64,000 nucleotides of DNA from Pseudoalteromonas rubra (lineage in GTDB: Bacteria; Pseudomonadota; Gammaproteobacteria; Enterobacterales; Alteromonadaceae): the NCBI RefSeq assembly GCF_005886805.2, contig NZ_CP045429.1, positions 248,001-312,000 of the forward strand, in the 5' to 3' direction. Under the pieces are notes generated by a model. It ran no database searches and had not been told where the DNA came from. It saw nothing but the letters and a program-made list of their open reading frames with translations. This document shows, one piece after another, positions 1 to 64,000 of the stretch. Positions within the stretch are counted from its first letter, which is position 1, and each line of letters begins with the position of its first letter. A program made the translations under genes and the position numbers.

Positions 1-291
1 ATCAATACCAAAATGATCATAAAAACGGTTGTCTTCGGTGGCCAGAAAAGCCTGGAGTAAAGGCTCTGGAATTTCGTTAATTTTAACCGGAATACGGCGT
101 TTCTCGCCAAACTGGTTGATCAGTTTGCCGTCGCGGGTAAAGACCTGCATTGGGGTTTGCAGCTGTACATCTTTTAAAACCTTTACACTGGGAATGTCAG
201 ATTTGACATAGTAATAAAGGCCGAACAAGGTAAGCAGGCCCAGTGTCGTGCAAAGCAGTATAAGTTGTAGTAATCTTTTTAATAAATTCAC
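1..291 (-). CDS. mrcA: Penicillin-binding protein 1A, N-terminal part (cut by window edge)
   Basis: Bifunctional peptidoglycan glycosyltransferase/transpeptidase of the inner membrane; only the first 97 residues are inside the window. The reverse strand starts with GTG at 291 and reads an N-terminal membrane anchor rich in leucine (about residues 3-29), then a stretch ending in ATEDNRFYDHFGID. The EDxxFxxHxG pattern is the signature of the GT51 glycosyltransferase domain, whose glutamate is catalytic. The gene is divergent from pilM, the usual arrangement in gammaproteobacteria (mrcA next to pilMNOPQ or comABCDE/hofMNOPQ), which supports PBP1A over PBP1B. Transpeptidase domain not visible. 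The GTG start is chosen because the frame upstream gives no better start. Confidence 0.9.
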   Translation of the reverse strand, partial: MNLLKRLLQLILLCTTLGLLTLFGLYYYVKSDIPSVKVLKDVQLQTPMQVFTRDGKLINQFGEKRRIPVKINEIPEPLLQAFLATEDNRFYDHFGID

Positions 292-515
292 GAATTTATC
301 CCTAGCGAGACTCCCAATTACAATCGGACGCTGTTAGTATATCCTGATTAAAAAACGATTAATAATTTTTGCGTAAATTACTTTGTGCCTAAAGAAGGTG
401 CATGGGAGTGTGGCCGAAAGTTGGCAAGTAGTATAACGCTTTTCGCCAAACTGTACCTAAATGACTAAACTCTTAATTAACACTGTACAGAATTCTGGAT
501 ACTTGGGCTAACGGC

Positions 516-1595
516 ATGTTGCGTCAATTCTTAAAAAAACAAGCTCCAATGATGGTCGGGGTAGACATAGGCTCACACTGTGTAAAGGCTGTTTTATTGG
601 CTGAATCAAGCGCAGGGTACCGGGTTGAGGCCGTCGCCATTGAACCTTTACCCAAGGGGGCAATGAAAGAGCGCGCCATCCAGGATATTGAAGCGGTTGG
701 TAAAGTCATCAGTAAAATACGTAAGCGTTTGCCAAAAACCAGTCACTTTGCCGCTGTTGCTGTCTCCGGGCAAACGGTTATCACTAAAATGATTTTTATG
801 GATGTGTCGTTAAGCGATGCCGAATTAGAATCACAAATCGCGATTGAGGCCGACAGCCTGATCCCTTACCCACTTGATGAAGTCAGTCTGGATTTCGAAA
901 AACTAACAGTGAATGAAGCGGATCCCTCCAAAGTCAATGTGTTGTTGTCCGCGGCCAGAACAGAAAGCGTGCAGGCCCGCGTTAGTGCACTGGAAGAAGC
1001 AGGCTTGAAAGCGAAAGTCGTAGATGTTGAAAGCTATGCCCTCGCGCGCTCCGCGGAAGTTTTATATGGTCAGCTTCCCTCTGATGCTTACGATAAGGTC
1101 GTAGGGATCATCGATATTGGCGCCGTGGTGACTTTAGTGAGTGTCGTACAGTCCGGTAAAACGTTATATACCCGGGACCAGGTTTTTGGTGGAGAGCAGT
1201 ACACCAATAGCATTGTTGCGTATTACAACAAGAGCTTTGATCAGGCCGAGTTGGCAAAAACCACCGGTGATTTGCCGCCGAATTATACCTTTGAAGTGCT
1301 CGCGCCATTCCAGACCTCGCTGTTACAGCAGGTGCGTCGCGCGTTACAAATGTTTATGACGACCAGTGGTCAGGAGCAGGTCGACTACATTGTTTTAACC
1401 GGTGGTACTGCACAAGTGGAAGGGCTCGACCGTTTGCTTGTGGATGAACTGGGTGTGCATGCGATTGTGGCGGATCCGTTTGCGAATATGGAAATAGCGC
1501 CTAAAGTGGATCGAGGTGTATTGAATAATCACAGAGCGCAGTTTGCCATCGCAACCGGGTTGGCATTGAGGAGCTTTTCATCATGCCACATATAA
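516..1595 (+). CDS. pilM: Type IV pilus assembly protein PilM
   Basis: Cytoplasmic actin-like ATPase-fold protein of the type IV pilus alignment complex; it binds the N-terminal tail of PilN and links the inner-membrane platform to the motor. The 359-residue product has the usual family length and opens with the actin-fold phosphate-binding pattern GVDIGSHCVKAV (about residues 15-26); a second nucleotide-binding motif, IDIGA, is near residue 199 and TGGTA is near 299. First gene of a tight pilMNOPQ operon; it overlaps pilN by 13 bp, suggesting translational coupling. Start ATG at 516 fits the family N-terminus. A 224-bp divergent intergenic region separates it from mrcA and must hold both promoters. 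Confidence 0.96.
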   Translation: MLRQFLKKQAPMMVGVDIGSHCVKAVLLAESSAGYRVEAVAIEPLPKGAMKERAIQDIEAVGKVISKIRKRLPKTSHFAAVAVSGQTVITKMIFMDVSLSDAELESQIAIEADSLIPYPLDEVSLDFEKLTVNEADPSKVNVLLSAARTESVQARVSALEEAGLKAKVVDVESYALARSAEVLYGQLPSDAYDKVVGIIDIGAVVTLVSVVQSGKTLYTRDQVFGGEQYTNSIVAYYNKSFDQAELAKTTGDLPPNYTFEVLAPFQTSLLQQVRRALQMFMTTSGQEQVDYIVLTGGTAQVEGLDRLLVDELGVHAIVADPFANMEIAPKVDRGVLNNHRAQFAIATGLALRSFSSCHI

Positions 1596-2179
1596 ATTTA
1601 CTGCCCTGGCGTGAGCAGCAACGGCAGGCTTCTCAGCAAAAATTCCTGACCATTTTGGGGATCATCGTCGCAGCCAGTTTAGCGCTGATGTACGGTATTG
1701 GTGCATTTTATGACACCCTTAAAGAAGGGCAGGAAATCAAAAATCTTTATCTGTCCAGTGAGATTAAAAAGCTGGATAAGCGGATCGGGGAAATTCGTGG
1801 GTTGAACCAACAAAAAGAAAATCTGCAGCGCCGGATCCGATTGATTGAAGAGTTGCAGAGCAACCGTAATTTGGGCACCCAGATCATTGATGAAGTGACA
1901 CGCGTTGTGCCTGCGGGCGTTTATTTGACGAGCCTGGAACGGCAAAAGAATATGATCAAAGTGATAGGTCGAAGCGAATCGAACAACCGCTTGTCGCAAA
2001 TGTTGCGGGCTGTCGAGTCGTCCTATTTATTACGTGATCCGTTACTCCAGGGGATTGTCGCCGGTGAACGCGAAGAGCGATTACTGAGTAATTTCACAAT
2101 GAATTTTTACGTTAAAACGTTCGCTCAAATGGAGAAAGAACGCGCCGAGTTAGCTCAGACAACGCAGGCGGAGAACTAG
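1583..2179 (+). CDS. pilN: Type IV pilus assembly protein PilN
   Basis: Bitopic inner-membrane protein of the pilus alignment complex that pairs with PilO in the periplasm and with PilM in the cytoplasm. The protein starts with the conserved PilM-binding motif INLLPWR (residues 4-10), followed by one transmembrane helix (about 23-43), a coiled-coil rich in charged residues (about 50-95) and a ferredoxin-like periplasmic domain. At 198 residues it is normal for the family. It overlaps the end of pilM and is only 3 bp from pilO. Confidence 0.96.
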   Translation: MPHINLLPWREQQRQASQQKFLTILGIIVAASLALMYGIGAFYDTLKEGQEIKNLYLSSEIKKLDKRIGEIRGLNQQKENLQRRIRLIEELQSNRNLGTQIIDEVTRVVPAGVYLTSLERQKNMIKVIGRSESNNRLSQMLRAVESSYLLRDPLLQGIVAGEREERLLSNFTMNFYVKTFAQMEKERAELAQTTQAEN

Positions 2180-2182
2180 GCC

Positions 2183-2788
2183 ATGAAACTAGACTTGAAG
2201 TCGCTGCAGGAGATCGACTGGAACGAAATTGAACTGGATAACATTGGCGAATGGCCAATGCCAGTGAAGGCTATTTGTTGCGCTGTGGTGGTGGTGATCA
2301 TGCTGGTCGTAGGATACAGCATGTTAGTGTCTGCGTCGGTGGCAAGCTTTGAGCGTGCGGTTAAAAAAGAAGAAGAGTTGCGTACCAGCTATCGCGTCAA
2401 ATATGGTCGGGCAAATAATCTGGAATTATATCGACAGCAGATGCAGGACATGGAAGCGCAGTTTTCTCAACTATTAAGAAAACTACCAACCTCGAATGAA
2501 ACCCCGGGTTTGCTCGATGACTTAACGTATGTTGGTACGTCCAGTGGCCTGACGTTTCTAAAAATTGGCTGGCTACCTGAGATCAAAAAAGAATTTTATA
2601 CGGAACTGCCAATTAATCTCGAAGTGGTGGGGACGTATCACGAGTTTGGTGAGTTTGTCAGTAAAGTGGCGCAGTTGCCGCGTATTGTGAGTTTGCACGA
2701 TTTTCGGATTGAGGGGGCAGGCAATAATCAGTTGGTGTTTAGCGTGGTAGCAAAAACCTACCGCTACGAGCAGGAGACTGAAGAATGA
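2183..2788 (+). CDS. pilO: Type IV pilus assembly protein PilO
   Basis: Inner-membrane partner of PilN in the periplasmic alignment subcomplex; the PilN/PilO pair recruits the lipoprotein PilP. The 201-residue sequence has a short cytoplasmic segment containing IDWNEIELDNIGEWP, a single transmembrane helix (about 31-52), a coiled-coil (about 58-95) and a C-terminal periplasmic ferredoxin-like domain. The ATG is 3 bp after the pilN stop and the end overlaps pilP by 4 bp, so the operon is translationally coupled. Confidence 0.96.
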   Translation: MKLDLKSLQEIDWNEIELDNIGEWPMPVKAICCAVVVVIMLVVGYSMLVSASVASFERAVKKEEELRTSYRVKYGRANNLELYRQQMQDMEAQFSQLLRKLPTSNETPGLLDDLTYVGTSSGLTFLKIGWLPEIKKEFYTELPINLEVVGTYHEFGEFVSKVAQLPRIVSLHDFRIEGAGNNQLVFSVVAKTYRYEQETEE

Positions 2789-3324
2789 GGCGTCTGCTGG
2801 TTTTGTTTGCGGTGATTGCACTGACAGGGTGTAACGATAACACCGCAGAACAGAAAGAGTTTATTGATCGGGTGCAGGCGAATGCAACCCCGAGCATAGA
2901 TCCTATGCCCGAGATGGCCCGGTTTGAGCACTTCCCTTACAGTGCGGCTCAGCTACGCAGCCCTTTTGTTGCCCCGCAACCGGAAGTTATTGAAAGCCGC
3001 CTGGTACAGGTTAAAAATTGTCTTCACCCAGATCCGAATCGTCCCAGAGACCCGCTAGAAAAATACGCGCTGGACAACTTGATGATGAAAGGGACGATCA
3101 CACGTGGTGAGACGGTATGGGCGTTGATTAGAGCTGGCGAGCAAGGTTTGTTCAGAATAAAGAAAAATGAATACATGGGTTTGTACCACGGTAAAGTGGT
3201 GAGCGTACAAGCCGACCATCTGGAGCTGATGGAACTGATCCCGGACGGAACGGGATGTTGGAAAGAGCGCCTGAGCAAAGTCGAAATGGTGGAAGCCGAG
3301 GACGTCGGTGCCAGTGAAGAATAA
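2785..3324 (+). CDS. pilP: Type IV pilus assembly lipoprotein PilP
   Basis: Inner-membrane lipoprotein that connects PilN/PilO to the secretin PilQ. A lipoprotein signal is evident: basic start, hydrophobic run, and lipobox LTGC with the cysteine at residue 16. The remaining sequence shows the PilP pattern of an unstructured linker followed by a small beta-sandwich domain, with DPLEKYALDNLMMKGTI at the start of the domain as in family members. Length 179 residues is normal. Start overlaps the pilO stop by 4 bp. Confidence 0.95.
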   Translation: MRRLLVLFAVIALTGCNDNTAEQKEFIDRVQANATPSIDPMPEMARFEHFPYSAAQLRSPFVAPQPEVIESRLVQVKNCLHPDPNRPRDPLEKYALDNLMMKGTITRGETVWALIRAGEQGLFRIKKNEYMGLYHGKVVSVQADHLELMELIPDGTGCWKERLSKVEMVEAEDVGASEE

Positions 3325-3337
3325 AAAAGGTGAAAAT

Positions 3338-5383
3338 ATGATTGCGCGCGACGGGATCAAACACGTTGTGAAAACTCTGATGGGTGGCGTTTTAATGGGC
3401 ACAGCGTTATTCGCCCAGGCAATGCCAATGCTGTACGATGTGCGTTATAACCCGGTGCCGACCGGAGAGACTGAGTTACAGCTTGTGTTTGACGAAAAGC
3501 TGGCGATTGAACCCAAAGTCCAGGTGTTGAATGAACCTGCACGTATTGAGTTGTTTTTCCCGGATGCTGAATATGAGGAAAGCCTGGAACTGCTCAAAGT
3601 AAACCAAGCCGGTATCGAGCAGATCAAGAGCAGGATGGAGCAAGGTGGATTTGTCCTGAGTGTTGAAATGGCTGCGCTCAAACTCTACCGCACTGAGGTT
3701 AAGAATAATCTGGTGTATATTAAAGTTTCAGACCAGCCTATTCCGGTTTCTAGCGAGGATGCACAACCAGATACGTTGCACAGTGCAATGAATCGGATCC
3801 AGAATATAGACTTCCGGCGCACAGATAAGGGTGCCGCTCAGATCCTGGCCTTTCTGGACTCCAGTCAGGCGGCGATAGATGTGCAGGAGCGAGGCGGGCA
3901 GATTTACGCAGACTTTCATCATATTGCCATCCCGGATGAGCTATTATACGAGCTGGACGTTGTTGACTTTGGCACCATTGTGAGTACGGTTGAAACTTTC
4001 CGTGAAGAGGGAAAAAGCCGTTTGGTGATCAAACCTAATGGGGCTTTTAAGTTCAATTATCAGCAATTAGACAACATCTTTACTCTGACAGTAGAAAAAG
4101 ATGAGCAGGAATTTTCGTATGCGGATACGAAAAATTATCAGGGACAGCCGATCACACTGAACTTTCAGGATATCCCGATCCGTTCTGTGTTGCAGATAAT
4201 CGCTGATACTAATAACTTTAATTTGGTCACCAGTGATTCGGTTACAGGCAACATTACCTTGCGCCTGGATGGTGTACCTTGGGATCAGGCCTTGGACGTA
4301 GTGTTGCGGGTGAAAGGGCTTGATAAACGCATGGAAGGGGCGATTTTGATGGTGGCGCCGTCTGAAGAGCTGGCAGCCAGAGAAGCGAAAGAGTTGCAGG
4401 CGAAGCGTCAGGTTGAAGAGCTGGAACCTTTATATAGTGAGTACATTCAGCTTAACTACGCCAAAGCAGAAGAGTTCGCTGATTTACTAAAAACAGATGA
4501 AAATTCCATCATTAGCCTGCGTGGCAGTGTTTCAGTGGACAAACGAACCAATACCTTGTTGATCAAGGATACTTCGCGCAGCATTGAAAACGTCAGACGC
4601 ATGGTCGAGACGCTGGATGTGCCGGTTAAGCAGGTACGCATCGAATCGCGTATGGTTACGGTGTCAGATAACATTCAGGAAGACTTGGGGATCCGTTGGG
4701 GATTTAGTGACCAGCAAGGGACAGACGCCATTTCTGGTTCGCTGGAAGCAACCAATAAGTTGTCTGGTGGCACGATCCCTGATTTGACTGAACGGTTAAA
4801 TGTGAATTTGCCAGTACAAAACCCGGCGGGTAGTTTGGGCATGCATATTGCCAAGTTGTCAGACGGTACTTTGATAGATCTGGAATTGTCTGCGTTAGAG
4901 CAAGAGAACAAAGGTGAGATCATCGCCACACCCAGTATTACGACTGCAAACCAGAAAACGGCGCGCATCGAGCAGGGTACGGAGATCCCGTATGTGGAGT
5001 CGGCTTCCAGTGGCGCATCGACCGTTCAGTTTAAAAAAGCGGTACTGAGTTTAGAGGTGACACCGCAAATTACGCCGGATAATAAAATTATTTTAGATCT
5101 GGTCATAACCCAGGACACACGGGGTGATACAGTACAGACAGCCAATGGCCCGGCTGTGGCGATAAATACACAAAGGATCCAGACTCAGGTCTTGGTAGAG
5201 AATGGTCAGACGGTTGTGTTAGGGGGCATTTATCAGCAGGAAATGACCAATGCGGTGAGCAAGGTGCCTGTGCTGGGAGATGTACCCTACTTAGGTGTCC
5301 TATTTAGGAACACACGAGAAATCAATGAAAAGAGAGAGTTATTGATTTTTGTGACACCCAAGATCATGCATGATTCACTCTAG
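3338..5383 (+). CDS. pilQ: Type IV pilus secretin PilQ
   Basis: Outer-membrane secretin forming the pore through which the pilus fibre exits. I start at ATG 3338 (681 residues) rather than the upstream in-frame GTG at 3308 because AAAAGGTGAA sits just before it and a signal peptide ending near AQA begins there. Visible domains: two AMIN-like peptidoglycan-binding regions (about 35-260), an STN/N0 domain (about 280-345, ITLNFQDIPIRSVLQIIAD), an N1/secretin-N domain (about 375-440, NTLLIKD) and the C-terminal secretin core with VPVLGDVPYLGVLFR near the end. Last gene of the pilMNOPQ operon. No clear terminator was seen after it. Confidence 0.96.
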   Translation: MIARDGIKHVVKTLMGGVLMGTALFAQAMPMLYDVRYNPVPTGETELQLVFDEKLAIEPKVQVLNEPARIELFFPDAEYEESLELLKVNQAGIEQIKSRMEQGGFVLSVEMAALKLYRTEVKNNLVYIKVSDQPIPVSSEDAQPDTLHSAMNRIQNIDFRRTDKGAAQILAFLDSSQAAIDVQERGGQIYADFHHIAIPDELLYELDVVDFGTIVSTVETFREEGKSRLVIKPNGAFKFNYQQLDNIFTLTVEKDEQEFSYADTKNYQGQPITLNFQDIPIRSVLQIIADTNNFNLVTSDSVTGNITLRLDGVPWDQALDVVLRVKGLDKRMEGAILMVAPSEELAAREAKELQAKRQVEELEPLYSEYIQLNYAKAEEFADLLKTDENSIISLRGSVSVDKRTNTLLIKDTSRSIENVRRMVETLDVPVKQVRIESRMVTVSDNIQEDLGIRWGFSDQQGTDAISGSLEATNKLSGGTIPDLTERLNVNLPVQNPAGSLGMHIAKLSDGTLIDLELSALEQENKGEIIATPSITTANQKTARIEQGTEIPYVESASSGASTVQFKKAVLSLEVTPQITPDNKIILDLVITQDTRGDTVQTANGPAVAINTQRIQTQVLVENGQTVVLGGIYQQEMTNAVSKVPVLGDVPYLGVLFRNTREINEKRELLIFVTPKIMHDSL

Positions 5384-5534
5384 TCAGACTAAAATAACAA
5401 TAATGGGCGTGAAAGTTACCTTTTGACTTGAAATCACGCATTGATTGCTGAGATAATCCCCTCCTTAATTTTGGGGCCAGGTCGTTAGGCGGGGTTTTAT
5501 TTCAAATTTTAGAGTTCGTTTGTACTAAAAAGAT

Positions 5535-6053
5535 ATGGCTGAGAAACGTAATATATTTCTGGTAGGCCCAATGGGGGCTGGTAAGAGCACGATTGGTCGT
5601 CACATTGCGGACCAATTACATCTGGAGTTCTTCGATTCAGATCAAGAAATCGAGCGCCGCACTGGTGCTGATATCTCCTGGGTGTTCGACATTGAAGGGG
5701 AAGAAGGGTTTCGTCGTCGCGAAGAGACCGTGATTTCCGATCTTACCGAAAAGCAAGGCATCGTATTGGCTACTGGCGGCGGCTCGGTCATCAGTAAAGA
5801 GGTACGTAACAAACTATCTGCTCGTGGTATTGTGGTTTATCTTGAGACCCCAATTGAGAAGCAAGTAGCTCGTACCCAGCGCGATAAGCGTCGTCCTTTG
5901 CTACAAACAGAAGAAGATTCACGCGACGTATTAGTGCGTCTGGCAGATGAACGTGAACCACTTTATAAAGAAGTGGCGGATCATGTTGTACGCACAGATG
6001 AACAAAGCGCCAAAGTGGTTGCTAATCAAATCATTGAGAAGTTAGATTTCTAA
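5535..6053 (+). CDS. aroK: Shikimate kinase I
   Basis: Phosphorylates shikimate with ATP in the common aromatic pathway; cytoplasmic. The P-loop GPMGAGKST is at residues 11-19, the shikimate-binding DSD near 34-36, GGG near 80 and the lid arginine region QRDKRRPLL near 116-124. Length 172 matches AroK, and position between pilQ and aroB is the conserved gammaproteobacterial order, which argues for AroK over AroL. The stop is 30 bp before aroB, so the two are probably one transcript; the 151-bp gap after pilQ probably holds its own promoter. Confidence 0.97.
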
Positions 6054-6083
6054 ACATGTAGGCTAGATAGGAGGTGACGGCAC

Positions 6084-7154
6084 ATGCTTGAATTAACAGT
6101 AGATTTAAACGAGCGTAGCTATCCTATCTATATTGGCCAAGATCTTCTTACCGATCAGGGGCGGTTATTGCAGCATATTGGCAATGCTCGCCCCGTTATC
6201 ATCAGCAACGAGACCGTTGCGCCTCTGTATCTGGATACATTACTCACGCAGTTAGAAGGCAAAGCACCGCTTCATTTTTGCATCCCTGACGGGGAGCAAT
6301 ATAAATCTCTGGAGTGGTTTGAGCGCATTAACGCTTTTTTGCTTGAGCACAATTGCGGGCGAGATACCTGCCTGATCGCCTTAGGTGGCGGCGTTGTTGG
6401 TGATCTGACCGGGTTTGTCGCAGCTTGCTATCAGCGTGGAGTGCCATTTATCCAGATCCCGACAACCTTATTGTCTCAGGTTGATTCGTCAGTGGGTGGC
6501 AAAACAGCCGTCAATCATCCTTTAGGTAAAAATATGATAGGTGCTTTCTATCAGCCTAAAGCGGTGTTTATTGATACCAATACACTGAAGAGTTTGCCAC
6601 CACGTGAGTTTGCGGCAGGCATGGCTGAAGTGATCAAGTACGGTCTGATCTACGATAAAGACTTTCTGACGCTACTTGAGCACAATGGTAATGCGCTGCG
6701 CGAGTTGGACACTGACCTGCTGATGCAAGTGATCCATCGCTGCTGTGCTATCAAGGCTGAAATTGTCGCACAAGATGAGAAAGAAGCTGGGTTGCGTGCG
6801 TTGCTGAATCTGGGGCATACGTTTGGCCATGCCATTGAAGCGCAGATGGGCTACGGTGTATGGCTGCACGGTGAAGCGGTCGCTGCAGGAATGATGCTAG
6901 CGGCTCGTCTGGCACAACTTAGAAGTGCATTGACAGAGCATGAAGTTGCGCGTATCGCGGCATTGCTAGAAATGTATCAACTGCCAGTTGCCCCACCCGC
7001 ATCGATGACAACATTGCAGTTTATTTCCCATATGCGTAAAGATAAGAAAAACAAACAAGGTAAGATCCGCTTTATCGTACCCACCAGTCTGGGCAAGTGC
7101 CAGCTGGTCGATGACGTATCTGATGACACCTTAGGCCAGCTAATAGGGCACTGA
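6084..7154 (+). CDS. aroB: 3-dehydroquinate synthase
   Basis: NAD- and metal-dependent enzyme converting DAHP to 3-dehydroquinate, second step of the shikimate pathway. The 356 residues include the NAD-binding GGGVVGDLTGF (about 98-108), PTTLLSQVDSSVGGKTAVN and the metal ligands (Glu in MAEVIKYGL, His in LNLGHTFGHAIE, His in LHGEAVAAGM). A strong ribosome site AGGAGGTGA precedes the ATG. The stop overlaps the first base of damX (TGATG). Confidence 0.97.
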   Translation: MLELTVDLNERSYPIYIGQDLLTDQGRLLQHIGNARPVIISNETVAPLYLDTLLTQLEGKAPLHFCIPDGEQYKSLEWFERINAFLLEHNCGRDTCLIALGGGVVGDLTGFVAACYQRGVPFIQIPTTLLSQVDSSVGGKTAVNHPLGKNMIGAFYQPKAVFIDTNTLKSLPPREFAAGMAEVIKYGLIYDKDFLTLLEHNGNALRELDTDLLMQVIHRCCAIKAEIVAQDEKEAGLRALLNLGHTFGHAIEAQMGYGVWLHGEAVAAGMMLAARLAQLRSALTEHEVARIAALLEMYQLPVAPPASMTTLQFISHMRKDKKNKQGKIRFIVPTSLGKCQLVDDVSDDTLGQLIGH

Positions 7155-8626
7155 TGCAGTCGCAAATCTTACCGAGTCGTGCCGCTCTGGTCGACCGGAT
7201 TGCAATGCAGTTTGAATATGGACAAAACCTGATCTGCCTGGTTGGTAACTCAGGGCTAGGTAAAAGTTATCTGGCTGAGTCTTTCATCACAGATAAGTAC
7301 CCTGATTTTAGCAAAGCCTTTGTTAAATTGGGTGCGCATACCAAAGACACAGAGCTGGTTCAGCAACTGCTAGAAAATAGCTTTCGCGCACCGCTGGTCG
7401 ATCACAAGTTGTCATTAAGTGAAAATTTCTTTGTTCTGTATAATGAGCAGCCTTGTGGCCCTTGCCTCTGGGTCATTGATGGTGCACGTCATCTGAGTGA
7501 TGAGCTCATCCAGGAGCTTCAACTGCTGGCTAAAAAGGCCCCGGATACTCTGTATATTCTGGTAACTGGACAAGCCCCTAAGTTACTGCCTGAGGCGCTG
7601 GATATTCATCTGGAGCCCTTATCATTAATAGAAAGTCGCCGCCTGATGGCGATGTTTTTTCCAGAGCTTCCGCCTTCAGAAGACCCAATATTTAGCACCT
7701 TTTTGAGCGAAGCAGGTGGCAACCCCAGTATTTTGCTCGAATGGCAGCAAAATCAGCATCAATTGACATTGAAATCTAAACAAACAATGAGTAGTCGGCA
7801 ATGGAAAGGGTTTTTGGGTGCTTTTGTTGTGATTACGGCCTTGTTTCTGGTCGCGCTGCTTTACCAAAAAGATTTGGCCGATTTATTGCGTCTGCAACAG
7901 GATGTTGGCGCAACCTCGGTTGAGGCATTGCCTGAGCCGACTGTGTTGACGGCGCAAGAGGCGCTCTCGGATGAAACCGCGCAGCCCGTTTCTGAGACAT
8001 TGGCAGAACAATCAGAGAGTAGTGACACTCAGGCTCCTTTGCAGCATGATGTGCAATCTATACTCGGCGCGTTAACCTTGGATCACACTGCTGTGGACGC
8101 GCGTCAAATCGAAGCCAGTGAAGAAGGCGCTGAACACACTACCGAGTCTGACAGAGATGCACACAGTACACCCAATGCGTCGGCAGCAGTCGCACAAGTG
8201 CTGACGCAACCAGATATTCTGAGCGGCGATGCTGAGCACACAGACATCAATGATCAGATTGAAACGCCACAACCCGACATTATCGCAGAACCTCAGGTGC
8301 AGCCGGATCCGGTTTCAAGCTTATCGGACAATGCCTGGTTTATGGCGCAAGACAGTAATGCCTGGACAATTCAGCTGCTGGCAGTGACTGATGAGTCCGT
8401 GGCACGGCGATATATCGAGCAACATAAGTTGTCGCAGATCCGAACCGCTCAGGTTATGCGCGCAGGCAAGGCGTGGTGGTTTGTTACCCTGGCGCCATTT
8501 GCAACCTTAGATGACGCGAAACAGGCCCGGACTGAATTACCTGAAGCTGTGTTAGCAGGGCAGCCGTTTTTTAAACGTATCGTGCAAATTAAGCAACAAA
8601 TCCAACAGTCACAAACGCAAAAATAG
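7154..8626 (+). CDS. damX: DamX-like SPOR-domain cell division protein with AAA ATPase domain
   Basis: Septal-ring protein binding denuded glycan strands through its C-terminal SPOR domain; in E. coli DamX has a mild effect on division. The 490-residue product has an N-terminal ATPase-like domain with Walker A GNSGLGKSY (about residues 31-39), a single transmembrane helix (about 214-234), a long acidic, low-complexity periplasmic linker rich in E, Q, T and A (about 245-395), and a SPOR domain (about 400-480, including WTIQLLAV). Position between aroB and dam matches E. coli. The ATG overlaps the aroB stop, indicating coupling. Confidence 0.93.
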   Translation: MQSQILPSRAALVDRIAMQFEYGQNLICLVGNSGLGKSYLAESFITDKYPDFSKAFVKLGAHTKDTELVQQLLENSFRAPLVDHKLSLSENFFVLYNEQPCGPCLWVIDGARHLSDELIQELQLLAKKAPDTLYILVTGQAPKLLPEALDIHLEPLSLIESRRLMAMFFPELPPSEDPIFSTFLSEAGGNPSILLEWQQNQHQLTLKSKQTMSSRQWKGFLGAFVVITALFLVALLYQKDLADLLRLQQDVGATSVEALPEPTVLTAQEALSDETAQPVSETLAEQSESSDTQAPLQHDVQSILGALTLDHTAVDARQIEASEEGAEHTTESDRDAHSTPNASAAVAQVLTQPDILSGDAEHTDINDQIETPQPDIIAEPQVQPDPVSSLSDNAWFMAQDSNAWTIQLLAVTDESVARRYIEQHKLSQIRTAQVMRAGKAWWFVTLAPFATLDDAKQARTELPEAVLAGQPFFKRIVQIKQQIQQSQTQK

Positions 8627-8663
8627 TGTAGAATCGCGCTACTTTGGGGTAACTAGTCAGATC

Positions 8664-9494
8664 ATGCAAAAAAAGACCAGAGCTTTCTTAAAATGGGCAG
8701 GTGGAAAATATGCCTTGGTGGAAGAAATTACCAAGCGCTTGCAAGCCGCAAATGAAGAGGCCGAAACTCTGGTGGAGCCCTTTGTAGGGGCTGGTTCTGT
8801 CTTTCTAAATAGTCACTTCAAGCACTATATACTCAATGACATTAATGCGGACCTGATTAACCTGTACAAAGAGTTGCAACGCACTCCAGACGAGTTCATT
8901 AGTGATGCCAGAAAGCTGTTTGTTGATTTGAACAATCATCCCGATGCCTATTATGCGTACCGTCAGCAGTTCAATGAAAGCATTGATGTTTATGAGCGGG
9001 CTATTCTGTTTCTGTACATGAACCGGCATGGCTACAATGGGCTTTGTCGCTATAACCTGAAGGGCATTTTTAACGTGCCCTTTGGTAAATACAAGCGCCC
9101 CTATTTTCCGGAAAATGAGCTGTACTTTTTCTCAGAAAAAGCACAACAGGCAACCTTCACCTGTTTGAGTTATGAGCAGGTCTTCAAGCGTATTCCGAAT
9201 AAGGCCGTAGTGTATTGTGATCCGCCCTATGTGCCGCTGAGTAAAACCGCCTCATTCACAGCCTATGCCAAAGGGGGGTTTAACTTTGACGATCAGGCAC
9301 AACTCGCTAACCTGGCAGAAAAGGCCGCTTTTGAACAGCAAACACCCGTACTGATATCCAACCATGACACGGTGCTCACGCGCAAGATCTACAGCCAGGC
9401 TCACCTGGATGTGATCCAGGTAAAAAGAACCATTAGCCCTAAAGGCTCAGGTCGTAACCGGGTTGATGAGCTGATGGCCTTATATCACGAATGA
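8664..9494 (+). CDS. dam: DNA adenine methylase (Dam, GATC-specific by context)
   Basis: Transfers a methyl group from S-adenosylmethionine to N6 of adenine; Dam family members methylate GATC and direct mismatch repair and replication timing. Seen: KWAGGKYALVEEI (motif X, AdoMet pocket) at residues 10-22, FVGAGSVF (motif I) near 40-47, and catalytic motif IV DPPY near 186-189. At 276 residues it matches the housekeeping enzyme, and the damX-dam-rpe-gph-trpS order is that of the chromosomal gene, not a phage orphan methylase. GATC specificity is inferred from the family. Confidence 0.96.
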   Translation: MQKKTRAFLKWAGGKYALVEEITKRLQAANEEAETLVEPFVGAGSVFLNSHFKHYILNDINADLINLYKELQRTPDEFISDARKLFVDLNNHPDAYYAYRQQFNESIDVYERAILFLYMNRHGYNGLCRYNLKGIFNVPFGKYKRPYFPENELYFFSEKAQQATFTCLSYEQVFKRIPNKAVVYCDPPYVPLSKTASFTAYAKGGFNFDDQAQLANLAEKAAFEQQTPVLISNHDTVLTRKIYSQAHLDVIQVKRTISPKGSGRNRVDELMALYHE

Positions 9495-9514
9495 GCGCAT
9501 TGATGGCTGGCATG

Positions 9515-9700
9515 TCATAATACAACTGCATTAACAAACCAGGCCAAGGCGATAACCAGTGCGATAACAAAACACACGGCTAGCAAGGCAAAAGGCCAAA
9601 AGTGTTTTTGGCTGAAATCGACACGATATTTAGCCTGGCTTTGCACACCAAACATCGCAGCAAGTACACTTTGAATAAGTATAAAGAATCGTTCTGTCAC
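9515..9700 (-). CDS. Small membrane protein of the DUF2970 type
   Basis: A 61-residue protein starting from GTG at 9700, chosen because AGGAG lies 10 bases upstream and the start gives the expected N-terminus MTERFFILIQSV. The first half carries an LIQSVLAAMFGVQS segment that I recognise as characteristic of DUF2970 proteins; the second half is one hydrophobic helix (about residues 35-58). Function unknown; members are small inner-membrane proteins of proteobacteria. It lies opposite dam with only 20 bp between the two stops. A longer in-frame start at 9757 would overlap the palindromic repeat and is less likely. Confidence 0.7.
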   Translation of the reverse strand: MTERFFILIQSVLAAMFGVQSQAKYRVDFSQKHFWPFALLAVCFVIALVIALAWFVNAVVL

Positions 9701-9750
9701 GGCATCCTGGCTCCTATATGCAACGAGATACCTAACAGTATAGTGTATGA

Positions 9751-9807
9751 ATACCAACTCGCCTTAATGACTTGCCCGATTGAAGGCGTACTTAAGCGTG
9801 TTGGTAT
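9751..9807. repeat. 57-bp palindromic element ending in ATACCAAC/GTTGGTAT
   Basis: The ends form an inverted repeat: ATACCAACtCGCcTTAA on the left pairs with TTAAGCGtGTTGGTAT on the right. A second arm pair, CGCCTT (9760-9765) and AAGGCG (9783-9788), lies inside. It sits between two minus-strand genes and could end transcription of the upstream one. The form resembles short interspersed palindromes or very small MITE remnants of marine gammaproteobacteria; only one copy was found in this window. Confidence 0.55.
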
Positions 9808-9810
9808 CAA

Positions 9811-10110
9811 TTAGAATTGTGAAAATTGACTCGACGTTTGCTCGTCACCAGATCCCAGTAGTAGCTCAAGCAGATCAAGGTAGTGGAACTGCGCATTACT
9901 ACTGCCGCCAGTTAACCAGGCATACCAACTAGTGTGTGACTCCAGCTTACATAAATTTGATGATGCGTGCTGACTGACCTGAGTGGTAGAGCACTGGCAC
10001 ATCTCATTTTTTGCGACTAAGTCATCGTCACCGCTGAACGAAACCACGCCAGCAGACAAGACTAAAGCAGCTGTAAGTAAAAGCGTCCGTGTTTTAAGCC
10101 GACTTAACAT
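9811..10110 (-). CDS. Small secreted hypothetical protein
   Basis: A 99-residue product not assigned to a family. I use the ATG at 10110 because GGGGATA is correctly spaced from it; an ATG two codons upstream is too close. A basic start plus a hydrophobic run (about residues 3-22, ending SAGVVSFS) looks like a signal peptide or an N-terminal anchor. Three cysteines follow (two in MCQCS, one in NLCKL), and the rest is Ser/Gln-rich with a leucine stretch LDLLELLLGSG. It is a single gene between the palindrome at 9751 and the rpe promoter region. Confidence 0.5.
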   Translation of the reverse strand: MLSRLKTRTLLLTAALVLSAGVVSFSGDDDLVAKNEMCQCSTTQVSQHASSNLCKLESHTSWYAWLTGGSSNAQFHYLDLLELLLGSGDEQTSSQFSQF

Positions 10111-10286
10111 AACCATATCCCCAGTGAATAGTTATCTATAAATAGTACACTATGTATGTTTATTAAACAATCGCTTTGTCCTGCAAAAATGGCAGCTGCT
10201 CGCAAATTAACAGTGCCTAACAATCAGGTGTTTTTAGCGTTAAGATGAGTTACAGTAGCCGCTGACATTTTGTTTCAGGGGGTAGT

Positions 10287-10976
10287 ATGTCGCAGAACAA
10301 TAATAATTCTGAGTTCTTAATTGCACCATCTATTTTGTCTGCCGACTTTGCAAGGTTGGGTGAAGACGTTGCCAGGGTGTTAGATGCTGGCGCGGATGTC
10401 GTGCACTTTGATGTGATGGATAATCATTATGTCCCGAATCTGACGTTTGGCCCGATGATCTGTGAGGCACTGCGCAATTATGGCATAACCGCCCCAATTG
10501 ATGTGCACCTGATGATCAAACCCGTGGATAGCCTGATCCCGGAGTTTGCAAAAGCGGGTGCAGATATCATTACTTTCCATCCTGAAGCCAGTGAACATAT
10601 AGATCGCAGTCTGGGTTTGATTAAGGAACACGGCTGTGAGGCTGGATTGGTACTTAATCCGGCAACGCCATTACATTATCTGGATTATGTAATGGATAAA
10701 GTGGATCAAATCTTACTTATGTCTGTCAATCCCGGCTTTGGCGGTCAGAGCTTTATCCCACAGACGCTGGATAAGTTGCGCCAGGTACGCGAGCGCATAG
10801 ATGCCAGTGGTCGTAAAATCCGCCTGGAGGTGGACGGTGGCATTAAAGTCGACAATATAGCTGAGGTAGCGGCCGCGGGGGCTGATATGTTTGTTGCTGG
10901 CTCAGCGATTTTCAATCAACCAGACTACCGGACGGTCATTGATGCGATGCGTTCAGAGCTCGCTAAGGTGGGCTAA
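10287..10976 (+). CDS. rpe: Ribulose-phosphate 3-epimerase
   Basis: Interconverts ribulose 5-phosphate and xylulose 5-phosphate in the pentose phosphate pathway; TIM barrel, metal-dependent. Catalytic motifs are visible: PSILSADFA near residue 13, [17 protein letters not shown] near 40-56, HLMI near 73, [11 protein letters not shown] near 146-156 and VDGGI near 182. Length 229 is typical. The stop overlaps the gph start (TAATG), as in the conserved rpe-gph-trpS operon. Confidence 0.97.
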
Positions 10977-11641
10977 TGCGCTACCAGGGTATTTTATTTG
11001 ATCTCGACGGCACGCTGGTCGACAGTGCGCATGACTTGTATATGGCACTTAATTTGACGTTAACTGAAGTGGCTTTTCCTGTGGTGAGCCGCGCTCAGGT
11101 GCTGACCTGGGTCGGCAACGGCATCGATGTATTGGTGCAGCGTGGTTTAAGCGGCAGTCATGATGTTAACGCTGAGCTACCGCCGCGTGTGGTTGCTGAG
11201 GCACAAACTCGTTTTGCAGGCCATTATCGGGCCCTGGTTGGGCAATACTCTTTGCTCTATGCCAATGTTGAAACGGTACTGGCTGCATTCAGTCATGTGC
11301 CCAAGGCCGTCGTAACCAACAAGAGTCGTGAGTTTACAGTACAGCTACTCGATAACCTTAACCTCAGCCAGCATTTTGATGTTGTGGTGTGTGGTGATGA
11401 CGGTCAGAAAAAGCCGGCTGCGGAGCCACTCTTGTCAGCCTGTCAGCAACTTAACATCGAACCACACACAGCCATCATGGTCGGCGATTCAAAAAGCGAT
11501 ATTTTGGCCGCTCAGGCTGCTGAAATACCTGTGATTGCACTCAAATATGGGTACAATCAAGGACTGGATCTGGCCCAGTTTAATCCACAGTACCTCTGTG
11601 AGGGCTTCTTGGATATAATCCCCATTTTAAATCAACCTTAA
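10976..11641 (+). CDS. gph: Phosphoglycolate phosphatase
   Basis: HAD-superfamily phosphatase removing phosphate from 2-phosphoglycolate, a product of DNA 3'-end repair. HAD motif I is FDLDGTLVD (residues 8-16, both aspartates present), motif II is VTNKS near residue 112 with a lysine-containing motif III in KKPAAEPL (about 144), and motif IV is MVGDSKSD near 165. Length 221 fits. It lies between rpe and trpS, its conserved place; a general HAD phosphatase role cannot be excluded from sequence alone. Confidence 0.93.
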   Translation: MRYQGILFDLDGTLVDSAHDLYMALNLTLTEVAFPVVSRAQVLTWVGNGIDVLVQRGLSGSHDVNAELPPRVVAEAQTRFAGHYRALVGQYSLLYANVETVLAAFSHVPKAVVTNKSREFTVQLLDNLNLSQHFDVVVCGDDGQKKPAAEPLLSACQQLNIEPHTAIMVGDSKSDILAAQAAEIPVIALKYGYNQGLDLAQFNPQYLCEGFLDIIPILNQP

Positions 11642-11666
11642 ATCAAACTAGGAGTAAGGGAACACA

Positions 11667-12671
11667 ATGACTAAACCAGTAGTGTTAAGTGGCATTCAGC
11701 CAACCGGTGGTATGACAATAGGCAATTATGTGGGTGCCATTAACCAGTGGCTTAAGCTACAGGAAGATCATGATTGTTTCTTTATGCTGGTTGATTTGCA
11801 CGCCATCACCATTCGTCAGGAGCCAAATGTCCTGCGTGATCGCGTTTTGGATGGTGTTGCTTTGTATGCCGCGTGTGGCATTGACCCAGAAAAGTCAGCG
11901 TTATTTGTGCAATCACAGGTACCAGAGCATGCGCAGTTAAGCTGGGTACTGAACTGCTATGCACAAATGGGCGAACTCAATCGCATGACTCAGTTTAAAG
12001 ACAAGTCAGCGAAAAACACTAACAATGTCAACGTGGGTTTGTTTGCTTATCCGGTATTGCAAGCGGCTGATATTCTGCTTTATCAGGCTGATCAGGTTCC
12101 GGTGGGTGAAGATCAGAAACAGCACCTTGAACTGACTCGTGATATCGCGACACGTTTCAACAACCTGTATGGTGATGTATTCAAAGTGCCTGAGCCGTAT
12201 ATCCCAGAGCTGGGTGCCCGGGTGATGAGCTTGCAAGATCCATTGAAGAAAATGTCGAAATCGGACGATAATCCAAATGCCTATATTATGCTGCTGGATG
12301 AGCCGAAAAAGATTGAGAAGAAACTGAAAAAAGCGGTGACGGACTCAGACGAACAAGCGCGTATTTACTTTGACCGAGAAGAAAAGCCTGGCGTATCTAA
12401 CCTGCTGACACTGTTGTCAGTGGCGACCAAGCGTGATGTAGCCGATCTGGTGCCAGAGTATGAAGATAAAATGTATGGTCATCTGAAAAAAGACACGGCC
12501 GATGCCGTGGTGGCTATGCTGGAGCCTATGCAGGCGCGTTTCAAAGAGATCCGCGAAGATCAAGCGTTGCTGGATCAGATCATGCGTTCTGGTGCAGAAA
12601 AAGCAGGTGCTCGTGCAGAGAAAACACTAAAAGCGGCATACGACGCGCTGGGCTTTATTCCGCGCCCGTAA
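11667..12671 (+). CDS. trpS: Tryptophan--tRNA ligase
   Basis: Class I aminoacyl-tRNA synthetase charging tRNA-Trp. The HIGH-type signature appears as TIGN in [14 protein letters not shown] (about residues 10-23), and KMSKS is present near residue 194. Length 334 matches bacterial TrpS. A ribosome site AGGAGTAAGGG precedes the ATG. It ends an operon with rpe and gph and is followed by a strong hairpin terminator. Confidence 0.97.
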
Positions 12672-12690
12672 TCAGCCAGGTCACAACCAC

Positions 12691-12719
12691 AAAAAAGCCA
12701 GCTTATATGCTGGCTTTTT
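12691..12719. terminator. Bidirectional intrinsic terminator (trpS / S24 repressor)
   Basis: Perfect hairpin AAAAAGCCAGC - TTATAT - GCTGGCTTTTT, flanked by an A-run on the left and a T-run on the right, so it can end transcription from both sides. It lies between the convergent trpS and repressor genes. Confidence 0.9.
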
Positions 12720-12731
12720 GCTGTTTGAAGA

Positions 12732-13385
12732 TCACATACTGCGGCCGCACCAGACAATTCTACCTGCAATACCATGCTGTTGGGCATTTTCGGCATGGAT
12801 TTGCCAGGCAGGGTAGTCAGGGTTATCACTCACTACGCTAATATGATCTCGTTGTTGCTGCAGGCGCTTAGCCATCAGACCATCTTCGGTTTGCAGTACA
12901 TAAACGCCACGCTTATTCGCGTCACGCTGGCTTAAATCAACCAACACCATGTCGCCATGCTGCAAGGTTGGCAGCATACTGTCACCCCGGATAGTGACAA
13001 ACGCCAGCTGATCGCTATGCACGCCCAGTTGCGTACTGAGCCAGCGCTTATTCAGGGCAAATTGCTCTGTAACATCTTCACTGCCATTGATGCTACCAAA
13101 ACCGGCACTGGCCTCAACATCCAGTTTAGGCACCATCAGCATTTCCTGACTGCCCGTCATCGGCGCGTGCTCTGTGGGCTGCTCACCGGTAAGCAGCCAA
13201 TTTAGATCAATACTGAACAAGCTGTATAAATGTTCCAAATAGGCAACGGATGGTCGGCTCAGGCCACGACAAATACGATAAATGTGTGACGGCGACTTGC
13301 CAGTGAGGAGCGCAAACTGACGTTTGTTGCCGGCGCTAAACTGGTCGATCAAAGTAATAAATCGGCGTGAAAATGCTGTGCTCAT
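12732..13385 (-). CDS. LexA/CI-like transcriptional repressor (HTH plus S24 peptidase fold)
   Basis: A 217-residue regulator. The N-terminus (about residues 20-65, containing SPSHIYRICRGLSRPS) is a helix-turn-helix of the Cro/CI type. The C-terminus has the S24 fold of LexA, UmuD and phage CI: the nucleophile region RGDSMLPTLQHGD (about 133-145) contains the catalytic serine and the general-base lysine is in LMAKRL (about 168-173). It is therefore probably able to self-cleave when RecA is activated, although that is inferred. It is divergent from the M43 lipoprotein gene and no phage genes surround it, so it may be a domesticated repressor. Its target is unknown. Confidence 0.85.
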   Translation of the reverse strand: MSTAFSRRFITLIDQFSAGNKRQFALLTGKSPSHIYRICRGLSRPSVAYLEHLYSLFSIDLNWLLTGEQPTEHAPMTGSQEMLMVPKLDVEASAGFGSINGSEDVTEQFALNKRWLSTQLGVHSDQLAFVTIRGDSMLPTLQHGDMVLVDLSQRDANKRGVYVLQTEDGLMAKRLQQQRDHISVVSDNPDYPAWQIHAENAQQHGIAGRIVWCGRSM

Positions 13386-13622
13386 GACACCCCATACAGG
13401 TTACAACAAAGGAAGGGCCTCAGAGTACTTGCCTATTGCGATGCTGTACAGCTACTGACACCTGATTGCTCAATGTCTGCCCAGCTTGGGGGGAGGGAAT
13501 TACAAATTGCGACATTTTTAACCAGCTACATAACAGTTTGCGAGCTGCTTGTTCCTATAATAACTTACTGAAGTCGACTTGATTGCGACGGCATATAACT
13601 CAGGAAAAGAGGAGAAGGAGCG

Positions 13623-14939
13623 ATGAATTATGTGATTAAAAGGACCTTAGTGCTGGTGATGGCACTGAGTCAATTAACCGCTTGCTCGGGTGGCAGCGGT
13701 GATAGTTCAGCACCCAAGGATACACCAGACTTGTTGACCATTTCAGCACATAGCGAAGGGGGTGGAGTGTTGGAGCCGGCAAGCCTTCAGGTTGGCAAGG
13801 GTAAAGCCGCTGAGTTTGTCGCGAAACCTCGGGCGGGTTATGAGCTGGTAGCGCTGAGTGGTTGCGGGGGTAAACGCACGGGGGTTGCTTATCGGGTAGA
13901 GCGGGTCGAGCAAAGTTGTCAAATACAGGCACGTTTTTCACCTATCCAGTATCGTCTGGATGCGACCGTTAGTCAGGGTGGTAATGTCGACATCAGCACC
14001 CAGCAAATTGCGCATGGCAGCGCTGCTGAGTTTGTCTTTACACCTAACAGCGATCATATTCTGGAGCGCGTTGGGGGATGTAATGGCACACTAACCCAGT
14101 ACACTTATCACCTACGCGAAGTGACTGGGCCTTGTACTGTGAGTGCGTTATTTTTACCTTACCTTCCTGAGCCTGAGGCGCTCACGCGGATCCGGTTACC
14201 GGTCGTCGTACATGTACTGAATAATGGCCATTTTGAACTCAGTGATGCGCAAATCTTATCTCAGTTGCGGGCCACTAATTTACATTTCCGTGGTAAAAAT
14301 AGCGCTGAAATTGAGACTATCCCCGATACCTATTCCCCTTTTGTTGCAGACACTGGGATCCAGTTTTATCTGGCTGACAAAGATCCGGATGGCCAGCCTC
14401 ATTCGGGGATCGTGCGGGTCGATGCCACAACGAGTGTCTTTGCGCTGGAGGGATACCCCTTTGCCCGCAGCGATGCGGGTGGATCGGATGCCTGGCCGAC
14501 AGACCGTTATATTAATATCTGGGTGGGCATGTCACGTACCCGGTTCAATGAACCGGTGTTGGGTGGCAGGGCACATGTCCCGGGCATGGCGCCTGAGCTA
14601 TATATTGGTGTGTCGGTAGAGCAGGGACTATTTGGCACCATCGCACCTCGAGAGCCAAATTATGATCAGGGCAAAACGCTGACGCATGAGTTAGGGCACT
14701 TTCTGGGGTTAATTGGCCATACTAATCCGCCGTGGAATGACCAAAACACTCATCGTCACCTGACCTGTGATGGGTTGGCGCAGACTGAATGCGTGAATGC
14801 AGATCTGACGATGAACTTTATGAATACCAATGTCTATGATAACAGGCAGAAGATGTTTTCGTTGAGTCAGCGCCAGTTGATGCGTGCGTGGTTAGAAACT
14901 GGACCATTGCAGGCTTTGTATCTGAATAACCCGCCTTAA
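13623..14939 (+). CDS. Secreted zinc metalloprotease lipoprotein, M43 (pappalysin)-like
   Basis: A 438-residue exported protein: basic start, hydrophobic run and lipobox LTAC with cysteine near residue 21, followed by a GGSGDSS linker. Two repeated beta domains come next (about 40-105 and 110-175); each has a glycine-rich GG.V/L start and a cysteine pair, similar to bacterial InlB-type B repeats. The catalytic domain carries the metzincin zinc motif HELGHFLGLIGH (about 354-365) and a later Met-turn-like TMNFMNT, as in family M43. All three histidines are present, so activity is expected. The strong ribosome site GAGGAGAAGGAG precedes the ATG. Substrate unknown; likely cell-surface or periplasmic. 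Confidence 0.83.
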   Translation: MNYVIKRTLVLVMALSQLTACSGGSGDSSAPKDTPDLLTISAHSEGGGVLEPASLQVGKGKAAEFVAKPRAGYELVALSGCGGKRTGVAYRVERVEQSCQIQARFSPIQYRLDATVSQGGNVDISTQQIAHGSAAEFVFTPNSDHILERVGGCNGTLTQYTYHLREVTGPCTVSALFLPYLPEPEALTRIRLPVVVHVLNNGHFELSDAQILSQLRATNLHFRGKNSAEIETIPDTYSPFVADTGIQFYLADKDPDGQPHSGIVRVDATTSVFALEGYPFARSDAGGSDAWPTDRYINIWVGMSRTRFNEPVLGGRAHVPGMAPELYIGVSVEQGLFGTIAPREPNYDQGKTLTHELGHFLGLIGHTNPPWNDQNTHRHLTCDGLAQTECVNADLTMNFMNTNVYDNRQKMFSLSQRQLMRAWLETGPLQALYLNNPP

Positions 14940-15742
14940 CGCTTTAGATATTGCCCGGGTGTGGTGCCGAAAAACTTTTTAAATGCACTGTTGAATGCTG
15001 AGCTGGACTCAAACCCCAGTTGCAAAGCGGTGGCTTGCTGGGTTTCACCTGCGGTGAGCATTTCAACGGCACGCAGCGCTCTGAGCTTCTGCTTCCATTG
15101 ACTAAAGCTCATTGCAAAGCTCTTGTGAAACAGGCGATTAAGGGTTCTGGCTGATGCGCCCACCTGCTCACCCCACTGTTCAAGAGTAAGTGCGCAGCCC
15201 GGGTTAGAATACAGTTCACTGACAATTGGCAGCAGGCGATGATCATCGGCTTTGGGAATGAAAAACGCACTGGTAGGTGCCAGCTCTAATCTGTCAATGA
15301 ACACCTGGATAAAGCGTTCGGTCTTATCGTCGAGCAGATAATCTTCAGGCCAGGTGCAGATAGTGAGGATCATTTCTTTCAGCAGCGCATCGACCACCAG
15401 GGTTTTCGCCTGATCGCCCAGGATGGCTGCATACTTTTCATCAATATAGACACTACGAAAATGCCCGCCATAACGACAGAAAGTCTCATGCTCCACGTTG
15501 GGCGGGATCCACAAGGCCTGTTGCGGCGGAATAACAAAGGTGCCCTGAGGTGTGAAAATGGTCATCACTGAGTCGCTGATATAGGTGATTTGCCCCCAGT
15601 GATGGCTATGGGGCCGCACATGCTCATTGGCAGGCATCGTGGTGGGTCGGGGGAAGATGGGTCTGCCCAGTACTTTGCGTTTGAATCGGCTGGACACACT
15701 GCGCCAGGATGCATCTGTCCGATTTGATAAACTTTGTGTCAT
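14936..15742 (-). CDS. AraC-family transcriptional regulator
   Basis: Start at ATG 15742 (268 residues) gives a good ribosome site GGGAAA; the frame extends 11 codons upstream. The N-terminal half is a cupin-like sensor (EHVRPHSHHWGQ, PPQQALWIPPNVEH, about residues 40-85), and the C-terminal third has two AraC helix-turn-helix segments (about 165-265, ending ALQLGFESSSAFNSAFKKFFGTTPGQYL). The layout matches the NimR/YeaM type, which controls an adjacent transporter. It is divergent from an MFS gene 80 bp away, its probable target. The stop overlaps the end of the M43 gene by 4 bp on the opposite strand. Confidence 0.88.
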   Translation of the reverse strand: MTQSLSNRTDASWRSVSSRFKRKVLGRPIFPRPTTMPANEHVRPHSHHWGQITYISDSVMTIFTPQGTFVIPPQQALWIPPNVEHETFCRYGGHFRSVYIDEKYAAILGDQAKTLVVDALLKEMILTICTWPEDYLLDDKTERFIQVFIDRLELAPTSAFFIPKADDHRLLPIVSELYSNPGCALTLEQWGEQVGASARTLNRLFHKSFAMSFSQWKQKLRALRAVEMLTAGETQQATALQLGFESSSAFNSAFKKFFGTTPGQYLKR

Positions 15743-15822
15743 GATTTCCCATATTAGCCAGTGTGAACAGCTCATATACTAACCGGGCCGATAACGGCAA
15801 TCAATGTGCTTAAGGACTGTGA

Positions 15823-16986
15823 ATGAAAAACCCGACCCGACTTTTTGTGCCTTCCCCGATGAGCTTTATGGTGCTGGCAACCATCGTCATGGCTATGACA
15901 TTTTCTGCCTGGAATGCCTTGCTTAATAACTTTGCGATTGAACAGGCTGCGTTTACAGGTGCGCATATTGGCATGTTGCAATCACTGCGAGAAATCCCAG
16001 GTTTCCTGGCTTTTACAGCTGTGTTTGTGTTGCTGGTGCTGAAGGAACAAACCTTTGCCTTGATCAGTTTATGTTTGTTGTCGATAGGTGTGGCACTGAC
16101 AGGGTTTTTCCCGAGTGTGTATGGCCTGTATGCCACGACGGTGCTGATGTCTATTGGATTCCACTATTTTGAAACACTGAATCAATCGCTGAGCTTGCAG
16201 TGGTTCACTAAGGAAGAGGCACCCGAGCAATTGGGCCGTTTACTGTCGATAAAATCGATGGCCTCTTTAGTGACCTTCGGGCTCATCTGGGTGGCATTTA
16301 CCTGGATGGCGACCGATTATGTGTGGGTGTACTTGTTATTTGGCGGGGCCGGACTGGTACTGACCTTGTTTATGGCGCTAACGCACCCGCACTTCGTTCA
16401 ACAAGCCACGCAACATAAAAAACTCATTCTAAGAAAACAGTACAGTCTGTATTACGTCCTGACCTTTTTCTCCGGCGCCCGTCGTCAAATCTTTATGGTG
16501 TTTGCCGGTTTTTTGATGGTGGAAAAGTTCGGCTTTGATGTGGCCGAGATCACTGCCTTGTATATGCTCAACCACCTTGTGAATATTTTCGTGGCCCCAA
16601 AAATTGGTCAGATGATTAGCAAGATTGGTGAGCAAAAGGCCCTGACGCTGGAGTATTCAGGTTTGGTTTTGGTCTTTATTGGCTATGCGCTGGTCGAGTC
16701 TGCGCAATTAGCGGCGGTATTATATTTAGTGGATCATATCTTCTTTGCGATGGCCATTGCGCTTAAAACCTATTTCCAAAAAATTGCCCAGCCAGAAGAT
16801 ATTGCCGCCACGGCCGGAGTGAGTTTTACCATTAATCACATCGCGGCAGTGGTGATCCCGGCGAGCTTTGGCATGGTGTGGTTGTATGACCAATCGTTGG
16901 TATTTTATTTTGGTGCGGCCCTGGCGGGGTGCTCTTTGATTCTTAGCCAGTTCATTACGCCGCATCTGAAAAAAGTGGCTGCCTGA
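15823..16986 (+). CDS. Major facilitator superfamily transporter
   Basis: A 387-residue polytopic inner-membrane protein with about 10-12 hydrophobic helices spread over the whole length, split by a basic cytoplasmic loop near residues 190-205 (HKKLILRKQYS) that marks the two-half MFS plan. The subfamily is not obvious from motifs; substrate unknown. The facing AraC gene suggests an inducible drug or metabolite exporter, by analogy with nimR/nimT. A hairpin terminator follows directly. Confidence 0.82.
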   Translation: MKNPTRLFVPSPMSFMVLATIVMAMTFSAWNALLNNFAIEQAAFTGAHIGMLQSLREIPGFLAFTAVFVLLVLKEQTFALISLCLLSIGVALTGFFPSVYGLYATTVLMSIGFHYFETLNQSLSLQWFTKEEAPEQLGRLLSIKSMASLVTFGLIWVAFTWMATDYVWVYLLFGGAGLVLTLFMALTHPHFVQQATQHKKLILRKQYSLYYVLTFFSGARRQIFMVFAGFLMVEKFGFDVAEITALYMLNHLVNIFVAPKIGQMISKIGEQKALTLEYSGLVLVFIGYALVESAQLAAVLYLVDHIFFAMAIALKTYFQKIAQPEDIAATAGVSFTINHIAAVVIPASFGMVWLYDQSLVFYFGAALAGCSLILSQFITPHLKKVAA

Positions 16987-16988
16987 TA

Positions 16989-17016
16989 AAAAAGCCGCCC
17001 GGTGTGGGCGGCTTTT
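16989..17016. terminator. Bidirectional intrinsic terminator (MFS / GH97)
   Basis: AAAAGCCGCCC - GGTGT - GGGCGGCTTTT hairpin with A-run and T-run flanks, between convergent genes. Confidence 0.92.
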
Positions 17017-17026
17017 AATGTGTGTT

Positions 17027-19084
17027 TTAAAGGGCCTTAAAGCGGATCGCGGTGCCGCCACTGGTGGCGAGCTTCAGCGTTAAGGTATCTTGTGTCGTGA
17101 CAATCTGTTTTTGAATGCTCAGATCATAGGGGTTGTATTTCCATTCTGCCTTAGGGCCATCCTGATAGATCTGGGCTTCGAAACGCTGGCCTGGCTCAAG
17201 GAAGTCGAGCTTTATGTTAATGCTTCTTGCCTGTTCATCGGTGATGGCACCTAAATACCAGTCATTTCCCGAATACTTACCGCGTTTGCGCTCTTTACGG
17301 GCAAAGACCACATAGTCGCCCACTTCACCTGCCAATGCGATACTGTGCTCCCAGTCCGCCGGGACGTCTTTAATAAACTGGAAGGCCTGTGGTTTTGCCA
17401 AATAGTTTTCTGGCAGGTCCGCGGCCATTTGCACTGGGCTATACAGTACAACATATAGCGCCAGTTGTTTGGCAAGGGTCGTTTGTGGGCGGTTGGTTTT
17501 GTCGCCCAGGCCGTTAAAACTCATGTCGAAAATACCTGGTGTAAAATCCATCGGGCCAGACAACATACGGGTATAGGCCAGCATGGTGGTATGCTCAGGT
17601 GGGTTGGGTGGTGTACCCCAGGCATTAAACTCCTGGCCGCGTGCGCCTTCTCGGGTCAGCCAGTTAGGGTAAGTGCGGCGTAATCCCGTATCCTTAATTG
17701 GTTCATGGGTATTGATGCTGATCTTATGTTTGGCCGCCAGTTTCACATTGTCCAGGTATTCATTAACCATAAACTGACCGTCGTGCCATTCGAACCGGGC
17801 GTGACCACGCTCATCAATGCGCTTGATATTGCCACCATCGGCAACATAGCCGGTTTTAACCTGACGGACACCGGCTTTTTCGTACAGGGCAAAGGCATCT
17901 GCCATCTGGTCGCGATAATTGCTGACATTACCTGAGGTTTCGTGGTGACCGATCAGGCGGGCACCTACTTGTTCGCCATGTTTAGCAATGGCATCCAAGT
18001 CGAAATCCGGGTAGGTTTCTGTAAAGCTGAATACATCACCATTGAAGAACCAGTCGCCATCCCAGCCGGTATTCCAGCCTTCTACCAGCACACCATCGAA
18101 GCCATGCTCGGCTGCGAAACTCAGGTATTCTTTAGTGCGTTCTGTAGTCGCGCCATGTTTTTCACCACTGCCCCAGGTGTTCTTTCCGATGTGCATGCCC
18201 CACCAAATGCCGAGGTATTTACCTGGCTCTACCCAGGATACATCGCCTAATTTATTGGGCTCATTCAGGTTGAGAATAAGGCGCGAGTTCAGCAAATCAG
18301 TTGCCTGGGCGCCGATCTGAATGGTGCGCCAGGGGGTTTTGAAGTGGCCATTGGTCTTTACGGCAATGCCATCAGACCAGGGGGTCAGATCGCTGATAAA
18401 GGTACCGGGGCGACGCTGGTTCAGGGTCATAGCGGCATAGTCAACCAGTGCGGCTTCGTGAATGCTGACATGCACACCATCTTTGTTTTTCAATGTAAAT
18501 GGGGTGTGGACATGGGCTGCATCATGGAGTGCTGTGGTGTTATAGGTATATTCATAGCGGTTCCAGCCGCGAGCTGGGATCCACCAGGCTTGTGCCTTGT
18601 CACTGTCAGCGACAGCAAATTCAGTCAGTTCTCTGGTGATATAGCGGGCAGAGTCCTGAGCTACTTCGTAGCGGAAGCCGACACCGTCATCAAATGCCCG
18701 TATTCTCAGGGTATATTGCGCCTGCTTTGACTGACTGTCAGCCAGGGTAACAACCAGTTCATTGTGATGGTTGTGTACTTCTCGTGCCTCACCCCAGGGT
18801 TGCTGCCAGCGCTCATCTACGCTGTTGCGCTGGGTTTTGCTGATGATCAGTCCGTCGCGCAGCGAGGGGGCGCGGGCAAAATCGAACCCTAACTTTGAGG
18901 GGGCAATCACGGCTTGGTTATTAAACATGATCTGGTAGCTGGGCTGGGTATTGTCATCGCTGACTTGAAAGGTGAGTTTACCGTCTGGCGAGCTGACACT
19001 GTATGTCGCAGCCTGTGTTGCAGTGGTAAGTAAACCGGCTAAGAGTGTGACAGCAACGCCTGTTGCACTGAAGACTAATCGCAT
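17027..19084 (-). CDS. Glycoside hydrolase family 97 (SusB-like alpha-glycosidase)
   Basis: A 685-residue exported enzyme; signal peptide ends near TQA (about residue 25). Three parts are apparent: an N-terminal beta-supersandwich domain (about 28-270, SPDGKLTF...), a TIM-barrel catalytic domain (about 280-560) and a C-terminal beta domain. Family-typical stretches include GIWWGMHIGK, VEGWNTGWDGDW, INTHEPIKDTGLRRTYPN and EGARGQEFNAWG; the glutamates of the last two are consistent with the inverting, alpha-glucosidase-type members, which act on alpha-1,4/1,6 glucosides with calcium. Whether it prefers glucosides or galactosides cannot be settled here. It stands alone, without a susC/susD-like or TonB receptor neighbour. 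Confidence 0.9.
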   Translation of the reverse strand: MRLVFSATGVAVTLLAGLLTTATQAATYSVSSPDGKLTFQVSDDNTQPSYQIMFNNQAVIAPSKLGFDFARAPSLRDGLIISKTQRNSVDERWQQPWGEAREVHNHHNELVVTLADSQSKQAQYTLRIRAFDDGVGFRYEVAQDSARYITRELTEFAVADSDKAQAWWIPARGWNRYEYTYNTTALHDAAHVHTPFTLKNKDGVHVSIHEAALVDYAAMTLNQRRPGTFISDLTPWSDGIAVKTNGHFKTPWRTIQIGAQATDLLNSRLILNLNEPNKLGDVSWVEPGKYLGIWWGMHIGKNTWGSGEKHGATTERTKEYLSFAAEHGFDGVLVEGWNTGWDGDWFFNGDVFSFTETYPDFDLDAIAKHGEQVGARLIGHHETSGNVSNYRDQMADAFALYEKAGVRQVKTGYVADGGNIKRIDERGHARFEWHDGQFMVNEYLDNVKLAAKHKISINTHEPIKDTGLRRTYPNWLTREGARGQEFNAWGTPPNPPEHTTMLAYTRMLSGPMDFTPGIFDMSFNGLGDKTNRPQTTLAKQLALYVVLYSPVQMAADLPENYLAKPQAFQFIKDVPADWEHSIALAGEVGDYVVFARKERKRGKYSGNDWYLGAITDEQARSINIKLDFLEPGQRFEAQIYQDGPKAEWKYNPYDLSIQKQIVTTQDTLTLKLATSGGTAIRFKAL

Positions 19085-19256
19085 AAACTATCTCGGTTGC
19101 AAATGTGAGTGAATGTTTAGCTTACTGTTATCTTCGTCCGGGCATGAACTGTCTGCATACGTATTCACTTTGAAAATGCGATGAATGGAAACTAACGGTC
19201 GTCCGGTCTACATCTGTGGCCTATACTAAATCGAGACCGCAAGGAGCTTTTAGGCA

Positions 19257-19922
19257 ATGACTCAATTAAAACATATTCTTAGTATCACTTTAGCTGCCGT
19301 TACTCTGATCTCTGCCTGTGCCACTGCCGCTGAGCAGCTCACTGTTCAGGTGCGGGACAAAGAGGGAAAGGTATTGCCCGGCGCGGCCGTATGGCTCAGT
19401 GGTAAAGGACTTGCTGCCGATCAGGCTGTCCTCACACGCAGTTATAAAATGGGCCAGAAAAACCGCGCATTTACGCCGCATTTACTGATTGTGCCAAAAC
19501 AGGCCGAAGTGTCATTTCCTAACTATGACTCTATTTTGCACCATGTGTACTCCTTCTCTCCCGCCAAGCGCTTTGAGTTTAAATTGTATCGGGATCAACC
19601 ACAGGCCCTGACGTTTTCTGCGACCGGGGCTGTGGAGCTGGGCTGTAACATCCATGACTGGATGCTGGGTTACATTCTGGTTGTTGACTCTACGCATTTT
19701 GCCGTAACAGATACTCAGGGCATCGCACGCATTTCAATACCTGCGGCGCAGCACAATGACGTGACGTTAAAAGTCTGGCACGAGGGATTTATGGACTTAG
19801 ACAGTCCGGAAAGTCATGTATTATCCGCCGTCAAGTCGGGTGAACAACTGAATATTCAGTTGCAGCAGTCCCTTGGTATGCTCCAGGAAGATTTCAGTGA
19901 TGAGTTTGATGATTATGAATAA
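19257..19922 (+). CDS. Periplasmic cupredoxin-like protein (methylamine utilization-type)
   Basis: A 221-residue exported protein with a signal peptide (about residues 1-25). The middle domain has the blue-copper ligand pattern: a histidine in SILHHVYSF (about 97-103), then a cysteine, histidine and methionine in GCNIHDWMLG (about 126-135). Proteins of this kind are often annotated as methylamine utilization protein, but the true role is probably electron transfer or copper handling. A beta-sandwich tail resembles a carboxypeptidase-regulatory-like fold. It overlaps the following barrel gene and likely forms an operon with it. Confidence 0.75.
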   Translation: MTQLKHILSITLAAVTLISACATAAEQLTVQVRDKEGKVLPGAAVWLSGKGLAADQAVLTRSYKMGQKNRAFTPHLLIVPKQAEVSFPNYDSILHHVYSFSPAKRFEFKLYRDQPQALTFSATGAVELGCNIHDWMLGYILVVDSTHFAVTDTQGIARISIPAAQHNDVTLKVWHEGFMDLDSPESHVLSAVKSGEQLNIQLQQSLGMLQEDFSDEFDDYE

Positions 19923-21165
19923 ACAACTTCAAAAGCTGGGGCTGATTGGGCTGAGTGTTGTGGGCATCAGCACGGCACAGGCACAGGACTTTCAGTATAA
20001 AGGTGCAATTCAGGCAAGTTGGCAAAATAGCAGTGAATATGCAGCCTGGTATAACCGGGGCGTGGCAGTAAATCGCTTTGGTGCCGACTCTGAGCGACTC
20101 AACTTGAGTCGTGCCGTGCTGGATATACGCACTGAGCTGGGCAGCAAATGGTCTTTGCTAGCCAGTGCCCAATATGTTCCCGATCCGGATAGTAAATTCG
20201 GGTTTACTGAATTATTTGCACAGTATCATACCCTGAACAAAGGGCCCCGCCAGTGGCAAGCGCGGCTTGGGGGGTTTTACCCACGCTTGTCTCTGGAAAA
20301 CCCTGATATTGGCTGGTCGTCTCCTTATAATTATAGCTACAGCGCGATAAATACCTGGTTGGGTGAAGAGATCCGTACTTTTGGTACGGAAGTGAGTTAT
20401 AAGCACAGTGACAGCCGATTACCACGCCGCCAACGAACAGGTCACAATTGGGAGTTGCTGGGAGCTTTGTATAAAGGGAATGATCCGGCAGGTACTTTAC
20501 TGGCCTGGCGTGGCTGGGCAATACACGACAGACAAAGTGTGTTTAATGAAGCCATCCCTTTTGCGCCGATCAACGCACTACAGGCGCCGCCTTTGGCTAA
20601 GCAATCCTGGCGAACTGAGCCTTTTACTGAAGTCGATGGTCGGTTTGGGTATTACCTCGGCGCACACTGGGATTATCGGAAGCGTCACACGCTGAGGCTG
20701 TATTGGTATGATAATAACGGTGACCCAAGTGTATTGAACTATCAGACCGGGCAATATGCCTGGGATACCAAGTTTTACAGTGCGGCTTATCGTTTTAAGA
20801 TCACCCGGGCCACGCATCTGGTCATGCAGGCGATGGCTGGCAATACGGCGATGGGGATCAGGCGTGGCGTTGATAACGACTTCAGCAGCCAGTTTATTCT
20901 GTTAACCCATAAATGGCAGGATTATCGAGTGAGTGGTCGGGTGGAGCAATTCGACGTGAAAGATCGCGACTTTTGGGATTTCGATCCAAACACCAGTGAA
21001 GGGGGGGCGATAACCGTAACAGGTCGCTGGCAGATCTCTGAGCGCTGGCATGTTGGTATGGAGTTTCAGTATCTGGAATCTAAGGTCGCAAATCGAGCCG
21101 ATTTTAATTTACCGACGCGTCAGATAGAGCAGTTGTGGCGTGTAAGTGGAGCGCTGCGTTTTTAA
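19900..21165 (+). CDS. Outer-membrane beta-barrel protein, porin-like
   Basis: I start at ATG 19900 because AGGAAG is 9 bases upstream; ATGs at 19909 and 19915 are alternatives. The signal peptide ends at AQA (about residue 29). The mature part (about 390 residues) has alternating polar/hydrophobic strands rich in Trp and Tyr and ends in a phenylalanine (VSGALRF), the usual signal for BAM insertion. No specific porin family is recognised. The start lies inside the end of the cupredoxin gene, so the two are co-translated; a metal- or electron-related partnership is possible but unproven. Confidence 0.75.
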   Translation: MSLMIMNKQLQKLGLIGLSVVGISTAQAQDFQYKGAIQASWQNSSEYAAWYNRGVAVNRFGADSERLNLSRAVLDIRTELGSKWSLLASAQYVPDPDSKFGFTELFAQYHTLNKGPRQWQARLGGFYPRLSLENPDIGWSSPYNYSYSAINTWLGEEIRTFGTEVSYKHSDSRLPRRQRTGHNWELLGALYKGNDPAGTLLAWRGWAIHDRQSVFNEAIPFAPINALQAPPLAKQSWRTEPFTEVDGRFGYYLGAHWDYRKRHTLRLYWYDNNGDPSVLNYQTGQYAWDTKFYSAAYRFKITRATHLVMQAMAGNTAMGIRRGVDNDFSSQFILLTHKWQDYRVSGRVEQFDVKDRDFWDFDPNTSEGGAITVTGRWQISERWHVGMEFQYLESKVANRADFNLPTRQIEQLWRVSGALRF

Positions 21166-21190
21166 GGCGCAGCACTCACACCCTGACGGG

Positions 21191-22627
21191 TTAGTCACAT
21201 AAACGGTTCAATCCGTTGAGTGCTGCGACCCGGTATGCTTCGGCCATGGTCGGGTAGTTAAAGGTGGTATTGACGAAGTACTCAACATTATTGCCTTTGC
21301 CTTTTTGTTCCATAATGGCCTGACCAATGTGAATGATCTCGGAGGCCCGCTCACCAAAACAGTGTATTCCGAGTATCTCTTTGCTTTCAGCATGAAAAAG
21401 CAGCTTCAGTGAGCCGACTTCAGTCCCCGTGATCTGCGAGCGTGCCAGGTGTTTGAATTGTGCCCGGCCCACTTCGTATGGGATTTTGGCGGCCGTCAGC
21501 TGTTGCTCGGTTTTGCCTACTGAACTCATTTCCGGAATGGTGTAAATACCCGTTGGAATGTCAGTGATCAGACGATCATCGCACTTACCGTGTACAATCG
21601 CATGTGCCGCAATACGGCCCTGATCAAAGGCAGCACTGGCTAGACTGGGATACCCAATTACGTCACCTACGGCGTATACATTGTCTATTTCTGTCTGGTA
21701 ATGCTCATTGACTTTGAGCTGGCCGCGGCTGTCTGCTTTGAGGCCAATGGCATCCAGATTGAGTGAATCGGTATTACCAGTTCTTCCGTTGGCCCACAAA
21801 ATGCAGTCGGCTTTAACCTTTTTACCCGATTGAAGATGCAGCACAACGCCCGTGTCCTGGGTTTCAACCTTGGCAAACTCTTCATTGTGTCGGATCACGA
21901 TACCACTGTTCCAGAAGTGGTAGCTCAGTGCATCGGAGATTTCATCGTCCATAAACGACAGCAGTCGATCACGGGTATTGATAAGGTCAACTTTGGCACC
22001 TAAGCCCTTAAATATAGATGCGTACTCACAACCAATGACCCCGGCACCGTAAACCAGTACGCGCTGTGGGTTGTGTGTTAAATCTAAAATCGTATCACTG
22101 TCATAGACGCGCGGATGAGCGAAATCGACGCCAGGTGGACGATACGGACGAGAGCCCGTGGCAATGACAATGGTCTGCGCAGTCAGTAGTTCCTGCGAAC
22201 CGTCATGATGTTGGACCCGGATTGTGTGTGCATCGACAAAAGTTGCATCGCCCTGATAGAGGTGGATGCGGTTGCGGTCGTAGAAGCTTGAGCGCAGGCT
22301 TGACTGTTTGCTGATCACATTACTGGCATGATGCAGAATGTCCTGAAACGTCAGGCGTTGCGGGCGTTCGCTGAACCGAAACAGTGGGTTCGATTTGTAC
22401 TCAATCAAACGGCTGACAGAGTGACGCAGTGCTTTGGAAGGGATAGTTCCCCAATGTACGCAGCCACCCCCGACATCTTTTTGTCGCTCAATCACGGCGA
22501 CTTTACGATTGCTTTTGGAGAGATTCATGGCAGCCCCTTCGCCGCCGGGGCCTGTGCCAATGATGATCGCATCATACTGGTATGATGCGCTTTGATTGGG
22601 GGTTTTTGTGGCGGTTTTTTTACTCAC
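21191..22627 (-). CDS. sthA: Soluble pyridine nucleotide transhydrogenase
   Basis: FAD flavoprotein that moves reducing equivalents between NADPH and NAD+, cytoplasmic. The 478 residues follow the pyridine nucleotide-disulfide oxidoreductase plan: FAD motif [10 protein letters not shown] (about 24-33), the region [16 protein letters not shown] where the second redox cysteine of related enzymes is replaced by threonine (typical of SthA), the NAD(P) motif [11 protein letters not shown] (about 185-195), and a dimerisation domain with [18 protein letters not shown]. The neighbouring fabR gene supports the assignment, since sthA and fabR are also adjacent in E. coli. Confidence 0.96.
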
Positions 22628-22667
22628 GGCCTCACCTTACATAATGACTTGTGAGGCCGTTATTGGG

Positions 22668-23801
22668 TTAGCTGGTGGCGCCCTTTAACAACCTCGAGTT
22701 TAATGCCAGCCATGCCTGTTTTTGCGCTTCCCAGGCCTGTTCTAGTTCTTGATACTGTTTTAACAGGGCCGATTGCTCGCATTGCTCACGCATGGCATGC
22801 TTTTTCGTTTCCAGTACCTGCTTTTGCACGGCACAGAAGTGCTGAAGTTTTTTCAGCAATAAATCATACTCTTGTTGTAACAATGTAAGCTTATCCTGCG
22901 CCAAAGGCAATTTCGCTAGGGTAACTTTAGTCTTATTTAATAAGGTTTCTGCCTTGGCTTTTTCTATCCGTTCAATAGGCGTTCGCTTCAGCTTGCTGGC
23001 CAGACCAAGATAAGAAAGACCCCGGATCATCCACTTGGTTGGATCATAATGATACCAGCGAATGCCATTGCGATAATCGCTGGCAAAGATATGGTGGAAA
23101 TTGTGATAGCCTTCACCATAGGTGAGCAGGGCCAGAAAACCATTGTCTCGTGCGGTGTTTTTCTCGGTATAAGGGCGTTTTCCCCAGATGTGTGCCAGCG
23201 AATTGATAAAGAAAGTAAAGTGCTGGCTGAGCACGAGCCTTAGCACACCGGCTAATAATAGCATCCCGATGATGTCGCCCAGCATCAAGCCCAGCAGCAG
23301 TGGAATGCCGATATTGGTAAGTAACACCAGCTTCAGGTAGTGCTTGTGTTGCCACATCACGATTTTGTTGCGTTGTAAGTCGCGGGCATTGCTGTAGTCA
23401 CCGTAGCTGTCTCCCTGATAGTCTCTGAGCATCCAGCCGATATGGCTGTACCAGAAGCCTCGTGTTGCGGCATAGGGGTCTTTGATTGGATCGTCGACCT
23501 GACCGTGGTGAATGCGGTGGTCACTGCTCCAGTGCAGTGCGCTATTTTGCAACGCAAAGGCACCGCCCAGTGCAAAGAATACCTGCATAACAGGGTGAAC
23601 GTCATAGGCCTTGTGGGCCCACAGGCGATGATAACCTGCGGTGATCGACATGCCGGCGTAAAACATACACCCGACAAACGCAATCCAGTGCGTTGCACTG
23701 TACCCATATTCGAACCCATACCAGGGGACTAAAGTAATGGCAGCAAGAAAGGACAGACTAAAGAATAAGACATTAGTCCACAATAACGGGGGTTTTTTCA
23801 T
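22668..23801 (-). CDS. Acyl-CoA/acyl-lipid delta-9 fatty acid desaturase
   Basis: Membrane di-iron enzyme inserting a double bond in saturated acyl chains with oxygen. All three histidine boxes are present: HRLWAH (about residues 58-63), HRIHH (about 95-99) and HNFHH (about 234-238). Four hydrophobic helices lie between residues 8 and 200. The family domain ends near residue 270; a further charged coiled-coil tail (about 285-370, rich in K, E, Q and L) is an extension seen in marine members. It is divergent from fabR with a FabR operator 13 bp before its ATG, so it is under FabR control. Confidence 0.93.
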   Translation of the reverse strand: MKKPPLLWTNVLFFSLSFLAAITLVPWYGFEYGYSATHWIAFVGCMFYAGMSITAGYHRLWAHKAYDVHPVMQVFFALGGAFALQNSALHWSSDHRIHHGQVDDPIKDPYAATRGFWYSHIGWMLRDYQGDSYGDYSNARDLQRNKIVMWQHKHYLKLVLLTNIGIPLLLGLMLGDIIGMLLLAGVLRLVLSQHFTFFINSLAHIWGKRPYTEKNTARDNGFLALLTYGEGYHNFHHIFASDYRNGIRWYHYDPTKWMIRGLSYLGLASKLKRTPIERIEKAKAETLLNKTKVTLAKLPLAQDKLTLLQQEYDLLLKKLQHFCAVQKQVLETKKHAMREQCEQSALLKQYQELEQAWEAQKQAWLALNSRLLKGATS

Positions 23802-23813
23802 TTTTTAAATCTC

Positions 23814-23831
23814 AGCGTACACTTGTACGCT
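23814..23831. promoter_or_regulatory. FabR operator
   Basis: AGCGTACA-CT-TGTACGCT is a perfect 8+8 bp palindrome. It matches the known FabR site, which has arms AGCGTACA and TGTACGCT. It lies between the desaturase and fabR genes, so it probably controls both in response to the unsaturated/saturated acyl thioester ratio. Confidence 0.9.
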
Positions 23832-23915
23832 AAAATAGTATTTCAAACTTGCGTCGTCAAGTATTAGACTCCCACTATTGTCGATCTGAGCTAATAAATT
23901 ATAGGAATAGCGTCC

Positions 23916-24560
23916 ATGTCAGGTGTTCGTGCCCAGCAAAAACAAAAAACGCGCCAGGCGTTGATTGAGGCAGCGTTTAATCAGCTCAGTGCTGAGCATA
24001 GCTTTACCAATCTTAGTTTGCGTGAAGTTGCCCGAGAGGCGGGGATTGCGCCGACCTCCTTTTATCGTCACTTTAAAGACATGAATGAGCTGGGGCTGAC
24101 AATGGTGGATGAAGCTGGCCTGACCCTGCGCCAGCTGATGCGTCAGGCTCGGCGCAGAATCGCTAAGGGTGGCGGGAGCGTGATCCACACTTCGGTACTT
24201 ACCTTTATGGAATTCATAGAAACTTCCAGTAACCAGTTTCGATTGCTGTTGCGCGAACGCTCTGGCACGTCTCCGGCGTTCAGGGCTGCTGTCGCCAGAG
24301 AGATCAAACATTTCATCATGGAGTTGTCTCATTATCTGGAGACCGAAACGCCGTGTGATGCCAGCCATGCTTATATGCAGGCAGAAGCCATGGTGACTTT
24401 GGTCTTCAGTTCAGGCGCGGAGGCGTTAGATCAGGATGCGCAGCAACGAGCCGAGTTGACCGAGCGGTTGATCTGGCAACTCAGATATATCGTTAAAGGG
24501 GCGTCAGGTTATCAAAAAGAGAGTCAGATACAGGTAACGACCAAAGCACCGGGTCAGTAA
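23916..24560 (+). CDS. fabR: TetR-family repressor of unsaturated fatty acid synthesis
   Basis: A 214-residue repressor. The helix-turn-helix (about residues 28-60, [22 protein letters not shown]) is nearly that of E. coli FabR, which binds unsaturated acyl-ACP/CoA and represses fabA, fabB and desaturase genes. The ligand domain is all alpha. The site at 23814-23831 and the divergent desaturase support the function directly. Confidence 0.94.
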
Positions 24561-24633
24561 CCTGATCCGGCTTACTGGCATGATATAATCAGATTTAAAC
24601 CGCTTTAATACGACATCACAAGGATAGCGCAGT

Positions 24634-25215
24634 ATGCTACTTATGATAGACAATTATGATTCTTTTACGTTCAATTTGGTGCAATATTTTCAACGCCTTG
24701 ACCAGGAGGTTGTGGTGCATCGCAATGATGCGCTGTCGATCTCTGACATTCGCGCACTAAACCCGGATCATATTGTAATTTCTCCTGGCCCTTGTTCGCC
24801 TAACGAAGCGGGTGTGTCTCTGTCGGTCGTTGATGCGTTTCAAGGGCAGATCCCCATTCTGGGTATCTGCCTGGGGCATCAAACGATTGCTCAGGCTCTG
24901 GGGGCACGCGTCGTGCGTGCCAGGCAAGTTATGCATGGTAAAACCTCAACGCTGGTGCATAATCAGCGGGGTTCATTCAACGGGTTACCTGCACGCTTTG
25001 AGGTTTGTCGGTACCACTCTTTGGTTGTGCAACAAGCAAGTCTGCCAGACGCTCTTGAGGTGACAGCCTGGACGCAAAATAGTTCGGGTGAACTAGATGA
25101 AATCATGGGCTTATGCCATACTGAGCGGGCGTTGGAAGGTGTCCAATTTCACCCTGAGGCCATTCTGACCGAGCATGGTCTGCGGCTACTTGATAACTTT
25201 ATAAGTCGCTTCTAA
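24634..25215 (+). CDS. pabA: Glutamine amidotransferase, aminodeoxychorismate/anthranilate synthase component II
   Basis: Class I glutaminase subunit supplying ammonia to chorismate-using PabB (folate) or TrpE (tryptophan). The catalytic triad is visible: cysteine in LGICLGHQ (about residue 79), and histidine and glutamate in VQFHPEAIL (about 168-176). [18 protein letters not shown] opens the protein. Length 193 is normal. I prefer pabA because the locus lies just before argD, as in E. coli; dual use with TrpE is possible. Confidence 0.93.
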
Positions 25216-25260
25216 CCTTAGAAAAGTAACCCCCGACAATACCGGAAAAGAACATAATTG

Positions 25261-26436
25261 ATGACAGATGACATTAGGCAACTTAGGATCGCACAAGCGC
25301 TGGCAGAGCGTGCCCATGATGTACTAATTAGCCATAACTTTGCGCAGCAGCAGATCGGCTACATTCATACCTTTGATATGAATTTTGGCGAGCGGATACC
25401 ACAACGCACAATGCTTGAGGTCGAGCTTGCTGCGGCCGCCAAACGCCAGGAGCGCAGTACCAGTCATCATAAGTATATTGCCAAAGCCAGCACTCATCTG
25501 CATCAGGTCATCGAAACCGCCATTAATACCCAGCTGGAAGATTTAGATACGATTTATCATGAAGTGGTGGGTATTCAAGAGGCGGTGCCAACGGTATTAG
25601 ACATTCTGGCTGTGAAGTCGGCATCTGTCGGACGCTTGGAGCCATTGGTGAATGACTTATCCTGGATGGGCCGAGATCTGGTGTCTTTGGTGAATCTCCC
25701 TCAATACCGTAAAAAGAGTGCGAAAGGCACAGCCGTGAAGGTTGATACACCGGCATTGGCGTTAAGATATCTGGGACTGGAAAACTTGCAAATGGTGATC
25801 CCCACATTTGCAGTACGCCATTGGATGCCTCATTCAACCGAACCTTTTCCATTACTAAAGCGCAAGTTGCGTGATATGAGTATGGCAACCTCCATTGCGG
25901 CTAAAACCCTAGCCCCGTTGTATGGCGTAAAAGAGCAACATGCGTTTACGCTGGGTATGTTGTTGGATGTCGGCAAAATTGCCCTGACGCGGCTATATTT
26001 GCGTACCTTTGAGCGGGTCTGGCAGGGTAAAGTAAAGATTGCCCGTGATAAAAAACAAAAAGACTTGCATACTGCTCTGGTTGGTTTGGAGCCTGATCCT
26101 CTGTTCCTGCGTAACTTACTGCTGGAGCACTCCGCCACGGTGTCACAGTATCTGATTGAGCGCATGGAGTTTCGTTATCTGCCGTTCAATGCCGCGATTG
26201 AAGAGTTCGCGCAAAGCTATCTGCCAAAGGCGAATAATCATGCTGCCGACCAATTACCTCTCACTCAGGTAGTGCGTAAAGCCTATTGCTATGCGCAGTA
26301 TCAGGTCCTAAAAGATACCCATTTATTAGAAGCGGATGAAGCCAAAGATTGGCTTGCCTTCAACCAACTCACCCGCGAAGAGCAAGATCTGCTGTCAAAA
26401 ACAGCACTGCAAAGCCTACAATTGACTATCCTGTAA
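25261..26436 (+). CDS. HDOD-domain protein
   Basis: A 391-residue cytoplasmic protein (ATG at 25261; a TTG just upstream is not needed). A region of about residues 90-330 shows the HDOD pattern, a degenerate HD-type helical fold used in signalling: PTVLDILAVKSA, LGLENLQMVIPT, ISIAAKTLA-like MATSIAAKTLA, and LGMLLDVGKIAL. The N-terminal 85 residues form no clear domain. No catalytic HD pair is evident, so a scaffold or regulatory role is likely. It follows pabA by 45 bp and may share its transcript. Confidence 0.75.
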   Translation: MTDDIRQLRIAQALAERAHDVLISHNFAQQQIGYIHTFDMNFGERIPQRTMLEVELAAAAKRQERSTSHHKYIAKASTHLHQVIETAINTQLEDLDTIYHEVVGIQEAVPTVLDILAVKSASVGRLEPLVNDLSWMGRDLVSLVNLPQYRKKSAKGTAVKVDTPALALRYLGLENLQMVIPTFAVRHWMPHSTEPFPLLKRKLRDMSMATSIAAKTLAPLYGVKEQHAFTLGMLLDVGKIALTRLYLRTFERVWQGKVKIARDKKQKDLHTALVGLEPDPLFLRNLLLEHSATVSQYLIERMEFRYLPFNAAIEEFAQSYLPKANNHAADQLPLTQVVRKAYCYAQYQVLKDTHLLEADEAKDWLAFNQLTREEQDLLSKTALQSLQLTIL

Positions 26437-27970
<1,534 letters not shown>

Positions 27971-28046
27971 TTTTAGTCGGTGACATGTGGGTCGCACTTA
28001 TATGTGCGACTCAGCTATCTACATTTTTTGAGGAGTAAGCGGGCTC

Positions 28047-30561
<2,515 letters not shown>

Positions 30562-30632
30562 AATCCTAAATGGTGAGAGCCCCCTTAATTGCTAAGGTGG
30601 ATTATCGTTAGATTCTCACTCTTTAGTATTGG

Positions 30633-30668
30633 AAAAAGCAGCCTAGCGTAAAACTTGGCTGCTTTTTT
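30633..30668 (+). terminator. Intrinsic terminator of the argD-astA-astD operon
   Basis: Hairpin AAAAAGCAGCC (30633-30643) pairs with GGCTGCTTTTTT (30657-30668), 13-base loop, T-run included. It follows astD by 71 bp. Confidence 0.85.
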
Positions 30669-30734
30669 GTTGGTCAGCAAATATCAAAAGTAGCAATCAA
30701 AACTAGTTTCTGCTTAAATCAATAGGAGATGTCA

Positions 30735-31097
30735 TTGATACATTCAGGTGGGCAATATATGGTTTTAGATAAACAAGGATACGATGAGTTAGTCATGTAC
30801 CTAACGCAACACTTAGCCTTGTTTGAGAAGCCGGGTGTGGTGAAAGCCAATGCACCTAAGGTGTTGGAGTTAATAGAAGATGTGATTGCTGAACACGTGA
30901 TCCGCCTCTGTGAGCAACAGACCGGATTGACGACCGAACAACGTAGCCTGATTGTCAGAGAAGTTGACGGCATCGTATATGATTTGCAGGAAGTACTCTC
31001 CAGCGTCACTGAGCAGCGCGTAACCGAAGAACAAAGAGAATTTATTGAAGAATTCGCCGGGTTGGTGAAAAATCTGTTCGATAATGCAATTAACTGA
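30735..31097 (+). CDS. Conserved-looking hypothetical cytoplasmic protein
   Basis: A 120-residue, acidic, alpha-helical protein of unknown function. The start is uncertain: an ATG at 30729 directly abuts the GGAG site (30725-30728) and is too close, so I use TTG at 30735, six bases away; ATG 30759 (VLDKQGYDELV) is another choice. No signal peptide, membrane helix or known motif is seen. The C-terminus (EEQREFIEEFAGLVKNLF) is likely a helix. It stands between two terminators as a single-gene transcript. Confidence 0.55.
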   Translation: MIHSGGQYMVLDKQGYDELVMYLTQHLALFEKPGVVKANAPKVLELIEDVIAEHVIRLCEQQTGLTTEQRSLIVREVDGIVYDLQEVLSSVTEQRVTEEQREFIEEFAGLVKNLFDNAIN

Positions 31098-31124
31098 CAC
31101 CGTTTTGGCTGTCAGGTAGTAAAG

Positions 31125-31154
31125 ATAACACCGCCTCATGGCGGTGTTATTAGT
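31125..31154. terminator. Intrinsic terminator after the 30735 gene
   Basis: ATAACACCGCC - TCAT - GGCGGTGTTAT is a perfect 11-bp stem with a 4-base loop, followed by TAGTTTT. It ends just before the osmC-like gene. Confidence 0.85.
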
Positions 31155-31179
31155 TTTAGGAACTAGAGGAATAATAAAC

Positions 31180-31593
31180 ATGCAAGCAAGTGTGAAGTGG
31201 GTTGATGGCGATACCTTTATTGGGCGTTCTCATTCTGGTCATAACGTGGTTTTTGATGCCGGTGCTGAAAGTGCTGCACCCAGCCCGATGGAAATGGTGT
31301 TGATGTCGGCAGGTTGTTGCTCATCGGTGGACGTGGTGAGTATCCTGAAAAAAGCCAAGCAGGATGTCAGTGATGTCACTGTGGAGCTGACGGCTGAGCG
31401 CGCTGAGAGCGCACCTAGAGTATTTACAAAGATCAATCTACACTTTGTAGTGACTGGCAATAATGTGTCTGAAAAGCACCTAGCACGCGCCGTGCAATTG
31501 TCTGCTGAGAAGTACTGTTCTGTGGCCTTAATGCTTGAAAAAGCAGTAGAAATTACCCATAGCCATGAGGTGGTTGAAAACAGCGCAAAATAG
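31180..31593 (+). CDS. OsmC-family (YhfA-like) protein
   Basis: A 137-residue OsmC-fold protein. Start at ATG 31180 is supported by AGAGGA and avoids overlap with the preceding terminator. Two conserved cysteines, one in SAGCCSSVDVV (about residues 44-54) and one in EKYCSVALML (about 109-118), match the redox pair of thiol-peroxidase-type OsmC/Ohr proteins; the YhfA subgroup has unknown substrate. Monocistronic by its flanks. Confidence 0.88.
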   Translation: MQASVKWVDGDTFIGRSHSGHNVVFDAGAESAAPSPMEMVLMSAGCCSSVDVVSILKKAKQDVSDVTVELTAERAESAPRVFTKINLHFVVTGNNVSEKHLARAVQLSAEKYCSVALMLEKAVEITHSHEVVENSAK

Positions 31594-31679
31594 TGCTTTT
31601 TCGAGACGCTATTTTCGTATAAAATCCGCGAACTTTTATTTCTGCAGCGCAGATTTTCACGTTTTAAGGTGGGTCTATC

Positions 31680-32483
31680 GTGAACAAGCCCTTTGATAAA
31701 ATTAAACTCCATGGCTTTAACAACTTAACTAAGAGTTTAAGCTTTAGTATCTATGATATTTGCTATGCAAAGACCGAGCAGCAGCGAAAAGAATATCTGG
31801 AATACATCGATGAACAGTATAGTGCCGATCGTCTGACCGACATTCTGCGCGATGTTGTCGATATCATTGGTGCCAATGTACTAAATATTGCACGTCAGGA
31901 TTATGATCCTCAGGGGGCGAGTGTCACCATTTTGGTATCGGAAGAGCCAGTGGAACAGCAAACATTCGACAGCAATGAAGCGCCTGGTCCGTTACCGGAT
32001 TCGGTTGTTGCGCACTTGGATAAAAGCCATATCTGTGTGCACACCTATCCTGAAGCACACCCGCACGATGGCATTTGTACGTTCCGTGCTGATATCGAAG
32101 TATCGACCTGTGGCATTATTTCTCCGCTGAAGGCGCTAAACTTCCTGATCCACAAGTTGGAGTCAGATGTGGTGACTATCGACTATCGTGTACGTGGTTT
32201 TACCCGCGATGTGAATGGCGTAAAACACTACATAGACCATGCGATCCACTCTATCCAGAATTACATGACGGAAGACACCAAAGAGGCGTATCACATGGTG
32301 GATGTGAATGTGTATCAGGAAAACCTGTTCCACACTAAGATGATGTTAAAGGAAACCGACCTGAATACTTATTTATTCGGCATCACGACGGATGACCTGA
32401 ATACTGAAGAAGAAGAGCAGATCCGTGAACGTCTGAATCGCGAAATACAGGAAGTATTCTACGGCCGCAACCTGCCAGAGTAA
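31680..32483 (+). CDS. speD: S-adenosylmethionine decarboxylase proenzyme
   Basis: Pyruvoyl enzyme making decarboxylated AdoMet for spermidine synthesis. The 267-residue proenzyme is close to E. coli SpeD throughout ([14 protein letters not shown] near the start). The self-cleavage site is in [12 protein letters not shown] (about residues 113-124): cleavage at the lysine-serine bond makes the pyruvoyl group. [20 protein letters not shown] holds further active-site residues. Start is GTG at 31680. speE is not adjacent. Confidence 0.96.
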
Positions 32484-32498
32484 TGAATAGATACTAAT

Positions 32499-32527
32499 AA
32501 AAAAGGCGCTCATCGAGCGCCTTTTTT
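32499..32527. terminator. Bidirectional intrinsic terminator (speD / TonB receptor)
   Basis: AAAAAAGGCGCTC - ATC - GAGCGCCTTTTTT between two convergent genes, with A-run and T-run flanks. Confidence 0.92.
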
Positions 32528-32535
32528 CATTAGGC

Positions 32536-34617
32536 TTACAGATCGTATGTGAATGTCAGGCCAAATACCCGAGGCTCACCATACTGAACATAGTTTCGTG
32601 CTGTGTAGCCATCACGTGGATCATTACCAAAGTAAAATCCTCTGACGGGCACGTCGCGATCGGCCAGATTACGTCCCCAGGCAGTTAATGACCATTGTTC
32701 ACCATAATAACTCACACTGGCATTGATCAGGTTTTGGCTCGGTGCTTGCTCATTGTGGCTGTCCGAGAAGAAATAATCATCTTTCCCTTCCAGGCCCAGC
32801 GTGACCACCAGGTTTTCCAGGATGCTGTAGTCTGCTGCGAACGCATATTGATATTTGGGTGCCTGTGCTTGCTCACGGCCGTCAAAGTTATCACCTGCTG
32901 TGGTGATAAAGTCTTCAATTTTAGTATCCAGATAACCCAAACTGTAGTTCAGCGTCAGCTGATCAGTGATCAGGCGTTGGCCTTCGATTTCCAGACCATA
33001 GTTCTCACCTTTACCTGCATTACTGATGAAACCGGCAAACTGTACACCATCGATTTGCCATTGCTTAAGCTGCATGTCTTCGCGTTCCATGTAGAAGGCG
33101 GTGACTGCCAGCGTGTGTTTTTTATCTTCAGACTGGCCTTTCACACCAAACTCTGCATTCCACAGATATTCTGGTTCAAAAGAAAATGCTGAGGCAGGAA
33201 TGCTAAAACCATCATCTTTGGCTTTTGCCAGTGCTTCGCCATTGGCACCACCGACTTTATAACCGCGACTCAGGCTTGTGTAGATCATAGTACGTGGGAC
33301 AACCTGATACTCCAGTGCCAGCTTGCCGCCCACCATGGTTTCATCTTGTTCGATATTAAAGCCGTTGGAATCGAGGTATTCACTGTCGTAGCGCTCAACC
33401 CGTAATCCTGTAATTAAGCGGGTTTGCTCATTCAGATGTGTGACTTTCTGGCCAAATAATGCCTGGCTGGAGACATCATAGCTAGACTTAAACGATGCGT
33501 TATTGCGATCTAAGTCAACGTCACGACGCTGTGCGTAGGCACCAAGAACCCAGTCGCCTTGTTTGTCTTTGAGTTTAACTTCAAGGCTGCCGCGTTCATG
33601 ATCGCGCAGATAACTGTCGAAGCTGACATAGTGATCAGGGTGTAACCCTGCAGCGCAGAGTTGAGCCTGGGTTGCGTCATGGCACGTCCAATCTTCGTCG
33701 TAGCTATACTCGGTATCTGCTTGTAATCCAGTCCCCTGAACTTCTATATCAAAGGCGCTCAGGCCCGTATAAAGTGCACTGAGTGCAAAGGCGTCACTGT
33801 TTTGTGTGTCTTTACCTGGTTGGTTGGCCACGCTATTACGTGTATTGTCTAACGTGAATCCGTCGTAGCCATTATCAATATCAATGTGATGCACAGCCAG
33901 GTTCACAGCCAGAGCCTCTGTTAGCTGGCTATTTAGTTTAAGACGTGCCAGTCGTTCCTGTTGATCCTGAGTCGGTTTGTTCAAATAGAGGTTATCGACA
34001 TACCCGTCAGAGCCTCGTTGGTACAGGCTGACACGGGCGGCCGTGTTGTCTGTTAATCCAGTACCTGCGGCCAGGCCCGCTTCATAGCTGTTATAATTTC
34101 CTGCGCCGACACGTAGTTTAAGTGCAGTATCTTCTGTTGGGGCATGAGATTGAAGATCAATGATCCCGCCCATTGCATCGGCACCAAAGCGTGTGCCCTG
34201 AGGGCCGCGGTACAGAGTGACCTGATCAATATCGAATAGCAGAGCACTGCCACCCAGACCAGAGTAATTAATGCCATCGACCAGCATGCCAACACTGGGG
34301 GTGATTGGATCGACAAACTGAGAGCGCAGGCCAACCCCCCGGATCTGCACAAAGCGGCCGCGCGATGCACCGGCGGTAAAGTTAACGTTTGCTGTGCTGT
34401 TCAGTAGCTCATCGAGATAACTGGCGCCGCGATGGGTCACTTCAACTTCACCCATCACACTGGCACTGGCACTCAGTGTTTGTAGAGATTCTGTTTGAAA
34501 GTCGCCGGTGACTTCAATGGTTTCAAGGGGCGCGGTTGTGCGTGATTCGTCAGCCACGGCTTGGTATGACAGGGCAGCCAACAGGCTAGTGCTAAGCAGA
34601 GAAAGTTTAAGCTTCAT
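32536..34617 (-). CDS. TonB-dependent outer-membrane receptor
   Basis: A 693-residue receptor importing a siderophore, vitamin or other nutrient; substrate unknown. Signal peptide ends near AVA (about residue 22). A TonB box-like ETIEVTG segment follows (about 33-39), then the plug domain (about 55-165, with VQIRGVGLRSQ and DQVTLYRGPQGTRFGADAMGGIIDL) and a 22-strand barrel ending GLTFTYDL with a C-terminal leucine. It lies alone and faces speD. No Fur box was identified. Confidence 0.9.
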   Translation of the reverse strand: MKLKLSLLSTSLLAALSYQAVADESRTTAPLETIEVTGDFQTESLQTLSASASVMGEVEVTHRGASYLDELLNSTANVNFTAGASRGRFVQIRGVGLRSQFVDPITPSVGMLVDGINYSGLGGSALLFDIDQVTLYRGPQGTRFGADAMGGIIDLQSHAPTEDTALKLRVGAGNYNSYEAGLAAGTGLTDNTAARVSLYQRGSDGYVDNLYLNKPTQDQQERLARLKLNSQLTEALAVNLAVHHIDIDNGYDGFTLDNTRNSVANQPGKDTQNSDAFALSALYTGLSAFDIEVQGTGLQADTEYSYDEDWTCHDATQAQLCAAGLHPDHYVSFDSYLRDHERGSLEVKLKDKQGDWVLGAYAQRRDVDLDRNNASFKSSYDVSSQALFGQKVTHLNEQTRLITGLRVERYDSEYLDSNGFNIEQDETMVGGKLALEYQVVPRTMIYTSLSRGYKVGGANGEALAKAKDDGFSIPASAFSFEPEYLWNAEFGVKGQSEDKKHTLAVTAFYMEREDMQLKQWQIDGVQFAGFISNAGKGENYGLEIEGQRLITDQLTLNYSLGYLDTKIEDFITTAGDNFDGREQAQAPKYQYAFAADYSILENLVVTLGLEGKDDYFFSDSHNEQAPSQNLINASVSYYGEQWSLTAWGRNLADRDVPVRGFYFGNDPRDGYTARNYVQYGEPRVFGLTFTYDL

Positions 34618-34722
34618 GTCTTATCTTGTTCCATTTTTAATTGCGCACAGTGTAGCAAAAGCCCGACCAGTTAACAGTTAATATGTGTTATAAATTCGGC
34701 AACTTAGTGAAGAGGAAAAGCC

Positions 34723-35112
34723 ATGACATTTAAGCTTGATTTCAAAGTCAGGGATTACGAATGTGATTTGCAGGGCATTGTGAATAACAGTGTTTATTTT
34801 AATTATCTGGAGCACGCCAGACATGAATTTTTGATTGCCAATGGTATTGATTTCGCGGCGCTGGCAGAGCAAAAAATCAATCTGGTGGTGATCCGATCTG
34901 AAATGAATTATAAGGACTCGTTGAAACCGGGCGATGCTTTTTACGTTGAAGTTGAAACACTGCGCGTGAGCAAACTGAAGTTTGCATTTGTTCAGCGTAT
35001 TGTCCGTGCCGAGGACGATAAACTCATGCTGGATGCCATTGTCACTGGTACATCGGTGAATGAACGAGGGCGTCCGTTCCTACCTCAGGAAATTGATCAG
35101 CTTTTTGGCTGA
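34723..35112 (+). CDS. Acyl-CoA thioesterase, hotdog fold
   Basis: A 129-residue 4HBT/YbgC-type thioesterase. The sequence RDYECDLQGIVNNSVYFNYLEHARHEFL (about residues 10-37) has the conserved hotdog helix plan in which an aspartate and asparagine set up hydrolysis. Substrate unknown. Ribosome site GAGGAAA precedes the ATG. It is followed by a terminator hairpin. Confidence 0.85.
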   Translation: MTFKLDFKVRDYECDLQGIVNNSVYFNYLEHARHEFLIANGIDFAALAEQKINLVVIRSEMNYKDSLKPGDAFYVEVETLRVSKLKFAFVQRIVRAEDDKLMLDAIVTGTSVNERGRPFLPQEIDQLFG

Positions 35113-35123
35113 TTTTTTTACTA

Positions 35124-35158
35124 AAAAGGCAGAAAATTACAGATTTTTACTGCCTTTT
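35124..35158 (+). terminator. Probable terminator of the thioesterase gene
   Basis: AAAAGGCAG (35124-35132) pairs with CTGCCTTTT (35150-35158); an inner pair AAAT/ATTT extends the stem. Confidence 0.7.
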
Positions 35159-35210
35159 CCATACCGCCTGACGTTATAATATTAATCATATTTTAAGCGG
35201 TTGGTTTACC

Positions 35211-35630
35211 ATGAAAATTTCCATTTTTTTATGCCTAATGTGCGTAATATTGATGGCATGTTCCAGTACAGGGAAGGTAACCAGGGAACAGCTTAAGCAC
35301 TCTCACTGGCAGTTAACTCAGGTTGATGGAAACAGTGTTGCAGATGCTGCTGCCATCGAAATCGAATTTCTCGATGCTTTACAGGTAGTTGGTTTTGCGG
35401 GTTGCAATCGGTTTTTTGCTGAGGGCAACATTGAGTCGGATGTACTCAAATTGGCTCAGTTAGGTATGACCCGTAAGTCATGTGGCGATGTGCTGGATGC
35501 GCAGGAAACGCAGTTTCTGGAGATGTTACAGCAGGGCGTGACCGTCACCATCCAGAATAGCAAGCTACACCTGCAAGGCCAGAAGATCTGGCAATTTAAA
35601 GCGCTGGACGCAGAGCCTTTGACTAACTAG
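35211..35630 (+). CDS. META-domain lipoprotein (HslJ-like)
   Basis: A 139-residue lipoprotein: hydrophobic start and lipobox LMAC with the cysteine near residue 17. The mature part carries the META/HslJ pattern: HWQLTQVDGNSV (about 31-42), FAGCNRFFAEGNIE (about 62-75) and LGMTRKSCGDVLDAQETQFLEML (about 83-105). HslJ in E. coli is a heat-inducible protein linked to novobiocin resistance; the biochemical role is unknown. It is separated from the thi operon by the TPP riboswitch. Confidence 0.82.
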   Translation: MKISIFLCLMCVILMACSSTGKVTREQLKHSHWQLTQVDGNSVADAAAIEIEFLDALQVVGFAGCNRFFAEGNIESDVLKLAQLGMTRKSCGDVLDAQETQFLEMLQQGVTVTIQNSKLHLQGQKIWQFKALDAEPLTN

Positions 35631-35661
35631 GCGCGATTCAGTACACTTTTTCACAGTTCGT

Positions 35662-35750
35662 TACTTGTCGGAGTGCCCATCTGGGCTGAGATCGCAGTAT
35701 TGCGGGATCCGTGGACCTGATCAGGTTAATGCCTGCGTAGGGAACAAGCT
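35662..35750 (+). ncRNA. TPP riboswitch (thi box) upstream of thiC
   Basis: The core of the TPP aptamer is visible: CGGAGTGC (P2 side), GGCTGAGA, and ACCTGATCAGGTTAATGCC followed by GCGTAGGGAA. CTTGT (35664-35668) and ACAAG (35744-35748) can form P1. The 176 bases between it and thiC hold hairpins, including CATGTTG (35790-35796) with CAACATG (35806-35812), that could serve as expression platform. High thiamine pyrophosphate should reduce expression of the whole operon. Confidence 0.95.
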
Positions 35751-35821
35751 ACCTAAGTTGGTATATCGTAAGATATCTAGGTTGCCAGCCATGTTGTGCC
35801 TGTGCCAACATGCTCCACTGA

Positions 35822-37879
<2,058 letters not shown>

Positions 37880-37919
37880 TTGAAGACGGCGGGCCCATTT
37901 GGGCCCGCATGGAGGCAAG

Positions 37920-38939
37920 ATGTCCCAGACAAATAAACCGCGTGTTGCCATCGTCGGTTTTGGCCTGATCGGTCGGGTTGCTGCCTTGATGTTGGCAGAG
38001 CACTTTCACCTGAGTATCTTTGAACGTGATCCGGTCTCGGCGCCTTCCAGCGTCGGAACTTTAGCTGCGGCCATGCTCGCCCCCATGGCTGAATCTGTGA
38101 TTTGTGAGCAAGATCTGGCGGAGCTGGGTTTAGAAGCGATGGCCTTATGGCCTGAGTTGCTGGCCAAACTTGATACGCCGGTATTTTTTCAGCAGCAGGG
38201 GACAGTGATTGTTGCACATCAGCAAGACCGGGGTGATTTACTGAGTTTTCAGCGTCGTCTTAAGCCTCTGGCTGGTCATCAGGCACAAAGCCTGGATGGC
38301 TGTGGTATTGGTGCGTTAGAGCCTGAGTTAGCTGGTCGATTTCATCAGGGTTTGTATTTACCCTGTGAAGGTCAACTCGATAATCTGGCATTCTTTGCGG
38401 CGAGCCTCGGCACATTACAGAACATGGGCATGTGCTTTCATGAGGGGGCTGATGCACAGATTGAACAGGGCCGTGTGAATGGTGAGGCGTTTGACTGGAT
38501 CATCGATTGCCGCGGGTTAGACGCAAAAGCGCAGAGCCCAGGGTTGCGTGGCGTGCGGGGGGAAGTTGCACGCATTTATGCGCCTGAGGTGAACTTACAA
38601 CGCCCAGTACGTCTTATGCATCCGCGTTATCCACTCTATATTGCGCCTAAGCCAAACCATGAATTTGTGATAGGTGCCACCGAAATTGAGTCTCAGGATC
38701 GGGGCGATATCACAGTACGTTCGACGTTGGAGTTGTTATCGGCGGCTTATACGGTGCACAGTGGTTTTGCTGAGGGGCGTGTGATGTCATTACGTGCAGG
38801 GTTACGCCCAGCATATAAAGACAATCGCCCACAAATCAGTGTGACAGACAATGTGATCCGAATAAATGGTCTGTATCGACATGGCTTTTTGCTGGCACCT
38901 GCTGTGGTGCAACAAGCGTTACAACAAGGGGTATTATGA
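37920..38939 (+). CDS. thiO: FAD-dependent glycine oxidase ThiO
   Basis: Oxidises glycine to iminoglycine (dehydroglycine) with oxygen; ThiG uses this to build the thiazole. The start at ATG 37920 follows GGAGGCAAG. An FAD dinucleotide-binding motif, VGFGLIGRVAA (residues 12-22), and a second region GLYRHGFLLAPA near the end (about 318-329) place it in the D-amino acid oxidase family. The 339-residue length and neighbours thiS and thiG identify it as ThiO; no thiH is present. A GGGCCC-ATTT-GGGCCC hairpin (37891-37906) lies in the gap after thiC. Confidence 0.92.
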   Translation: MSQTNKPRVAIVGFGLIGRVAALMLAEHFHLSIFERDPVSAPSSVGTLAAAMLAPMAESVICEQDLAELGLEAMALWPELLAKLDTPVFFQQQGTVIVAHQQDRGDLLSFQRRLKPLAGHQAQSLDGCGIGALEPELAGRFHQGLYLPCEGQLDNLAFFAASLGTLQNMGMCFHEGADAQIEQGRVNGEAFDWIIDCRGLDAKAQSPGLRGVRGEVARIYAPEVNLQRPVRLMHPRYPLYIAPKPNHEFVIGATEIESQDRGDITVRSTLELLSAAYTVHSGFAEGRVMSLRAGLRPAYKDNRPQISVTDNVIRINGLYRHGFLLAPAVVQQALQQGVL

Positions 38940-39133
38940 ATATTAGTTACAATGGTCAGGCACTCACGTTGTCGCAGCCACACTCTCTGTTAGAGGTAAT
39001 TGAAGCACAGGGGGCGCAAGCACCCTACGCGGTTGCGCTCAATGGCCAGTTTGTACCGCGCAGCGGGTTGGCAGAGCAGCAATTGCAAGAAGGTGACAGC
39101 ATTGAGTTGTTATCGCCTATTCAGGGAGGCTGA
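38936..39133 (+). CDS. thiS: Sulfur carrier protein ThiS
   Basis: A 65-residue ubiquitin-like protein whose C-terminal glycine becomes a thiocarboxylate that feeds sulfur to ThiG. The C-terminal Gly-Gly is present (SPIQGG). The start overlaps thiO by 4 bp and the stop overlaps the first ATG of the next frame, so the genes are coupled. Confidence 0.96.
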
Positions 39134-39135
39134 TG

Positions 39136-39927
39136 ATGCAGACTGATAAGCCTTTCACGGTTTATGGAGAGCAGTTTGACAGTCGATTGTTGATAGGCTC
39201 TGCACTTTATCCCTCGCCGGAGGTGATGCAGCAAAGTTTGCTGGCTTCCCGGGCGCAAATCGTGACGGTTTCTTTACGGCGACAAAATTCTGTGTCAGCG
39301 GGGGATGATTTCTGGCAATTGATCAAGGATACTGGTTTGCGGGTATTGCCGAACACTGCCGGGTGTCACAGTGTTAAAGAAGTGGTGACACTGGCGCAAA
39401 TGTGCCGCGAAGTGTTTGCCACTGACTGGATAAAATTGGAACTCATCGGGGATGAATACAATTTACAACCAGATCCGATTGCGTTGCTCGAAGCAACCGA
39501 GATTTTAATAAAGCAAGGGTTTAAAGTGCTGCCCTACTGCACCGATGATTTAGTGGTGTGTCAGCGTCTGGCGGATCTGGGGTGTGAAGTTCTGATGCCC
39601 TGGGGTGCTCCCATAGGTACCGGTAAAGGCTTACTTAATCCCTATAATTTGCAAACCATTCGTGAGCGTCTGCCTGACCATACCCTGATTGTCGATGCGG
39701 GACTGGGCTTGCCATCTCATGCCGTTCAGGCGTTGGAGCTGGGCTATGACGCCGTGTTGCTAAATTCGGCCATTGCAGGTGCCGGGTGTCCTGTGACTAT
39801 GGCCAGCGCCTTTCATCATGCTGTGGTTGCCGGGCGTGCTGCCTATGTGGCGCAGGCGATGCCTGAGAAAGAGGTGGCGGCGCCTTCTACCCCGACAATG
39901 GGTATGCCTTTTTGGCATCAGAATTAA
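39136..39927 (+). CDS. thiG: Thiazole synthase
   Basis: TIM-barrel enzyme combining DXP, dehydroglycine and ThiS-thiocarboxylate to the thiazole phosphate. The 263 residues show [15 protein letters not shown] near the start, LRRQNSV near 50, [12 protein letters not shown] near 74, and [14 protein letters not shown] (catalytic lysine region, about 99-112), plus [12 protein letters not shown] and [11 protein letters not shown]. The ATG at 39136 has GGGAGG six bases upstream; an ATG at 39133 overlaps the thiS stop. Confidence 0.96.
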
Positions 39928-40011
39928 ACACACGTTTACGTGTCATGAAGACTGTGTGGCGTATTGCACTTAATCATGCGCCCATGTTCAACAGAATAAG
40001 TAGGAGTAATT

Positions 40012-41532
40012 GTGGCTGAACTGGTATGGACCATTGCAGGGTCGGACTCGGGTGGGGGAGCAGGCATACAGGCTGATGTGAAAGCTATGCACAGCTTTGG
40101 TGTGCAAACCTGCACGGCCGTAACCGCACTGACGGCGCAAAATAGTCTCGCGGTAGAGGAAATTAACGCGGTGTCCAGTGAAGTACTGGAATCTCAGTTG
40201 CTGGCGCTCGAAGCTGACTTAAAAGCGACTGTGATTAAGATTGGCATGCTCGCTAATAGTACGCAGATCCAGTTGGTTGCAGAGCACTTGGCACAGTACA
40301 AAAGCCGCTGGGAAAGACCGCCTGTGGTGGTTTTTGATCCTGTTGCCATTGCATCCAGTGGCGATGCGCTGACCGAAGAAGATACCCTGGACGCGCTGAA
40401 AAAGTACCTCTTGCCACAGGTTGACGTGATCACGCCCAATACGCAGGAAACACAAGTACTGACTGGAGTATATCTGATTGGCCCAGACGCAGTCAGGGAC
40501 GCTGCCCGTAAACTGAGGGAGCTTGGGGTGAAATCGGTGATTATTAAAGGGGGTCACTGGGATTACCCTAACGGTTACTGTATAGATTATTGCTGGAGCG
40601 AGGGCGAGGAGTATTGGCTTGGGAATGAGGCGATACAAACACCACATAGTCATGGCACTGGTTGTAGCTTTGCATCCTCTGTCGCTGCATGTCTGGCGAA
40701 AGGTTACCCTATCAAAGATGCCTTTATTCTGGCCAAAGCTTACATCAATCAGGGGTTGAAAGTAGCACAACGATTTGGTGAGGGCAGGGGGCCACTGGCC
40801 CACGCCGGGTTCCCAGAGCAGATCAGCGATTTTCCCCAGGTCATAGAGGCGGGCAGCTGGCTGGGCGATGAGCTGGAGTTTGCGGTTAGCGAAGAGTTTA
40901 ACTTTGCCGCAGGCTTTGCACCGGTGGGAGAAGAGTTGGGGCTCTATGCTGTTGTTGATTCTGTAGACTGGGTGGAAAAATGTCTGGCTGAGGGCGTGAA
41001 AACCGTGCAACTCAGAATTAAACAGGCTGACGAAACTACGCTGGAAGAAGACATACAGTGTGCGATCACCTTGGGGGAAAAGTATCAGGGTCGGGTTTTT
41101 ATCAATGACCATTGGGAACTGGCCATTCGCCACGGAGCTTATGGTGTCCATCTTGGTCAGGAAGATTTGGATTCGGCTAACCTGGTTGCCATTCAACAGG
41201 CGGGTTTACGTCTTGGGGTATCAACACATGGTTTTTACGAAATGCTACGCGCTCATAACTACCGACCCAGCTATCTGGCGTTTGGGGCAATATACCCTAC
41301 GACGACGAAAGACATGACAGGTCAGATCCAGGGGCTGGAGAAGCTTAGACATTTTGTGCCCCTGATGCGTGAGACGTATCCTACAGTGGCTATTGGGGGG
41401 ATCGACCTGACTCGTGCTCCTCAGGTCGCTGCGACGGGGGTCGGGAGCGTCGCGGTGGTGCGTGCCATTACAGAGGCCAGTGACCACAGGCAAGCGATTA
41501 TTGACCTGAAACGGGCCACGGGCGAATCATGA
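40012..41532 (+). CDS. thiDE: ThiD-ThiE fusion: HMP-P kinase / thiamine phosphate synthase
   Basis: One 506-residue chain carries two consecutive activities. The N-terminal half (about 1-265) is ThiD, phosphorylating HMP-P: TIAGSDSGGGAGIQADVKA (about 7-25), with FDPVAIASSG and THGTGCSFASS-like SHGTGCSFASS near 216-226. The C-terminal half (about 305-500) is ThiE, joining HMP-PP with thiazole-P: LYAVVDSV, VQLRIK, FINDHWELAI, GVHLGQEDL, and AIYPTTTK. Such fusions occur in several gammaproteobacteria. Start is GTG 40012, after TAGGAG. The end overlaps thiF by 4 bp. Confidence 0.95.
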   Translation: MAELVWTIAGSDSGGGAGIQADVKAMHSFGVQTCTAVTALTAQNSLAVEEINAVSSEVLESQLLALEADLKATVIKIGMLANSTQIQLVAEHLAQYKSRWERPPVVVFDPVAIASSGDALTEEDTLDALKKYLLPQVDVITPNTQETQVLTGVYLIGPDAVRDAARKLRELGVKSVIIKGGHWDYPNGYCIDYCWSEGEEYWLGNEAIQTPHSHGTGCSFASSVAACLAKGYPIKDAFILAKAYINQGLKVAQRFGEGRGPLAHAGFPEQISDFPQVIEAGSWLGDELEFAVSEEFNFAAGFAPVGEELGLYAVVDSVDWVEKCLAEGVKTVQLRIKQADETTLEEDIQCAITLGEKYQGRVFINDHWELAIRHGAYGVHLGQEDLDSANLVAIQQAGLRLGVSTHGFYEMLRAHNYRPSYLAFGAIYPTTTKDMTGQIQGLEKLRHFVPLMRETYPTVAIGGIDLTRAPQVAATGVGSVAVVRAITEASDHRQAIIDLKRATGES

Positions 41533-42281
41533 GTACAGAGCTCAATGACAAAGAGCGGCTTAGGTACAGTCGTCATTTGCTCCTCAATGCAGTATCTGAA
41601 GCTGGCCAGATGCGGCTCAAAGCGGCCCGAGTGGCCGTAATTGGGTGTGGTGGCCTGGGAAGCCCTGCGCTATTTTACTTAGCGGCAAGCGGTGTTGGTC
41701 AGTTGACCTTTTGTGATGATGATGCGGTTGAATTGTCGAATTTGCAAAGGCAGATTTTGTATAAGATTAATCACATTGGCCAGTCAAAAGCAAAAGCAGC
41801 AGGAAAAGTCTTAGCGAGTCTGAATAATCAAATTTCACTTATCCCACTGTCATTGAAGCTCGACACGAGCAATATAGACTCGGTTTTGCAAGACAGTGAC
41901 TGGATCCTCGATTGCAGCGATAATTTCGCCACGCGCTACTTACTGAATCAGTATTGCCTGCGTGAACGTAAAGTACTTATCTCTGGCGCAGCGCTGGGCA
42001 CTCAGGGACAGTTTATGACGTTTGACTTCAGAGCATCGTCTCCTTGCTATCATTGCGTCTTCCCTGAGTCGCCAGAATCTACCGAATTAAATTGTCAGAA
42101 TGCCGGCGTAGTCAGCCCATTGCTTGGCATGATTGGCTCTATGCAGGCTATGAAAGCGGTCAGTTTGATTGTCTCTGGTGTACCAGACAAGGCGAGTGAG
42201 ATGATAGTGGTTGATGCGTTAAGTTTGCAGCAGAGGCAATTTGCACTGGAAAAAGATCCCGCATGTACGGTGTGCTGCTAA
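41529..42281 (+). CDS. thiF: ThiF: adenylyltransferase of ThiS
   Basis: E1-like enzyme that adenylates the C-terminus of ThiS so that sulfur can be loaded. The 250 residues contain the Rossmann ATP site VIGCGGLGSPA (about 37-47), the arginine-rich NLQRQILY, and DNFATRYLLN (catalytic aspartate region, about 131-140). Two CxxC pairs (CYHC near 177-180 and CTVCC at the end) hold zinc. The sequence and length fit canonical ThiF/MoeB/HesA, so a second use as a RiPP-modifying enzyme is only speculation; see the next gene. Confidence 0.93.
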   Translation: MSTELNDKERLRYSRHLLLNAVSEAGQMRLKAARVAVIGCGGLGSPALFYLAASGVGQLTFCDDDAVELSNLQRQILYKINHIGQSKAKAAGKVLASLNNQISLIPLSLKLDTSNIDSVLQDSDWILDCSDNFATRYLLNQYCLRERKVLISGAALGTQGQFMTFDFRASSPCYHCVFPESPESTELNCQNAGVVSPLLGMIGSMQAMKAVSLIVSGVPDKASEMIVVDALSLQQRQFALEKDPACTVCC

Positions 42282-42338
42282 TCCTGTCATGCTAATGTGT
42301 TTTCGTATTGTCGATTTATTCATCAATAAGGAAACATT

Positions 42339-42512
42339 ATGAAAATCACACTCTCTAAAAAGAACCTCAAACAATTAAGCTCGCAAAGACGTGAGATAAA
42401 CCCGCAGGAAACCCCTAAAGTTGCTGGTGGGGTGTCGGTACTTGCGCCTTGCTATACAGGCCCGGCTGGTTCGTGCGTCTGGTCTGTGTGTACGCTGATT
42501 GGATGTCCTTAA
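42339..42512 (+). CDS. Putative double-glycine-leader RiPP/bacteriocin precursor peptide
   Basis: A 57-codon gene (ATG 42339, TAA 42510-42512) in the gap between thiF and psd; the ribosome site AAGGA is seven bases before the ATG. The N-terminal 31 residues form a leader: basic, with MKITLSKKNLKQLSSQRR then NPQETPKVAGG, ending in the Gly-Gly cleavage motif preceded by a small residue. The remaining 26 residues begin VSVLAPCYTG, contain four cysteines (peptide positions 38, 46, 51, 56) and five Ser/Thr, and end LIGCP. This layout is that of a C39-peptidase-cleaved bacteriocin or natural product precursor, resembling leaders with LSKKxLKxLS. No modification enzyme, C39 transporter or immunity gene is adjacent. 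It lies 57 bp after thiF, with no terminator between, and before a strong shared terminator. No match was searched. Confidence 0.7.
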   Translation: MKITLSKKNLKQLSSQRREINPQETPKVAGGVSVLAPCYTGPAGSCVWSVCTLIGCP

Positions 42513-42544
42513 CGTTCAGTTTAGCACCCATATCTTGGTACTCT

Positions 42545-42582
42545 GACACTAAAAAGCCCGCATGCGCGGGCTTTTTAGTGTC
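42545..42582. terminator. Bidirectional terminator closing the thi operon and psd
   Basis: 38-bp perfect palindrome with CCCGC-ATGC-GCGGG at the centre and AAAAAG/CTTTTT arms, extended to GACACT/AGTGTC. Highly stable, between convergent operons; the precursor peptide gene lies upstream of it. Confidence 0.93.
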
Positions 42583-42596
42583 TTATTTGGGTGGGG

Positions 42597-43463
42597 TTAT
42601 TCACGAATGGTCGCGAATGGCGTGCCCATGCGGGTGACTGTCTCTGGCAACTGGTTTGCGAGGAAGTCGGCTTTATCTTCTCCCCAGGCCAGGATCACCG
42701 TTGAGCCCAGCTTAAAGCGGCCCATCTCGTCGCCTTTTTTCAATTTAACGGCGTTGTCGCCCTCTGCGGGATAATCCCAGCTAAAGACGTCTTTGCCGGC
42801 TGGTGGCGTGACTGTGCCCGCCCAGATGGTTTCGATGCTGGCCACTATGGTGGCGCCCACCAGTACCATAGCCAGTGGACCTATCTCAGTGTCAAAGATA
42901 GCGACAACCCGCTCGTTACGAGCAAACAGATTAGGGACGTTTTGCGCAGTTAGCGGGTTTACCGAGAACAGATCGCCAGGTACGTAGATCATCTTTTTCA
43001 GCGTACCATCAAGGGGCATATGAATGCGGTGATAGTCTTTGGGCGCCAGATAAATGGTGGCAAACTTACCACCAAGATACGGTGCTACGTCGGATTCTTT
43101 GCCCCCCAGCAGGGTTTGCAGGCTGTAGTCATGGCCTTTGGCCTGAATGATCTGACCATCGACTACATCACCTAACTGGCTGATGGCACCGTCGACCGGG
43201 TGAGCCACAATGCTGGCTTCTTCGGCAAGTGGGCGGATCCCCGGCTTCAGCGGACGGGTAAAGAATTCATTAAAGGTTTTATAGTGAGCTGGATCTTCAT
43301 GCAGGGCTTCACTCATGTCTATCTTGTACTGTTTGATAAACAATTTAATTAAGGTGGTTGTCAGTGCACCCGCTTCGGCTGCGGCCAGTTTTCCCACCAA
43401 ACGTGATACGGCATGTTTGGGTAAAGCATATTGCAGGGCAATCTTTAGTTTATCCAAGTTCAC
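42597..43463 (-). CDS. psd: Phosphatidylserine decarboxylase proenzyme
   Basis: Inner-membrane pyruvoyl enzyme producing phosphatidylethanolamine. I use GTG at 43463 (288 residues; family length about 280-320), because AGGAA is 8 bases upstream and the protein then reads as typical [15 protein letters not shown]. The self-cleavage motif LGST is near residue 252, and catalytic HMPLDG, HPVDG and [13 protein letters not shown] are present. It follows rsgA by 34 bp on the same strand, as in E. coli. Confidence 0.95.
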
Positions 43464-43497
43464 TTTTATTATTCCTGAAAAAATTTTGAAGATAGTA

Positions 43498-44550
43498 TCA
43501 AACTCTTGGCGCGCGCGCACCTGCGCGACCATCCGCCATTGACTCCAGAATACGATGATAGCTGTCAAAGCGCAGCTCGCTGATCTTGCCCTCATCAACC
43601 GCTTCCAGGATCAGACAACCCGGATCGTTAAGGTGTTTGCAGTCACGAAAACGACAGCCGCCGATAAACTCACGAAACTCTTTAAAACACCAGGTTACCC
43701 GCTCAACCTCCAGGTGCCACAGACCGAACTCACGGATCCCCGGACTGTCTATCAGATTACCGCCACTGGGCAGGTGATGCAGTTTAGAAACCGTGGTGGT
43801 GTGCTGACCCAGGCCACTGTTTTCAGACACTTCCTGGGTCAGGATGGCTGCATCAGGCAGTACCGTATTGACCAGTGTTGACTTCCCGACTCCAGACTGA
43901 CCAACGAAGATATTATTCTTTTCTGTTAGCAGGGCTTTGAGCTCATCGATCCCTTCGCCAGTCTTGTTACTGACCAGTAAGACGCGGTAGCCTAAGTCGC
44001 GATAGATATCCAAGACTTCATCGACATAGTCGAGGCCTTCGTCATCGAGCAGATCGACCTTGTTGAGCAACAGAATTGGTTCAATACCCATGTCTTCACA
44101 GGCGACCAGGTAACGGTCAATGATCTGTGGGGTAAATTCAGGCACCACGGCGGACACCATTAAAATCTGATCTATGTTGGCTGCCACCACCTTAACGCCA
44201 TCATAAAAATCCGGACGAGTAAGCTGAGAGCGTCGAGGCTCGACGGCTTCTATGACGCCGGCCAAATCGCCTTCGCTCACTTTGGCGCGACGGAAAATCA
44301 CTTCGTCACCACACACTAAGCTGGTGACGGTACGGCGGATATTGCAGCGTAGCACGTCGCCATTTTCGCACTCGATATCGGCATGTTGCCCAAAGCGACT
44401 GATCACCACGGCGGGTTCTGTGGGGCCCAGATTGTCTGTTTGCCAGCTTACCTGAGTGTCGGATTGTTGTTTCGCTTTATGCAAGCGTTTTTGATGATTG
44501 GCACTGATCCGTCTGGATTGGCCCTTACTGAGTTTTTTGCGTTTTGCCAT
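43498..44550 (-). CDS. rsgA: Ribosome small subunit-dependent GTPase A
   Basis: Circularly permuted GTPase that checks 30S maturation. The permuted motif order is visible: G4 NKVD (about residue 158), then G1 GQSGVGKST (about 217-225), then G3 DSPGIREF (about 267-274). The C-terminal zinc domain has [14 protein letters not shown] (about 302-315). The N-terminal OB domain is preceded by a basic tail. Length 350. Divergent from orn, as in E. coli. Confidence 0.95.
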
Positions 44551-44723
44551 ATCTAATAAACTCGCGACACGATTTATTGCTATCGAGTGGTATACAGGCC
44601 AATCATGGACTATAACTCAATAAATTGCCCCGCTTTGTAAAAAAAAGCTTTTGGTCGAGTGATGAAGCTAATATGATATATCTAATTGCATTGGATCTAA
44701 AGGAAAGTACCGTTAGGTAGTGT

Positions 44724-45269
44724 ATGTCTTTTCATGAATCAAACCTGATCTGGCTCGACTTAGAAATGACGGGTCTGGAACCTAAAACAGATAGGATCCT
44801 CGAAATTGCCACTGTGATCACAGACTGTGATCTTAACGTACTGGCTGAGGGACCTGTAATTGCTATCCATCAAAGTGATGAATTACTTGATAATATGGAT
44901 GAATGGTGCACAAACCAGCATGGCCGCTCAGGCTTAACTGCGCGTTGTAAGGCCAGTTCTCATTCTGAATCTGATGCAATCAAACAAACCTTGGACTTCC
45001 TGAAGCAATGGGTGCCGCCGGGCAAATCGCCTATGTGTGGTAATTCGATTGGTCAGGACCGTCGTTTCCTCAATAAATACATGCCTGAGCTGGAAGAATA
45101 CTTCCACTACCGCAACCTGGACGTTAGCACGATTAAAGAGCTGGCACGTCGCTGGAAGCCTGAGCTGTTAAACGGGATCCACAAAAAGAGCTCTCACCTG
45201 GCTCTGGACGACATTAAAGACTCCATTATGGAGTTGAAGGTCTATCAGCAAAAATTCTTCAATCTTTAA
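44724..45269 (+). CDS. orn: Oligoribonuclease
   Basis: DEDD-family 3'-5' exoribonuclease for short RNAs and pGpG, the end product of c-di-GMP breakdown. [11 protein letters not shown] (about residues 10-20) gives the first acidic pair; [11 protein letters not shown] and HLALDDI supply the others. 181 residues is normal. Adjacent to the tRNA-Gly cluster, as the glyVXY genes are near orn in E. coli. Confidence 0.96.
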
Positions 45270-45287
45270 AAAATTTAGAAAAAGTAC

Positions 45288-45315
45288 TTGCAATGCTTTT
45301 TCTATCTTGTAGAAT
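45288..45315 (+). promoter_or_regulatory. Promoter of the tRNA-Gly cluster
   Basis: TTGCAA at 45288-45293, 16-base spacer, TAGAAT at 45310-45315, followed by a GC-rich discriminator CCTGCCCCGC, a form typical of stringently controlled stable-RNA promoters. The first tRNA-like sequence begins 56 bases after the -10 box. Confidence 0.7.
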
Positions 45316-45370
45316 CCTGCCCCGCTCAAGACGGCAAAGCTTATTTGTCTCTGGGGTATTGTATTTTAAA

Positions 45371-45428
45371 GCGGCACTAGCTCAGCTGCTAAAACGTTAG
45401 ACGCGACCAGTCGTGCTCCAGTGTTTAA
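45371..45428 (+). pseudogene. Degenerate tRNA-Gly copy 1 (5' part joined to hairpin)
   Basis: The first 18 bases (GCGGCACTAGCTCAGCTG) equal tRNA-Gly up to the D-loop; then the sequence leaves the tRNA and reads CTAAAACGTTAGACGCGACC. CGCGA/TCGTG and AAAC/GTTT arms allow a hairpin, with one G-U pair. There is no anticodon or T-arm, so it cannot be a working tRNA. Confidence 0.75.
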
Positions 45429-45450
45429 AACAATCGAGCAATTGTGGAAT

Positions 45451-45508
45451 GCGGCACTGGCTCAGCTGCTAAAACGTTAAACGCGACCCGTCGCGCACCA
45501 GCGTTTTA
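45451..45508 (+). pseudogene. Degenerate tRNA-Gly copy 2 (5' part joined to hairpin)
   Basis: Same 5' segment with one change (CACTGG), then a better hairpin: outer arms TAAAACG (45470-45476) and CGTTTTA (45502-45508), inner arms CGCGA and TCGCG. No anticodon stem. Confidence 0.75.
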
Positions 45509-45527
45509 ATATTCCATAACTTATGAA

Positions 45528-45603
45528 GCGGCACTAGCTCAGCTGGTAGAGCGCGACCTTGCCAAGGTCGAGGTCACGAGTTCGAACCTCGTGTGCCGCT
45601 CCA
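45528..45603 (+). tRNA. glyV: tRNA-Gly (GCC), copy 1
   Basis: Complete 76-base cloverleaf with encoded CCA. Acceptor GCGGCAC/GTGCCGC; D-arm GCTC/GAGC; anticodon arm CGACC-TTGCCAA-GGTCG with GCC; T-arm ACGAG-TTCGAAC-CTCGT. Symbol by analogy to E. coli glyVXY near orn. Confidence 0.97.
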
Positions 45604-45652
45604 ATCTACAATCAGTTTACTCAACTGACTAAAAAAGAGTACTTATGGTGAT

Positions 45653-45728
45653 GCGGCACTAGCTCAGCTGGTAGAGCGCGACCTTGCCAAGGTCGAGGTC
45701 ACGAGTTCGAACCTCGTGTGCCGCTCCA
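45653..45728 (+). tRNA. tRNA-Gly (GCC), copy 2
   Basis: Identical in sequence to the gene at 45528 including CCA; starts exactly 125 bases after it, so gene plus spacer were duplicated together. Confidence 0.97.
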
Positions 45729-45740
45729 ATCTATAAGCAG

Positions 45741-45787
45741 CCTTGCCAAGGTCGAGGTCACGAGTTCGAACCTCGTGTGCCGCTCCA
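45741..45787 (+). pseudogene. tRNA-Gly 3' fragment
   Basis: Bases from CCTTGCCAAGG through the terminal CCA match the 3' 47 bases of tRNA-Gly, but the acceptor 5' strand and D-arm are missing. It looks like an internal deletion between a spacer (ending AAGCAG) and the anticodon arm of a further copy. Confidence 0.85.
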
Positions 45788-45836
45788 ATCTACAATCAGT
45801 TTACTCAACTGACTAAAAAAGAGTACTTATGGTGAT

Positions 45837-45912
45837 GCGGCACTAGCTCAGCTGGTAGAGCGCGACCTTGCCAAGGTCGAGGTCACGAGTTCGAACCTCG
45901 TGTGCCGCTCCA
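45837..45912 (+). tRNA. tRNA-Gly (GCC), copy 3
   Basis: Full 76-base gene identical to the other copies, GCC anticodon, CCA encoded. Confidence 0.97.
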
Positions 45913-45961
45913 ATCTATAAGCAGTTTACTCAACTGATTAAAAACGAGTATTTATTGTGAT

Positions 45962-46037
45962 GCGGCACTAGCTCAGCTGGTAGAGCGCGACCTTGCCAAG
46001 GTCGAGGTCACGAGTTCGAACCTCGTGTGCCGCTCCA
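45962..46037 (+). tRNA. tRNA-Gly (GCC), copy 4
   Basis: Identical full gene, again 125 bases after the preceding copy; the spacer differs by a few bases from the earlier one. Confidence 0.97.
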
Positions 46038-46077
46038 ACACTTCTTCAGGTGTATAAACTAGATACTTTATTATGAA

Positions 46078-46147
46078 GCGGCACTAGCTCAGCTGCTAAA
46101 CGTTAGACGCGACCTCAAGGTTGCGCCCAGCGGGAAACTAAGAGCTA
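46078..46147 (+). pseudogene. Degenerate tRNA-Gly copy 3 (tandem 79-bp unit)
   Basis: Starts like tRNA-Gly through CTCAGCTG, then CTAAACGTTAGACGCGACC. It folds as a hairpin: outer TAGCTC (46085-46090) with GAGCTA (46142-46147), inner GCGACC-TCAA-GGTTGC (46109-46124). First of two tandem 79-base units. Confidence 0.75.
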
Positions 46148-46156
46148 CATTGTGAT

Positions 46157-46226
46157 GCGGCACTGGCTCAGCTGCTAAACGTTAGACGCGACCTCAAGGT
46201 TGCACCCAGCGGGAAACTAAGAGCTA
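46157..46226 (+). pseudogene. Degenerate tRNA-Gly copy 4 (tandem 79-bp unit)
   Basis: Second 79-base unit. The outer arm reads TGGCTC instead of TAGCTC, which still pairs with GAGCTA through a G-U pair, and the inner GCGACC-TCAA-GGTTGC stem is intact. Confidence 0.75.
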
Positions 46227-46235
46227 CATTGTGAT

Positions 46236-46311
46236 GCGGCACTAGCTCAGCTGGTAGAGCGCGACCTTGCCAAGGTCGAGGTCACGAGTTCGAACCTCGT
46301 GTGCCGCTCCA
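46236..46311 (+). tRNA. tRNA-Gly (GCC), copy 5
   Basis: Last intact copy, identical 76-base gene with CCA. No clear hairpin terminator follows; a T-rich stretch (46337-46356) may end transcription. Confidence 0.97.
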
Positions 46312-46413
46312 ACTTTCCTCTCGTTTTCGACCTTCATTTTACCCTTTTTTTTTCATTCTGACTTACTCACTCAACTTTAAATCTTATTCCACCAATTTTC
46401 AGAGATAAACTGA

Positions 46414-46442
46414 TTGCTTATTTTTAGCGCGGCACGTAAAAT
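46414..46442 (+). promoter_or_regulatory. rpsF: Probable rpsF operon promoter
   Basis: TTGCTT (46414-46419), 17-base spacer, TAAAAT (46437-46442), 92 bases before the rpsF ATG. Confidence 0.6.
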
Positions 46443-46448
46443 ACGCGC

Positions 46449-46516
46449 TCTTTCGGCCTAACTAACTTTAGTTCCTTGCCTTACCCCGACTGGCCGAAAC
46501 GGGACAAGGCTATATT
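46449..46516 (+). promoter_or_regulatory. Candidate S6:S18 autoregulatory leader of rpsF
   Basis: The leader contains TTTCGGCC (46451-46458) complementary to GGCCGAAA (46492-46499), and CCTTG (46474-46478) complementary to CAAGG (46504-46508) with CCCCGACTGGCC between. S6:S18 binds a stem-loop with a CCG-containing bulge in its own mRNA in many bacteria; this is consistent but the exact fold was not computed. Confidence 0.5.
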
Positions 46517-46533
46517 AACCGTAAGGAATATCC

Positions 46534-46875
46534 ATGCGTCATTACGAAATCGTATTCATGGTTCACCCAGACCAAAGTGAGCAAGTACCTGGTATGATCG
46601 AGCGTTATACTGGTGCCATCACAGAAGCTGGCGGTAAAATCCACCGTCTAGAAGACTGGGGCCGTCGTCAACTGGCTTACCCAATCGAAAAGCTTCACAA
46701 AGCACACTATGTTCTGTTGAACGTTGAAGCACCTACTGAAGTAATCAGCGAGCTTGAAACTTCTTTCCGCTACAACGATGCAGTGCTTCGTAACCTGGTT
46801 ATGCGTACTAAGAACGCTGTAACTGAAGCGTCTCCTCTTGCTAAAGAAGAGAAAAAAGAAGCAGCAACTGCTTAA
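46534..46875 (+). CDS. rpsF: 30S ribosomal protein S6
   Basis: Component of the small-subunit platform that binds S18. The 113-residue protein begins [19 protein letters not shown] and has the [13 protein letters not shown] segment; an acidic-basic tail follows the globular domain. First gene of the conserved rpsF-priB-rpsR-rplI operon; codon usage is that of a highly expressed gene. Confidence 0.98.
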
Positions 46876-46908
46876 TCGTTATTGATTCGGAATTGACCTG
46901 GTAGTTTG

Positions 46909-47235
46909 GTGAGCACTCAGTCTGAACTGTATACAAACCAGCTGGTATTATCTGGCACGGTCTGTAAGCCACCTAAGTACAGTCAAAGCCCCGCCGGCAT
47001 CGCGCATTGTATTTTTGTTTTAGAACATAAATCGATGCAGGTAGAAGCCGACCTAAATCGTAACAGTTATGTACGTATTCAGGTGGTTGCCAGCGGACAG
47101 CAGTTCCGGACTCAACTAGAGCATTTATACGTTGGGCAGACCTTACAGGTACGCGGTTTTTTAAACCGACACGAAAGTCGCAGTGGCTTGAGTCAACTTG
47201 TATTACATGCACAACATATTGAAAGAATTAATTGA
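46909..47235 (+). CDS. priB: Primosomal replication protein N (PriB)
   Basis: Single-stranded-DNA-binding OB-fold dimer of the restart primosome with PriA. The 108 residues starting at GTG 46909 contain NQLVLSGTVCKPP and GIAHCIFVLEH, like E. coli PriB, although with a longer N-terminus. A TTG lies one codon upstream. Located between rpsF and rpsR as in E. coli. Confidence 0.92.
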   Translation: MSTQSELYTNQLVLSGTVCKPPKYSQSPAGIAHCIFVLEHKSMQVEADLNRNSYVRIQVVASGQQFRTQLEHLYVGQTLQVRGFLNRHESRSGLSQLVLHAQHIERIN

Positions 47236-47247
47236 GGAAATTTACTC

Positions 47248-47475
47248 ATGGCACGTTATTTCAGACGTCGTAAGTTCTGCCGTTTCAAAGCGGAAGGCGT
47301 ACAACAAATCGATTACAAAGATCTGGCTACTCTTAAAAACTATGTAACTGAAAGTGGCAAAATCGTACCTAGCCGTATCACAGGTACTAGCGCTAAATAC
47401 CAGCGTCAGCTAGCAACTGCTATCAAGCGTGCTCGCTACCTAGCCCTTCTTCCGTACACTGACTTACACAAGTAA
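47248..47475 (+). CDS. rpsR: 30S ribosomal protein S18
   Basis: 75-residue S18, beginning [17 protein letters not shown] and with [20 protein letters not shown]. Partner of S6 on the platform. Ribosome site GAGGAAA before the ATG. Confidence 0.98.
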
Positions 47476-47510
47476 GCAGCTGATTAACAGTTTTTAAAAG
47501 GTGTAGAGAC

Positions 47511-47963
47511 ATGCAAGTTATTCTACTAGACAAGATCGCAAACCTAGGTGGCCTAGGTGACCAGGTTTCAGTTAAATCTGGTTTCGCACGTAACTTCCTT
47601 TTCCCTAAGGGCAAGGCAGTTCCTGCAACTAAAGCTAACATCGAAACTTTCGAAGCACGTCGTGCTGAGCTTGAAGCGAAAATCGCTGAAGAGCTAACTG
47701 CTGCACAAGCGCGCGCTGAAAAACTAGAAGCACTTGCTGAAGTGACTCTGGTTTCTAAAGCGGGTGACGAAGGTAAGCTATTCGGTTCTATCGGTACTCG
47801 CGATATCGCCGATGCTATCACTGCAGTAGGTCTTGAAGTTGCTAAGTCAGAAGTTCGTCTGCCTACCGGTACTATCCGTGAGACAGGTGAGTTCGACGTA
47901 ACTATCCAGCTTCACACTGACGTGACAACAGCTATCAAAGTAATCGTGATCGCTGAAGCTTAA
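47511..47963 (+). CDS. rplI: 50S ribosomal protein L9
   Basis: 150-residue L9 with the N-terminal domain ([32 protein letters not shown]) and the long connecting helix, rich in E and A, to the C-terminal domain. Last gene of the operon, followed by a hairpin. Confidence 0.98.
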
Positions 47964-47976
47964 TTTTATTAAGCAC

Positions 47977-48002
47977 CAACCGCGCGCATCTGTGCGCGGT
48001 TG
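47977..48002 (+). terminator. Terminator of the rpsF-rplI operon
   Basis: CAACCGCGC with GCGCGGTTG, enlarged by GCA/TGT, follows rplI by 13 bp. The run after it is T-poor, so this is a moderate call. Confidence 0.65.
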
Positions 48003-48374
48003 TATTCCCAATCTCTGAAAGACAATAACAACTCCAATTTTCAGTGTGTGGATCTGATGATTATCGGGATCATCATGGAAGGTTTACAACACAAGTCGGA
48101 AAATTAATCCAAATCAAAACAACGGCGCTCGTAAACGGCTTATAGTCATTACGGGAACAATTGAAGCTAAAATCTAATGGTCTGACCTCACGGTTGTTCT
48201 AGGGTAAAAAGCCCGGCTGTTATAGACTGTAAGCGCGTTCCTGTTTTAGCTAATTCTGTTTTGTGATATTTTAGTTAACTGTTTTTATTACAGGCACTTT
48301 TTTTTATTGGTTAAATGTCATACAGTCTACTCAATGATTTATGACAGCGTTATCATTTAGGTGGGAAACCCAAT
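48003..48374. other. Non-coding stretch before the minor pilin genes
   Basis: About 370 bases without a supported gene; the longest open frames are about 10 codons. AT-rich, with a T-run at 48299-48306. It probably holds the promoter of the pilin cluster; I see no convincing sigma-54 GGCAC-N5-TTGC site. GGTGGGAAA (48359-48367) is the ribosome site of the first pilin gene. Confidence 0.5.
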
Positions 48375-48794
48375 ATGCTTAAGACCTCCAGAATGCGTGG
48401 ATTTACTTTGATAGAGCTGCTGATCGCCATTGCGATCGTCGCCATCCTGGCCAGTGTGGCATTGCCAAACTACAGCGAGTATGTGCGTGAAAGCAGACGA
48501 CTGGATGCACAACACTTGTTGTTGCAAACCAGTGCCACGTTGGAGCGTATCTATTCCCGCAATGGGGGTTACCCCAATACAGCAACATTTCAGGGTCTGC
48601 CTGCTGCTGAGTTCTACACGTTCAGCTACGAGGCGCGTAATAAGCCACAAGGTGCGAACGGTGATTTTCGCAATATGGGCTATATTTTAAGAGCGACACC
48701 AGTGGCTGATGAGGGCCAGAACAGAGACGTGTGTGGCGTGCTGACTTTAGACCATTTGGGCAATCAGGGAGGCAACCTGAATGACTGTTGGTAA
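48375..48794 (+). CDS. PilE-like minor type IV pilin
   Basis: Prepilin with leader cleaved after the glycine of RGFTLIELLIA (Gly at residue 9), Glu5 of the mature chain present, hydrophobic helix to about residue 32. The C-terminal loop has a cysteine pair (DVCGVL and DCW) typical of a pilin D-loop. 139 residues. It is the first of five prepilin-like genes and overlaps the fimT-type gene by 14 bp. Likely tip-minor or priming pilin rather than the major pilin. Confidence 0.88.
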   Translation: MLKTSRMRGFTLIELLIAIAIVAILASVALPNYSEYVRESRRLDAQHLLLQTSATLERIYSRNGGYPNTATFQGLPAAEFYTFSYEARNKPQGANGDFRNMGYILRATPVADEGQNRDVCGVLTLDHLGNQGGNLNDCW

Positions 48795-49242
48795 ACACAC
48801 CCAGCGCGGCGTAACGCTCATTGAATTGTTGGTGGTGTTGGCGATTATTGCCATTCTGGCCATGGTTGCAGCACCTTCTTTGATTGGTCAGATTAAACAA
48901 GACCGGGTTAATACCACGGCAAATGAGTTAAGTAGTTTTTATCGCTTTGCGCGCAGTGAAGCGGTAAAGCGTGAAGTGCCGGTAAAGCTAGAGTTGGAAA
49001 ACAGCGACTGGGTCATGAAGGTGGTTGAGCAAGGTCAGGAAGTGACCTTAAAGCGTTTTACGATTGATCATAACCAAGTAGCGGTGAACCTGGTCGACAG
49101 AACATTACGTTCAAGTGGTGAGTTGAGTGCATTTAGTAACATACTGATTTCAGATAACGATGCGGCAACGGATGATGTACGTTTGTGCATTCTACATAGT
49201 GGGCAAAGTTGGTTGGGTAAGGCGACAGATAATTGCGCGTAG
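48781..49242 (+). CDS. fimT: FimT/GspH-family minor pseudopilin
   Basis: Prepilin leader MTVGKHTQRG followed by VTLIELLVVLAIIAILA: mature Glu5 is present. The 153-residue protein has the GspH/FimT beta-rich C-terminal domain (SFYRFARSEAVKREVPVKL) and a C-terminal cysteine pair. Initiates or primes pilus assembly with PilV and PilW. Overlaps its neighbours. Confidence 0.86.
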   Translation: MTVGKHTQRGVTLIELLVVLAIIAILAMVAAPSLIGQIKQDRVNTTANELSSFYRFARSEAVKREVPVKLELENSDWVMKVVEQGQEVTLKRFTIDHNQVAVNLVDRTLRSSGELSAFSNILISDNDAATDDVRLCILHSGQSWLGKATDNCA

Positions 49243-49628
49243 TAAAAGGTTTTTCATTGCTGGAAGTCATGGTGTCTATGGTCATCGCGGCCATTGCCTT
49301 GCTGGGGCTTGCTGCGGCGCAGATAAAAGCCATACAGTTTGCACAGAATAGCTTTAACTACACCATTGCCCTGATCCATGGACAGAATGCAATTGAACGT
49401 ATCTGGCCGGATATTTGTCACTACCAAAGTGTCAATACCAGTCTGAATCCTGGTACGAATCCTACCGCGGCGGGATTGTACCCAAATGATCCGCGTTTCA
49501 AGCTGACGCTACCCGACACGTTTAACCTTGATATGAGTGTGTCAGTCAGCTGGCATGACGAACGTATGACTGATACGGGGGTGGATCAAATTTCCCTGCA
49601 TGCCAGCTTTGTTAATGTTTGCTTATGA
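49233..49628 (+). CDS. pilV: PilV-like minor pilin
   Basis: 131-residue prepilin with leader VVKG and FSLLEVMVSMVIAAIALLG (Glu5 of the mature chain present). The translation start is TTG at 49233, overlapping the fimT end by 10 bp; no ATG lies between it and the cleavage site. The C-terminal region has two cysteines. Role: part of the tip complex with PilW and PilX. Confidence 0.85.
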   Translation: MRVVKGFSLLEVMVSMVIAAIALLGLAAAQIKAIQFAQNSFNYTIALIHGQNAIERIWPDICHYQSVNTSLNPGTNPTAAGLYPNDPRFKLTLPDTFNLDMSVSVSWHDERMTDTGVDQISLHASFVNVCL

Positions 49629-50149
49629 GACGTCTGATGAACAGCCGCGGATTTACCCTGTTGGAGCTTTTGATAGCATTATCGATAGGGCTGTTTATGC
49701 TCGGTGGTATAGCAGTGGCCTATTCGACCATTCGCAGCACCATTGCTGTTAATCAGGAGTTGGCACAAGCGCAGGAAGTTATCCGCTACACCAGTCAGCT
49801 TATGACCCGAAGTATCAAACAAACAGCTTCTACGCCCCAGGTCAGACTCAATGGTAGCGCGTTAGAAGTTACGCAGGTAGCCAACACGCCGGCCTGTGAT
49901 GGCAGTGTACCTGCAGTCACTTATACAGAAACTTTTTCTTTGCTTGATGGTTATTTGTTGTGTGATATCAGCTCGGATAACTTGCCTGCACAACGCTTAT
50001 TGCGCGGTGTGAATGCTTTGAGCTTTTCAATCAACGGCTTGATCACGTCGATCACTGTAACGCCGGTGGGGATTCCTGTGCAGTATGCTGCGGGGATCCA
50101 AATAGACGTAGCTGCGAGCCAGCAAGTGCTCGCGACGGCTAATTGGTGA
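49625..50149 (+). CDS. pilW: PilW-like minor pilin
   Basis: Prepilin: MRRLMNSRG leader, then FTLLELLIALSIGLFMLGG (mature Glu5 present). I take ATG 49625, whose ATGA overlaps the pilV stop; an upstream TTG is less likely. The 174-residue product has a cysteine pair (ACDG and LLCD) in the globular domain. Confidence 0.85.
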   Translation: MRRLMNSRGFTLLELLIALSIGLFMLGGIAVAYSTIRSTIAVNQELAQAQEVIRYTSQLMTRSIKQTASTPQVRLNGSALEVTQVANTPACDGSVPAVTYTETFSLLDGYLLCDISSDNLPAQRLLRGVNALSFSINGLITSITVTPVGIPVQYAAGIQIDVAASQQVLATANW

Positions 50150-50153
50150 CACT

Positions 50154-51896
50154 ATGAAGATGCAGAGTTTACGACAACGTGGATTTACCCTGATTAAAGT
50201 CATGCTACTGAGTTCAGTGGCCAGCGTGGTTGTGTTTGCTGCATTTAAAGATACCCTGGTGCAGGAGCGCCTGAGTGGTAACTATCAAAAAGACCTCAAC
50301 GCGCGTCTCCTGGCTGAAAAAGGGGTTATAGAGCGGGGCCAAGCACTTAAAGCCGCCATCACCAATAACGCCAATCTGACACTTGAGCAAGCCGTGCAGC
50401 AGATAGGCGCCGGGCTGGGTACTGGCGAGCTGGATGGGACAAGCTATAACGCACAGTTGTCAGTCAATGGAGACGAAGTGTCGATTGCCAGCCTCGGTCA
50501 GCGTTATGATGATCAGGCGCATGCGCGAATGGTCTCTTATTTTAAATACACGCCCGCCGAACGCAGTTCAGTGTTTCAAAATGCGGTAACTGGATGTAAA
50601 GGCGTTAATCTGGCAGGTAGCGGTCTGGTTGACAGCTATGACTCTACTGTTGGTAGTTATGAAGACACGCGCACCAGCAATGGTGACGTGAATACTGTGA
50701 TTGGTGATGCAGATGTGGTATTGAATGGTCACTCACCGATTATGGGAGATGTAAAAGCATCTGGCGTTTTGTATCTCAAAGGGTCTTCACCTGTCGTGGG
50801 CACCGTGCAATCGAATACCGGGATCGACATTTCGGCGGGAAGTGGGGTGCGGGTTGATGGAGATGTACTCACTCAGGGGTATGTAAAACACAATGGCGGC
50901 CAGATCACAGGTGTGCTGCGCGCAAACGGTGACGTAAGCATGAAGTGGGGTGCTGAGATCCTCAATCAAAATCAGGCTGAGCTAGATATCATGTATGGGG
51001 GAACGGGGAGTTTTCAAAGTAGTCATGTACAGGACGGGCTCCATTACTCAGCGGATCGTTTCAATGTGAACCCTGAAGTTGAAGCGGTTCGTGTCTATGA
51101 TCCAAGTTCGCCAGATTATGACCCTAATGACCCTGACAAAGAATGTGACCCACTGGCTTTACCGCTCAATATGCCTTCCGTGATCGACAGCAATAACACT
51201 TACACGGATTTTACGGTGGGTGCACAGACCGACTATGTATTCACGCCAAGTGAGGGGCGTTATATACGGGGTGGTAGCGATACCTGGTCTTCGAGCCCTG
51301 CTGACATCTATTTGTTCCAGCATTTGACGCAAAATCATGGCCAGAGTAATACCAGCAGCGAATATGTCTTTGGTATGAAAAACATGAAGCTTACCAGTGA
51401 TGGCACCATTACCATAGAAGGCGGTGATGTGATCTGGCTGGTTGATGGAGACTTCAAAATGACGGGCCATACCAGCATCACCATCAAAGCAGGCAGCAGC
51501 CTGGCCATTTTTGTCACCGGTAAAGTGGATTTTGGCGCCAGTGGGGTAGTCATCACAGAGCAGGAAGGATTGACTAACAGTGGTTTTCCAAGCTTGAGCA
51601 TTTTCTCATCCTATTCAGGCCAGAATGGCATCACAATGCGCGGCGCCAGTTCAATGTATGCTGTTATATATGCGCCGGTGACCAGCATTGCTATGCGCGG
51701 GAGTGGCCAGTTTTATGGCACCATTCGCGGCGCAACTATAGATGCGACTGGCGGCAGTGGTGTGCACTTTGATGAAGCGCTGAAAAACTTCAATCTTGGC
51801 AATGGTGGCGTGATTACGCCGGCGAAACTGGAGTTTATGGGGTGGCGTTTTGAGTCTGGTGAAGATTACCAGGCACCGGATGAAGACGAAGAGTAA
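50154..51896 (+). CDS. PilX-like prepilin with large beta-rich C-terminal domain
   Basis: 580 residues, far longer than ordinary PilX (about 170-200). A prepilin-type start MKMQSLRQRG then FTLIKVMLLSSVASVVVF gives mature position 5 as lysine where others have glutamate; PilX/GspK-type tip pilins lack this glutamate too. Residues about 45-125 form a PilX-like neck. From about 150 onward there is a glycine- and asparagine-rich beta-helix-like region (repeats such as GDVKASGVLYLKG, GDVLTQG, GDVSMKWG) of the polymer-forming type, with a middle calcium-like DPSSPDYDPNDPDKECD segment. It may be an adhesive pilus-tip part. It is the last pilus gene before a 150-bp gap. Confidence 0.75.
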   Translation: MKMQSLRQRGFTLIKVMLLSSVASVVVFAAFKDTLVQERLSGNYQKDLNARLLAEKGVIERGQALKAAITNNANLTLEQAVQQIGAGLGTGELDGTSYNAQLSVNGDEVSIASLGQRYDDQAHARMVSYFKYTPAERSSVFQNAVTGCKGVNLAGSGLVDSYDSTVGSYEDTRTSNGDVNTVIGDADVVLNGHSPIMGDVKASGVLYLKGSSPVVGTVQSNTGIDISAGSGVRVDGDVLTQGYVKHNGGQITGVLRANGDVSMKWGAEILNQNQAELDIMYGGTGSFQSSHVQDGLHYSADRFNVNPEVEAVRVYDPSSPDYDPNDPDKECDPLALPLNMPSVIDSNNTYTDFTVGAQTDYVFTPSEGRYIRGGSDTWSSSPADIYLFQHLTQNHGQSNTSSEYVFGMKNMKLTSDGTITIEGGDVIWLVDGDFKMTGHTSITIKAGSSLAIFVTGKVDFGASGVVITEQEGLTNSGFPSLSIFSSYSGQNGITMRGASSMYAVIYAPVTSIAMRGSGQFYGTIRGATIDATGGSGVHFDEALKNFNLGNGGVITPAKLEFMGWRFESGEDYQAPDEDEE

Positions 51897-52049
51897 CCTG
51901 CCTGTCAGTTATTTAGAAAATTTTTCTTTCCTGTTTAAACCTTTTGTTGTTCCACGCTCGTCTTATCCTCTAAACATCGCACCATTGGGTTACTTTCTTT
52001 ATGGCACCTGATATGTCACGATGATGACACGCAAGCGAAGGAATACTCT

Positions 52050-52601
52050 ATGATAATCAATGCCAAAGAGGCATTTAATCCAGACACGATTGAGTTGTTA
52101 GTGCAGCGTGCTCAGCAAGGCGAGCAAGCGGCATTTGAACAGCTCTATCAGCAGTGTTATCGCAGGGTGTATGGACTGTGTTTGCGTTTGCTCGCTGATC
52201 AGGCCCATGCGGAAGATGCGACACAGGAGGTGTTTGTACAACTTTGGCACAAAATTGCCCAGTTTCAGGGGCAGTCAAAATTCACTACCTGGTTGCACAG
52301 TGTCACATCGAATGTCGCGATCAGTTATTTACGTAAACAAAAAAACTGGCTGCAAAAAGTGGTAAGTCTCGAAGACAGTGGGATGGAATACGCCGAGATA
52401 ATGCAATGCCAATCGCTCAATGGGCTCGACAAACTGATCTTACGTTTACCAGAGCGAGCACGTCTGGTGTTTGTTTTGCACGCGGTGGAAGGGTACCGCC
52501 ACGAAGAAGTTGCCAGCATGTTGAATATGGCGGTGGGATCAAGTAAATCGCAGTTTCACCGGGCCAGGAAATTGTTACAGGAGTGGTATGACAATGAGTA
52601 A
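52050..52601 (+). CDS. ECF-type RNA polymerase sigma factor
   Basis: 183-residue sigma-70 family protein with region 2 (about 20-90: AFEQLYQQCYRRVYGLCLRLL, DATQEVFVQLWHKI) and region 4 (about 115-175: LPERARLVFVLHAVEGYRHEEVASML). No membrane segment. The stop overlaps the start of the next gene, a probable anti-sigma factor, so they are translationally coupled. Confidence 0.92.
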   Translation: MIINAKEAFNPDTIELLVQRAQQGEQAAFEQLYQQCYRRVYGLCLRLLADQAHAEDATQEVFVQLWHKIAQFQGQSKFTTWLHSVTSNVAISYLRKQKNWLQKVVSLEDSGMEYAEIMQCQSLNGLDKLILRLPERARLVFVLHAVEGYRHEEVASMLNMAVGSSKSQFHRARKLLQEWYDNE

Positions 52602-53079
52602 ACCAACATTTGAGCAGTTTCTGAAACAACAGCTGCCGCGCCAGCAAGATCAGGACCAGCTGCCTGAACCACAAAAAGACTTGTGGCAGGGCATTGAAAA
52701 AGCCATCAATGTATCCAGTACAGTGGCTCCGCCACCTAGCCCCTGGATAAAGTTAGCGGGAGTGGCAGCCTGTGTATCAGCAGGTTTACTGAGCTGGCAG
52801 GTCATTATGACGCAGCCCAGAGAAGATACCATGACCCATATGAGTGCTTTTTTTGAACAGAAGAAACAGACATTATTGGTTCAGTATGAGGCACAGCCGG
52901 CCTTGACTAAAGACTGGCAAGTGCCATTGCAGGAACTAGAGGAAGCAGAGCAGGCGATTAAGCTTGCACTGATGAAAGACCCTGACAACGCTGCCCTGCT
53001 TAAGATGCTGGCACAGGTTTACCAGCAGCAGTTAGATTTAATCACTAAGGTACATCAGCCCCAGTGGCAACAGATTTAG
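52588..53079 (+). CDS. Putative anti-sigma factor, single-pass membrane protein
   Basis: A 163-residue protein overlapping the sigma gene by 14 bp. It has a cytoplasmic N-terminus with FEQFLKQQLPRQQ, one hydrophobic helix (about residues 50-69, WIKLAGVAACVSAGLLSWQV) and a periplasmic alpha-helical part. There is no HxxxCxxC zinc motif, so it is not a standard ZAS anti-sigma; the assignment rests on position and topology. An alternative start is ATG 52594. Confidence 0.6.
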   Translation: MTMSKPTFEQFLKQQLPRQQDQDQLPEPQKDLWQGIEKAINVSSTVAPPPSPWIKLAGVAACVSAGLLSWQVIMTQPREDTMTHMSAFFEQKKQTLLVQYEAQPALTKDWQVPLQELEEAEQAIKLALMKDPDNAALLKMLAQVYQQQLDLITKVHQPQWQQI

Positions 53080-53088
53080 GAGAGAAGC

Positions 53089-54030
53089 ATGAAAGCAATC
53101 ATTTTTGGACTGGCTACGCTGCCGCTGTTTGCCCTGGCGGGTGACAAGATTGACGAACAGATAGAGATACCGCTGGATGGCAAAGTCGTTATCGAAAGCC
53201 AGCGAGGCAAAGTGACAATTAAATCATGGGATAAGCCAAGCTTTCAGGTCATTGGTGAACTGGATGAACTGGCCGAAGGCTATACGCTGGAAACTCAGGG
53301 CAGTGTGACCGAGTTTATCGTTAAAATGCCACGCCGCAGTAAAAGCTGGAATAACCAGCGAGACGGCTCTCGGCTGACGATTTATATGCCACGGCAAAGC
53401 GAGCTTAACTTTGAAGGGGTGAGTGTTGACGTGGATGTTAGTCACTTTGATGCTGGTGTGGCCGTAACCACAGTCAACGGGGACATTGAGGCCAATGAAC
53501 TCAGCGGCAAGGTTGAACTGGAGACCGTGAATGGCGATATTGAAGGCAAAAAGTTATCTGGCAATATTCGTTATGAAACGGTCAATGGTGACATTGAAGA
53601 TATGGCATCAAATGGCAAGTTGCGTTTCAATGCGGTCAATGGCGGCATTGAGAGTGTGACTCAGGCTACTGATATTCGCGTTGAAAACGTCAATGGAGAA
53701 GTAGATTTTGACATTGCCAGCCTGAAAGACTTACGTATGAGTACGGTGAATGGTGAGATCAACGTGCGTCTAAGAGCACTCGAAAAAAGCGCGAATATTC
53801 GTTTTGAGTCGGTCAGCGGAGATGTCGACTTTTACTTCCCGGCAGAACTGTCCGCACGCTTCGATATTGATGCCCATGCAGGTGGACGGATCATCAATGA
53901 GCTTTCGACAGACAAAGAGAAGAAAGCCAAATATGGTCCATCCCGGGAATTGGAATTTGTGGTCAAAGATGGAGACGTGGATGTGGAAATCGATACTGTC
54001 AGCGGGCGCATTGCATTGAAGAAACTGTAA
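53089..54030 (+). CDS. DUF4097-family exported beta-repeat protein
   Basis: 313 residues with a signal peptide (about 1-17, cut near ALA). The middle holds about six repeats of roughly 20 residues built on T/SVNGDIE (TVNGDIEANEL, TVNGDIEGKKL, TVNGDIEDMAS, NVNGEVDFD, TVNGEINVRL, SVSGDVDFY), giving a beta-solenoid of the DUF4097 type. Function unknown; co-transcribed after a sigma factor and its probable regulator, so likely an envelope stress output. Confidence 0.82.
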   Translation: MKAIIFGLATLPLFALAGDKIDEQIEIPLDGKVVIESQRGKVTIKSWDKPSFQVIGELDELAEGYTLETQGSVTEFIVKMPRRSKSWNNQRDGSRLTIYMPRQSELNFEGVSVDVDVSHFDAGVAVTTVNGDIEANELSGKVELETVNGDIEGKKLSGNIRYETVNGDIEDMASNGKLRFNAVNGGIESVTQATDIRVENVNGEVDFDIASLKDLRMSTVNGEINVRLRALEKSANIRFESVSGDVDFYFPAELSARFDIDAHAGGRIINELSTDKEKKAKYGPSRELEFVVKDGDVDVEIDTVSGRIALKKL

Positions 54031-54148
54031 AGCAAACGATGGGGGCGCAGTGCGCCTCCTGTGGTCATCATCAGACAGATAATCAAGATTCATTTCCACC
54101 CCATTTGCGTATACAATAACAGGTCTTTCCCTTAGTGTTTGTAGTGAT

Positions 54149-55528
54149 ATGGCGAAACCTGATCAACAAGTCGATACCCTGAAAGTTCCCCCCCATTCCA
54201 TCGAGGCTGAGCAGTCTGTGCTTGGCGGACTCATGCTTGATAACCAGGCGTTTGACAGAGTGGCAGAGCTGGTCGTCGCGCAGGATTTTTATACCCGCAC
54301 TCATAAGCTGATATTTGAGGCAATGACCAAATTGGTCGAGGCCAGCCAGCCGATTGACCTTATCACTATTTCGGAAAATCTTGAGAAGAATAACCAGCTG
54401 GACACTGTAGGTGGCTTTGCTTACCTGGCTGAGATTGCGAAAAATACCCCCAGTGCGGCGAACATTGATGCTTATGCCAGTATTGTCCGCGAGCGTGCAG
54501 TGGTCCGTGAGATGATCACGGTTGCCAATGAAATTGCCGAAGCGGGTTTCAACCCGGAAGGACGCGATAGCCACGAATTACTGGACCTGGCGGAAAGTAA
54601 GGTATTCAAAATCGCTGAGCAACGCACTAAGAGTACCGAAGGTCCGCAGAGTATTCACAGCATTCTGGAAAAAACCGTGGATAAGATCGAAGAGCTTTAC
54701 CAGTCGCCGCAGGATGGTGTAACCGGGGTGAGCACGGGCTACTCTGACCTTGACCAGATGACCGCAGGCCTACAACCGTCAGACCTGATCATCGTCGCGG
54801 CACGTCCGTCGATGGGTAAAACCACTTTTGCGATGAACCTGGCCGAGCATGCGGCGATGACGCAAGACAAGCCTGTACTTATTTACTCGCTGGAGATGCC
54901 TTCAGAACAGATCATGATGAGGATGCTGGCCTCACTGGGACGAATTAACCAGACTAAGGTCAGGACCGGTCAACTGGATGATGACGATTGGGCACGCCTG
55001 TCCTCAACTATGGGCTTGCTAATGGAAAAGGGCCAGATGTACATCGATGATGCCTCTGGCCTGACACCGACCGATGTGCGCTCTCGGGCGCGGCGGATAG
55101 CGCGGGATCATGGCGGGATCAGCATGATTATGGTGGACTACTTGCAATTAATGCGAGTCCCCAGTTTGTCGGATAACCGGACCTTAGAAATCGCCGAGAT
55201 ATCTCGTTCACTTAAGGCATTGGCAAAAGAGCTTCAGTGTCCGGTGATAGCCCTGTCGCAGCTTAACCGTACACTGGAACAACGGGCGGATAAGCGCCCG
55301 GTTAACTCAGACTTACGTGAATCGGGGTCTATCGAGCAGGATGCCGACTTAATCATGTTTATCTACCGGGATGAAGTGTATAACGACGACAGCCCGGATA
55401 AAGGCGTTGCAGAGATTATTATCGGTAAACAGCGTAATGGCCCGATTGGTAAGGTTAGGTTAACCTTCCAGGGGCAATTCTCTCGGTTCGACAATTATGC
55501 TGGCCCTGCAGTGGATGACGAATACTAA
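54149..55528 (+). CDS. dnaB: Replicative DNA helicase DnaB
   Basis: Hexameric 5'-3' helicase driving the replication fork. N-terminal helical domain (about 1-150), then the RecA-type motor with Walker A ARPSMGKTTFAMN (about 212-224), Walker B IMVDYLQLM (about 330-338) and the arginine finger region LSQLNRTLEQRADKRP (about 370-385). 459 residues. Conserved order dnaB-alr. No intein. Confidence 0.97.
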   Translation: MAKPDQQVDTLKVPPHSIEAEQSVLGGLMLDNQAFDRVAELVVAQDFYTRTHKLIFEAMTKLVEASQPIDLITISENLEKNNQLDTVGGFAYLAEIAKNTPSAANIDAYASIVRERAVVREMITVANEIAEAGFNPEGRDSHELLDLAESKVFKIAEQRTKSTEGPQSIHSILEKTVDKIEELYQSPQDGVTGVSTGYSDLDQMTAGLQPSDLIIVAARPSMGKTTFAMNLAEHAAMTQDKPVLIYSLEMPSEQIMMRMLASLGRINQTKVRTGQLDDDDWARLSSTMGLLMEKGQMYIDDASGLTPTDVRSRARRIARDHGGISMIMVDYLQLMRVPSLSDNRTLEIAEISRSLKALAKELQCPVIALSQLNRTLEQRADKRPVNSDLRESGSIEQDADLIMFIYRDEVYNDDSPDKGVAEIIIGKQRNGPIGKVRLTFQGQFSRFDNYAGPAVDDEY

Positions 55529-55576
55529 GATATTTGTCAGTTGTGACTGACTCGGCAGCCTGAATTAGGAGTAAGC

Positions 55577-56674
55577 ATGCGCCTGGCAACCGCCGAAATT
55601 AACCTCGCGGCATTAAGTTATAATTTAAAACAGATCAAGGCACTGGCTCCAGGTGCCCGGGTGATGGCCGTGCTTAAGGCCAATGCCTATGGCCATGGTT
55701 TGGTCAAGATTGCGCAGCATCTTAATGATGCTGATGCCTTTGCGGTTGCGCGCATTGATGAAGCGCTGGCGTTGCGTGCCGGTGGCCTGACTAAACCAAT
55801 TGTGTTACTTGAGGGCTTCTTCAACCGTGCTGATTTGCCTATTCTGATCGCCAATAACTTTGAAACCATTATTCATGATGAAAACCAGTTGCGGGCCATT
55901 GAATCCAGTCAGCTGGACGCGCGTTTGCCGGTTTGGCTCAAGGTAGATACAGGCATGCACCGACTAGGTGTGGAGCCTGAGCAGTTTGAAGCGTTTTATC
56001 AGCGCCTTAAAGCCTGTGAGAATGTCGACCCCAAGATTAAGCTGATGACGCATTTCTCCTGTGCGGATGATGTCAATAATACACAAACACCAAGCCAGAT
56101 TGCCGCATTTGAGCGGTTGGTTCAGAGTAAACCGGAAGCCAAGTGTCTGGCTAACTCTGCCGGGGTGATCGGCTGGCCTCAGTCTCATGGCGACTGGATC
56201 CGACCTGGTTTGATGATGTATGGCGTCTCACCGATGCTGAACCGGGTCGGCACAGAGCATGGCCTTAAACCTGTGATGCGCTTGATAACACGTGTGATCG
56301 CTATCAAAACAGTGGCTGCAGGAGAGAAAGTCGGGTATGGCGGTCGTTGGCAAAGCAATAAACAAACTCAACTTGCTGTCGTGGCCATGGGGTATGGTGA
56401 TGGTTATCCGCGTAACGCGCAAGATGGTACACCTGTAGTTATAAGGGATAAACGCTATGGCATTGTTGGCGCAGTATCTATGGATATGATCACGGTGGAC
56501 ATAGGGAGAAACCCGGATGATATTCGCGTTGGCGACGAGGTTGAAATGTGGGGCCCTACACTGCCAGTTGAAGAAGTGGCATCGTGTGCAGGTACTATCC
56601 CCTATGAATTGCTATGCAATATCACACCTCGGGTGAGCTATGACTACCTTGCTCAGACAGACCAAGTAGACTGA
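55577..56674 (+). CDS. alr: Alanine racemase
   Basis: PLP enzyme making D-alanine for the cell wall. PLP lysine in LKANAYGHG (about residues 34-42), the second catalytic tyrosine near GYGGRWQ, and substrate-binding VSMDMITVDI near 306. 365 residues. Ribosome site AGGAG precedes the ATG. Follows dnaB as in E. coli. Confidence 0.96.
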   Translation: MRLATAEINLAALSYNLKQIKALAPGARVMAVLKANAYGHGLVKIAQHLNDADAFAVARIDEALALRAGGLTKPIVLLEGFFNRADLPILIANNFETIIHDENQLRAIESSQLDARLPVWLKVDTGMHRLGVEPEQFEAFYQRLKACENVDPKIKLMTHFSCADDVNNTQTPSQIAAFERLVQSKPEAKCLANSAGVIGWPQSHGDWIRPGLMMYGVSPMLNRVGTEHGLKPVMRLITRVIAIKTVAAGEKVGYGGRWQSNKQTQLAVVAMGYGDGYPRNAQDGTPVVIRDKRYGIVGAVSMDMITVDIGRNPDDIRVGDEVEMWGPTLPVEEVASCAGTIPYELLCNITPRVSYDYLAQTDQVD

Positions 56675-57106
56675 CTATTCCAGCAGCTGACCATGCAAGG
56701 TTGCGACGATAGCGCGACTGCCCGCCTGGTCTCTGTGTTCCCCGAGATAGATCCCCTGCCATGTGCCTAATTGCAGGCGTCCCTGACTTACCGGGATCGT
56801 GACCTCGCAGCCCAGCGTACTCGACTTAATGTGCGCAGGCATGTCATCGTCCCCTTCGTAATCATGGCGATAGTAACTCTGCCGTTCAGGTACAAAGTGG
56901 TTGAAGTGACTTTCCATATCTATACGTACGGTGGGGTCGGCATTTTCATTGATGGTGAGACTGGCAGATGTATGCTGGATAAACAAATGCAGTAAGCCTA
57001 CTTTGTAGTAACCCAGCTGTGGTAGTTGGGTCAGGACTTCGTCATCAATCAAATGAAAGCCGCGTTGACGCGGCCTGAGTGTGATGTGTGTTTGATGCCA
57101 GCTCAT
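56675..57106 (-). CDS. yjbQ: YjbQ/UPF0047 family protein
   Basis: 143-residue small protein of the YjbQ family, some members of which show weak thiamine-phosphate synthase activity. A histidine-rich site is visible: [17 protein letters not shown] (about residues 42-58), ESHFNHFVP, and YLGEHRDQ near the end. The start overlaps cheX by 4 bp on the same strand, so it is coupled to that gene. The physiological role is unknown. Confidence 0.9.
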
Positions 57107-57570
57107 AGCTTATCGAAGCTCACCTCTATGTTGGCGTTGCCGTCATCTGACGTAAACGGCATGATGATCTTAGGGCCTTCACACTTGTGCGTGATGGTGT
57201 GGCCAGGCCCGGACACCACGATTGGGGTGGCCATATCAAACTCATAGCCTTTTTCGCCCAGTAAATTTTTTGCGCCACCGGTGACCATATTGGTGATTTC
57301 ACCCACCATATCAGTGACTTCTTCGTTAATTTTCTCCGGACGCTCGCCCAGCATTCTTTCCATAATGGTCAGAGCCAGACCTTCATCAAAGCTGATAGAA
57401 AAGGAGCCTTTGGTCTGTGGGCCCACCATGCCAATCAACCCGGACACGTCGCCACGTGCCACTTCATCTTTTTTAATCTTAGGCTTGCCAGGCGTTAGTT
57501 CTGTTTGTGCCATGGTGGCCAGTACATTCATCAGAGACGATAAAAAAGGGTTGATGAATTCTACATTCAT
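57103..57570 (-). CDS. cheX: CheX-like CheY-P phosphatase/chemotaxis protein
   Basis: 155-residue CheC/CheX fold protein. The family active-site pair is found in [14 protein letters not shown] (about 90-103), a glutamate and asparagine separated by two residues. Members dephosphorylate CheY-P. No other chemotaxis gene is nearby. Overlaps yjbQ. Confidence 0.86.
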
Positions 57571-57642
57571 ATGCTTCTTCCCTAGGTTCCTACATTGTAA
57601 CGGACGCTGAATTAAGTGTAGTGGGCTTTTTACTATGCTGCA

Positions 57643-58077
57643 CTACTCATTACATTTTCCACAACGCCCGTGTGCTTCAATCGTTTGTGCTTTAACAAGA
57701 AAGCCATGCTCGGCAGCCAGGTTATTCAGTTCATGTGAAATGGAATTGGAATGCAGCTCTTGTACGTGACCACAGGAATCGCAGATCAATAATTGCACAG
57801 GGTGAATACAATCGAAGTGATGGCACAACATAAATGCATTTGTGCTTTCAATCTTGTGAATAAACCCGAGCTCTGAGAGAAAATCCAATGCGCGATACAC
57901 AGTTGCTGGCTTAGCCCCGGATTCGGTCAGCTTGAGCTCTTCCAACAGGTCATAGGCGCCTACGCCGCCTTGTTTGGCAGCGAGTAAGCGAAAAACTTTC
58001 TCTCGGATAGGGGTAAAACGTGCACCCCGGTTGTCACAAACTTGCTTAGCTTTACTTACCAGTTGTTCTATATTCAT
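57643..58077 (-). CDS. zur: Zinc uptake regulator Zur (Fur family)
   Basis: 144-residue Fur-family repressor: winged helix (about residues 15-85) and a dimerisation domain with HHFDCIHPVQLLICDSCGHVQEL, where CDSC and the C-terminal CGKC supply the structural zinc site. Sequence resembles Zur more than Fur, which would have HHDH motifs; the difference is not tested. Alone on its strand, next to the GGDEF-EAL gene. Confidence 0.85.
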   Translation of the reverse strand: MNIEQLVSKAKQVCDNRGARFTPIREKVFRLLAAKQGGVGAYDLLEELKLTESGAKPATVYRALDFLSELGFIHKIESTNAFMLCHHFDCIHPVQLLICDSCGHVQELHSNSISHELNNLAAEHGFLVKAQTIEAHGRCGKCNE

Positions 58078-58120
58078 GTTCTAAATCCTTACACTGCCAT
58101 GCAATACTAACATATTCTTT

Positions 58121-60646
58121 TTAATAGTCTTGTATCGACAGGGATTTATTCATTATATTCTCAGGACGGGAAAAGTTGTGTTCAAGCCAATCCTGAAATG
58201 CCGCTTCAGGCATTGGCTGACCGATCAGGTAGCCCTGTCCAATGTTACACTTGAATTCTACCAGGCGGTTTAGCTGCTCGTGATCTTCTATGCCTTCTGC
58301 AATCACTTTGAGCCCCAGGCCATGCGCCATGGTAATGATATTTTTGACCAGATATGCTGATTCGTTGCCTGCATGCATGTCGGCGATGAAGCTCTGGTCA
58401 ATTTTTAATACGTCAAATGGGTATTGGCGCAGATAGTTCAACGAAGAGTAGCCGGTACCAAAGTCATCCATTGAGATTAAGACCCCCATTTTTTGCAGGG
58501 TGTTAAGGGTGGCCTTAATAGTACTGTCACCGCTTAATAGCAAGCCTTCTGTGATCTCCAGTTCAAGAGTACCGGGTTGTAAAGCACAATGTGCTATCAG
58601 GTGTTTCACATGGCTGAGCAGTTCCGGATCGTTAAACTGGCGGGGTGATAAGTTGACCGCCAAACGCAATGACGTATTAAACTGCGTATGGATCTGTTGC
58701 AACGTACTGGCTGCTGAGTTTAAAACAAACTTACCCAATTCAATAATAAAGCCTGTTTGCTCAGCCAATGGAATAAACTCAGCGGGTGAGATTGGTCCCA
58801 TGGTTTCACTGTGCCAGCGTAACAATGCCTCTGCGCCGACGACTTTACGTGCCTGGAGGTCAAGTTGAGGCTGATAGTAGACTTCAAACTCCCCTCGCTC
58901 TAGCGCACCTTGCATGCTTTCTTCAAGCATCAATCGCCGCTGTAGCGTATTACTCATGCTTTCAGTGAACAAGCAATAGGTATTGCGACCTTGTTGCTTT
59001 GCGTTATACATGGCTGAGTCGGCTTTACGCAGCAGATCATTAGGGGTGTCGGCATCTTGAGGGAAAATCGCGATCCCCAGACTCAGCGAAATATTAAAAG
59101 CGCGACCGTCAATGTCGAATGGGGCATGAAAGAGTTTAACCAGCTTGGTTGCAATAGGATGGATATCAGCACTGGTTTTCAGATCCCCCAGCAAAATGAT
59201 GAACTCATCGCCCCCTAAGCGAGCCACAGTGTCTTTTTCTCGCAGTGCCGATTTGAGTCGCTGCGCTGAGTGGATCAGGACTTTATCACCGACTTCATGC
59301 CCCATCGAGTCATTGACTTTTTTAAAGTCGTCCAGGTCAATAAAGCCAACACCAACCAGTGACTTGTCTCGTCTGGCATCATGGATCAGTTGCTGGAGAC
59401 GATCGAGCACCAAAAAGCGATTGGGCAAGTCTGTCAATGTGTCGTAAAAGGCATGGTGAAGAATGATCTCTTCCTGGCGCTTTTTATCTGTGATATTGCG
59501 TACGGCAATGACCAGTGAATCCGAACCGGGCAGGGCACTGAGACGTGCTTCAAAGTGACGGTTGCCATCGTCAAAGGGCAAGGTGTACTCGAGCTGTGTT
59601 AGTTGTCCTGGCTGTTCTATGCTTTGGATCGCACGCGCAAAGTGGCGGGAGGTCCGTGCGGGTAAAAACTCTTCAATTTTATGCCCCAGAAATTGGGCTT
59701 CTGGTACGTACAGGTCGTCGGTTTGCCCACTATGGTACTCTAAAATAGTGCCTTGCTTATCGATGATAAAAAACAAGTCAGGAAGAGCCGAGAAAATACC
59801 TTCCAGTATTGCTGTTTTGCGCCTGGCTTCAGCCTCAGCCTGAAGTGTTTGCTGCCATCCGGTTTGCAGGCTGTGTGCCATTCGATTGAGGTTGTCAGCA
59901 AGGTGTTTAAATTCTCCAGCGCCTCGTGTTTCGAGTGCTTCACTGAAATCGAAGCTACTCAGTCGCTCACTGAGCGCAACCAGTTGAGAGACCGGGCGAT
60001 GGATAAACAGCCGGGTGAAATACAGCACAAGTGCGGTTAACAGTGATGCGATAGCGAGGATAGACAGCGTTTTCATCCGCGTGTATTCCAGTAGTTGTTG
60101 TGCCTGAGTGGCAATGGAATATTCAGCATAGATGAGGGCAGGCAGTGGCGTGCTCGCCGTCACGGCGCTTTGTTGCTCATAGGTGCTGTAGGCCTGAAAC
60201 AGATGTTTGTGTTTAGTGTATTCCACCATTAAATAAGGCGGACTGAGGCGTTGGCTGAGCGCTTCTGGCTTGATCTGTAAGGGGGTATCGCTGAAATGCT
60301 GACCCTCATAATTCTCTGTACTGCTATATAGTACAATGCCTTGCGCATCGACCAGGGCAAGTTGCGCGTAGTGCTGACCTTGTTTATAAGCAATCAGGGT
60401 GTTACGGATTTCATTTAGTTCATTGTGGGAGAGGTGCTGCTGGATGGTCAGGTTGAGTGATGAAAGGTCCCGTTTTAATGTCGCGTCGGTAATCGCCAGT
60501 AAGCTTTCTTGCTGGGTGTCGTGATGCACTTGTACCAAAGCGACTGCCAGTAGGGCGGCAAATAAAAAAGCACTGAGTGTAAGCCATAGCTTGAGGTCAA
60601 TGGAGTACAGTTTGGTCACTCGGCTATCTCTCTTCTGTGTTATCAC
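58121..60646 (-). CDS. Membrane GGDEF-EAL protein with periplasmic sensor, HAMP and PAS
   Basis: 841-residue c-di-GMP enzyme. Layout: transmembrane helix (about 20-42), periplasmic loop (about 43-190), second helix (about 192-212), HAMP (about 213-265), PAS (about 280-395), GGDEF (about 400-565, motif GGDEF intact at RLGGDEFIILL) and EAL (about 580-820). In the EAL domain, EALLRW, LEITEGLLL and DDFGTGYSSL are present, so both cyclase and phosphodiesterase sites look intact. The start GTG 60646 is uncertain; GTG 60619 is an alternative. Confidence 0.9.
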   Translation of the reverse strand: MITQKRDSRVTKLYSIDLKLWLTLSAFLFAALLAVALVQVHHDTQQESLLAITDATLKRDLSSLNLTIQQHLSHNELNEIRNTLIAYKQGQHYAQLALVDAQGIVLYSSTENYEGQHFSDTPLQIKPEALSQRLSPPYLMVEYTKHKHLFQAYSTYEQQSAVTASTPLPALIYAEYSIATQAQQLLEYTRMKTLSILAIASLLTALVLYFTRLFIHRPVSQLVALSERLSSFDFSEALETRGAGEFKHLADNLNRMAHSLQTGWQQTLQAEAEARRKTAILEGIFSALPDLFFIIDKQGTILEYHSGQTDDLYVPEAQFLGHKIEEFLPARTSRHFARAIQSIEQPGQLTQLEYTLPFDDGNRHFEARLSALPGSDSLVIAVRNITDKKRQEEIILHHAFYDTLTDLPNRFLVLDRLQQLIHDARRDKSLVGVGFIDLDDFKKVNDSMGHEVGDKVLIHSAQRLKSALREKDTVARLGGDEFIILLGDLKTSADIHPIATKLVKLFHAPFDIDGRAFNISLSLGIAIFPQDADTPNDLLRKADSAMYNAKQQGRNTYCLFTESMSNTLQRRLMLEESMQGALERGEFEVYYQPQLDLQARKVVGAEALLRWHSETMGPISPAEFIPLAEQTGFIIELGKFVLNSAASTLQQIHTQFNTSLRLAVNLSPRQFNDPELLSHVKHLIAHCALQPGTLELEITEGLLLSGDSTIKATLNTLQKMGVLISMDDFGTGYSSLNYLRQYPFDVLKIDQSFIADMHAGNESAYLVKNIITMAHGLGLKVIAEGIEDHEQLNRLVEFKCNIGQGYLIGQPMPEAAFQDWLEHNFSRPENIMNKSLSIQDY

Positions 60647-60900
60647 ATGGCCCTGTGACTGAGTAGTCGATTTTGGGCTGTCCTTTGTTCAATCTGGACC
60701 TCGCGTAAAAAGCCATCTAAATATAAGTGTAGTTGAAAAGTACTGATTACTCGGTGTTATTTCAGATTAAAGAGAAAAAAGAGAGTCGCTCGGCCAGATG
60801 AAAGAAAATCATCACCAAATCATGCAATGTGTTTGGCCCGATTGATGTTTTTTAGCTAGGGTGAGAAAGACACTAATAGAGGTTAATACAAGGAGCGGCT

Positions 60901-61395
60901 ATGACCAGCCAAGATACAAAGACATTGAGTAAAAGTGCTCAGCGGGTTCAGGATGCGATAACGTCTGCGGGGTGTGAATTTACCGTACTGGAATTGCCCG
61001 GCAGTACGCGCACGGCGGAGGAGTCGGCACACACCATAGGGTGTGAACTGGGGCAAATCGTAAAATCACTGATTTTTAAAGGCAAAGAAAGCGGTAAGCC
61101 AGTGTTGTTGTTGGTTAGTGGCAGCAACCGGGTAAAAGAAAAGGTTGTGGCAAAACATCTGGGAGAAAAGCTGGTAAAAGCCGATGCTGAATTTACCCGT
61201 GAGGTAACCGGGTTTGCCATTGGCGGTATTCCGCCCATCGGGCACCTTACCCTCCCTGTTACTTATATTGACCAGGACCTGCTGCAATACGAGACGATAT
61301 GGGCTGCGGCTGGCACGCCACACGCTGTGTTTTCGTTGCCAGCGGCTAAACTGGAACCACTGACTCAGGGCACGGTGATTGCTGTAAAAGCCTGA
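60901..61395 (+). CDS. YbaK/EbsC family protein (aminoacyl-tRNA deacylase type)
   Basis: 164-residue single-domain protein of the YbaK/ProX group, which hydrolyses mischarged Cys- or Ala-tRNA(Pro). Sequence SLIFKGKESGKPVLLLVSG (about 56-74) includes the catalytic lysine, and GFAIGGIPPIGH (about 102-113) is the family glycine loop. Monocistronic, upstream region of 254 bp with no gene; AAGGAG precedes the ATG. Confidence 0.9.
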   Translation: MTSQDTKTLSKSAQRVQDAITSAGCEFTVLELPGSTRTAEESAHTIGCELGQIVKSLIFKGKESGKPVLLLVSGSNRVKEKVVAKHLGEKLVKADAEFTREVTGFAIGGIPPIGHLTLPVTYIDQDLLQYETIWAAAGTPHAVFSLPAAKLEPLTQGTVIAVKA

Positions 61396-61408
61396 TAATG
61401 ATGGGGCG

Positions 61409-61984
61409 TTATCCGGTAAAGAGTTGTAGTGTGATCTGCACTTCGTCTGACTCAAACTCGGCGACGCCCTCATAGCCTTCGATATTGTAATTAAAGCTGA
61501 AAAAGCGCCTTAGCCACAGGTCATCCTGGTTCTCTTTTAATACATCAATAGAAATATCCATCAGGCTTTCCGCGACATTCATCCCAACAGCAAACAAAGG
61601 GTTTGCTGCCGCAGCTGCTACAGTGCGAGTGAGCTCGCCAAATGCCGTAGTTTTTCTGACTTTTGCCATGAGCTTAGCTGTACTGCGGATGTCACTGTCA
61701 TCTTCCAATACGGCAATATGCGCATCCAGAAAACGGGGGATCTGACCGGCCCGGTTACGATAAATTGTGTAACCAGCAGGGCCAAAGCTGATGGTGCCGC
61801 CTTCACTGACTGGCATCACATTGAGTTCCATATTAAATGCATGATCCGCGACCCCGTCGCTTACTGCACTGAACACTTTGATCTCAAACTTGCGCTCACT
61901 GAGTAACTTGTCCACCAGGCCCAGCGATTTAACGTGAATAGACATGATACGCAGTTCGACATCGGTAAACATTTGATTAGGCAT
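61409..61984 (-). CDS. Hypothetical protein
   Basis: 191 residues, family not recognised. No signal peptide; a moderately hydrophobic alanine-rich segment (about 112-128, ELTRTVAAAAANPLFAVG) is the only possible membrane-associated part. The N-terminal half has beta-strand-like alternation with DVELRIMSIHVKSLGLVDKL. It is encoded convergently with the YbaK gene (13-bp gap) and is preceded by 150 bp and a tRNA. Confidence 0.6.
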   Translation of the reverse strand: MPNQMFTDVELRIMSIHVKSLGLVDKLLSERKFEIKVFSAVSDGVADHAFNMELNVMPVSEGGTISFGPAGYTIYRNRAGQIPRFLDAHIAVLEDDSDIRSTAKLMAKVRKTTAFGELTRTVAAAAANPLFAVGMNVAESLMDISIDVLKENQDDLWLRRFFSFNYNIEGYEGVAEFESDEVQITLQLFTG

Positions 61985-62136
61985 GATTAAAGTCCTTTGA
62001 TATGCAATGGTATTAGCATACTTGGAACCAGATTGGGGCGCTATGGTTTTTGCTTGTAAGGTAAATTATTTGAGAATAATAAAAATCACATTGAGAGGTG
62101 GAAGTTTACTACAGAAGTATAATTGCGGAGGAAAAA

Positions 62137-62213
62137 TGGTGGCCCCACCTGGACTTGAACCAGGGACCTACCGATTATGAGTCGGGTGCTCTAACCAACT
62201 GAGCTATAGGGCC
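62137..62213 (-). tRNA. ileX: tRNA-Ile2 (CAU anticodon, lysidine type)
   Basis: 77-base cloverleaf with encoded CCA on the minus strand. Acceptor GGCCCTA pairs with the TGGGGCC end (one mismatch), anticodon arm CCGACTCATAATCGG with CAT, T-arm CCTGG-TTCAAGT-CCAGG. The body matches E. coli ileX (decoding AUA after lysidine at C34), not elongator or initiator methionine tRNA. Confidence 0.88.
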
Positions 62214-62283
62214 ATTTTCAAATTGTAGTGCTCAATAAATTCATCCATGAAGCAAGATCCTGTCGGCGTCCTGCCTCCACCTC

Positions 62284-62315
62284 AACAAGCTGCGAAGCGG
62301 TGCTTCGGTCTTGTT
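62284..62315. repeat. Hairpin between tRNA-Ile and the tRNA fragment
   Basis: Outer arms AACAAG (62284-62289) and CTTGTT (62310-62315), inner arms CGAAGC and GCTTCG, 3-base loop. It joins directly to the truncated tRNA copy at 62320. Confidence 0.6.
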
Positions 62316-62319
62316 TCGC

Positions 62320-62338
62320 CCAACTGAGCTATAGGGCC
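62320..62338 (-). pseudogene. Truncated tRNA-Ile2 5' fragment
   Basis: GGCCCTATAGCTCAGTTGG is identical to the first 19 bases of the intact tRNA-Ile, ending at the D-loop GG. The tRNA upstream flank is duplicated too: ATTGTAGTGCTC occurs before both. The rest of the 62214-62544 interval has no gene; it contains only these remnants and AT-rich sequence. Confidence 0.8.
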
Positions 62339-62544
62339 ATTTTTTTAGATTGTAGTGCTCACTAAATTGAGCATACTCTTTAGCAGAGACCTAAAAAGCG
62401 CTGGCAGTATAAAAATTTTTAACAGGCTTGTCACTAGCAAAAGAGGAAAAAGTCGCACATATCTGATTCAATTGCTTAATAAAAAGCCAAACCAATGCGC
62501 TAAGCCTGTTTCTTTATTCGGTTCGTGCGCTTTACATCTGTGAG

Positions 62545-62910
62545 TTAGATCCAGACATCGTTTTGTGCGGTGAGTGAGCTGTCGGCATCTCCGGTGTTGA
62601 CGACTCCTTTGGGTTCGACAATCAATACCTGACACTCTTGCTCGGCATAGGGTTTGTGCTCTACGCCCTTGGGCACAACCAGCATGTTACCTTCTTTCAG
62701 ATGCTCTGTGCGCTCCCGAAAGGCTATGTGCATCTCACCGGATAGCACAATGAACACTTCGTCGGTATCGGGATGATCGTGCCAGACAAATTCGCCCTGA
62801 AGTTTCACCAGTTTGAACTGATAGTCGTTCATTTCAGCAATGACTTTAGGGCTCCAGTGCTCTGAAAATAGCGCCAGCTTTTCGGCAAAATTGATCGTAG
62901 CGTGTGACAT
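62545..62910 (-). CDS. Cupin-domain protein
   Basis: 121-residue single-domain cupin. Motif 1, GEFVWHDHPDTDEVFIVLSGEMHI (about residues 35-58), carries two histidines and a glutamate; motif 2, PKGVEHKPYAEQEC (about 79-92), supplies the third histidine. Metal-binding is expected; substrate unknown. It lies upstream of cysQ and reads the same way, with a 63-bp gap. Confidence 0.85.
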   Translation of the reverse strand: MSHATINFAEKLALFSEHWSPKVIAEMNDYQFKLVKLQGEFVWHDHPDTDEVFIVLSGEMHIAFRERTEHLKEGNMLVVPKGVEHKPYAEQECQVLIVEPKGVVNTGDADSSLTAQNDVWI

Positions 62911-62973
62911 AGTATTTCCTTATGGTGACGGGCGTGAGAAGCAAGCCTTATCCGGGTGGATAAGGCTCAGAGA

Positions 62974-63741
62974 TTAGTTGAGTCGTGAAACCACAAAGTA
63001 GGGGTTCAGATAAGACTCTTTTTGATTGTATAGCAGTGGGCTGCCGTCCAGCTGGGTAACGGTTGCACCGGCGATTTTCGCGACTGCGTGTCCTGCACCG
63101 GTATCCCACTCACTGGTTGGGCCTAAACGGGGGTAGACATCAGCAGCACTTTCAGCGACCAGACACAGTTTTAATGAACTGCCTTTTGGCACCATGTTCA
63201 CATCGTCAAACTGTGTGAGATACTCAGCTAAATCAGGTGATGGGTGAGAGCGTGAGCCAACCACCTGGATGGTGCCCTGGTTGGCTATACGGGTGACTTT
63301 CAGCTCAATGCGTGCTTCGTCACACTCTTTAAAAGCACCGATGCTGTTGGCAGCGAAGTAACTCACGTTCAGTGCCGGTGCATGGACCACGCCCATGACG
63401 GGTTCGCCATTTTCAATTAAGGCGATGTTGACCGTGAACTCACCGTTTTTCTTAATAAACTCCTTAGTGCCGTCGATGGGGTCGACCAGCCAGTAACGTT
63501 GCCAGGTCTGGCGTTCCTGCCAGCTGATCTCTGCGCTTTCCTCACTGAGGATCGGTAAATCCGGGGTAAGGGCTTTCAGACCCGCTGTGATCACGTCATT
63601 AGCGGCTAAGTCGGCGTCGGTCACCGGGCTTTTGTCGTCTTTGTACTCTACGTTAAAGTCTTTGGCATAGATGGTGAGGATCTTGTCTCCGGCGCGTCGT
63701 GCCAGATTCACTATCTCCTCGAGTAAGTCGGTGTCGTTCAT
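62974..63741 (-). CDS. cysQ: 3'(2'),5'-bisphosphate nucleotidase
   Basis: Magnesium-dependent phosphatase that removes 3'-phosphoadenosine 5'-phosphate, the by-product of sulfate assimilation. 255 residues with the inositol monophosphatase family motifs: EES (about 67-69) in ILSEESAEI, DPIDGTKEF (about 87-95) and WDTGAGHAVAKIAGA (about 209-223). It follows cysC on the same strand by 15 bp. Confidence 0.95.
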   Translation of the reverse strand: MNDTDLLEEIVNLARRAGDKILTIYAKDFNVEYKDDKSPVTDADLAANDVITAGLKALTPDLPILSEESAEISWQERQTWQRYWLVDPIDGTKEFIKKNGEFTVNIALIENGEPVMGVVHAPALNVSYFAANSIGAFKECDEARIELKVTRIANQGTIQVVGSRSHPSPDLAEYLTQFDDVNMVPKGSSLKLCLVAESAADVYPRLGPTSEWDTGAGHAVAKIAGATVTQLDGSPLLYNQKESYLNPYFVVSRLN

Positions 63742-63756
63742 GGTTTTTCCTTGGTA

Positions 63757-64000
63757 CTACAGATGGATTATCTCGCGCTGTTGTAGATACGCTACCAGCT
63801 GTTGCACCGATTGGTCCAGACTATTTTCACCGGTATTAATGCGGATCTCCGGGTTTTTTGGTGGCTCATAGTCAGAGTCTATGCCAGTAAAGTGTTTGAT
63901 CTCACCGGCACGGGCTTTTTTATATAACCCTTTTGGATCGCGTTGTTCACACACCTCCAGCGGTGTATCCAGATACACTTCAATAAACTCGGCCTCTTCA
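63757..64000 (-). CDS. cysC: Adenylylsulfate kinase, C-terminal part (cut by window edge)
   Basis: Phosphorylates APS to PAPS. The visible 80 C-terminal residues include [36 protein letters not shown] and IDSDYEPP, a pattern typical of CysC. The N-terminal P-loop is outside the window. Directly upstream of cysQ. Confidence 0.92.

Follow-up and report, generated by a model that had tools for sequence, protein, structure and literature searches.

Many scattered precursor genes served by one promiscuous class II enzyme are known from the prochlorosins, as described in the available part of PMC10783134. Class I lanthipeptides have been described from Pseudoalteromonas, including the pseudorosins A to C with the dehydratase PsfB in Pseudoalteromonas flavipulchra S16 (Wang et al. 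2023, as cited in the accessible sections of PMC12819058 and PMC10885120) and PciA/PciC of Pseudoalteromonas citrea DSM 8771, a lanthipeptide that is modified when produced heterologously in E. coli (PMC9993889, available in part). The class I precursors (LanAs) of Bacteroidetes have leaders with an LxLxKx5L motif, many of which end in Gly-Gly, and they are often accompanied by a C39 protease, according to the accessible text of a survey by Walker et al. 2020 (PMC7268733). The gene described here lies in a window of 64,000 nucleotides, which is the whole stretch of DNA analyzed. It is very probably a class I LanA gene, one of about 31 in a dispersed library that a single LanB/LanC/C39-exporter gene run would serve in trans.

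A precursor gene behind thiF

The preliminary description, made from the sequence of the window, reported a 57-codon frame with a ribosome site between thiF and a strong terminator. The frame, an AAGGAA site, and a hairpin with a 17-bp stem are all present (Table 1). The leader of the product is basic and closes with KVAGG, and the counts given for the tail that follows (26 residues with four cysteines and five Ser/Thr) agree with those obtained here. The ATG lies 57 nt 3' of the thiF stop codon (42281), and the precursor is the final gene of a same-strand run, thiC-thiO-thiS-thiG-thiDE-thiF, in which we take the small frame before thiG to be thiS because of its position and its C-terminal GG. 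The gene neighbors of the precursor are thiF and psd, with no adjacent immunity gene. A row of five tRNA genes of equal score and length is located at 45528-46308 of the window.

Table 1. Features of the thiamine operon and of the precursor gene at its end, in window positions
Feature	Positions	Strand	Basis
TPP riboswitch, at the head of the run from thiC to the precursor	35659..35760	+	Rfam RF00059, 82.6 bits
thiC (longest frame; real start possibly further in)	35822..37879	+	Pfam ThiC_Rad_SAM
thiO-like FAD oxidoreductase	37899..38939	+	Pfam DAO
thiS (presumed)	38936..39133	+	ORF
thiG	39133..39927	+	Pfam ThiG
thiD-thiE fusion	40012..41532	+	Pfam Phos_pyr_kin and TMP-TENI
thiF, directly 5' of the precursor	41529..42281	+	Pfam ThiF
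Ribosome binding site AAGGAA	42328..42333	+	Sequence, directly 5' of the ATG
Precursor gene, 57 codons and stop	42339..42512	+	ATG to TAA; paralogues and G007 orthologue
Leader, 31 aa, MKITLSKKNLKQLSSQRREINPQETPKVAGG, Gly-Gly at the end	42339..42431	+	Alignment of 31 paralogues
Core, 26 aa, VSVLAPCYTGPAGSCVWSVCTLIGCP, 4 Cys and 5 Ser/Thr	42432..42509	+	Sequence; G007 orthologue
Intrinsic terminator, 17-bp stem, separating the thi operon from psd	42545..42582	+	Terminator scan; similar hairpin in five relatives
psd, convergent neighbor	42597..43598	-	Pfam PS_Dcarbxylase

The terminator scan found no terminator between thiF and the precursor. Because the precursor is last in a thiamine operon that begins with a riboswitch, read-through from thiF and control by TPP are to be expected, and the window precursor would thereby come under thiamine control. 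The scan by itself is weak evidence for the terminator behind the precursor, since its single hit in this stretch is no more than shuffled sequence gives (mean, 1.3); a hairpin of like type that closes thiF in five relatives backs the terminator call. In five Pseudoalteromonas genomes, three of which are called P. rubra, the thiF stop codon is followed by about 15 nt, the hairpin, and psd, and the precursor is absent. The name of these relatives, which share the thiamine locus, also fits the Pseudoalteromonas-like host proposed in the preliminary description. Of the 107 other genomes of the genus, only G007 yielded a close orthologue of the window gene. Another six match the window precursor at 36-38% identity; their cores differ, and thiF is not adjacent.

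A dispersed family with a common leader

The window precursor has no match in NCBIfam and a single match, far under the cut-off, in Pfam, where no Nif11-type match was obtained. As a single query, it retrieved only one cluster, 98% identical, from the protein database and nothing past one near-identical cluster from genome contigs. The family became visible in whole-genome searches and alignment-based searches, having been missed by the single-sequence database searches. With the window protein alone, the whole-genome search yielded 28 matches at an E value of ≤10, of which 24 (the window protein counted) were family members on read-out, most of them aligning in the leader only. An alignment of these 24 members then matched 32 genomic places at an E value of ≤0.001, 31 of which hold intact genes. 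The start-less member at the remaining place (C1:3231065, in L040) has an intact member about 340 nt away and is probably a relic. The larger replicon carries 25 of the intact genes and the smaller carries 6; one lies in the window. They are mostly single, with a few loose pairs, and their contexts vary, some being close 3' of same-strand genes and some alone. The 31 intact paralogues with a common leader, together with the syntenic orthologue in G007, place the window gene beyond chance.

A common flanking mobile element was considered as the means of spread and rejected, as no 8-mer occurs in more than 7 of the 31 flanks and the commonest one is the ribosome site. The stop codons of two precursors, in L010 (from 15691) and L013 (precursor end 3824), abut a MITE-like inverted repeat starting TAATACCAATT; two precursors are too few for this repeat to explain the dispersal.

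The majority leader in the alignment of 31 reads MKLxLxKKxLKxL...TPxxAGG, in which K11, L13, T25, and G30 are invariant throughout. The strict LxLxKx5L motif is present in 16 of the 31 leaders, and a looser motif, with other hydrophobic residues or K in the first position and K/R/E in the fifth, is present in 24; the window leader fits the looser form, with I replacing the first L. Twenty-seven leaders end in GG and four in GA. Median local alignment scores, computed with two leader boundaries set far too early and several set one residue too late, were 57 between leaders, 18 between cores, and 17 between shuffled cores, which indicates that most cores in this genome are detectably alike only in composition. 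With the boundaries corrected, cysteine accounts for 95 of the 836 core residues, the same number as with the earlier boundaries, versus 2 of the 936 leader residues. At least two cysteines occur in 28 cores, several of which, including the window core, have an even number; one core has a single cysteine and two have none, so rings are not required in every member. Two neighboring Cys-less cores (L045:4026-4169 and 5656-5799; C1:1033-1035 kb) share the motif DTHSITQ, and these peptides may be exported unringed or merely dehydrated.

The NCBIfam models of class I leaders matched weakly, L1a in 4 and L1b in 2 of the 24 members (best E value, 0.0032), and one of three members from other genomes matches L1b under the cut-off. 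In the protein database, 71 family proteins were found; those with names are nearly all called "hypothetical protein," and none of those listed is called a lanthipeptide. A protein from outside the genus (P0044, Thalassomonas actiniarum) matches the family with an E value of 7.9e-8.

The close relative G007 has 42 family matches, and 23 of the 31 genes have a same-place orthologue there. These pairs were drawn from 30 of the 42 matches, among which the other eight genes have no orthologue; one pair (L044) is syntenic in one flank only, and in another (L015) the leader end is cut three residues late. Pooled over the 23 syntenic pairs, leaders had a dN/dS of 0.10 and cores one of 0.07, and the unchanged core residues comprise 74 of 75 Cys, 97 of 99 Ser/Thr, and 433 of 458 others. 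Such strong purifying selection indicates that the cores are products preserved between two species and not a freely drifting library. The window peptide and its G007 orthologue, which also lies behind thiF, are identical in 55 of 57 residues with all four cysteines kept; with only two residues differing between two genomes, this peptide is too uniform for a selection test of its own. Conservation of leader and cysteines, which the preliminary description named as a check, was thus found in G007, and the cores differ among the paralogues. The core of L019 in this genome has look-alikes in six more Pseudoalteromonas genomes (L106-L111), where it reads MYASSPHxPGCISYNGW(T/G)CNSMYNC, which indicates that some cores persist across the genus and that not all are unique.

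The lan gene run and its distribution

A trans-acting enzyme had been called for because no maturase gene adjoins the precursor, and a search of the genome for LanB/C and C39 ABC transporter genes had been suggested. One of each was found: a single LanB of 1,049 aa carrying Lant_dehydr_N and Lant_dehydr_C, one stand-alone LanC of 406 aa, and a single C39 peptidase, which heads an ABC exporter. Together with an HlyD-type adaptor, they form a contiguous run at C1:4543-4551 kb. On a circular map of the 4.6-Mb replicon, this run lies about 334 kb from the window gene, and on a linear map, 4.25 Mb. A motif scan, a scan for small frames with ribosome sites, and the whole-genome profile search all failed to reveal a precursor within or next to these lan genes. 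The LanB matches NisB and two further solved dehydratases by sequence, and the exporter matches solved bacteriocin exporters. NisC is matched by the LanC, whose WCYG and CHG motifs align with those of the solved LanC-like proteins 8byk and 3t33, and the Cys, His, and Asp of the C39 domain line up with those of the solved exporter 8vp3; all these aligned residues presumably have their usual roles. Among plasmid records, the five best matches to the LanB, with identities of 28.8-31.2%, come from Spirosoma, Hymenobacter, and Fibrella, genera of the Bacteroidetes. The genome contains only two LANC_like proteins, the stand-alone LanC and a class III LanKC, and no class II LanM. The LanKC (RamC_N, kinase, and LANC_like domains) is encoded at C2:175-178 kb, in a stretch (L039:4317-9756; C2:172-178 kb) where the neighboring genes encode an S9 peptidase and a protein of 296 aa that matches nothing in Pfam.

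Among 108 genomes of the genus, precursors occur in 51 and LanB occurs in 51, and the two sets are identical. The chance of an exact match would be 5e-32 if the genomes were independent, a value that overstates the case since they are related and the counts were taken without phylogenetic correction. The number of precursors per genome ranges from 1 to at least 60, with a median of 23 and at least 60 in 7 of the 51 genomes. No more than 400 nt separate LanC from LanB in all but one of the 51, the exception being G001, in which LanB is present and LanC is absent. In an order-wide draw of 394 genomes, the leader was found in 5 (2 in the genus and 3 outside it), all of which have LanB; the best 16 leader candidates were scored per genome under a stricter leader limit of 1e-4, so that absence is weaker evidence in this draw. 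Three genomes of the order have weaker LanB matches (E values of 1.7e-20 to 9.5e-4) and no leader match. The leader family directly adjoins lanC-lanB in four genomes, two from a sister genus (G444 and G360), one from another family (G203), and one from the same genus (G041), and this gene order is support independent of genome counting.

No C39 exporter was recognized in the 16-19 kb around lanB of G041, G016, and G001. The stretches of that size from G001 (L189) and G016 (L188) each contain one precursor, with a single cysteine in the former and none in the latter, and both resemble either a decaying system or a variant limited to dehydration. A Cys-less member is also found near the lan genes of G007 (L187:15703-15852).

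Proposed working, alternatives, and known systems

The assignment of the window product to the double-glycine-leader RiPP precursors is supported by the family, the leader alignment, and the enzyme set. Among the chemistries offered in the preliminary description (lanthipeptide, disulfide, or thioether), class I lanthipeptide is clearly the best; the membership in 31 paralogues had been missed. The genes, their distribution, and their conservation are results of computation, from which we infer dehydration, ring formation, export, regulation, and any biological activity. The common leader, of LxLxKx5L type and ending in Gly-Gly, would be bound in trans by the single LanB, which would dehydrate core Ser/Thr with glutamyl-tRNA as the donor. 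The single LanC would then join cysteines into (methyl)lanthionine rings, the C39 peptidase of the ABC exporter would cleave after the Gly-Gly, and the exporter with its HlyD-type adaptor would secrete the product. The window precursor, transcribed onward from thiF under the control of the TPP riboswitch, would be made at thiamine scarcity. Several points stand against this explanation: no precursor was detected at the lan run of this genome, the matches to leader models are weak, some cores lack cysteine, a LanKC is also present, the genomes behind the co-occurrence are related, no exporter was recognized around lanB in G041, G016, and G001, G001 has no LanC, and three genomes of the order with weaker LanB matches have no leader match.

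The Gly-Gly leaders and the one C39 exporter would also suit unmodified or disulfide-bridged peptides, resembling microcins or class II bacteriocins, that share only the exporter while LanBC modifies a few of them, and the two Cys-less cores and the cores with even cysteine numbers fit such peptides as well. However, precursors occur in exactly those genomes of the genus that have LanB, whereas C39 is common elsewhere: a search for C39 in this genome and 14 control genomes found the domain in 8 of the 14 controls, none of which has LanB. The same leader, moreover, adjoins lanC-lanB in relatives and carries the motif that the accessible text of PMC7268733 gives for class I LanAs. Peptides of this kind are therefore an improbable explanation. 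Maturation by another enzyme is less probable again; candidates are the class III LanKC, encoded on the second replicon, and RiPP enzymes such as those of the radical-SAM or YcaO type. The LanKC gene lies less than 10 kb from one precursor, and the NCBIfam model TIGR04149 of rSAM-modified RiPPs weakly matches 2 of the 24 members, but LanKC-like matches (frames of 890-931 aa) were found in just 10 of the 51 precursor genomes versus LanB in all 51, for which reason LanKC as the maturase was ranked low. Radical-SAM or YcaO enzymes may still contribute additional tailoring.

The least likely reading is that of a relic, decaying or selfish, from which no product is made. The site is empty in five Pseudoalteromonas genomes and one paralogue has no start, as would be seen with such a relic; against it stand the pooled dN/dS of 0.07 to 0.10 over 23 pairs and the AGGA ribosome sites, which 25 of the 31 paralogues have no more than 18 nt from the start.

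In a tentative and rather doubtful extension of the class I library reading, Pseudoalteromonas would hold the largest class I libraries yet seen, with one leader-guided enzyme set and genes wired singly into unrelated host transcription units. Each lanthipeptide would then be made in its own physiological state, the window peptide on thiamine shortage through the TPP riboswitch, and every core would be individually preserved by selection between close species, unlike in a freely diversifying library. The purifying selection on cores would make the question of why bacteria keep dozens of lanthipeptides testable in cultivable marine bacteria. One enzyme set may yield a whole natural-product library, and a LanB/LanC pair with about 30 natural substrates would strongly aid lanthipeptide engineering. 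To our knowledge, the naturally promiscuous lanthipeptide systems are of class II (cf. the available part of PMC9872173). Genome mining that is restricted to enzyme-adjacent precursors overlooks a dispersed arrangement.

Class I lanthipeptides in Pseudoalteromonas and scattered class II precursors are already known. A dispersed class I library of such scale was not found in the literature searched, which leaves out most subscription journals, and in that sense may be new. The pseudorosins, likened here by their description in the available parts of the citing papers, are class I lanthipeptides of Pseudoalteromonas as well. PciA/PciC, compared by the description in the accessible part of PMC9993889 only, share genus and class with the window family and are described as a gene cluster, with no mention of dispersed copies there. 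The LanAs of Bacteroidetes have the leader motif of the window family but occur in clusters, as described in the available text of PMC7268733; according to the same text, the survey looked no further than seven genes from LanC, so dispersed genes would have escaped it. The arrangement itself is like that of ProcA/ProcM and SyncA/SyncM of marine picocyanobacteria, with many scattered precursors, one leader, and one enzyme set. Prochlorosins and synechococsins depend on a class II LanM and a Nif11-type leader, whereas the family described here, in a gammaproteobacterium, has LanB and LanC and an LxLxKx5L-GG leader that is basic and, at about 30 residues, short. By analogy, the window family is best explained as a putative class I counterpart of the prochlorosins.
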